Shown here: piece by piece, positions 1 through 45,083 of the stretch
Numbering within the stretch: position 1 is the first letter of the stretch
How the letters are laid out: every line of letters begins with the position of its first letter
Source: a bacterium
Lineage (GTDB): Bacteria > Patescibacteriota > Minisyncoccia > Phycocordibacterales > Zambryskibacteraceae
NCBI GenBank assembly: GCA_023266935.1
Contig: JAHFOF010000001.1
Span: 103,830-148,912 of the forward strand
DNA: 45,083 nucleotides
Direction of reading: 5' to 3'
The notes under the pieces: model-generated
Databases searched by the model: none
What the model was told of the DNA's origin: nothing
Seen by the model: the letters and a program-made list of their open reading frames with translations, nothing else
Program-made: the position numbers and the translations under genes

Positions 1-438
1 ATCCTCTCGAGTCTCACGATCGGCAAGACGTCCGGCCAGCGCACCATCGCCAAGGCGACCAAGCTTTTCGGCTACATCGACCCCGATTTCAAGAATTGGG
101 GAACTGATGTGGAGAGCGAAGCTCATGGTGAGACCTCGGTCGAAGTTCGCGAACTCACGCAGGACGCCACTTTCATCCAGATGTTCGGTGACACCGGTCG
201 CCCGATGGACGACATGGTCCTCACTCAGGACCAAATCATCGAGTTCGTCGAGAAGCACCGTGAACATCTCCGCACCGACGGCTATGCCACCTTCTTCCTC
301 TTCAAGGCGAAGAACGAAGTCTTCGTCGCGAGCGTGCGCCGGGCTGGCGGCGGCGACCTCGGGGTGGACGTGGGCCGTTTCTCGGGCGGCTACGTCTGGT
401 ACAGCGGGCGTCGGCATCGCGTGGTGGTTCGCAACTGA
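1..438 (+). CDS. Small GC-rich hypothetical protein, 5' truncated by window edge (family A; ends ..RHRVVVRN)
   Basis: Frame 1 is open from base 1 to TGA at 436-438; GC-rich codon usage; C-terminal half aligns by eye with the 4532..5098 product; followed by a strong terminator. Confidence 0.75.
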   Translation: MLSSLTIGKTSGQRTIAKATKLFGYIDPDFKNWGTDVESEAHGETSVEVRELTQDATFIQMFGDTGRPMDDMVLTQDQIIEFVEKHREHLRTDGYATFFLFKAKNEVFVASVRRAGGGDLGVDVGRFSGGYVWYSGRRHRVVVRN

Positions 439-450
439 ACCTAAGAACCT

Positions 451-512
451 TGGGTCTAGAACCTTAGACCCAGAGTCCCTTGGGCCCTTAACACGGCCCA
501 GGGGATTTTCTT
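451..512 (+). terminator. Tandem hairpins, second with T-rich tail
   Basis: TGGGTCTA/TAGACCCA (451-472) then CCCTTGGGCC/GGCCCAGGGG (477-504) followed by ATTTTCTTTT. Confidence 0.8.
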
Positions 513-525
513 TTATAAAATTTGT

Positions 526-555
526 TTGACAACAAGGACTTGAATGTAGTAGTAT
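526..555 (+). promoter_or_regulatory. Sigma70-like promoter upstream of secE-nusG
   Basis: TTGACA 526-531, TAGTAT 550-555, 18 bp spacer. Confidence 0.65.
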
Positions 556-591
556 TTACACACGCCGACGGGGCGTTTTTTAATACAATTT

Positions 592-774
592 ATGAATAGA
601 TTCATTAATTACATCAAGGATACACAAGGTGAACTTCATCATGTGTCTTGGCCAACTCGTAAACAAGCAATCGCCTTCACAGCGATAGTTATTTTGGTTT
701 CTTTCTTTACTGCTTTTTTTCTCGGATTCTTCGACTACATCTTTTCTCTTATTATTCAAAAGTTTGTTCTTTAA
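592..774 (+). CDS. secE: Preprotein translocase subunit SecE
   Basis: 60 aa with single TM and HHVSWPTRKQA motif; directly upstream of nusG. Confidence 0.93.
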   Translation: MNRFINYIKDTQGELHHVSWPTRKQAIAFTAIVILVSFFTAFFLGFFDYIFSLIIQKFVL

Positions 775-783
775 TTTTCTAAG

Positions 784-1329
784 ATGACCAAGCAAAAAAT
801 CTCCGAAGGTAGACATTGGTATGTGATCCACACTTATGCTGGATATGAAAATGCTGTGATGAGAAATCTAAAACAACGCATCGAATCACTCGGGATGGAG
901 GACAAAATTTTTAATGTCATCGTTCCTACAGAAAAGAAAATTAAGATTAAAGGAGGCAAGCGTGTTGAAGAAGAAGAGAAGATTTATCCGGGTTATATCC
1001 TCGTGGACATGATCGTGACCGATGACTCTTGGTATGTAGTGCGCAACACTCCTCGAGTAACTGGGTTCGTCGGTTCTGGAGTTTATCCTGTGCCTATAGA
1101 ACAGAAAGAAGTTGATGTTTTGTTCGGTCGAATGAATGCAGACAAGGTCACTCATACCATTAACCTCGTACCAGACGATGGGATACTCATCATCGATGGT
1201 CCATTCAAGGATCTAGAAGGCAAGGTGAAAGAAGTTGATAGTGAAAGGGGCAAGGTCAAAGTGCTTGTCTCTATGTTCGGCAGGGAGACTCCTGTCGAAT
1301 TAGATTTTCTTCAAATAAAAAAAATCTAA
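784..1329 (+). CDS. nusG: Transcription termination/antitermination protein NusG
   Basis: WYVIHTYAGYENAV N-terminus, FVG.. and C-terminal KOW region. Confidence 0.96.
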   Translation: MTKQKISEGRHWYVIHTYAGYENAVMRNLKQRIESLGMEDKIFNVIVPTEKKIKIKGGKRVEEEEKIYPGYILVDMIVTDDSWYVVRNTPRVTGFVGSGVYPVPIEQKEVDVLFGRMNADKVTHTINLVPDDGILIIDGPFKDLEGKVKEVDSERGKVKVLVSMFGRETPVELDFLQIKKI

Positions 1330-1336
1330 TTCGACT

Positions 1337-1378
1337 AGTTGATAAGTTGGTTAGTTAGAAAGTTTATAAGTTAGAAAG
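1337..1378 (+). repeat. Tandem AGTTNNNN octamer array (left copy)
   Basis: AGTTGATA AGTTGGTT AGTTAGAA AGTTTATA AGTTAGAA AG in strict 8-bp register. Confidence 0.85.
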
Positions 1379-1388
1379 GCAAAATTTA

Positions 1389-1925
1389 ATGATTGAAATA
1401 ATCTTTGAAGCTCACGGAACCACTTATGACAATGAAGCCAAACTACCTTCTGGACATAATGATGTAGAGTTATCACCCTTGGGCATACAACAATCTAAGG
1501 AAATGGGTGAAAGATACAAAAACGATTATTTCGATGCAATTTTTTGTTCAGATCTTCAAAGAGCTTATAAAAGCGCAGAAATTGGATTTAAAAATAAGTG
1601 GCCGATTATAAGAGACGCACGATTAAGAGAATGTAATTATGGTGAATACACCCAAAACCCGAGTGTGTGGAGAGAAGACGAAAAGATTCATAGAATAAAG
1701 GAGTCATTTCCAAAAGGCGAATCCTATATCCAAACAACGGCGAGAATGAGGGGTTTTCTTGAAGACTTAATCAAGAATTATGAAGGGAAAAAAGTAATGA
1801 TTATTGGGCATAGGGCAACTCAATATGGGCTAGAGAATCTTGTTAATAAAGTTCCTTTAGAACAAATAATTTCTGCCCCATGGAAATGGCAACCAGGATG
1901 GAAATATAATTTTGAGAAACTTTAA
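1389..1925 (+). CDS. Histidine phosphatase (phosphoglycerate mutase-like) family protein
   Basis: FEAHGTT.DNE, FDAIFCSDLQRAYKSAE, LRECNYGEYTQ, VMIIGHRATQ. Confidence 0.85.
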   Translation: MIEIIFEAHGTTYDNEAKLPSGHNDVELSPLGIQQSKEMGERYKNDYFDAIFCSDLQRAYKSAEIGFKNKWPIIRDARLRECNYGEYTQNPSVWREDEKIHRIKESFPKGESYIQTTARMRGFLEDLIKNYEGKKVMIIGHRATQYGLENLVNKVPLEQIISAPWKWQPGWKYNFEKL

Positions 1926-1931
1926 AAATTT

Positions 1932-2300
1932 ATGACCACTGGGCTAGAAAATTTGAAAGTTTATCAAATGACCGAAGCTTTGGAAGTAGAGGTTTATAAG
2001 ATTCTAAAAGAATTTCCTAAAGAAGAAATCTATGGGAGTGTTGATCAGATAAAAAGATCTTCATCCTCAGTTTCAAATAATATTGCGGAGGGTTATGGAA
2101 GATATAGCTTTGCTGAGAAAATTCGTTATATGTATATAGCAAAAGGGGAAGCCGAAGAAACAAAGAGAAATATTATCCGCTCGAGTAAAAAGGGATTATT
2201 GTCGGTTAATGTTGCAAATAAGCTCTCTGATATGTATACTGACCTTCTAAAAGCAATAAGTGGTTATATTAGATTTCTAAAGGATAAATCAACGAAATAA
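1932..2300 (+). CDS. Four helix bundle protein (23S rRNA intervening-sequence / S23 family)
   Basis: LKVYQ..EALEVEVYKILKEFPKEE.YGSVDQIKRSSSSVSNNIAEGYGRYS pattern of the S23 family. Confidence 0.88.
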   Translation: MTTGLENLKVYQMTEALEVEVYKILKEFPKEEIYGSVDQIKRSSSSVSNNIAEGYGRYSFAEKIRYMYIAKGEAEETKRNIIRSSKKGLLSVNVANKLSDMYTDLLKAISGYIRFLKDKSTK

Positions 2301-2307
2301 CGAATCA

Positions 2308-2345
2308 AACTTAGCAACTTATTAACTTTCCAACTTCTTAACTAT
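2308..2345 (-). repeat. Tandem AGTTNNNN octamer array (right copy, inverted)
   Basis: Reverse complement reads AGTTAAGA AGTTGGAA AGTTAATA AGTTGCTA AGTT in strict 8-bp register. Confidence 0.85.
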
Positions 2346-2350
2346 TTATT

Positions 2351-2773
2351 ATGGCCAAGAAAATAACCAAAATTCTCAAACTTCAAATCCCCGGAGGCAA
2401 AGCGGTGCCTGGTCAGGCGCTCGGTCCGGTCCTCGGAGGTGCAGGTATAAACATCGGTGAATTCGTGAAGCGTTTTAATGATGAGACCAAGGATCGAATT
2501 GGAGAAACAGTACCCACCATCGTCGAAGTATATGAAGATCGAACATATCATTTGATTTACAAAACCGAACCAGCAGCAAATTTGATATTGAAAATGCTTA
2601 ATAAAGAAAAGGGTTCGGGTAAACCTAATACTGAAAAGATTGGCTCGCTCTCAAAATCTCAAGTGAAGCAAATCGCTGAAAAGAAAATGGTGGATTTGAA
2701 TGCGAATGACATAAATGCAGCGATGAAAATCATCGAAGGCACCGCAAGGAGCATGGGTGTTGATGTGAAATAA
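2351..2773 (+). CDS. rplK: 50S ribosomal protein L11
   Basis: KLQIPGGKAVPGQALGPVLGGAGINIGEFVKRFND. Confidence 0.96.
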   Translation: MAKKITKILKLQIPGGKAVPGQALGPVLGGAGINIGEFVKRFNDETKDRIGETVPTIVEVYEDRTYHLIYKTEPAANLILKMLNKEKGSGKPNTEKIGSLSKSQVKQIAEKKMVDLNANDINAAMKIIEGTARSMGVDVK

Positions 2774-2779
2774 GTCAGA

Positions 2780-2801
2780 AAGCTCCGAGAGGGGCTTTTT
2801 T
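2780..2801 (+). terminator. Intrinsic terminator after rplK
   Basis: AGCTCC-GAGA-GGGGCT then TTTTTT. Confidence 0.7.
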
Positions 2802-2832
2802 GTTTGTTCGGCATTTCGGGTATGATGAAAGT

Positions 2833-4416
2833 ATGAAAACGACTATAGAAAACCTAGTCAAAAAGGCTCTGGAGAGCGTCGGGGTGTCAGAGGCGAGGTT
2901 TACTGTGGAACACCCAACCAACCTTACCTTTGGAGATTATACGACCAATGCAGGGATTGTCTCGAAGAAAGCACCCGAGCTTTTGGCTTATCTTGAAGAT
3001 CATAAACCAGAGGGAGTAGAAAAAATTGAAATCAAATCAGGTTTTATAAATTTTTATTTGACCAAAGAATTTTTTAAGGAAAGTATCGGAGAGATAATAG
3101 AGAGGGGAAGTGAATTTGGGAAGAATAAAAATCTAAAAGGTCAGAAAACAATCGTTGAATACACTGATCCGAATCCATTCAAAGAATTTCATATCGGACA
3201 CCTGATGAGCAATGCGATAGGAGAATCTATCGCACGAATTTCTGAATGGAATGGCGCGGAAGTGATGAAAGCTTGCTATCAAGGAGATGTGGGGATGCAT
3301 GTGGCCAAGGCTTTATGGAAGGATGATTATGCTTTAGGTTCAAAAGCCTATGAAGAAGATGAGCAAGCCAAGAAGGAAATTCAAGATATAAACAAAAAGA
3401 TATATGAAAAATCTGACCCAGAATTGAATAAAAAATATGAAGAAGGCAAAGAAAGGTCTTTAGAAGAATTTGAAAAGATTTATAAAAAGCTCGGCACCAA
3501 GTTTGATTTTAATTTTTTTGAAAGCGAAGTAGCAGACTTTGGTAAAAAATTAGTTGAAGAGAATACTGGGGAGATATTTGAAAAGGGTGAAGGCGGGGCA
3601 GTGATTTTCAATGCAGAGAAGTTTGATAAGTATCTACATATCCGAGTGTTTATAAACTCCGAAGGACTTCCAACGTATGAAGCGAAGGAGCTCGGTTTGG
3701 CTAAATATAAATTTGAAAAATATCCATACGATAAATCGATTGTGATAACAGGAAACGAAGTGAACGATTATTTCAAAGTTTTACTTTGTGCCCTTGGGCA
3801 AATTTATCCAGAACTAGCACAAAAAACAGAACATTTATCTCATGGGATGCTTCGTTTAACTACAGGCAAGATGAGTTCGAGGACAGGAGAAGTGATCACA
3901 GCAGAGTCACTCATAGAAACAGTGAAGGAGAAAGTGAAAGGGGATGAACAAGTGGCCATCGGAGCGATTAAATATATGATTCTTAGACAATCTATAGGGA
4001 ACGATATTATTTTTGATATAGAGAAATCTGTTTCTACAGAAGGTGACTCAGGAGTTTATCTTCAATATGCATATGTTAGAGCAAAATCTGTCACAGAAAA
4101 AGGAAGATTAATTATTCGTGACTTTGATTTATTAAAAGAGTCCACATCACAACAGGATCAAACTTTGTTAGAAAAAATATTATATAGATTTCCAGAGATT
4201 GTTTTGAGAGCGTGCGACGATCTTTCTCCAAACTATTTGGTTACTTATCTAACTGAAGTTTCTTCTGCTTTTAATAATTTTTATGCAACCACTCAAATAA
4301 TTAATCCGAACGATGTTCCAGAAAGTTATCATAGACTTGCTTTATCTAAAGCAACAGAAATAGTACTCAAAAACGGTCTAGATATTCTCGGCATTCCAGC
4401 ACCAGAGAGGATGTAA
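2833..4416 (+). CDS. argS: Arginyl-tRNA synthetase
   Basis: YTDPNPFKEFHIGHLMSNAIGESIAR and GKMSSRTGEVITAESL; internal ATG at 2833 preferred over 2800, which lies at the terminator. Confidence 0.94.
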   Translation: MKTTIENLVKKALESVGVSEARFTVEHPTNLTFGDYTTNAGIVSKKAPELLAYLEDHKPEGVEKIEIKSGFINFYLTKEFFKESIGEIIERGSEFGKNKNLKGQKTIVEYTDPNPFKEFHIGHLMSNAIGESIARISEWNGAEVMKACYQGDVGMHVAKALWKDDYALGSKAYEEDEQAKKEIQDINKKIYEKSDPELNKKYEEGKERSLEEFEKIYKKLGTKFDFNFFESEVADFGKKLVEENTGEIFEKGEGGAVIFNAEKFDKYLHIRVFINSEGLPTYEAKELGLAKYKFEKYPYDKSIVITGNEVNDYFKVLLCALGQIYPELAQKTEHLSHGMLRLTTGKMSSRTGEVITAESLIETVKEKVKGDEQVAIGAIKYMILRQSIGNDIIFDIEKSVSTEGDSGVYLQYAYVRAKSVTEKGRLIIRDFDLLKESTSQQDQTLLEKILYRFPEIVLRACDDLSPNYLVTYLTEVSSAFNNFYATTQIINPNDVPESYHRLALSKATEIVLKNGLDILGIPAPERM

Positions 4417-4423
4417 TGTGTTC

Positions 4424-4452
4424 TTGACAAATAGTTTGTTTGGGTGTATAAT
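4424..4452 (+). promoter_or_regulatory. Consensus sigma70 promoter
   Basis: TTGACA 4424-4429, 17 bp, TATAAT 4447-4452. Confidence 0.9.
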
Positions 4453-4531
4453 ATAAAGGAATAGAGTTCTTTACTATTCATCCCGCCTCGGGTGAGAGGA
4501 TTCAATGGGTAATGGAGCCCAAGGAGAAACA

Positions 4532-5098
4532 ATGGCTTGGATGACTCAGGATTGGACGATGGGGCAGTTGAACGCTCTCGTCAAGAAGATCGGCGAGAAG
4601 AACGCCCATGCGATTCTCGGAGACAAGGTGAAGTTTTCGATCGTGTTTGAGACGGTTGCTTCAACCCTCCTCACCCTTCTCCGCACGGTGAGGATGCCTG
4701 CCCAACCGGCAGTCACCACCTCGAAGCAGTATTTTGCAGAAGCTGGGGCCAAGTGGTTCGGGAACAATTTTGAGAGCCAGTTCCTTGGCCTCGAAGTTCC
4801 CGTCACCGATGTGGCCGAGCTTGCTGTAAGGAAGCTCGAGCAGTCGTCACTCGATGCTCCCATCCTCACCGAGCTGGGGGACAAGGCGGAAACATCGGTA
4901 TCCCAATTCAAGCAGTTCCTTGCGGACAACCGCGGGAGCACCGAGTGGTTCATCTTTTACCTTCGTGGTAAGGATGGTCGACTCTGGGCTGTGTCGGCGA
5001 GCTGGGTCGCCGACGGCGGCGGTTGGTACTTGGGCGCGCGCTCCGTCGAGAGTCCGGGCAGGGGGGGTGCGGGCGACCGGGTGGTTTCTCGCAACTGA
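4532..5098 (+). CDS. Small GC-rich hypothetical protein (family A paralog, ends ..GDRVVSRN)
   Basis: AAGGAG upstream of ATG 4532; own promoter and terminator; C-terminal half similar to the CDS at 1..438. Confidence 0.8.
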   Translation: MAWMTQDWTMGQLNALVKKIGEKNAHAILGDKVKFSIVFETVASTLLTLLRTVRMPAQPAVTTSKQYFAEAGAKWFGNNFESQFLGLEVPVTDVAELAVRKLEQSSLDAPILTELGDKAETSVSQFKQFLADNRGSTEWFIFYLRGKDGRLWAVSASWVADGGGWYLGARSVESPGRGGAGDRVVSRN

Positions 5099-5116
5099 CC
5101 CTTTGACCTCGCCTTG

Positions 5117-5138
5117 CCCCGCCGTTAGGACGGGGTAA
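5117..5138. repeat. CCCCG..CGGGGTAAA mini-hairpin
   Basis: CCCCGCCGTTAGGACGGGGTAAA. Confidence 0.7.
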
Positions 5139-5162
5139 AGCGAGAGACCCTAAGAAGGTCAC

Positions 5163-5192
5163 AGAGCGCTTCGCAAGGAGCGCTCTTTTTCT
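5163..5192 (+). terminator. Intrinsic terminator
   Basis: AGAGCGCT-TCGCAAGG-AGCGCTCT then TTTTC. Confidence 0.9.
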
Positions 5193-5230
5193 TTGGCAAA
5201 AATTGTTTGAAATGCTAAGATTCAAGAACA

Positions 5231-8200
5231 ATGCCTGAAGATAAAGGGCCAACTACCGAAAGTAGGCAAAACAATAGTCGTTCCCAAAGAGAAGAAAAAA
5301 TACTTCAATTTTGGAAAGACCGTAATATATTTCAAAAAACTCTTGAGAAGAAATCTTCGGCAGGTGACTTTATTTTCTTCGAAGGCCCCCCAACAGCGAA
5401 CGGCAAGCCGGGCATTCATCATCTCGAAGCGCGAGCTTTTAAGGATGTTATCCCTCGATACAAAACCATGCGTGGATACCACGTGAACAGAAAAGCTGGT
5501 TGGGATACTCATGGACTCCCAGTAGAAATTCAAGCAGAAAAAACTCTAGGTTTAAAATCCAAGAAAGAAATAGAAGAATTCGGCGTAGCCAAGTTTAATG
5601 CTGAATGTAAAAGAAGCGTGGGGGAATACATTGATTTGTGGAGGGACTTTACTCGACGCATCGGGTATTGGGTGAACATGGATGATGCGTATTTTACTTA
5701 TCATAATTCATACATTGAATCTGTTTGGAAAATTTTGGCTCATGTCGAAAAGAGAAAACTTTTATACAAAGATTATAAAGTGGTTCCTTGGTGTCCGAGG
5801 TGTGGGACTGGACTTTCTTCTCATGAACTCGCTCAAGGTTATCAAGATGTGAAGGATCTATCACTTTATGTGAAGTTTAAAATTATTGGTTTTCCTGACG
5901 CATATTTCCTCGCCTGGACTACTACACCTTGGACGCTTCCGGGTAATGTTGGTTTGGCTGTTGGGCCAGAGATAGATTATGTAGAAATAAAAGTTGGTGG
6001 AGAAATTTTGGTCTTGGCCAAGAATAAACTCTCAGTTATCACCGAGCCTTATGAAATAGTCGCCGAACACAAAGGCAGTGAGATGGTCGGGATGTCTTAT
6101 GAACCGCTTTATCCGTTTATAAAAGACCTGCCTGCCGGCAAGGCAGGCGAAACAGGCAAGGGTTTTAAAGTTTATCCTGCGGACTTTGTGACTACCGAAG
6201 ATGGGACGGGGATTGTACACACAGCGGTGATGTATGGACAAGAAGATTTTGATTTAGGAAACAAAGTTGGATTGCCAAAGGTACATTTGGTCAATCCGGA
6301 TGGGACCTTTATGAAAGGTACAGATTGGCTCGAAGGCCGTTCGGTCGTAGATGAAACTCTGGCTGTAGAAATTCTGAAAGATTTACAAAACAGAGGACTT
6401 TTATTCGGCAAAGAGAACTACAACCACTCTTATCCATTCTGTTGGAGATGTAATACTCGATTAATCTATTATGCTCGCGACTCTTGGTATATAGGGATGT
6501 CCAAACTTCGAGATGAATTGGTGAAAGAAAATGAAAAGATAAATTGGGAACCAGAATATATAAAAGAAGGTCGTTTCGGTGAATGGCTCCGAGAGGTCAA
6601 GGACTGGGCGATTAGTCGAGAGAGGTTTTGGGGTACTCCTCTTCCTGTTTGGCAATCAGAAAGTGGAGATAGATTGGTCGTGGACTCTATTGAGACTCTA
6701 AAAAAATATTCAAAAACCAACAAAAATCGTTTTATAGGTATGAGACATGGTGAGGCTGGTCATAATGTGTCGTATATTTGTAGTGCCTCGGTAGATTTTC
6801 CTGATCATTTAACTGAAAAAGGTAAAAAAGAAGTTATAGAATCGGCCGTAAAACTCAAAAAAGAGGGAATCACAAAAATTATCACCTCTCCTTTTGTTAG
6901 GGCGAGAGAAACGGCTGAATTAGTAGCTAAAGAAATCGGATTGCCGATTGAACAGATTATCCTCGATGAACGAATTCGTGAATATGGATTTGGTATTTTC
7001 GACCAGCAATCACGTAAACTTTATGACAAGTGGCGCCTAGAAAATAATTCTATTGAAGCAAAACCAAATGACGGAGAATCTGTTGGAGAAGCCAAAATGA
7101 GATTCGCAGATTTCTTTTATGAAACAGAAAAAAAATATAAAAATGAAGTAATTCTTTTTGTGTCTCATGGTATAGGATTTGAAGTGATACCCCCAATCCT
7201 TAGTGGATATAATAAACAAGAAACGTGGGATAAATGGGAATCAAATCCCTTGTACTATGGACAGACAAAAGAATATTCTTTTATTTCTCTACCCCACAAC
7301 GAAAATTATGAACTCGACCTTCATAAACCATTTATTGATGAAATTGAACTAGAGAAAGACGGCAAGGTATATAAGAGGGTGAAGGAAGTCATGGATGTTT
7401 GGTTTGATTCTGGTTCGGTACCATTTTCTCAAGATCCAAAAGCAGAATTTAAACCCGCGGACTTCATCTCTGAAGCCATAGACCAAACTCGCGGTTGGTT
7501 TTATACCCTGCACGCCATAGGTGTTTTAATGGAGAAGGGTAAAGTATTCAAAAATGTGATTTGTCTCGGGCTTTTGATGGATAAAGATGGCAAAAAGATG
7601 AGTAAATCTGTGGGCAATGTGGTTGACCCTTTAGAAATGATAGAAAAATACGGTGCTGATACTCTTCGTATGTGGATGTATTCAGTCAATCAACCCGGAG
7701 ATTCAAAAAATTTTGATGAGAAGACTGTGGATGAGATAAACCGCAAGGTCTTTAATCTTTTGGACAATGTTTATGCTTTCTATGAACTATATAGGGATAA
7801 AAATATAGAGGTCAAAGGTAAAAAGATAAAAAGTGAAAACATTTTAGATCAATGGATTATGGTTAGGCTCGAAGAACTTATAAATACAATGTCGACCAAA
7901 TTAGATTCATATAAACTCCTTGAACCAACACGAGCCATTAGAGATTTTATGGACGATTTGTCTACTTGGTATCTCCGTCGCTCCAGAGATAGATTAAAGG
8001 ATGAAGCAGCAAACCCCGCCGAGCTGGCCGGGGCAAGGGAAACTTTGTACTTTGTTTTAAAAACAGTTTCAAAACTGCTCGCCCCGTTCGCTCCATTTTC
8101 AGCCGAAGATTTGTATCAAAAACTGCGAACAGAGTCCGATCCGGAGAGTGTTCACCTAGAAACATGGCCAGAAAAACAAAAAGACTCTATTTTCTCTTTT

Positions 8201-8605
8201 CTACATAAAAAATCTGCAGTGACAGAGAACATGAAGAGAACCAGAGAGATTGTAACTCAAGCTCTCGAAGCTCGTTCGAAGGCAAACATAAAGGTTCGTC
8301 AACCACTTGCCTCGCTTTCTGTTAAACTCGACGGTGCTTATTTGGATTTAATAAAAGATGAAGTAAATGTGAAAGTGGTTATGGACAAAAATATTGAAGG
8401 AGTAGAACTCGACACAAAGCTTTCTCCAGAGTTGATTGAGGAGGGCAAAGTTAGGGACATCATCAGAGTGATTCAAGAAATGAGAAAAGAGAAAAATCTG
8501 AAGCCAACAGACAAAATCGATTATCAAATTCCTGAAACAGACAGAGAGTTGGCTTTAAAAAACAAAAAACAAATAGAAGAAGTGACAAATGTGAACCTCG
8601 TTTAG
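5231..8605 (+). CDS. ileS: Isoleucyl-tRNA synthetase with inserted histidine-phosphatase-like domain
   Basis: FFEGPPTANGKPGIHHLEARAFKD, GWDTHGLPVE, DGKKMSKSVGN; RHGE..SHG domain between LPVWQSESGD and ELDLHKPFIDE. Confidence 0.95.
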   Translation: MPEDKGPTTESRQNNSRSQREEKILQFWKDRNIFQKTLEKKSSAGDFIFFEGPPTANGKPGIHHLEARAFKDVIPRYKTMRGYHVNRKAGWDTHGLPVEIQAEKTLGLKSKKEIEEFGVAKFNAECKRSVGEYIDLWRDFTRRIGYWVNMDDAYFTYHNSYIESVWKILAHVEKRKLLYKDYKVVPWCPRCGTGLSSHELAQGYQDVKDLSLYVKFKIIGFPDAYFLAWTTTPWTLPGNVGLAVGPEIDYVEIKVGGEILVLAKNKLSVITEPYEIVAEHKGSEMVGMSYEPLYPFIKDLPAGKAGETGKGFKVYPADFVTTEDGTGIVHTAVMYGQEDFDLGNKVGLPKVHLVNPDGTFMKGTDWLEGRSVVDETLAVEILKDLQNRGLLFGKENYNHSYPFCWRCNTRLIYYARDSWYIGMSKLRDELVKENEKINWEPEYIKEGRFGEWLREVKDWAISRERFWGTPLPVWQSESGDRLVVDSIETLKKYSKTNKNRFIGMRHGEAGHNVSYICSASVDFPDHLTEKGKKEVIESAVKLKKEGITKIITSPFVRARETAELVAKEIGLPIEQIILDERIREYGFGIFDQQSRKLYDKWRLENNSIEAKPNDGESVGEAKMRFADFFYETEKKYKNEVILFVSHGIGFEVIPPILSGYNKQETWDKWESNPLYYGQTKEYSFISLPHNENYELDLHKPFIDEIELEKDGKVYKRVKEVMDVWFDSGSVPFSQDPKAEFKPADFISEAIDQTRGWFYTLHAIGVLMEKGKVFKNVICLGLLMDKDGKKMSKSVGNVVDPLEMIEKYGADTLRMWMYSVNQPGDSKNFDEKTVDEINRKVFNLLDNVYAFYELYRDKNIEVKGKKIKSENILDQWIMVRLEELINTMSTKLDSYKLLEPTRAIRDFMDDLSTWYLRRSRDRLKDEAANPAELAGARETLYFVLKTVSKLLAPFAPFSAEDLYQKLRTESDPESVHLETWPEKQKDSIFSFLHKKSAVTENMKRTREIVTQALEARSKANIKVRQPLASLSVKLDGAYLDLIKDEVNVKVVMDKNIEGVELDTKLSPELIEEGKVRDIIRVIQEMRKEKNLKPTDKIDYQIPETDRELALKNKKQIEEVTNVNLV
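6127..6147. repeat. CCTGCCTGCCGGCA(A)GGCAGG palindrome inside ileS
   Basis: CCTGCCTGCCGGCAAGGCAGG; related perfect 20-mers at 37896 and 42501. Confidence 0.8.
8014..8036. repeat. CCCCGCC..GGGGCAAG mini-hairpin inside ileS
   Basis: CCCCGCCGAGCTGGCCGGGGCAA, translated NPAELAGARE. Confidence 0.7.
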
Positions 8606-9112
8606 ATGTCATACACTATTCACACCACCAAAGGTTTGGTCATGTCGCAGAGAGCTTTGCGAGAAGCAGATAGGGTGTATTCAATCTTGACCGAAGAACT
8701 CGGACTCGTTCGAGCCACAGCGACGGGAGTAAGGAAAGGGCACTCCAAACTTCGCGGACTGCTTGAACCACTCTCGCTCTCATCTGTTTCTCTTGTTCGA
8801 GGTAAAGAATTTTGGAGAATCACTTCCTCAGAATTAATAAAAAAAATTGATTCAAGTGAAGAAATATTGAGGCCTCTTGCTCTCCTTGAAAAGCTTGTCC
8901 AGGGTGAAGCCCCGAATCCAGAATTGTTTAAGGCGGTAGAGAAAATAATTTTAGATAAAGAAAAGCACGGAGAGACATTTGAAATTCACTTTGTGGCTCA
9001 CATTCTCTTTCATCTGGGGTATTTGAAAGAAGGGGATTTGGTCTTACCCAAAAAAGAGATGATTAAAGCTATAAATCAAGGGTTAGAAGCGAGTCAGTTG
9101 ACAAACAGCTAA
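8606..9112 (+). CDS. recO: DNA repair protein RecO (short form)
   Basis: TKGLVMSQRALREADRVYSILTEELGLVRATATGVRKGHSKLRGLLEPLS. Confidence 0.82.
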   Translation: MSYTIHTTKGLVMSQRALREADRVYSILTEELGLVRATATGVRKGHSKLRGLLEPLSLSSVSLVRGKEFWRITSSELIKKIDSSEEILRPLALLEKLVQGEAPNPELFKAVEKIILDKEKHGETFEIHFVAHILFHLGYLKEGDLVLPKKEMIKAINQGLEASQLTNS

Positions 9113-9126
9113 TTTAGGTATATACT
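9098..9126 (+). promoter_or_regulatory. Sigma70-like promoter overlapping the end of recO
   Basis: TTGACA 9098-9103, 17 bp, TATACT 9121-9126. Confidence 0.85.
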
Positions 9127-9177
9127 ATAAGTAGTCAGAGGTTCTTTTAGGACCACTTGAAATCAAAGGACAAAGCC

Positions 9178-9603
9178 ATGAGCGACATGATCGTCCGCCC
9201 GTTCAAGACGGACCGCAACCGCACGCCGCAGGAAATGCTCAACGCCACCGGCCGTGTCCAGTACACGGACAAGTCCGTGGTTAAGGGCATGCCAAGGGGT
9301 GAGGGTGAGGAAGGCGAAGTAGTCTTCTTCAAACTCGATCGCTACCTCTTGGACGATGACATCGAGAAGGAGTTCGAACTGCGTGGCCTCAAGCCCGCAG
9401 ACCCGTACTCGCTCGCAGCAGTCAACGAAGCCGATCCGGCTTTCGCCGACACACACCCGAACGGCACCCACTGGAAGGATGCCGAAGGCAATTGGTGTTT
9501 CGTCACGTTCAACAGGTGGGACGACGAGCGCGAAGTGAATGTCGACCGCAGCGAGGGAGAGGGGGTTAGCGGCGCGTGGTTTGCTGGCCTCCGTCGCAAC
9601 TAG
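9178..9603 (+). CDS. Small GC-rich hypothetical protein (ends ..WFAGLRRN)
   Basis: ATG 9178 after AAAGGA; GC-rich codons; own promoter and terminator. Confidence 0.78.
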   Translation: MSDMIVRPFKTDRNRTPQEMLNATGRVQYTDKSVVKGMPRGEGEEGEVVFFKLDRYLLDDDIEKEFELRGLKPADPYSLAAVNEADPAFADTHPNGTHWKDAEGNWCFVTFNRWDDEREVNVDRSEGEGVSGAWFAGLRRN

Positions 9604-9630
9604 TTTCAAACAAAACCCTTTCTTGGGTTG

Positions 9631-9657
9631 GCGATCTCTCACGAGGTCGCTTTTTTC
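9631..9657 (+). terminator. Intrinsic terminator
   Basis: GCGATCTC-TCAC-GAGGTCGC then TTTTTT. Confidence 0.9.
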
Positions 9658-9677
9658 TTTGATATACTTAATGAATC

Positions 9678-11597
9678 ATGCATGAAGATGAAAGCAAAGT
9701 GGGTGAGTTGAACGACGAACTTTATTCGCGTACACAGTATCATCCTCCAGAAGACAAAAGAACTCCCATTGAACCAGTCGAACAAGCGGTAGAAGTCGGA
9801 GATACTTTCCGTGGGCCAAAGCTCGAAGAACTTCTTCAGCACGAACTCATACCCACCACAGAACATCCATTGGTGAAGAAGATTTTTATTCTCGCTCTTT
9901 CTTTTTGTTTATTGGCTGGAGCAGTTGCAGCCTTTATTTATTTTGGAGGAGGGAACTTTATTTCTTCAAAAAATGTAGACATCACAGTAAACGGTCCAGT
10001 CTCAATTTCTGCAGGAGACCCTCTTGATTTGAGTATTATTTTGACTAACAAAAACAACGCCGATTTACAACTGGCCACCATGACCATCGATTATCCAGAA
10101 GGAACTCGAACTTTTGAAGATCAAACCGTTGCCCTTAGTCATCAAAAGATTGCTATAGGTTCTGTGGGGTTAGGACAAAACGTGACCAAAAATATTAAAG
10201 CTGTTTTGTTCGGACAAACTGGAGATATAAAGGAAATAAAAATAACCGTTGAATATGGGCTAAAGGGTTCAAATGCCTCTTTCAATAAAACCAAAATTTA
10301 CCAAGTAGCCGTTGGGGTTACCCCTATCACCTTAACTGTTGATGAACCACAAAAGGTGACCTCGGGAGATACTTTCACCACTACCTTAAATATTCTCGCC
10401 AACTCAACCAATATTTTAAAAAACGTAGTGGTACGGGGCGAGTATCCTTATGGATATAGTCCCGTTTCTACTACACCAAACAGCGTATCGACTGATAAAA
10501 ATGTTTGGGTTCTGGGAGACCTTGCTCCAGGAGACAAAAGAACCATCACTGTTCGAGGAATTTTAGTCGGTGAAAATCAGGACGAGAGGACTTTTAGATT
10601 TTATGCTGGTATTGCTAATTCAGATAATCCAGAAAAATTTGATACATCTCTGGCCCAAACCTTAGAAACCATTTCACTCGATAGACCAAATGTTGGTTTG
10701 AAAATAAATTTGAACGGAGAAAACATCGACACCTACGTCGCTCCTGCGGGTCAGAATATTCAAGGGAGTGTAGCTTTCACTAACAACCTCTCTTCAGCTC
10801 TGACCGATTCAAAAATTGTCATCAAGTTTTCTGGGGCACCGCTTGATCGATTCACGGTTCGAGCTCAAAACGGTGGATTTTATAATTCGAGCGATAACTC
10901 TATTACTTGGACCAAAGACAACACCGATTCTTTAAAAATACTTGAACCGGGAGACAGTGGAGCAGTTTTCTTCAACTTTTCTTCATTGGCCGATCTTCCT
11001 ACTAGCACAAAAAATCCAGAAATAAAAATTCAAGCCAGTTTTGTAGGGACGAGCCAAGGCGGAGGAATGGGGGACACGGCTGTTAGTGATTCAAGTTCGG
11101 TGAAGATTGCATCACAAGTATCTCTCTCGACGAAAGCTTATTATTCCAAAGGACCATTTTTAAACAAAGGGCCTCTACCTCCCAAAGCAGAAAAGATTAC
11201 GACTTATACAATCACTTTTAATTTGGGCAATACGCAGAATGATATAGAGACACCGATAGTAACTGCGGTCCTCGGACCAAATGTGAAGTGGATGAGCGCT
11301 GCGACTTCTTCAGAAAAAATAATTTATAATCCTAATAACAATACTGTTACTTGGACATTGGATAAATTGGTTTCGGGTGCTGGCTTTTCTGCACCTCTAC
11401 GCACGGCTTCGTTCCAAATTTCTCTCACTCCTTCTATAGGACAGATAAACAGTATTCCTAACCTTATAAATAATATTCAGTTTTCGGGGACGGATACCTT
11501 TACAGGCAAGGGTATAAATCTTACAAACCAATCTGTTACTACCACCCTTTCTTCTGATCCAAGGTTTGTTCAGGGTAATGATGTAGTTGTGAAATAG
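9678..11597 (+). CDS. Membrane-anchored extracellular protein with repeated beta-sandwich-like regions
   Basis: Single TM near residue 70-90 followed by a long Thr/Ser/Asn-rich ectodomain. Confidence 0.7.
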   Translation: MHEDESKVGELNDELYSRTQYHPPEDKRTPIEPVEQAVEVGDTFRGPKLEELLQHELIPTTEHPLVKKIFILALSFCLLAGAVAAFIYFGGGNFISSKNVDITVNGPVSISAGDPLDLSIILTNKNNADLQLATMTIDYPEGTRTFEDQTVALSHQKIAIGSVGLGQNVTKNIKAVLFGQTGDIKEIKITVEYGLKGSNASFNKTKIYQVAVGVTPITLTVDEPQKVTSGDTFTTTLNILANSTNILKNVVVRGEYPYGYSPVSTTPNSVSTDKNVWVLGDLAPGDKRTITVRGILVGENQDERTFRFYAGIANSDNPEKFDTSLAQTLETISLDRPNVGLKINLNGENIDTYVAPAGQNIQGSVAFTNNLSSALTDSKIVIKFSGAPLDRFTVRAQNGGFYNSSDNSITWTKDNTDSLKILEPGDSGAVFFNFSSLADLPTSTKNPEIKIQASFVGTSQGGGMGDTAVSDSSSVKIASQVSLSTKAYYSKGPFLNKGPLPPKAEKITTYTITFNLGNTQNDIETPIVTAVLGPNVKWMSAATSSEKIIYNPNNNTVTWTLDKLVSGAGFSAPLRTASFQISLTPSIGQINSIPNLINNIQFSGTDTFTGKGINLTNQSVTTTLSSDPRFVQGNDVVVK

Positions 11598-11623
11598 CTC
11601 TAATTTAAGCTAATATTACAGAA

Positions 11624-12859
11624 ATGGCAGACAAAAATCAGGAAGTGATGGACAAGGTTATCTCGCTTTGTAAGCGTCGTGGATTCGTGTTTCAAGGTTC
11701 AGAAATTTATGGAGGATTGGCGGGGACTTGGGATTATGGCCCCCTTGGTGTGGCTTTAAAAAATAATATAAAAAACTTGTGGTGGAACAAGTTTGTAGAG
11801 AACAGAGAAGATATGTTCGGAGTTGATGCGGCTATTATTATGAACCCAAAGGTATGGGAGGCGAGCGGTCATGTGTCCGGATTCGTTGACCCAACAGAAG
11901 ATGGTAAACAATTTAATGTGATGTTTAAAACTGCAGTGGGGGCAGGGGAAGAAGCGATTGATTCATATCTTCGACCAGAAACAGCGCAGGGAATGTTCGT
12001 GAATTTTAAAAATGTGGTTGATGCTTTTCACCCCAAACTGCCGTTTGGTTTGGCTCAAATCGGCAAGGCCTTTAGAAACGAGATTTCTCCGAGAGATTTT
12101 ATTTTTAGAGTTCGAGAATTTGAGCAGATGGAAATTGAATATTTTGTACAAGAGAAAGATTGGAAAGATTTTTTTGAAAACTGGAGAGAACAGATGTTTG
12201 ATTGGATGAAAGAAATCGGCTTACCAAAAAGTTCGATTCATGAATTAGAAGTACCTGATGGTGATAGGGCTCACTACAGCAAACGCACGATTGATTTTGA
12301 ATTTGATTTTCCTTTTGGTCGCAAGGAGTTATATGGCTTGGCTTATAGAACAGATTTTGATTTGAAGAATCATAGTGATTCAAGCGGAGTGGCACTCGAA
12401 TATTTTGATGAAGAATCTGGGGAAAGATTTTCTCCTCATGTGATAGAGCCAACGTTCGGAGTGGATCGAACCGTTCTCGCTATCTTGTCTTCGGCTTATA
12501 CAGAAGACGAACTTGGTGGAGAGAAAAGAAATTATTTGAAACTATCAAAAAACATCGCCCCAATAAAAGCAGCGGTCTTCCCACTTCTTAAAAATAAACC
12601 AGAGTTAGTAGAGAAAGCTCGAGAGATTTATATGATGCTGAAAAAAGACATTCCTCAAATTGTTTTTGATGATAATGGAAATATAGGGAAGAGGTATAGA
12701 AGACAAGATGAGATAGGCACTCCAGTTTGTATTACTGTGGATTTTGATACTCTAGGAGAAAAACCAGAACTCGCGGATACAGTCACAGTTCGAGACAGAG
12801 ATACAGGAGAACAAAAACGAGTGGCTATAAAGGATTTAATTAAAGAAATAAGCACATGA
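11624..12859 (+). CDS. glyS: Glycyl-tRNA synthetase (dimeric class II type)
   Basis: CKRRGFVFQGSEIYGGLAGTWDYGPLGVALKNN, LRPETAQGMFVNF, EPTFGVDRTVLA. Confidence 0.95.
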   Translation: MADKNQEVMDKVISLCKRRGFVFQGSEIYGGLAGTWDYGPLGVALKNNIKNLWWNKFVENREDMFGVDAAIIMNPKVWEASGHVSGFVDPTEDGKQFNVMFKTAVGAGEEAIDSYLRPETAQGMFVNFKNVVDAFHPKLPFGLAQIGKAFRNEISPRDFIFRVREFEQMEIEYFVQEKDWKDFFENWREQMFDWMKEIGLPKSSIHELEVPDGDRAHYSKRTIDFEFDFPFGRKELYGLAYRTDFDLKNHSDSSGVALEYFDEESGERFSPHVIEPTFGVDRTVLAILSSAYTEDELGGEKRNYLKLSKNIAPIKAAVFPLLKNKPELVEKAREIYMMLKKDIPQIVFDDNGNIGKRYRRQDEIGTPVCITVDFDTLGEKPELADTVTVRDRDTGEQKRVAIKDLIKEIST

Positions 12860-12891
12860 ATTAATAGGGCGTAGGCATTGCTAACGCACTG

Positions 12892-12920
12892 TTGACAAAA
12901 TATGGATAAAGGAGTTTAAT
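12892..12920 (+). promoter_or_regulatory. Sigma70-like promoter of the sigma factor gene
   Basis: TTGACA 12892-12897, 17 bp, TTTAAT 12915-12920. Confidence 0.75.
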
Positions 12921-12962
12921 AAAAACAGGCATGTTATTTATTACCTCAACGTAGGAGGCACT

Positions 12963-13718
12963 GTGGATCAAGATCGAGTATGGCAGAGATACATAAAGGG
13001 TGACGCAGATGCCAAACGGGAGTTGCTGAACGAACACCTGGGGTTGGTGCATTTCGTGTCTCGTCAGGTGGCTCGTGGACTCGCTGTTGACATGAACTTT
13101 GATGAACTTGTCAGTGCCGGCACGCTCGGTCTGATGAACGCACTCGAGAGCTTTGACCCCAAGCGTGGACTTGCTTTCAGTACGTTCGCAGCTCCGCGAA
13201 TTCGTGGGGCGATTCTCGATGAACTACGTCGTCAGGATCACGTACCGCGTTCGATTCGTCGCAAGACCCGCGAGATTAACGCAGCACGTGAGTCGTTGGC
13301 GCGTCAGCTGTCTCGGTCCGCAACCGATCGTGAGACGGCGGACCGGTTAGGTGTAGATGTCGAGACGCTGTGGCGCTGGCAGGCCGACGTGGAAGGAGCG
13401 ACACATCTGTCGTCCGACAGTAACACGACGCCACAGGATCATTCGAGCGTCGCTCCGACGACAGAGCAGTTAGTAGCAAATGAAGAGAGTGAGATCGAGA
13501 ACCAGCTCAACCACGAGCAAGAAGTCGATCTGCTACGTGCGGCTATCATGAAGCTCAAGGAGCAGGAGCGTGTAGTGCTCTCACTCTACTACTACGAAGA
13601 GCTCAAGCTACACGAGATTGCCGAGATTCTCGAACTCAGTGAGATTCGTGTTTCTCAGATCAGATCTAAGGCATTGTCTCGCTTGCGGACCCAGATGAGT
13701 TCGTTGCGTGAGTGCTGA
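12963..13718 (+). CDS. FliA/WhiG-type (sigma28, group 3) RNA polymerase sigma factor
   Basis: HLGLVHFVSRQVARGL..MNFDELVSAGTLGLMNALESFDPKRGLAFSTFAAPRIRGAILDELRRQDHVPRSIRRK; region 4 LKEQERVVLSLYYYEELKLHEIAEILELSEIRVSQIRSKAL; GTG start. Confidence 0.92.
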   Translation: MDQDRVWQRYIKGDADAKRELLNEHLGLVHFVSRQVARGLAVDMNFDELVSAGTLGLMNALESFDPKRGLAFSTFAAPRIRGAILDELRRQDHVPRSIRRKTREINAARESLARQLSRSATDRETADRLGVDVETLWRWQADVEGATHLSSDSNTTPQDHSSVAPTTEQLVANEESEIENQLNHEQEVDLLRAAIMKLKEQERVVLSLYYYEELKLHEIAEILELSEIRVSQIRSKALSRLRTQMSSLREC

Positions 13719-13735
13719 AAGGTCTCAATCTCGAT

Positions 13736-13763
13736 GGGCGTCCTAGATAGGACGCCCTTTTTC
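13736..13763 (+). terminator. Intrinsic terminator
   Basis: GGGCGTCCTA-GA-TAGGACGCCC then TTTTT. Confidence 0.9.
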
Positions 13764-13795
13764 TTTTGTTCAATTGTTTGGTAAACTCACTGCAC

Positions 13796-15070
13796 ATGAA
13801 ATTCAAAAAAACTACGCTCCCAAATGGGCTTCGGATTATCACTATTCCAACCAAAGGTAATCCTTCTGTGACAGTGATGGTGATGACTAAAACCGGCTCA
13901 AAATATGAATCCAAGACTCAAGGTGGTTTGTCACACTTTCTTGAACACATGATGTTCAAAGGCACTAAAAATCGTCCATCATCAGCAATTATTAATAAAG
14001 AATTAGATGCCTTGGGAGCAATGACCAATGCTGAGACGGTCGAAGAATATACAAGTTATTATGCCAAGGCAGAGAAGAAACATTGGAAACATATCTTGGA
14101 AATTATCTCAGATATGTATCTCCATCCAAATTTTCCTCCTGCAGAGTTAGAGAAAGAAAGGGGAGTGATTATCCAAGAGATATCGATGTATGAAGATTTG
14201 CCCCAATATAAAGTTTTAGAAGTTTTCCTTGAACTTTTGTATGGAGATACACCAGCGGGACGATCCATAGCAGGAACCAAAGAAAATATTCTTAAACTTA
14301 AACAAGAAAGTTTTGTAGATTATCATAAAAAACATTATGTGGCAGAAGGTACCACGGTGATAGTAGGCGGAGATGTCTCTGAATATGATGTGATGAAGGA
14401 AGTTAAGAAGTTATTTAAAGATATTCCAAAAGCCAAAAAACCAACCAAAGAAAAAGTTGTAGAGAAGCAAACCAAACCGCAGTTATCTGTTTTGGATAAA
14501 AAGACTGATCAAACACACATCATTCTCGGATTCAGAGCATGGGGAGCAAAGGATAAGAGGCAAATTATATTAGATGTCCTTTCTGGGGTACTCGGCGGGG
14601 GGATGTCTTCAAGGCTCCATCAGAAACTTCGAGATGAGTTGGGCGCTTGCTACTATGTTTATTCAAGTAACCGAGACCTAACAGATCACGGCTACTTCTC
14701 TATATCTGTTGGTTTAGAAAATACTCGAATAGAAGAAATCACAAAAGTCTTATTGGATGAGTGTAAAAAAATAATAGATGAACCGATTCAAAAGGAGGAA
14801 CTTCAGAGAGTTAAGGATTATATAGTTGGGCATATGTATATGGGTTTGGAAACTTCCGATTCACTCGTTAACTATTATTCTCATCAAGAAGTATTAAAGG
14901 GTAATTTAAAAACTCCTTCAGAAATAGAAAAACAAATTCGCGCTGTGACTCCAGAACAAATTCGAAAAGTGGCCAAGGAAATTTTTCAAAACAAGAACCT
15001 AAACCTCGCGATAGTCGGAGATATAAAAGATGAGAAAAGTTTGAAAAAAGTGCTATTATTGGACAAATGA
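13796..15070 (+). CDS. M16 family zinc peptidase (processing-peptidase-like)
   Basis: LPNGLRIITIPT, GLSHFLEHMMFKGT (HxxEH), LGGGMSSRLHQKLRDELGACYYVYS. Confidence 0.92.
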   Translation: MKFKKTTLPNGLRIITIPTKGNPSVTVMVMTKTGSKYESKTQGGLSHFLEHMMFKGTKNRPSSAIINKELDALGAMTNAETVEEYTSYYAKAEKKHWKHILEIISDMYLHPNFPPAELEKERGVIIQEISMYEDLPQYKVLEVFLELLYGDTPAGRSIAGTKENILKLKQESFVDYHKKHYVAEGTTVIVGGDVSEYDVMKEVKKLFKDIPKAKKPTKEKVVEKQTKPQLSVLDKKTDQTHIILGFRAWGAKDKRQIILDVLSGVLGGGMSSRLHQKLRDELGACYYVYSSNRDLTDHGYFSISVGLENTRIEEITKVLLDECKKIIDEPIQKEELQRVKDYIVGHMYMGLETSDSLVNYYSHQEVLKGNLKTPSEIEKQIRAVTPEQIRKVAKEIFQNKNLNLAIVGDIKDEKSLKKVLLLDK

Positions 15071-16119
15071 GAGAATCAGAAAATCATCAATTGTCTATAA
15101 CCACGGGTAGTTGGGTAAGGGGAATCCTCCTAATCTTGGCTGTGATAGCCCTGTTTATCCTTCGAGATTTAGTGTTGGTTATTCTTGTTTCTATAGTAAT
15201 CGCTTCTGCCATTGAGCCGGCGGCTGTTTGGGCTCGGAAGAAATCTATACCTAGATTACCAACTATTTTATCTGTTTATGTGATTATTGGTGCAGTCTGT
15301 GCGGGGTTGTTTTATTTCTTATTCTTGCCCCTCCTCGGTGAGTTATCAAATTTTGTTACTGCTTTCCCAGAGTACACGAAGACTTTCGCTAGTGATCCTG
15401 GGCTTTCAAATATTTTTGGTTCTGTTACTAGTACCATCTCAGCTCAAAATATTGCTACCCAAATAAATTCATTGGTTGCATCTCTTTCAAGTGGCTTGTT
15501 CTCTAGTGCCACATTCTTTTTCGGAGGGATATTTAGTTTTGTTCTTATAATTATCCTTTCATTCTATTTGGCAGTACAAGAAGATGGGGTGGGTAAATTT
15601 CTCCGAGTGGTTACTCCTTGGAAACAAGAAAAATATATCATTAGTCTTTGGGAACGTTCGAAGAAAAAGATTGGTCTCTGGATGCAGGGACAAATTTTGC
15701 TCGCCGTGATTATTTTGGTTTTGGTTTATCTTGGATTGCTTTTGGTTGGGGTTGAGCATCCGTTACTTTTAGCCGTTTCGGCTGGGGTGTTTGAAATTAT
15801 TCCTCTCTTTGGACCTATCCTCGCAGCTATTCCGGCCATCCTCGTCGCCTTCACTGGAGGAGGTATGTCCCAAGCTCTTATCGTGGCAGGACTCTTTGTT
15901 ATCGTTCAACAATTTGAAAATCAATTGATATACCCCTTGGTGGTGAAAAAGGTGGTGGGAGTACCTCCGATGGTTTCTATTCTCGCTCTACTCATCGGGG
16001 GACAGCTCGCGGGCTTTCTCGGAGTGGTTATTTCTGTACCCGTAGCTGCGGTATTTATGGAGTTACTTGGAGATTTAGAAAGAGAAAAAGCCACTAGAGC
16101 CACTGATTTAACCGCCTAA
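15067..16119 (+). CDS. AI-2E family transporter
   Basis: Multi-TM; QFENQLIYPLVVKKVVGVPPMVSILALLIGGQLAGFLGVVISVPVAA. Confidence 0.9.
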   Translation: MRESENHQLSITTGSWVRGILLILAVIALFILRDLVLVILVSIVIASAIEPAAVWARKKSIPRLPTILSVYVIIGAVCAGLFYFLFLPLLGELSNFVTAFPEYTKTFASDPGLSNIFGSVTSTISAQNIATQINSLVASLSSGLFSSATFFFGGIFSFVLIIILSFYLAVQEDGVGKFLRVVTPWKQEKYIISLWERSKKKIGLWMQGQILLAVIILVLVYLGLLLVGVEHPLLLAVSAGVFEIIPLFGPILAAIPAILVAFTGGGMSQALIVAGLFVIVQQFENQLIYPLVVKKVVGVPPMVSILALLIGGQLAGFLGVVISVPVAAVFMELLGDLEREKATRATDLTA

Positions 16120-16121
16120 AA

Positions 16122-17543
16122 ATGAGTCAAAAAAGTTTTTATATCACTACTACGCTCCCGTATGTGAATGCAGAACCACACCTCGGTCATGCGATGGAGT
16201 TTGTTCGAGCGGACATCATTGCTAGGTGGAAAAGATTAAAGGGTGAGGATGTATTTTTTAATACAGGAACGGACGAGCACGGGCAAAAGGTTTGGCAAAA
16301 AGCTACAGAATCCGGAATAGATGTCCAGAAATATGTAGATATGGGGGCAGAGAAGTTTAAAGATTTAGAGAAACTTTTGGGTTTAAGCGAGGATGTGCAT
16401 TTTATCCGCACTACAGATTCTAAACATGTTCATGCGGCTCAAGAATTTTGGAAACTGTGTGATAAAAATGGATTTATATATAAGAAAAATTATAAAATAA
16501 AATATTGTATCGGATGTGAATTAGAAAAAACAGATTCAGAATTGGAAAATGGTAAATGTATTATTCACCCAAATCTTGAATTAGAAATTCGTGAGGAAGA
16601 AAACTATTTTTTCAAATTTAGCGCATTTGGAGAAAAACTTTCAAAATTTTATGTAGAAAATCCAACTTTTGTTGTCCCAGAGAATAGATTCAATGAGATA
16701 AAATCTTTTGTTTCTATGGGTTTGCAGGATTTCAGTATTTCAAGATTGAAAGAAAAAATGAGTTGGGGAGTGCCTGTGCCTGGAGATGAGAAGCATGTGA
16801 TGTACGTTTGGTTCGATGCACTCGTGAGTTATATTTCGACCCTTGATTGGCCGGATAATAAGGAAGAATTTGATAAATATTGGGTGAACAGTACCCCCAC
16901 TCAATATTGTGGGAAGGATAACCTTCGACAGCAATCAGCCATGTGGCAAGCGATGCTTATGGCCGCTGGGTTACCAAATTCACACCAAATCGTCATAAAC
17001 GGTTTTATCCAAAGTGGAAGTCAAAAGATGAGCAAGAGTATAGGCAATGTGGTTAATCCTGTTGATCTAGTGAAAGAATACGGCACAGATGCTCTACGGT
17101 ACTATGTGGCTCGAGAGTTAAGCACTTTCGAAGACAGCGATTTTACTATAGAAAAATTTAAAGAAGCTTATAATGCAAACCTGGCGAATGGGATAGGAAA
17201 TTTAACCTCTAGAATTATGAAGATGACCGAAAGCAATCTTTTGGATCCAGTGAAAATTCCAGAACAGTCCTTCCACAAAGAAATCATTAAGGCTTTAGAT
17301 AATTTTGAACTACAGAAAGCCATGAACCATATATGGAATGAAATCGGAGAACTCGATGCCTTTATTCAAGAGAAAAAACCATGGGAAACAAAGGACAGAG
17401 AGGTCATCAGTACTCTTTTAATTAAACTGAATCATATTGGGTATTCTCTATCTCCATTTATGCCAGAAACATCAAAAAAGATTTTAGATTTAATTAAACA
17501 AAACAAATCTCCAGAAGCTCCATTATTTCTTCGCAAAGAATGA
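16122..17543 (+). CDS. metG: Methionyl-tRNA synthetase
   Basis: TTTLPYVNAEPHLGHAMEFVRADI, KMSKSIGNVVNPVDLVKEYGTDALRYYVARE. Confidence 0.96.
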   Translation: MSQKSFYITTTLPYVNAEPHLGHAMEFVRADIIARWKRLKGEDVFFNTGTDEHGQKVWQKATESGIDVQKYVDMGAEKFKDLEKLLGLSEDVHFIRTTDSKHVHAAQEFWKLCDKNGFIYKKNYKIKYCIGCELEKTDSELENGKCIIHPNLELEIREEENYFFKFSAFGEKLSKFYVENPTFVVPENRFNEIKSFVSMGLQDFSISRLKEKMSWGVPVPGDEKHVMYVWFDALVSYISTLDWPDNKEEFDKYWVNSTPTQYCGKDNLRQQSAMWQAMLMAAGLPNSHQIVINGFIQSGSQKMSKSIGNVVNPVDLVKEYGTDALRYYVARELSTFEDSDFTIEKFKEAYNANLANGIGNLTSRIMKMTESNLLDPVKIPEQSFHKEIIKALDNFELQKAMNHIWNEIGELDAFIQEKKPWETKDREVISTLLIKLNHIGYSLSPFMPETSKKILDLIKQNKSPEAPLFLRKE

Positions 17544-18340
17544 AATACTTCGACATCCATTCACATTTAAACTTCCATGAATATGATGCAGACCCCGCCA
17601 AGGACGGGGCAAGTAGAGAGGAAGTGATAAATAGATTAAAGGAAACAGAGACTTATACAATCGCTGTAGGGACAGATTTTGATTCATCCGAATGGGCAGT
17701 TAGATTGGCACAAGAGAATGAAAATATTTATGCCTGTATAGGAGTGCATCCTGTAGACAATCCAACAAGAATTTTTGAAAAAGAAAAATTTGAAGAATTA
17801 GTAAAACATCCAAAGGTTGTGGCAATAGGGGAATGCGGTTTAGATTTTTTCCACTTAAAGAAAGAAGAAGATTTTGATAGGCAGAAAAAATTATTTTTAG
17901 AGCAAATAAATTTTGCTTTAGCTTATGATAAGCCGATCATGATTCATTCTCGTGATGCATACGAAGAACTTTTAGAAATCCTCGAACCATTAAAAATCGA
18001 ACACGGCAACAAGTTAAGGGGAGATGTACACTTTTTTGCTGGAAGATTGGAGATTGCTAAAAGATTTTGGAAAATTGGATTCACCACTTCGTTCACCGGA
18101 GTGATAACTTTTGCTCGTGATTATGATGAGGTAATTAAAAATGCTCCGTTGGGTATGATTATGTCTGAGACGGACGCACCATTTGTCGCTCCTGTGCCGT
18201 ACAGAGGAAAACACAATGAACCCAGCTATGTAGTAGAAGTTGTTAAAAAAATCGCTGAAATCCGTGGAGAAGACCTCGAGATTGTCCAAAAAGCTATGGT
18301 TTTTAATGCTCAACGTCTTTTTGGCTTAGATATTGCCTAA
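17540..18340 (+). CDS. TatD family DNase
   Basis: FDIHSHLNF, VVAIGECGLDFF, PIMIHSRDA, MSETDAPFVAPVPYRGKHNEPSYV. Confidence 0.93.
   Translation: MKYFDIHSHLNFHEYDADPAKDGASREEVINRLKETETYTIAVGTDFDSSEWAVRLAQENENIYACIGVHPVDNPTRIFEKEKFEELVKHPKVVAIGECGLDFFHLKKEEDFDRQKKLFLEQINFALAYDKPIMIHSRDAYEELLEILEPLKIEHGNKLRGDVHFFAGRLEIAKRFWKIGFTTSFTGVITFARDYDEVIKNAPLGMIMSETDAPFVAPVPYRGKHNEPSYVVEVVKKIAEIRGEDLEIVQKAMVFNAQRLFGLDIA
17593..17613. repeat. CCCCGCC..GGGGCAAG mini-hairpin inside the tatD-family gene
   Basis: CCCCGCCAAGGACGGGGCAAG, translated DPAKDGASRE. Confidence 0.7.
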
Positions 18341-18364
18341 ACTGGGTGTAAATGATAATGTATC

Positions 18365-18412
18365 CAGACCTCTTCTGTACCCCGCGCCTAGAGCGATGGG
18401 GCTGAGGTTTAA
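18365..18412 (+). promoter_or_regulatory. Possible structured leader of rpsF-ssb-rpsR
   Basis: ACCTC..CCCC(GCGCCTAGAGCGAT)GGGG..GAGGT interrupted stem-loop directly upstream of rpsF. Confidence 0.4.
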
Positions 18413-18430
18413 AAATTAATTATAAAACTG

Positions 18431-26037: not shown

Positions 26038-27969
26038 ATGTTAAGAACACGAAACGCACGATTTGTAGCCGCTTTCACAGGAGCAGCTTTTGCTATTGCT
26101 TCGTTTGCTCCAGTAGCAAGCGCCGCAACAGTAGCTGAACTTCAGGCTCAAATCAACGCACTTATGGCGCAACTCAGCTCAATGAGCGGAGGTTCGTCAG
26201 CATCAGCAACTTTCAACGCCGACCTTACACTCGGTAGCAAGGGTGCAGATGTTACAGCACTTCAGAACTGGCTCATCAGCAAGGGTCAATCAATCCCTGC
26301 AGGTGCCACTGGTTACTTCGGTGCTCAGACAAAGGCAGCAGTTATGGCATGGCAAGCAGCATCTGGAATTTCTCCAGCAGCTGGTTACTTTGGACCAAAG
26401 TCCAGAGCAGCAGCTAATGCAGGCGGTGCTTCTACAACTGGCGGTACAACCTCAACCACTTCAACTGGTTCAGCAGGTATCACTACTCCAGGAGCAGAAG
26501 GTATCCTTTCTGTAACTACTGGCCCAGTACCTAACAACACTGTTTACGCGGGTGATCATCAGGACGGAGTCCTCGTCTTCCAGGCGAAGGCCCTCAGCTC
26601 TGACATCGCACTTCAGCGTGTACAAGTTGACCTCGGTACAAACACTACGATCTATAACAAGATCTTCTCGACACTCTACGTAGTTGATGATGCAGGACGT
26701 GTCCTCGCTTCTACTCCGTTGAACTCGACAACAGTGTCAAAGAGCGGTTCAAACTACTTTGTAACCATCACTGGTTTCAGCTCAGTAGTTCCAAAGAACA
26801 TGACTCGTAACTACACCGTTGCAGCTGATCTTTATCCTTCTATAGACACTACTTACCGAACTTCATACACAGTTGGTATCCAAGCAAATGGTATCCGCGG
26901 TGTTGATGGCGCAGGTATAGATCTATACGCAGGTGCAGGTGGACCACTTCCAACAGCTGAAACTCTCAGCAACACAATATTGGTAAGTGCAAACTTGACT
27001 GATAGCGCAGCTATGACCTTCTCAACCAACTCAGCAACACCTCTTCTTCAAGAAGTTATTGCTGCAGATGGTGCTTCTCTAAACCAGAAGGACAAGGTAG
27101 CAATGCTCGTGTTTGATGTTCGTGCAACATCAGACGATGTAACCATCACTGACCTCACCACTACTACAACAGTATCTGGTGGAGTTGCTTCAGCTTCATC
27201 AACTTACCTCTATGCCGGCAACGGTACTTCAGGTACTTTGATTAACTCAGCTACAGCGGTTACAGCTACAGGAGTTGCAACATTCTCTACTATCAACCAA
27301 GTGGTTCCAAAGAACACTACAAAGACGTTCACCATTGCGGCAGATATACGAGGAGCAACTTCAGCTAGAACAACCTTCGGAGTTTCAGTTACATCCATCA
27401 CAGCTCAAAGCTCAACTGGTACAACTGTAGTTCCTACAGGTTCAGCAACATCAAACAGCTTCTACGTTCGAAACATTGGTCCCGTCTTCACTCTCGTAGG
27501 TACTCCTTCGATTATGAAGTCGTTGACCGCAGGAGGAGTTAGTGGATACTCTACTTCAACCTTGAGTTCAACTTTCGTAGTTAACATTCAAGCTCTTGGT
27601 TCTGCTATCTCATTCCCAACACAGGCAGCTTCATCAACCTTCGGTACTCGTTTGTACCAAGGAGGTGCAGTTGACGTACAAGCTGTGTCTTCAACAACCA
27701 GCTTCATCATTCCTTCAAATGGAATTGTGACAACAGGTCTTCCAGGTAACATGGCATTCCAACTTGCTCAGAACAACTCTGTTCAAGTTACTGTCAATGT
27801 CTACACAGAAGGTCGTATCACAGCAGGTGGAGCACAGGTTACTGGAGCTTCTTACGCAGTTGGTCTTGATAACATCATCTGGTCATCAGATGCTGGATTC
27901 ACCCAAAACGTATCTAACTTCATGAGAGGTAAGACAAACTGGCAAACAGCTTCAGTACAGCTTCCATAA
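26038..27969 (+). CDS. Secreted surface (S-layer-like) protein with peptidoglycan-binding domain
   Basis: Signal peptide ending ASA; LGSKGADVTALQNWLISKGQSIPAGATGYFGAQTKAAVMAWQ; Thr/Ser-rich remainder. Confidence 0.85.
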   Translation: MLRTRNARFVAAFTGAAFAIASFAPVASAATVAELQAQINALMAQLSSMSGGSSASATFNADLTLGSKGADVTALQNWLISKGQSIPAGATGYFGAQTKAAVMAWQAASGISPAAGYFGPKSRAAANAGGASTTGGTTSTTSTGSAGITTPGAEGILSVTTGPVPNNTVYAGDHQDGVLVFQAKALSSDIALQRVQVDLGTNTTIYNKIFSTLYVVDDAGRVLASTPLNSTTVSKSGSNYFVTITGFSSVVPKNMTRNYTVAADLYPSIDTTYRTSYTVGIQANGIRGVDGAGIDLYAGAGGPLPTAETLSNTILVSANLTDSAAMTFSTNSATPLLQEVIAADGASLNQKDKVAMLVFDVRATSDDVTITDLTTTTTVSGGVASASSTYLYAGNGTSGTLINSATAVTATGVATFSTINQVVPKNTTKTFTIAADIRGATSARTTFGVSVTSITAQSSTGTTVVPTGSATSNSFYVRNIGPVFTLVGTPSIMKSLTAGGVSGYSTSTLSSTFVVNIQALGSAISFPTQAASSTFGTRLYQGGAVDVQAVSSTTSFIIPSNGIVTTGLPGNMAFQLAQNNSVQVTVNVYTEGRITAGGAQVTGASYAVGLDNIIWSSDAGFTQNVSNFMRGKTNWQTASVQLP

Positions 27970-28018
27970 TCTACGGATTATAAAGCAACTGATCCCGACC
28001 TTCGGGTCTGGAAGTTTC

Positions 28019-28045
28019 AAAAACACCCCTTCGGGGGTGTTTTTG
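28019..28045 (+). terminator. Intrinsic terminator with TTCG tetraloop
   Basis: AAAACACCCC-TTCG-GGGGTGTTTTT. Confidence 0.92.
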
Positions 28046-28061
28046 TTATACTTAATTACGT

Positions 28062-28157
28062 ATGAAATATTTTGATAAGACCTTTTTTAAATTTCTGTTC
28101 GCTTTTATTTGTTTATTGGTTTTGAGTTTTGGAATAATTATTTATGCTCGCGGATAG
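28062..28157 (+). CDS. 31-aa single-pass membrane microprotein (below ORF-track cutoff)
   Basis: MKYFDKTFFKFLFAFICLLVLSFGIIIYARG; overlaps start of 28144..29415. Confidence 0.5.
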   Translation: MKYFDKTFFKFLFAFICLLVLSFGIIIYARG

Positions 28158-29415
28158 AACGAAAACATTTTTTATAATATTTTTCCTCCTTGTGTTCCCA
28201 AGTTTTCTTCAAGCCCTAGATGTTTCTCGATTCATTTTTACTACTGATTCACAAACAATTTCTCCGAACACCTTGTCTTCTATAATGACGATTCAATCCC
28301 AAGATAGTTCAGGAACGGGGGTGGATATTCCTAATACTATGTATGTGAGTCTCAACTCATCATCAGCGACTGGTGAATTTTTCTCTAACACTTCTGGTTC
28401 GATATTGTCTCTACCAGTTACTATGGCCAAAAACTCACAGAATAAAAATTTTTATTATCAGGATTCAGCTCTGGGTACCCATACTATTCAAGCCAGTATC
28501 TCTTCGGTTAAGGGTGGTACTATTCTTTTTTCTACTCAGCAACAGATTGTCATTGGTGAAAGTATTGCGACTGCCACACCTTCCACCATAAACCAAACAT
28601 CAAATAATACCGAACAAAATTCTTCAAACAATACGACAGCTCCGATAAATGATAATTCTGTTCATTATAGTTCCGTGCCTCTTTCAAATGTTATCGTTCA
28701 GCCTGTATACAAAGTTGGAGCAGGGAGAACAAGAGTTGGGATAGTTGAAACCCCGATAGAATTCAAAGGCGAATCGAATGCAGATTTTAGTGGGCAGACC
28801 ATTTATAAGTGGTCTTTCGGTGATGGGGCCGTAGGTTATGGTCACATAATTAGTCACGCATATGACTATCCAGGAGATTATGTTGTTGTATTAAATGCCA
28901 CATCTCCAGCCGGACAAGCTGTGTCCCAAACAGATGTAAAAATCATTTTTGCAGATTTTACTATTACTTATGCATCTCCAGAAAGAATAGAAGTAGAAAA
29001 TAAATCTAAATATGAGATAAATCTTTTTGGTCGGGAGCTTGTTTCCAAAGGGCAAATCTTTGTTTTTCCTGAAGATACAATTATCAAGTCGGGGATGAAA
29101 ATATCCTTCACCAGAAATATCACCAAACTTTCACCCACGAATATTTCGGAGGTCAGCTTTGTGGTAGTGGGGGACAATATAAATAAATCAGATGAGGAGA
29201 AAACAAAAATTAGTTTGTCTAATCAAATTCAAGAATTACAAAAAGAAATAGCCGAGTTACCAACAGAAAGGATTTCTGTTCCAACCACGTCATCTCAGAA
29301 CAAAGAGATCGCTTCGGTTGTTGTGGCTTCTAAATTTTTATCCACCAGCACAGCAACTACTCATCGAAGTTGGTTTGAAAAATTAAAACTTTTCTTTTTT
29401 GGTAAAAGCGAGTAG
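28144..29415 (+). CDS. Secreted/membrane protein with PKD domain
   Basis: Signal-like N-terminus; TIYKWSFGDGAVGYGHIISHAYDYPGDYVVVLNATSPAG. Confidence 0.75.
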   Translation: MLADRTKTFFIIFFLLVFPSFLQALDVSRFIFTTDSQTISPNTLSSIMTIQSQDSSGTGVDIPNTMYVSLNSSSATGEFFSNTSGSILSLPVTMAKNSQNKNFYYQDSALGTHTIQASISSVKGGTILFSTQQQIVIGESIATATPSTINQTSNNTEQNSSNNTTAPINDNSVHYSSVPLSNVIVQPVYKVGAGRTRVGIVETPIEFKGESNADFSGQTIYKWSFGDGAVGYGHIISHAYDYPGDYVVVLNATSPAGQAVSQTDVKIIFADFTITYASPERIEVENKSKYEINLFGRELVSKGQIFVFPEDTIIKSGMKISFTRNITKLSPTNISEVSFVVVGDNINKSDEEKTKISLSNQIQELQKEIAELPTERISVPTTSSQNKEIASVVVASKFLSTSTATTHRSWFEKLKLFFFGKSE

Positions 29416-29725
29416 GGTAGAGCGCGGACCGCACAACAGTTTATGTCTATCACCAGAGAGGCTAAGGGCAATGAGGCACATCTTGGATGACGGATCGTGG
29501 TTGTTGTTTGTTGATCGAGATGATGATCGGAGAGAAGAGTTAGAAAATTTTCTTCGAGACAACGGCATCGTTATTCATGTTCGGTATCTCAGAGAGTTTG
29601 GTCGCCCAGAACTCCGTTTTGATAGAACCGAAAGGATAGAAGGAGCTTTCGAGATTATGGAGTTTCTGACAAAGAAGCTCGATGAACAAAACAAGATACG
29701 CCAACAGACGCGAGGTGTAAGATGA
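29399..29725 (+). CDS. Small hypothetical protein, possibly thioredoxin/glutaredoxin-like (start may be 29471)
   Basis: GRPELRFDRTERIEGAFEIMEFLTKKL resembles the Grx/GST ending and its downstream neighbour. Confidence 0.6.
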   Translation: MVKASRVERGPHNSLCLSPERLRAMRHILDDGSWLLFVDRDDDRREELENFLRDNGIVIHVRYLREFGRPELRFDRTERIEGAFEIMEFLTKKLDEQNKIRQQTRGVR

Positions 29726-29949
29726 AAATTTTTCAGCTCACTTACAATCCAGCAGACAAAGAAACAGACTGGGTTGTATTGTTCATTAGAGAATACTGTC
29801 CAACAGTTTGTCTCAATCCGGCAAATGGAAGGGTGTTGCCTAGACTCGAGATTTCCGATGAAGAAAGTATTTTCGGGGAGTATGAAATTGTAGACTTCCT
29901 GAAGAAAGAAATGGTGAGGTGTGGCTCATCACACCCCGCGCCCAGTTGA
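29722..29949 (+). CDS. Small hypothetical protein, tandem relative of upstream ORF
   Basis: 4-bp overlap with upstream gene; GRVLPRLEISDEESIFGEYEIVDFLKKEM. Confidence 0.6.
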   Translation: MKIFQLTYNPADKETDWVVLFIREYCPTVCLNPANGRVLPRLEISDEESIFGEYEIVDFLKKEMVRCGSSHPAPS

Positions 29950-29961
29950 TGGGCGCTTTTT
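29938..29961 (+). terminator. Intrinsic terminator overlapping the CDS stop
   Basis: GCGCCCA-GTTGA-TGGGCGC then TTTTT. Confidence 0.85.
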
Positions 29962-30002
29962 ATACCCACATTATCCCCAAAAGTGCCTAAATATAGCCTT
30001 AG

Positions 30003-30029
30003 TTGACATAAAATAGTCCTTAGTATAAT
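30003..30029 (+). promoter_or_regulatory. Promoter upstream of candidate small RNA / 23S leader
   Basis: TTGACA 30003-30008; TAGTAT 30021 / TATAAT 30024-30029 (15 bp spacer). Confidence 0.5.
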
Positions 30030-30034
30030 ATGTT

Positions 30035-30145
30035 GTTTACCCAAATATGTTTATCACCTTAGTAACTTCAAAGCGGTTTAAGTAGCCACGAAGCTACTTT
30101 ATGGTCGAAAGACCCCCGCTTCGGTTCGAAGCGGGGGTCTTCATT
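30035..30145 (+). ncRNA. Candidate small RNA or 23S leader attenuator
   Basis: AGTAGC/GCTACT hairpin then 14-bp terminator-like AGACCCCCGCTTCG/CGAAGCGGGGGTCT (30110-30140) and TCATTTCT. Confidence 0.5.
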
Positions 30146-30379
30146 TCTGGGTCCCGCAAAATGCGGGGTGAACTTTGACAAAATTAATTCCGTCACAGAT
30201 GAAGTACCTATAAAAGTGGGTCTTTTCGAATCTGGAGACGGGGAAGTCTCGAGCCGTTGATTTAAGTTGAACGACTCGAGACAATGCTAAATGAAAGTAT
30301 TGATTTCATTTAGCAGGACAGAGCAGAGTCAACTCAATAACTCGGACGGGTTATTGAGCACTCAAAGAAATTAAGTAAA

Positions 30380-30403
30380 CCCCGCCAAGGAGGCGGGGTA
30401 AAG
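30380..30403. repeat. CCCCGCC..GGCGGGGTAAAG mini-hairpin in the 23S leader
   Basis: CCCCGCCAAGGAGGCGGGGTAAAG. Confidence 0.7.
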
Positions 30404-30950
30404 TGGTTTTTAAATTTCCTAATAGGAAATTTAAGGGCGTATGGTGGATGCCTTGACTCCAATGAGGTTATGAAGGACGCAGCATGGCGGCGAAACGCTT
30501 CGGGGAGGTGCCTAGCAACCTTTGATCCGGAGATGTCCGAATGGGGAAACCCGGTGTCTTTTGACATCATCTCGCCAATTAGGCGGGAAACTCACCCAGT
30601 GAAGTAAAACATTTCAGTAACTGGAGGAAAAGAAAACAATAGTTATTTCCTAAGTAGCGGCGAGCGAAAAGGAAGAAGCCCAAACCCAGTTTCATTCTCA
30701 CCACAGAATTTATTCTGTTGTGGGATTGATGCTGGGGGTTGTAAGGCAGAAACGGCACAAATTTATTTGTGCGGAAAGTTAAAAAATGTTTGGTTAGCAG
30801 AAGCTTTTGGAAAGTAGCACCCAAGTGGGTAATAGTCCCGTAAGCGAAAATCAAACATCTTTCTCGTTTCTGTTCTTGAGTACCTCGAGACACGAATGGC
30901 TCGGGGGAATCTGCCGGAACTAACCGGTAAGGCTAAATACTCTTGGAGAT

Positions 30951-30989
<39 letters not shown>

Positions 30990-32229
30990 GCCCGGTAAGG
31001 GCGGTGAAATAGATCTGAAACCATATGTTTACAAGGAGTCGGCGAGGGTATTTATATCCTCTACGGCGTGCCTATTGAAGAATGAGCCAACGAGTTTATG
31101 CATACTGCGCGGCTAAGCCCCAATAAAGGGTGGAGCCATAGGGAAACCGAGTGTGAATAGCGCGTTTGTAGTATGCATAAGACCCGAAGCCAGAGCGAGC
31201 TTGTCATGAGCAGGGTGAAGTTTGTCGAAAGACAGATGGAGGCCCGAACCGGTGACCCGTGCAATAGTCTCGGATGACTTGTGATAAGAAGTGAAAAGCT
31301 AATCGAGCCTGGTAATAGCTGGTTCTCTCCGAAATAGCTTTTGGGCTAGCGTCGCGTGTTCCCCACTGGGGTAGAGCACTGGAAGGTCTGGACAGGGAGA
31401 AATCTCGCTAGACCTATCAAACTCCGAATACAGTGGATTAAAAATGCGGCAGTTAGACTGCGGGGGCTAAGCTCCGTCGGTCAAAAAGGAAACAGCCTAG
31501 ATCTCAATTTAAGGTCCCTAAATTTACACTAAGTGCACTTAAGGAGGTGATATTTCTCTGACACTGAGGAAGTTGGCTTAGAAGCAGCCATCTTTTAAAG
31601 AAAGCGTAACAGCTCACTCAGTAAGAGATATCGCACCGCAGATTCATGGGGCTAAGTGTAGTACCGAAACTGAGGATTTAATTCTGCTTCGGCAGGATTG
31701 AGTGGTAGGAGAGTATTCGCATCTGCTGTGAAGGCGAAGGGGTGACCCACGCTGGAGCGTTGCGAAGTAAGAATGTTGGCACAAGTAACCACAATGCGGG
31801 TGAGAAACCCGCACGTCGAAAGAACAAGGTTTCCCTCTCAACGATTGTCGGAGAGGGGTTAGTCGGGCCTAAGGAAATGGTGAGAACCGCATCCGATGGA
31901 CACATGGTTAATATTCCATGACTGTTTACGTAAGTGATGGGAGGACGAGGATAAGTATGTATCGCGCATTATTGGATTTGACGTCCGTGCATTGAGGTCG
32001 CTTCCGTGGAAAATCCCGGGGCACAAGACCAAGGTGAGCGGAAATGCTGAAGGGCAACCTTCAGTAAATGATACAAAGCTATTCTCCAAGAAAATTCTCT
32101 AAACTTATTGCGTAGACATCCGTACCGCAAACCGAAACAGGTGTTCAGGTCGAGTAGACCAAGACGAACGAGTGAGACGTCCCCAAGGAACTCGGCAAAA
32201 AAGCAGCCGTAACTTCGGAATAAGGCTTG

Positions 32230-32483
32230 CCCCCTACATTCAGCCCTTTTGGTGCTGAAATGTACAAATAGTGGGGTGGTAGCCATGGGAGAAAATGGAT
32301 CGAATCCCGATGAGAACCGTTGAACATCCTCTACACGTACGAACGAATGTACTTGTACGATGTCGCTGTGCTTCTCTCGGTCGTTGGTAAAAGGATCATC
32401 CGCCAACGCAAAAATCAAAGCCTTCTCATGGCTACCACTTCACTACCTCTTGTTGATTTAACAAGAGGGTTGAATGTAGGGGG
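32230..32483 (+). other. Expansion/insertion in the 23S helix 63 region
   Basis: Outer stem CCCCCTACATTCA/TGAATGTAGGGGG; inner TGGTAGCCATGGGAGAA/TTCTCATGGCTACCA; about 250 nt against roughly 60 nt recalled for E. coli. Confidence 0.7.
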
Positions 32484-32637
32484 CCGCAGCTAAAGTATCT
32501 CTGGCAACTGTTTATCAAAAACACAGCTCCCTGCGAACTCGCAAGAGGATGTATAGGGGGTGACACCTGACCAATGCCAGAAGGTTAAACGTCGGTGGTG
32601 ATTGCCGCAAGGCATGAGCTGGATGATGTAAGCCCTG

Positions 32638-32672
<35 letters not shown>

Positions 32673-33253
32673 TCTGAAACTTTCGAAAGAAGGTTTCAGA
32701 AGGACTGGGACCGTTCGGATACGGAGTAAACAGTTGAATGAATTAAAATTACACAAAACGCTGCCTCGCTGTATAGAGATATATAGCAGGTCCAAAAATG
32801 TGACTATATCGGTGAAATCTAGAAACGGACAACACCGAGGGAAAGTTTGTGGATTTCGTTGAGGAAAAAGTTCTTTATGTTGGGTTGTGTTGGAAAGTTG
32901 CGTCGAATGGTTGGTCCGCTAGCCTACACGAGGGCGCAGAGGTACCTCCTCTGGACGCATAAAATCATTCAGTGCCGATCCTCAAAAGGGAAAGGACAGT
33001 AAATCGCGAAGCATGTAGACTATGGACCCGCAATGTCCCGGGGTACCACGGAAACATTGTCCTATAGTCAGAGTACTGACTGCGGAGACGTCACTCATGC
33101 GTGGCGAATGATTTCTTTCCAACATAATCCAAAAAGGCAACGAATACTCGTTGCCTCCTCAACGAAGTTCATAAACTACCCGTAGAGACTACACGTCACA
33201 CATCCGTATTAAATTCGGATGAAGATATAGTCCAAAGCTCCACAGGAAGCTAG
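32673..33253 (+). mobile_element. Group I self-splicing intron in 23S rRNA
   Basis: Splits ACGGTCCTAAGGT / AGCGAAATTCC; intron ends in G; AGACTACACGTC and GAAGATATAGTCC resemble group I core P7 elements; no homing endonuclease ORF. Confidence 0.85.
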
Positions 33254-33893
33254 AGCGAAATTCCTTGTCTGGTAAGTTCAGACGCGCACGAATGGTGTAA
33301 TGACTGGAGAACTGTCTCGGGGACCTGCTCGGTGAAAATACAATACCGGTGAAGATGCCGGTTTCCTGCAGATAGACGAAAAGACCCCAGGAGCTTTACT
33401 GCAACTTGATATTGAAAATATAATTAGCATGCGTAGCATAGATGGGAGAGGTTATGTGCAAGGTTTCGGTCTTGTAATACTCAACAGTGAAATACCATTC
33501 TTGTAGATTGTATTTTCTAACCTAAACGGAAAAAACGTTTAGAGACAGTATCTGGCGGGCAGTTTTAGTGGGGCGCTATCCTCCTAAAAAGTAACGGAGG
33601 AGTCTATTAAGGTCAGCTAGGCGCGAATGGAAACCGTGCCGATAGTGTAATGGCATAAGCTGGCTTGACTGTGAGTCGTACATGACAAGCAGACGCGAAA
33701 GCGGAGCATAGTGAACTTTTAGTGCGCATTAGAGGCGGCTAAAAATTATCGGATAAAAGCTACCCTGGGGATAACAGGCTGGTTGTGCCTAAGCGTCCAT
33801 AGCGACGGCACAGTTCGGCACCTCGATGTCGGCTCAACTTATCCCGGAGGTGGAGAAGCTTCCAAGGGTATGGCTGTTCGCCATTTAAAAAGT

Positions 33894-33928
<35 letters not shown>

Positions 33929-34299
33929 TGGTCTCCTATCTACTGCAGGCGTTTGATTCTTGAGGAGATTTGACTCTAGTACGAGAGGACCGAGTTGAAC
34001 TGACCTCTGGTGTACCAGCTGTCCTGCCAAGGGCACCGCTGGGTAGCTATGTCGGGAATGGATAAATTCTGAAAGCATCTAAGAATGAAGCCAACTCCAA
34101 GATTAGGAATCGTTGAGAGCCCTAGAAGATGACTAGGTTGATAGGCTTTAGGTGTAAGCACAGTAATGTGTTGAGCCGAGAAGTACTAATTGCTCGATTC
34201 TTATTAGGAAATTTAGGAATCACAAATTTATTTTCTGTTTCTGTCCTGCTAAATGAAATCAATATAATTGTTTTTGGAATATCTTGAGTTGGGAAGTTT

Positions 34300-34374
34300 G
34301 CACCCGTAGTTTAACCGGCAAAACAACAGATGATTCATATCTGTAGAGTGGAGGTTCGAATCCTTCCGGGGGCA
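34300..34374 (+). tRNA. tRNA with atypical anticodon arm, isotype unresolved
   Basis: D-arm GTTT/AAAC with AACCGGCA loop, T-arm GGAGG-TTCGAAT-CCTTC, acceptor GCACCCG/CGGGGGC with one A.G mismatch; no encoded CCA. Confidence 0.75.
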
Positions 34375-34449
34375 TGAAGCACCAACAAAACGGGGAATTT
34401 ATTTCCCCCTAACTCGAGGTATTTCAAAATAAAAGTTATTCGAAAATTA

Positions 34450-34562
34450 TGTTCTGGTGATTCGTCGCGAGGGTCACACCCGTTCTCATTCCGAACACGG
34501 CAGTTAAGCCTCGTTGAGCCGATGATAGTCCTATGGGCAAAAGTAGGTAATCGCCGGAACAT
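34450..34562 (+). rRNA. 5S ribosomal RNA
   Basis: CACACCCGTTCTCATTCCGAACACGGCAGTTAAGC..GATGATAGTCC. Confidence 0.92.
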
Positions 34563-34576
34563 AGCGTTTGAATATA

Positions 34577-34606
34577 AAAATACCCCTATTTTTGGGGTTA
34601 TTTTTA
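34577..34606 (+). terminator. Terminator of the 23S-tRNA-5S unit
   Basis: TACCCC-TATTTTT-GGGGTTA then TTTTT. Confidence 0.7.
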
Positions 34607-34609
34607 TGC

Positions 34610-34638
34610 TTGACATTTATATTAAATTGTGATAACCT
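34610..34638 (+). promoter_or_regulatory. Sigma70-like promoter
   Basis: TTGACA 34610-34615, 17 bp, TAACCT 34633-34638. Confidence 0.6.
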
Positions 34639-34694
34639 ATTAATAGATAGGCAATACGCTTAAAGTTGTCCAACCTCTTCAAGCGAGAGTACTT

Positions 34695-35222
34695 GTGAAA
34701 ACCGTAATCGGCTTGCTTCCCAAGAGCCCATTTCCAGAAGGACGCATCGGCCCCGAAAGGATGCAGGATTGGTTTGGTCAATGTGTCCTCGCCATCAAGC
34801 TCGCAGAGGCGCTTGATGAGGAAACAGAGATCATCACCAGTTCGGAGTTTCAGACCGACGAAGGCGTGAGTGATGAGACTCAGTATGAAAAAATCATCAA
34901 GTACCGGTTCAACGAAAACCTCGGGATCCTGTCGCAAGGCAGGGAAAGCGTTGGACACATCACAGCGATGAGCGAGTACGCCAAGAAACAGCAAGCCAAG
35001 TTCATCCTGGTGGTAACGTGGGTTCACTATCCGCGCATGCTCTGGGTCGCGTTTCGCGAGCATGTGGATGTGGATCTGCGGATCGCTTTCGGCATTCCGC
35101 GACCCAAGGAGATGGTGACAGATGTGATTCTCACTTTCCTCTATCCAGTCCTTGATCTCATGGGTCTGAAGCAGAAGTTTCTGGAAAGAGTGGGTGCACG
35201 CCGGGTGACTGGCAAGTTGTAA
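34695..35222 (+). CDS. GC-rich hypothetical protein, weakly YdcF/DUF218-like
   Basis: GTG start; NLGILSQGRESVGHITAMSEYAKKQQAKFILVVTWVHYPRMLWVAFREHV; own promoter and terminator. Confidence 0.7.
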   Translation: MKTVIGLLPKSPFPEGRIGPERMQDWFGQCVLAIKLAEALDEETEIITSSEFQTDEGVSDETQYEKIIKYRFNENLGILSQGRESVGHITAMSEYAKKQQAKFILVVTWVHYPRMLWVAFREHVDVDLRIAFGIPRPKEMVTDVILTFLYPVLDLMGLKQKFLERVGARRVTGKL

Positions 35223-35241
35223 CCACTCACGCGAGACTTCG

Positions 35242-35275
35242 CCCGTTCCGAGTATGATTCGGAACGGGCTTTTTG
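35242..35275 (+). terminator. Intrinsic terminator
   Basis: GCCCGTTCCGA / TCGGAACGGGC then TTTTT. Confidence 0.92.
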
Positions 35276-35324
35276 TTTGGCCGAATTTTCATAAAGATAA
35301 GTGCAAACCTGGCAGGTTGACACC

Positions 35325-35352
35325 TTGACAGAAACATTGAAAGGTGTATAAT
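35325..35352 (+). promoter_or_regulatory. Consensus promoter with upstream inverted repeat
   Basis: TTGACA 35325-35330, 16 bp, TATAAT 35347-35352; AACCTG-G-CAGGTT at 35306-35318. Confidence 0.85.
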
Positions 35353-35426
35353 TAAAAGCAGAAAGTGAGGGATTTTCCCTCTACCGACTCGGCGGAGCCG
35401 AGAATGTTCTATGAAAGGAGCTGACC

Positions 35427-35924
35427 GTGAACAACACGCTCAGGCAAGCACTTCGCAAAACTCGCGAACTGCGCCAACAAGTCGAGAACTTGCTTCTCGG
35501 CGATGAAGGTGATGTGTACGAAACAGAACTCAAGAAGTTTGTGGCCAGGCGACCATGCTGGGGGCCAAAGGCAAAACCGTTGGCAACCAGAGAATATCAG
35601 AAATTCGAACTCTACCTCCACGACAAGCAGAAGAATGGTGGACGGATCAATGGCTTCGACCTCGAGAATTACCTCAAGGAAACCGGCCTCATCAACCGTG
35701 CCCTCTCCCTCGAAGACGAGTTGGTCAAGGGTTGGCTTGAGAACCCACGGACCTACCCTGAGGAGCTCAAAGGCAAAGCCGTCTTCCTGTGGAAGTCCAC
35801 ACAGGACTCCGACGGCAACCGCGGGGTCGCGTGTCTCTGCTGGCTCGACGGCCGGGTGGTGGTGCGTTGGGGCTGGCTCGTCGTCGATTGGGACGGCAGC
35901 CGCCCTGCCCTTCTCGCCCCGTAG
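35427..35924 (+). CDS. Small GC-rich hypothetical protein (family D/E)
   Basis: GTG start after AAAGGAG; NRALSLEDELVKGWLENPRTYPEELKGKAVFLWKSTQDSDGNRGVACLCW matches the 38114..38605 product. Confidence 0.82.
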   Translation: MNNTLRQALRKTRELRQQVENLLLGDEGDVYETELKKFVARRPCWGPKAKPLATREYQKFELYLHDKQKNGGRINGFDLENYLKETGLINRALSLEDELVKGWLENPRTYPEELKGKAVFLWKSTQDSDGNRGVACLCWLDGRVVVRWGWLVVDWDGSRPALLAP

Positions 35925-35955
35925 AACGGAACAAGCAAGTTTTTGATTTTGATTC

Positions 35956-35987
35956 TCGGCTCTGCGTTCCTGCAGAGCCGATTTTTG
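35956..35987 (+). terminator. Intrinsic terminator
   Basis: TCGGCTCTGC / GCAGAGCCGA then TTTTTG. Confidence 0.92.
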
Positions 35988-36000
35988 TTATAATAAGTGC

Positions 36001-36786
36001 ATGAATCAATGGTCGATTAATCGCAAGAGGTTTATTTTGTTTCTCATTATTTTAATTCTCGTTGTGCTTATCGGAGCACCAATCTTTTTCTTTTTTTATA
36101 AAGCTCCAACTTGTTTTGATAAAAAACAAAATGGTGATGAAGTTGGTGTAGATTGTGGTGGTTCGTGTTCTTTGATTTGTACGACTCAAACTCTGCCTCT
36201 GATTATGAAAGGTGATCCGCGAGTTCTCCGTGTGGCCACGAGTACTTATGAAGTGATTTCTTATATAGAAAATCCAAATGTTTCTGCAGAAATTTTACTC
36301 GCCCCTTATACCTTTAATATTTATGGTGCGAATTCTGCTGTGCCTTTGAAAACTATTTCTGGACAAACTTTTGTGCCGAAAGGATCTTCGTTTGTAGTTT
36401 TCGAAGGACCATTTAATCTCCTTGGAGACATTCCTGTTCGAACGACATTTTCTTTGGACAATAATTCTTTAGTCTGGCAGAAAAATTTAAACAACCTACC
36501 CGATTTAAAAATAAAAGATTCCACTCTTTCTAATACTGATTCTGAGCCTAGACTCGAAGCAGGACTTACTTCTTCTTCATTGGTGTCGGTTTTAAATATA
36601 GAATTAGTCGCACTTGTTTTTGATGATAAAGGGAACACAGTCGGTGCATCGAAAACTTTCATTGATAGTTTGAGGGTAGGAGAATCAGCCCCCTTGGTTT
36701 TCGTTTGGCCCGAACCTTTTGTAGGTAAACCAGCCACATTTGAGATAATCCCTCGCATTTTACCCAACAAAAGCTACATAAAATGA
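36001..36786 (+). CDS. Membrane-anchored hypothetical protein with Cys-rich motif
   Basis: N-terminal TM; CFDKKQNGDEVGVDCGGSCSLIC. Confidence 0.8.
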   Translation: MNQWSINRKRFILFLIILILVVLIGAPIFFFFYKAPTCFDKKQNGDEVGVDCGGSCSLICTTQTLPLIMKGDPRVLRVATSTYEVISYIENPNVSAEILLAPYTFNIYGANSAVPLKTISGQTFVPKGSSFVVFEGPFNLLGDIPVRTTFSLDNNSLVWQKNLNNLPDLKIKDSTLSNTDSEPRLEAGLTSSSLVSVLNIELVALVFDDKGNTVGASKTFIDSLRVGESAPLVFVWPEPFVGKPATFEIIPRILPNKSYIK

Positions 36787-37895
36787 GTGCTTGGAATTCT
36801 TTAAAGTCTCTAGTAATCAGGACTAAAATTGATTGGCTTTTGTTTGCTCCGGCGATTCTCATTTCGCTCGCGGGGCTTATCACTATGGACTCTTTTTCTG
36901 GGAGTCAGTATTTTTTTGTTAGACAAAGTATTTGGATTTTGATTTCAATCGTTTTGTTTTTTGTAGCCAGTACTATAGATTGGAGGTTTCTTCGTCGAAC
37001 ACGCGTGCTCGTCACTATTTTTGCCTTCGTCATTTTTCTCCTCCTCCTTCTATTCGTGGTGGGGCATGTGGCCAAGGGAGCAGAATCTTGGTTCCATCTT
37101 GGATTTTTTGCTCTTCAACCATCTGACCCGGCGAAATTCATCACTATCCTTATGTTAGCCAAATATTTTTCTCGTAGACACATCGAGATAGCAAATATTC
37201 GACACATCTTGGTTTCTGGAGCTTATGCGTTTTTTATTTTTATCCTTGTGTTTTTTGAACCAGACTTTGGTGGAGCGATGACCATTTTCTTTCTTTGGAT
37301 TGGAATGTTACTCGTGTCTGGTATTCCGAGGAGACATTTTGCTGTGGTTGCAGGGATTTGTTTGGTTCTGGTTGGATTTCTGTGGATGTTTGTTTTCAAA
37401 CCGTATCAGAAAGCACGTATCATAAATTTTATTCATCCCTTAGAAAATATTCACAGCACAGGATACAATGCATATCAATCCACCATCGCTGTAGGTTCTG
37501 GACAAATTATGGGCAAAGGCATCGGACAGGGGAGTCAATCCAAACTTCTTTTCCTTCCAGAATTTCAAACCGATTTTATCTTCGCCGCGTTTGCTGAAGA
37601 GTGGGGGTTCGTTGGTTCTGTTATTCTTTTATTAATTTTTTCTATATTACTTTTTAGAATTATAGATAATGCGAACAATGTTTCTTCGAACTTCGAAGCC
37701 CTATTTGGCCTTGGTCTCGCAGTTTTATTTATTATTCATATTCTGATTCATGTGGGGATGAATATGGGGTTTCTGCCCGTGACCGGCATCACTCTTCCAT
37801 TCATGAGTTATGGTGGATCACACCTCGTGACCGAATGGTTTGCCCTCGGTATCCTCTCTAGTATGAAAATGAATTCTCTTGGCCCGAGGGTCTAA
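36783..37895 (+). CDS. rodA: FtsW/RodA/SpoVE family protein, RodA-like
   Basis: Multi-TM; FALQPSDPAKFITILMLAKYFS, NAYQSTIAVGSGQIMGKGIGQGSQSKLLFLPEFQTDFIFAAFAEEWGF. Confidence 0.93.
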   Translation: MSAWNSLKSLVIRTKIDWLLFAPAILISLAGLITMDSFSGSQYFFVRQSIWILISIVLFFVASTIDWRFLRRTRVLVTIFAFVIFLLLLLFVVGHVAKGAESWFHLGFFALQPSDPAKFITILMLAKYFSRRHIEIANIRHILVSGAYAFFIFILVFFEPDFGGAMTIFFLWIGMLLVSGIPRRHFAVVAGICLVLVGFLWMFVFKPYQKARIINFIHPLENIHSTGYNAYQSTIAVGSGQIMGKGIGQGSQSKLLFLPEFQTDFIFAAFAEEWGFVGSVILLLIFSILLFRIIDNANNVSSNFEALFGLGLAVLFIIHILIHVGMNMGFLPVTGITLPFMSYGGSHLVTEWFALGILSSMKMNSLGPRV

Positions 37896-37915
37896 CCTGC
37901 CTGCCGGCAGGCAGG
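37896..37915. repeat. Perfect 20-bp palindrome, intergenic
   Basis: CCTGCCTGCCGGCAGGCAGG. Confidence 0.85.
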
Positions 37916-37987
37916 AATGTCTTTATCACCGCCTCTGGCGTGACCCCGCAAAATGCGGTGGTCTAGAGCCGTGTAATAAATATTTTC

Positions 37988-38016
37988 TTGACATTTAGTT
38001 TATTTGGACATATAAT
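37988..38016 (+). promoter_or_regulatory. Consensus sigma70 promoter
   Basis: TTGACA 37988-37993, 17 bp, TATAAT 38011-38016. Confidence 0.9.
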
Positions 38017-38113
38017 ATAGGAAGGTGGGCAAGGATTTCCTTGCAACTGTTCCGGCAGGCAAAACGGAAACACGCATGGATAATGCGTGGAAGTTCTTCA
38101 AAGGAGAACGGCT

Positions 38114-38605
38114 ATGGATAATAGCGAGAAAACACAAGTGCCTGAGAGCGATATCTACGGGCGATTGTTTAAGCTGTGGGCCATGGTGACGAAGCTCATT
38201 CTCGATGGGAAGCGCAGTCCGCACAAGGTTGCGGATGTCCTCCAGATAATCCTGGAAGAGCACATGCTGCGATTCGTGTTTTATCGTCGTGCAAAAGCTA
38301 GTCGCCATACTTCCGCCGTCGTGATGCAATACCTCCTCAAGAGAGACGGTGTATTGCATCGAGCGTTGTCAGCAAACGACGATGTGGTCAAGGAGTGGCT
38401 CCGCAACCCCCAGATGTATCCGTCTGACCTCAAGTCGTTTGAATGGATTCTCTGGAAGGATGTTCAAATGGACCCGGATGGTGTTACTGGTGTGGCACCG
38501 GCGATGGTGTGGAATCGAGACACTAAGAGTGTCAAGATCATCGGGTACGAAGCGATGGATGATTTTTACAATCCCAATATGGCAGTCTTGCTCTATGCCA
38601 AATAG
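38114..38605 (+). CDS. Small hypothetical protein (family D/E paralog)
   Basis: ATG after AAAGGAG; HRALSANDDVVKEWLRNPQMYPSDLKSFEWILWKDVQMDPDGVTGVAPAMVW. Confidence 0.82.
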   Translation: MDNSEKTQVPESDIYGRLFKLWAMVTKLILDGKRSPHKVADVLQIILEEHMLRFVFYRRAKASRHTSAVVMQYLLKRDGVLHRALSANDDVVKEWLRNPQMYPSDLKSFEWILWKDVQMDPDGVTGVAPAMVWNRDTKSVKIIGYEAMDDFYNPNMAVLLYAK

Positions 38606-38628
38606 CTATATTTTCACGATTTGCAACG

Positions 38629-38661
38629 AGACCTCCCAATCAACTCAGGGAGGTCTTTTTA
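38629..38661 (+). terminator. Intrinsic terminator
   Basis: AGACCTCCC / GGGAGGTCT then TTTTATTT. Confidence 0.9.
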
Positions 38662-39744
38662 TTTATATAATTCGAATATTTTTCGAACTATTTTGTCGAA
38701 TGAGAATTTTGAAATAATTGTTTGTTTCAAGTTTGTTCCCAGTGTTTCTCGAAGGTTTTTATTATCAACAAGTTTAATTAAAGCAGAAGTAAGTTCTAGA
38801 GCATTTTCTTTTTGTACAAGCAAACCATTTTTTCCGTCCTCAATAAGTTCAGGTATTCCTCCAACTGACGAGGCGATTACAGGCAGTCCGGCGAATCCTG
38901 CTTCAAGCAGAGCATAAGGCATCGCTTCAGATCGGGAGGGCATCACGAAGATATCAAAAGTAGAAAGTTGTGCCCGAGCATTGTTCACGAACCCCTTAAA
39001 AACAACAGAGTCGGTAATGTTTAATTTTGAAGCAAGATTTTTTAAATTATTTTCTTCTTCACCAGAGCCCATAATCACAAGTTTTGCTTTATGGTTTTTT
39101 ATAAATTCTTTCCAACTTCTTAATAAAACATCTAAACCTTTTATTTTGTGCAGTTCGGAGATTGCCCCGACAGTGAATGAATCATCAATGCGTGGAACAA
39201 GTTCAAATTCTTTTATTCCATTATAAATAACCACCAATCTGTTTTTAATAAACGGCATCCAAGAAACGTCTTTTTTGGTTTTTTCTGAGACACAGATAGT
39301 TTTATGAGAAAGCAATATGGTATACCAGATTAACTCCATAATCAGAATTTTATTTAAGAAGAATCTGTTCTCATTAAATGCCCAACCATGTGCAGTAAAG
39401 ATAATTTTCTTTATCCCAACCAACCTTCCTGCAAGTCCACCGATGCCTCCCATCTTTGAACTATTTATATGAAAGACATCGGGCTTTATTTCTTTTAAAA
39501 TTTTCTTTATTTCAAAAAAAGATTTCAAATCTCCTAAGATAGAAATATCTCGATCGAGAGAGGGGAGAGAAATAACTCGAACCCCAGCATCTTTTAATTT
39601 TTGAACGAGTGGACCGTCTCCTCCACACATCACAGAGACTTCATTTCCAGCTTTTTGAGATTCTACTGCAAGGTCGAAGACATATCTTTGGGCTCCACCG
39701 AAGTTTGATTTGGTTATCCCATACAGGATACGAAGTGGCTTCAT
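38659..39744 (-). CDS. Glycosyltransferase family 4
   Basis: GGAQRYVFDLAVESQKAGNEVSVMCGGDGPL, IFTAHGWAFNE, FVMPSRSEAMPYALLEAGFAGLPVIASSVGGIPELI. Confidence 0.93.
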   Translation of the reverse strand: MKPLRILYGITKSNFGGAQRYVFDLAVESQKAGNEVSVMCGGDGPLVQKLKDAGVRVISLPSLDRDISILGDLKSFFEIKKILKEIKPDVFHINSSKMGGIGGLAGRLVGIKKIIFTAHGWAFNENRFFLNKILIMELIWYTILLSHKTICVSEKTKKDVSWMPFIKNRLVVIYNGIKEFELVPRIDDSFTVGAISELHKIKGLDVLLRSWKEFIKNHKAKLVIMGSGEEENNLKNLASKLNITDSVVFKGFVNNARAQLSTFDIFVMPSRSEAMPYALLEAGFAGLPVIASSVGGIPELIEDGKNGLLVQKENALELTSALIKLVDNKNLRETLGTNLKQTIISKFSFDKIVRKIFELYK

Positions 39745-39812
39745 CCCGCTATATTACCGCATATATGAAAGGGCTTCCAGCGGGATGGATTTTAGGGTAT
39801 AATGCACGCTAC

Positions 39813-41168
39813 ATGAATTCTCTAAGCAATAGAGAGCCATCCGTCCTCCTGTTGGGCGACATCTTCTGCCTCCTGGCTTCCTTGTGGTTGTCCCTCCTGT
39901 TTCGTGCCTTTGAGGTGCCCTCACAAGAGCTTTTTTTCCTACACCTTGTGCCTTTTAGTTTTCTCTTCTTAGTTTGGGTCGTGGTTTTCTATATCGCTGG
40001 TTTGTACGAGCGTCACACGCTGATGCTCCAGTCACGCCTACCAGCCATCCTCTTCAATACCCAAGTGGTGAACTCGACCATCGCCGTAGTCTTTTTCTAT
40101 TTTGTTCCTCTCTTTGGTATTACCCCAAAAACAATTCTCTTTATTTATCTAATCGTTTCTTTCATCATAATTTTTGTTTGGAGGACCTATGTTTATTTCT
40201 TCGTCGGAGTAAAGCAACCGATTAATGCGGTGCTAGTGGGGAGTGGAGAAGAAATGAGAGAGTTGTTCGAGGAGGTAAATGCCAATCCGCTTTATAGTTT
40301 TCGGTTTGTTTCCTCAGTTGATCTGGATAGAGTCGAAAATGATGGGTTTAAAGATGAGATAGTTTCTAGAATTTATAGTGAAGGAGTAACTATGATAGCC
40401 ATCGACCTTGCGAACGAGAAGGTCGAACCAGTCCTGCCAAGTTTGTACAATTTGATTTTCTCTAAAATTCAATTCGTGGATATGTATAAGGTGTATGAAG
40501 ATATTTTTAAACGCGTCCCTCTTTCACTCCTTAAATATAATTGGTTTCTAGAAAATATTTCTACTTCGCCTCGACACACTTATGATGCTCTCAAACGAGT
40601 TATGGATATCTTGATTTCTATTCCATTATTTAGTGTTTTCTTCATCACTTATCCGTTCGCTTTGATTGCGATGAAAATTGAAGACGGAGGTCCGGTGTTT
40701 ATCCACCAAGAGCGAGTAGGCAAGAACAATAAAATAATTAGAATTGTTAAGTTTCGCAGTATGACTACAAACGACCATGGAGAATATAAAAATGGTTCGA
40801 CTGAACTCAAGGTGACGAAAGTTGGTGCATTCCTCCGCAAGACCCGCCTCGATGAATTTCCTCAACTCTGGAATGTTCTCAGAGGGGATATTTCTTTAAT
40901 TGGTCCTCGCCCAGAACTCCCATCTCTCGTGAAGCTTTATGAGAAGGAGATTCCTTATTACAACGTTCGACACCTTATCAAGCCGGGACTTTCTGGTTGG
41001 GCTCAGATTTATCAAGATATAAACCATCCTCATCACACCCAAGCGGTAATGCAGACCAAAGAAAAATTGTCTTATGATCTTTACTATATAAAAAATCGTT
41101 CATTTATTACTGATTTAAAAATCGCTCTAAAAACTATCAAAACCTTGCTTTCTAGGGTAGGAGTGTAG
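39813..41168 (+). CDS. Polyprenyl glycosylphosphotransferase (sugar transferase); start uncertain (39765 or 39813)
   Basis: Multi-TM N-terminus; GGPVFIHQERVGKNNKIIRIVKFRSM, RKTRLDEFPQLWNVLRGDISLIGPRPELP. Confidence 0.92.
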   Translation: MNSLSNREPSVLLLGDIFCLLASLWLSLLFRAFEVPSQELFFLHLVPFSFLFLVWVVVFYIAGLYERHTLMLQSRLPAILFNTQVVNSTIAVVFFYFVPLFGITPKTILFIYLIVSFIIIFVWRTYVYFFVGVKQPINAVLVGSGEEMRELFEEVNANPLYSFRFVSSVDLDRVENDGFKDEIVSRIYSEGVTMIAIDLANEKVEPVLPSLYNLIFSKIQFVDMYKVYEDIFKRVPLSLLKYNWFLENISTSPRHTYDALKRVMDILISIPLFSVFFITYPFALIAMKIEDGGPVFIHQERVGKNNKIIRIVKFRSMTTNDHGEYKNGSTELKVTKVGAFLRKTRLDEFPQLWNVLRGDISLIGPRPELPSLVKLYEKEIPYYNVRHLIKPGLSGWAQIYQDINHPHHTQAVMQTKEKLSYDLYYIKNRSFITDLKIALKTIKTLLSRVGV

Positions 41169-41235
41169 TTTCTTTATGCTGAGCATGTCGAAGTATTGCC
41201 CAAAAACTCTATTTCTGTATAATTGTTCTACTTTA

Positions 41236-42576
41236 ATGAAAGCCCACAAACATCTGATTTTCTCCGTTTTGCTGATTATTGTTTTTGTCCTCCTGGGCTA
41301 TTTTTTGGTCAGAGAACAGAAACCGGGGGCAAAATTCCCATTTAAATTCGGCCTGGACCTAGTCGGAGGAACAGAGCTTATTTATAAAGCCGATACTTCT
41401 GGAGTAACAGATAGAACCGATGCGATGCAGAGTTTGAAAGATGTCATAGAACGCCGAGTAAACATCTTCGGTGTTTCTGAACCGCTTGTGCAAACAGAAC
41501 ATGCTGGATTTATTTCTGGGAATCACGATGATCGACTGCTCGTAGAACTTCCAGGAGTTTCAGACATTAACCAAGCTATTTCTCTCATCGGGCAAACTCC
41601 AATTCTAGAATTTCGTTTGCAAAAAGCTAATGCAGCCGAATTAGTAAAGGCTAATCCGCAAGTTACCCTTGATGAAGTTTATACTCCAACGGGTTTAACT
41701 GGTCGATACCTTTCTCATGCAACGGTTGAATTTGATCAAAACACCCAAGCTCCCCAAGTCGGCTTAGAGTTCAACAGCGAAGGTTCTGATTTGTTTTCTA
41801 AACTTACTACAGCAAACAAAGGACAAGTGCTGGCTATTATTCTGGATGGTCAAGTTCTTTCGGCTCCAGTGATTCGAGAAGCTATCACAAACGGCAAAGC
41901 TCAAATCACGGGAACATTTTCTGCTGATGTGGCCAAGACTCTGGTTCGTAACTTGAATTATGGTGCTCTCCCTGTGCCTATTTCACTTTTGAATTCTCAA
42001 GTAGTTGGCGCCTCGCTCGGCACATCCGCACTTAATTCTGGTGTCCGAGCGGGGTTAATAGGACTCGTGGCTTTGATTATTTTCTTGATTCTTTGGTACA
42101 GGCTTCCAGGTTTTGTTGCTTCGGTCGCACTCATCTCATACATTATCCTTTCGCTCGTTGCCTTTAAAATGTTGGGTGTGACTCTCACGGCTGCTGGCCT
42201 CGCTGGGTTCATTCTCTCTATAGGTATGGCTGTGGATGCGAACGTGCTTATTTTTGAACGAACCAAAGAAGAATTAAAGAGAGGTAAATCAATTTATGAC
42301 GCATTGCATGAAGGATTTACTCGAGCTTGGCTTTCGATTCGAGACTCAAACATTTCTTCAATCATCACAGCGATAGTCTTGTTCTGGCTCGGGACGAGCG
42401 CGGTCAAAGGTTTCGCTCTCACCCTCGGCCTAGGAGTGCTCATTTCGATGTTCACAGCTATCACCGTGTCCAGAACATTTTTGTTTGCCATTGCACCCAA
42501 CCTGCCTGCCGGCAGGCAGGAGGGGGACAGTGGATTCAAAAGATTTTTATTCAGTAATGGTTTCCATATAAAATAA
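41236..42576 (+). CDS. secD: Protein translocase subunit SecD
   Basis: FGLDLVGGTELIYKAD, ERRVNIFGVSEPLVQ, GLAGFILSIGMAVDANVLIFERTKEEL. Confidence 0.95.
   Translation: MKAHKHLIFSVLLIIVFVLLGYFLVREQKPGAKFPFKFGLDLVGGTELIYKADTSGVTDRTDAMQSLKDVIERRVNIFGVSEPLVQTEHAGFISGNHDDRLLVELPGVSDINQAISLIGQTPILEFRLQKANAAELVKANPQVTLDEVYTPTGLTGRYLSHATVEFDQNTQAPQVGLEFNSEGSDLFSKLTTANKGQVLAIILDGQVLSAPVIREAITNGKAQITGTFSADVAKTLVRNLNYGALPVPISLLNSQVVGASLGTSALNSGVRAGLIGLVALIIFLILWYRLPGFVASVALISYIILSLVAFKMLGVTLTAAGLAGFILSIGMAVDANVLIFERTKEELKRGKSIYDALHEGFTRAWLSIRDSNISSIITAIVLFWLGTSAVKGFALTLGLGVLISMFTAITVSRTFLFAIAPNLPAGRQEGDSGFKRFLFSNGFHIK
42501..42520. repeat. Perfect 20-bp palindrome in frame within secD
   Basis: CCTGCCTGCCGGCAGGCAGG, translated NLPAGRQEG. 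Confidence 0.85.
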
Positions 42577-42577
42577 T

Positions 42578-43528
42578 ATGTTTGTTGTAAAATACAGAAA
42601 ATTATTCTTTGTTCTCTCTGGACTACTCATCGCCCTTTCGGTTTATGGAATAGTGGTTTATGGATTTAATTATTCAATCGATTTTAAAGGAGGAGCTTTG
42701 ACTGAAATAAAATATACAGATTCTGCACCAACCCTCGATGATTTGAATAGAAACATTACCACTTTGAACATTGGCGGTTTTTCTGTTCGACCATCTGGAG
42801 ACATGGATTTTATTATTCGTACCAAAGAGTTAACTAATGATGAACAGAAAAAACTTTTAAGCGCTGTTTCTCAATATCCAGGAAAAGAGATTAACCACAT
42901 CTCGATTAACCCCCCAACGGTTCTTAGACAAAACTCTATTGGTCCTGTGGCTGGAGCAGAACTAAAATCAAAAGCGATTAAAGCTATCGCTGTTGTGGTG
43001 GTGATGATTGTGCTTTTTGTCACTTTTGCTTTTCGAAAAGTTTCTCATGCTAGTTTGTCCAAAGGTTCTCGAGGAGTTTCTTCTTGGAAATATGGTTTCG
43101 CCACTATCATTGCTCTGTTCCATGATGTGATTATTCCCACTGGAGTGTTTGTCTTCCTTGGACATTTTAAAGGTGTAGAGATTGACCTTCTCTTTGTTAC
43201 TGGCCTACTCGCTATCCTTGGATATTCTGTGCATGACACTATCGTGGTATTCGATCGAGTTCGAGAAAATTTGAAAATAAATCGTGATTCTAGTTTGAAA
43301 GAAGAGTTCGAAGAGACGGTAGGCAAGTCGGTAGCCCAAACCTTTGGTCGTTCAATCAATACTTCTCTCACCATCTTCATCACTCTCCTCGCCCTTTTTA
43401 TCGTTGGTTCTGGAGCGACAAAAGATTTCGCTCTTCTTCTCATCATCGGAGTCATCGTTGGTACATATTCTTCAATCTTCGTCGCTTCACCACTCCTCGT
43501 GACTTTTCAAAAGTGGCAGAACAAGTAG
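42578..43528 (+). CDS. secF: Protein translocase subunit SecF
   Basis: YSIDFKGGALTEIKY, GYSVHDTIVVFDRVRENL, RSINTSLTIFITLLALFIVG. Confidence 0.95.
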   Translation: MFVVKYRKLFFVLSGLLIALSVYGIVVYGFNYSIDFKGGALTEIKYTDSAPTLDDLNRNITTLNIGGFSVRPSGDMDFIIRTKELTNDEQKKLLSAVSQYPGKEINHISINPPTVLRQNSIGPVAGAELKSKAIKAIAVVVVMIVLFVTFAFRKVSHASLSKGSRGVSSWKYGFATIIALFHDVIIPTGVFVFLGHFKGVEIDLLFVTGLLAILGYSVHDTIVVFDRVRENLKINRDSSLKEEFEETVGKSVAQTFGRSINTSLTIFITLLALFIVGSGATKDFALLLIIGVIVGTYSSIFVASPLLVTFQKWQNK

Positions 43529-43538
43529 ACTGTAGTAA

Positions 43539-44231
43539 ATGACCCAAGTAGATAATCTTATAAAATACATTCCGGATTTAGTTTCAAGGAATGTTTTGGA
43601 TGTGGGATGCGGGGAAGGAGCATTTGTTCTTGATGTGTTGAGTCGTGGAGGGCGAGTGGTAGCTGTTGAACCTCATACAGGTAGGGTAGAGAGGTTAAAG
43701 AAAATTATTTTAGAAAAACATTACCCTGGAGAAGTGTATGAGGCCGGAGGAGAGAATATGCCGTTCCTTAAAAATGATTCGTTTGGATTTATAAATGTTT
43801 GCGAGGTGATAGAACATGTGGTCGAACCAGAAATTGTTTTAAATGAGGTTCATCGAGTGTTGGCAAAAAACGGCAAGGTCTACATCAGTGTCCCAAACAG
43901 ATTTGGATACTATGATTGGCATTTTCATTTGTATTTTATAAATTGGATACCGAGATTCATCGCCGAATCAATTGTCACTCTACTTGATCACACCCTTACC
44001 CCGCAGAATAAAGAAAAGCAGAGACTTTCGGATATGCATTATATGACCAAACTTGGATTCACTAGATTGGCCAGGGAAGCGGGATTTATTTTAAGAGATA
44101 CTAGAATTATAAAAATTTCGGATAAATTTAAAAATCCTATAATCAGATTATGTGCCATTATTGTCTACGAAATCTGGTCTTTTTTCTTCCTCGGGAATTT
44201 TCATTTTATCTTAGAAAAGATTGATAAATAG
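43539..44231 (+). CDS. Class I SAM-dependent methyltransferase
   Basis: VLDVGCGEGAFVLDVLSRGGRVVAVEP, FINVCEVIEHVVEPEIVLNEVHRVL. Confidence 0.92.
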   Translation: MTQVDNLIKYIPDLVSRNVLDVGCGEGAFVLDVLSRGGRVVAVEPHTGRVERLKKIILEKHYPGEVYEAGGENMPFLKNDSFGFINVCEVIEHVVEPEIVLNEVHRVLAKNGKVYISVPNRFGYYDWHFHLYFINWIPRFIAESIVTLLDHTLTPQNKEKQRLSDMHYMTKLGFTRLAREAGFILRDTRIIKISDKFKNPIIRLCAIIVYEIWSFFFLGNFHFILEKIDK

Positions 44232-44235
44232 GGGG

Positions 44236-44263
44236 TTGACGCCCATACAGATATGCGTATAAT
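44236..44263 (+). promoter_or_regulatory. Promoter of the 16S unit
   Basis: TTGACG 44236-44241, 16 bp, TATAAT 44258-44263. Confidence 0.8.
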
Positions 44264-44521
44264 AGACCCCACGCTCTAACTATCGATTCAACTCGTCCGT
44301 TAGGGCGGGTACTTTGAAATCTTGTTATTTTGAGAACACCCCGGTCAAACGGGGTGAAGCAAGTCTCAATAAAATATTCAATTAAATGAAACCGTCCCAA
44401 CTGGCTTACAGCAACAAAGCCGTTGGGATAAGAGCTAGTTAAAATTCTTAAGAGGTTCAAAATAAAAAATATATTGTTTTCTATTTTGTTCCGTTCAAAT
44501 CACGAACTAAAATTCGGGATT

Positions 44522-45083
44522 CATAATTAGAGTTTGATCCTAGCTCAGGATGAACGCTGGCGGCGTGGATAAGGCATGCAAGTCATACGGACACTTTCGC
44601 AAGATTGTGTTAGTGGCAGACGAGTTAGTAACACGTAGGTACCTTCCCTCAAGTCAGGAATAACGAGTCGAAAGATTCGCTAATACCTGATAGTCTCTTC
44701 GGAGTAAAGAAGCAATTCGCTTGAGAATGGGCCTGCGGGCTATCAGCTAGATGGTAGGGTAATGGCCTACCATGGCTATGACGGCTAGGGGAGCTGAGAG
44801 GCTGACCCCCAACGATGGAACTGAGACACGGTCCATACACCTACGGGTGGCTGCAGTCAAGAACCTTCCGCAATGGACGAAAGTCTGACGGAGCGACGCC
44901 GCGTGCTGGATGAAGACCCTCTGGGTCGTAAACAGCTTTTGTAGAGGAGAAAGAATTTGATAGTACTCTAAGAATAAGGGGTTGCTAAACTCGTGCCAGC
45001 AGCAGCGGTAATACGAGTGCCCCAAGCGTTATCCGGAATCATTGGGCGTAAAGGGTGTGTAGGTGGTCGTGTTAGTCTCTTGT
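44522..45083 (+). rRNA. 16S ribosomal RNA, 3' truncated by window edge
   Basis: AGAGTTTGATCCTAGCTCAGGATGAACGCTGGCGGCGTG; GTGCCAGCAGCAGCGGTAATAC; ATTGGGCGTAAAGGGTG. Confidence 0.96.

Follow-up and report, generated by a model that had tools for sequence, protein, structure and literature searches.

Genes of the IVP/S23 family are usually annotated simply as 'four helix bundle protein'. A known setting of the family is the 23S rRNA intervening sequence (IVS) of Leptospira and Coxiella, in which a single ORF lies between inverted, stem-forming repeats; its presence is patchy and it has been suspected of being selfish or mobile (PMC4990558). In Coxiella, a 28-bp terminal stem surrounds the S23 ORF and is cut by RNase III (PMC4990558). 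The elements described here share the protein family, the inverted stem-forming repeats and the patchy presence, but they lie in mRNA operons and plasmids, their arms are lineage-specific arrays with a period of 7-9 bp, a few cases show target duplication, and some elements carry cargo.

STRR-type heptamers have long been known in cyanobacteria, and we know of no accepted explanation for their origin. Such heptamer repeats, including TAACTGA of Beggiatoaceae, have been discussed as 7-bp-period, intergenic and often operonic sequences of Cyanobacteria and Bacteroidetes (PMC4679880). The arrays reported here are of the same sequence type; however, descriptions of the STRR and TAACTGA repeats attach neither a gene nor a mechanism to the arrays, whereas here such arrays form inverted pairs around IVP genes. 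The period at the locus studied is 8 bp rather than 7, while most of its cyanobacterial relatives have 7.

Three further systems are close in one respect or another. Avd of DGRs forms a ring and acts together with a reverse transcriptase; the structure model of the IVP studied here matches it (4dwl), as well as the Avd chains in reverse transcriptase complexes of DGRs, with TM up to 0.88, at a sequence identity of 6-8%. Unlike a DGR, the element has no reverse transcriptase, template repeat or variable repeat, and no reverse transcriptase is found among its flanking genes. Similarly, MITEs and REPIN-RAYT systems are short inverted-repeat elements with gene-less copies beside a gene-bearing one, but no RAYT or DDE transposase is present here and the ends, rather than being fixed sequences, are multi-unit arrays with variable spacers. 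The 11-subunit RNA-binding ring TRAP is comparable by analogy only, as a ring protein whose subunits each take one short motif, the motifs being evenly spaced; its fold and subunit number are unrelated, and binding by IVP is putative. No publication linking IVP genes with tandem arrays was found in a literature search that left out most subscription journals.

The stretch of DNA analysed here (the window; 45,083 nucleotides) has the gene order secE-nusG-[left array, histidine phosphatase, IVP, right array]-rplK, with the following features around the cassette:

784 to 1329, + strand: nusG, the left host gene (PF02357/TIGR00922)
1294 to 1335, no strand: 15-bp perfect inverted repeat linking the 3' end of nusG with the bases immediately before the left array (GTCGAATTAGATTTT...AAAATCTAATTCGAC), from reading the sequence
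1337 to 1372, + strand: left arm, five AGTT in 8-bp register with spacers GATA, GGTT, AGAA and TATA, from sequence and pattern count
1389 to 1925, + strand: cargo, histidine phosphatase superfamily, branch 1 (PF00300, E 7.1e-30)
1932 to 2300, + strand: core, IVP/S23 four-helix-bundle protein of the 'TGLENL' subfamily (PF05635, E 1.5e-29; TIGR02436)
2308 to 2343, - strand: right arm, five inverted AGTT in 8-bp register with spacers AAGA, GGAA, AATA and GCTA, from sequence and pattern count
2351 to 2773, + strand: rplK, the right host gene (PF00298/TIGR01632)

The arm unit is the octamer AGTTNNNN, and on the + strand the AGTT of the left arm start at 1337, 1345, 1353, 1361 and 1369. Three-unit matches to the array pattern number six in the window against 0.02 expected from shuffled sequence; across the whole 543,574-bp genome they are confined to the two window arms, and a reversed-pattern control over the same genome gave zero. 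The window IVP is also the only PF05635 gene of the genome. The 15-bp inverted repeat at the end of nusG folds with -16.9 kcal/mol. Between the arms lie the IVP gene and the cargo, with no recombinase, nuclease, transposase or reverse transcriptase, and the insertion site in the window has no visible target duplication. The element sits in nusG-rplK and not inside a 23S rRNA gene, and rRNA was looked for near 20 other IVP loci and not found.

An earlier note on this DNA had placed five octamers at 1337-1378 on the left and four octamers plus AGTT on the right; the strict 8-bp register and the inversion hold, while the left array ends at 1372 and each arm has five AGTT. That note had further described a two-gene cassette between the arrays. 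Both genes are indeed enclosed, but the histidine phosphatase is a passenger and does not belong to the core. In this protein EAHGTT replaces the family motif RHGxT, so the arginine of the catalytic motif is missing, and the second histidine is retained (GHRAT). In other elements the place of the cargo is taken by a NUDIX-like gene (L123) or an unknown ORF (L176), or cargo is missing altogether.

Elsewhere in the window, the stretches 109-438 and 4505-5098 are GC-rich (55-60% vs 33-42% around them, in 500-bp windows), and their ORFs have C-termini that look alike (..HRVVVRN and ..DRVVSRN). A GC-rich fragment resembling them lies in the nusG-rplK spacer of one relative (G021, L179). These stretches may represent another type of inserted cassette.

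Insertions of this kind are present in some and absent from other close relatives. The gap between nusG and rplK measures only 21-53 bp in each of the eight congeners, with no array and neither cassette gene. Among the 99 nearest genomes, those with an IVP gene of the window's subfamily at nusG^rplK are G000, G022, G027 and G028. The last three belong to one sister genus, nine members of which have an empty spacer of 18-53 bp; the precise empty site that the earlier note had proposed to seek in close relatives is therefore found in both genera. The left junction TCTAATTCGACTAGTT is identical in the window and in the three sister-genus loci (L176, L177 and L178 of G022, G027 and G028), where the inverted repeat formed by the nusG 3' end and TCTAATTCGACTAGTT has a base change on both sides with pairing preserved. 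Given this common junction, and pairing kept despite the changes, the elements of the window, G022, G027 and G028 probably go back to a single insertion, and the remaining relatives would have either lost that nusG^rplK insertion or never carried one. A junction similar to that of the window at TCTAATTCGACTAGTT is also seen in L103.

Within the window clade (L111, L112, L117 and the window, grouped at 99/97 on the IVP tree) vertical inheritance fits. As the sole explanation of occupancy at nusG^rplK it was rejected, with L114/L116, L203/L210 and L202 placed in other clades. Two junctions, nusG^rplK and pheS^pheT, recur in the subfamily, and the three site groups require 11 changes on the tree against a minimum of 2. 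The nusG-rplK spacers of three other relatives (G023, G013 and G053; L180, L183 and L184) contain different small ORFs, by eye one GxxExxY-like and two GIY-YIG-like, the latter two seemingly between inverted repeats (CCCCGCCCTCACT.. / CCCGTGAAATAA..). It may be that small cassettes of several kinds share nusG^rplK as a hot spot.

The subfamily of the window IVP is sharply bounded, with the N-terminus (M)xTGLENLxxY. A scan of the collection gave about 30 members at E<=1e-17, followed by a gap to ordinary IVPs; the hosts are mainly Patescibacteria, with some Bacteroidota and Chlorobiota, and the viral contigs searched contained no relative. Strict inverted AGTTNNNN arrays surround more than half of these members, and in the remainder AGTT/AACT recur as arrays of a different spacing (9 bp in L103, L111, L112 and L117, mixed in Bacteroidota). 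The adjacency of array and four-helix gene, which the earlier note had suggested looking for in other genomes, consequently extends across phyla, nearly all subfamily IVPs being bracketed by inverted AGTT arrays of strict or variant spacing, compared with an AGTT motif at about 2 of 49 ordinary IVPs. Five more loci, L202-L205 and L210, came from another sample, 384 genomes of the class; inspection shows periodic inverted arms in four of the five, and only weakly so in L202. Successive AGTT are spaced by 8 bp in 122 of 195 cases, then most often by 9 and by 7.

Arrays also bracket ordinary IVP genes, with other motifs. At 121 IVP loci the upstream flank was aligned to the reverse complement of the downstream flank, and 219 ORFs from those same loci served as controls. 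Once duplicates were removed, 71% of the subfamily and 63% of ordinary IVPs had an own-pair inverted-repeat score of at least 31, against 2.3% of control ORFs (p about 1e-21 and about 1e-30 against controls, respectively), and the own partner scored better than 100 random partners in 40%, 53% and 2.3%. Flanks were periodic (score >=11) in 57% of both IVP groups and 11% of controls, with periods of 7, 8 and 9 for IVPs and a spread for control ORFs. An arm has a median of 4.7 units. Motifs of ordinary IVPs include GAATNNN, TAGCTTN, GTATTNN and GTTAATN (7 bp), GTAATTAA (8 bp) and AGCTTNNNN (9 bp). Moreover, the motif follows the IVP lineage: the more alike two IVPs are in sequence, the more alike are the arms of their elements (Mantel r 0.36, against at most 0.06 in 999 permutations). 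This association may not reflect binding, because an element inherited as a unit could produce it.

These comparisons bear on a passive origin, in which the arrays would be expanded simple sequence or hairpin terminators, accumulating in the spacers beside a gene type that prefers spacers of that sort. Such an origin would accommodate the solo arrays described below, some of which lie within genes, but it is very improbable when control genes at the same loci reach 2.3% against 63-71%, when reversed-pattern controls, in relatives as well, are near zero, and when the arms are inverted and element-specific and the empty sites have no arrays.

On cyanobacterial plasmids, the inverted arms match each other better than 60 random partners at 14 of 16 IVP loci, and most arms are built of heptamers, GTAGGGA, AACAGGG, AGGTGAC, GGGTGTA, TCAGGAG and TTAGCTT being examples of the units. 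Several of these elements interrupt operons, and three lie inside CRISPR operons (L215, L220 and L221; cas6^cas4 twice and cas10^cmr3), and the corresponding junctions of relatives have no IVP. For the element of Trichormus variabilis plasmid C, six plasmids with flanks 98-99% identical lack it; in the two of these six that were compared, the empty site TTAAAAAGTAATTAACAAAT corresponds to ...GTAAT-element-GTAAT..., an exact 5-bp duplication. A related element at another site, in Nostoc sp. ATCC 53789 pNsp_a, has TTCTA on both flanks and its empty relative has it once, and in a third full/empty case four of five bases are duplicated (TAATG/TTATG). Further pairs (L219, L221, L222, L226, L216 and L220) were too diverged at the junction for a duplication to be read. 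A blind scan for 5-mer duplications at inverted-repeat ends gave no excess (23% vs 21%), and the claim of a 5-bp target duplication thus rests on these few full/empty pairs. At the Trichormus site, L233 has kept the left arm and 40 residues of IVP, and L236, at the same site as the full element L219, has both arms and no IVP; both appear to be visible relics, that is, decayed copies of the element. The earlier note had read the array boundaries as termini of an element, either mobile or domesticated; that view is supported by clean plasmid insertions with target duplication, by the empty sites and by the cross-phylum link of array and protein.

AGTT arrays also occur without a subfamily IVP, in at least ten relatives. 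Some are (+)(short loop)(-) hairpins between operon genes (groES^groEL, mraZ^rsmH and rpsQ^rplN, named by eye), and others are single and sometimes within genes. The idea that an AGTT array always means an IVP was rejected on this ground, ordinary IVPs also having other motifs. The earlier note had held that arrays common without the gene would speak against its reading; solo hairpins, relics and in-gene arrays do exist, and the link between arrays and the subfamily IVP across 99 genomes is still positive, though incomplete (4/6 vs 11/93, p 0.004). Array pairs and hairpins without IVP fit relic or miniature elements, while single in-gene arrays fall outside that reading. As a separate observation, AGTTNNNN arrays lie inside coding frames in L082 (2451-2486), L083 (6767-6802), L085 (4020-4047) and L087 (10977-11004). 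The frames resemble RNA methyltransferase, RecJ and RecR, the arrays are apparently tolerated, and the methyltransferase-frame array is seen in two genomes (G017 and G025).

Solo arrays that directly precede the starts of genes, in operons like the three named above, could instead be the regulon of IVP as a host RNA-binding regulator, with the arrays at its own gene being autoregulatory in the manner of TRAP and nothing moving. The left arm ends near the IVP start at many loci, and a motif that follows the protein lineage would be expected of such a regulator as well. We consider this unlikely. An inverted second array past the stop codon is superfluous for autoregulation, congeners lack the gene and both arrays jointly, ten relatives have arrays without the subfamily IVP, and insertions at precise sites are polymorphic between relatives, with 5-bp duplications.

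As RNA, the window arms would pair with -32.4 kcal/mol. Own arms pair better than swapped ones both in the subfamily (-54.5 vs -45.0 kcal/mol) and in ordinary IVPs (-51.5 vs -39.9 kcal/mol), and the spacers are more complementary in own than in swapped arms (0.68 vs 0.48). Insertions are intergenic and nearly always in sense with the host operon: where the neighbours agree in strand, 90 IVPs are sense and 1 antisense, a bias near that of ordinary operon genes (284:19). In four cyanobacterial plasmid loci (L216, L217, L224 and L230) the annotation has the IVP on the strand opposite to both neighbours. With respect to host transcription, the element acts as a passenger.

Better pairing of own arms, the sense bias and the Coxiella precedent of a 28-bp stem cut by RNase III would all suit an mRNA intervening sequence that is excised by RNase III and spreads by recombination of its flanks, with no transposition. 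A plain stem, however, requires neither arrays with a period of 7-9 nor motifs that track the protein; exact 5-bp target duplications indicate insertion at a staggered cut, and several IVP lineages occupy the same sites. The chance that excision and flank recombination account for the data is accordingly small in our estimation. The data are best read as a transposon-like element akin to the 23S rRNA intervening sequence.

The window IVP scores 102.7 bits against PF05635 (curated cut-off 33.8) and 95.8 bits against TIGR02436 (curated cut-off 24). Its structure model has four helices at pLDDT 95, and the best structural matches of the monomer are 2gsc (TM up to 0.94, 0.9 A) and also 2rld, each of which has five chains. 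The structure 2gsc is cited as five four-helix bundles (Lin et al. 2006, in PMC10053308). The IVP is under purifying selection, dN/dS between IVPs being 0.05-0.14 where dS could be estimated, and therefore it works for the element or for the host. To our knowledge, the fold has no catalytic site. Reverse transcriptase genes are present in 6/6 genomes with a subfamily IVP against 43/93 others (p 0.012, kinship ignored) and in 30/48 IVP genomes against 19/51 without (p 0.010, kinship ignored), and a reverse transcriptase acting in trans is a weak lead. The genome of the window has two such genes (C2:28263 and C11:13455), both away from the element. In six relatives (G021, G031, G048, G053, G057 and G098), reverse transcriptase genes have weak PF05635 matches at a distance of about 1 kb or less; these matches are probably Avd genes of DGRs, in which case PF05635 counts in Patescibacteria mix Avd with IVP.

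Taken together, the cassette probably belongs to a family of small mobile elements, each built around a single IVP gene flanked by inverted short-tandem-repeat arrays. The earlier note had named the four-helix protein as a candidate DNA- or RNA-binding factor. Like its solved homologues, IVP would assemble five four-helix bundles into a ring, and this ring would bind an arm with one subunit per repeat, probably as single-stranded RNA or DNA. One subunit per repeat is suggested by the match between a five-membered ring and about five repeats per arm, and a single-stranded target by a period of 7-9 bp that differs from the DNA turn. The ring might then join both ends of the element, and an enzyme supplied in trans, such as a resident reverse transcriptase or a host recombinase, would make the staggered cut in the target. 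The arms would base-pair within the mRNA, and the resulting stem would, like that of 23S rRNA intervening sequences, keep damage to the operon low; any cargo between the left arm and IVP would travel along. Members of this element family may also have landed in 23S rRNA genes, the IVS being one special case.

A wider claim, to which we give tentative and somewhat less than even credence, is that IVP genes mark a distinct and very widespread class of transposable elements. Their array ends would be read repeat by repeat by an Avd-related five-subunit ring, with an RNA or single-stranded DNA step carried out by a reverse transcriptase in trans or a host enzyme, and decayed copies would be a main source of cyanobacterial STRR heptamers and of similar arrays in Bacteroidota and Patescibacteria. 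What is likely new here is the scale, at which a family annotated by its fold is seen as an array-ended mobile element, related to the rRNA IVS and a probable source of STRRs. If true, this would be a mobile element that has array ends and lacks a recombinase of its own, and it would explain the repeated interruption of nusG^rplK and pheS^pheT in Patescibacteria. It would also join two puzzles, the function of IVP/S23 genes and the origin of the cyanobacterial STRR heptamers.
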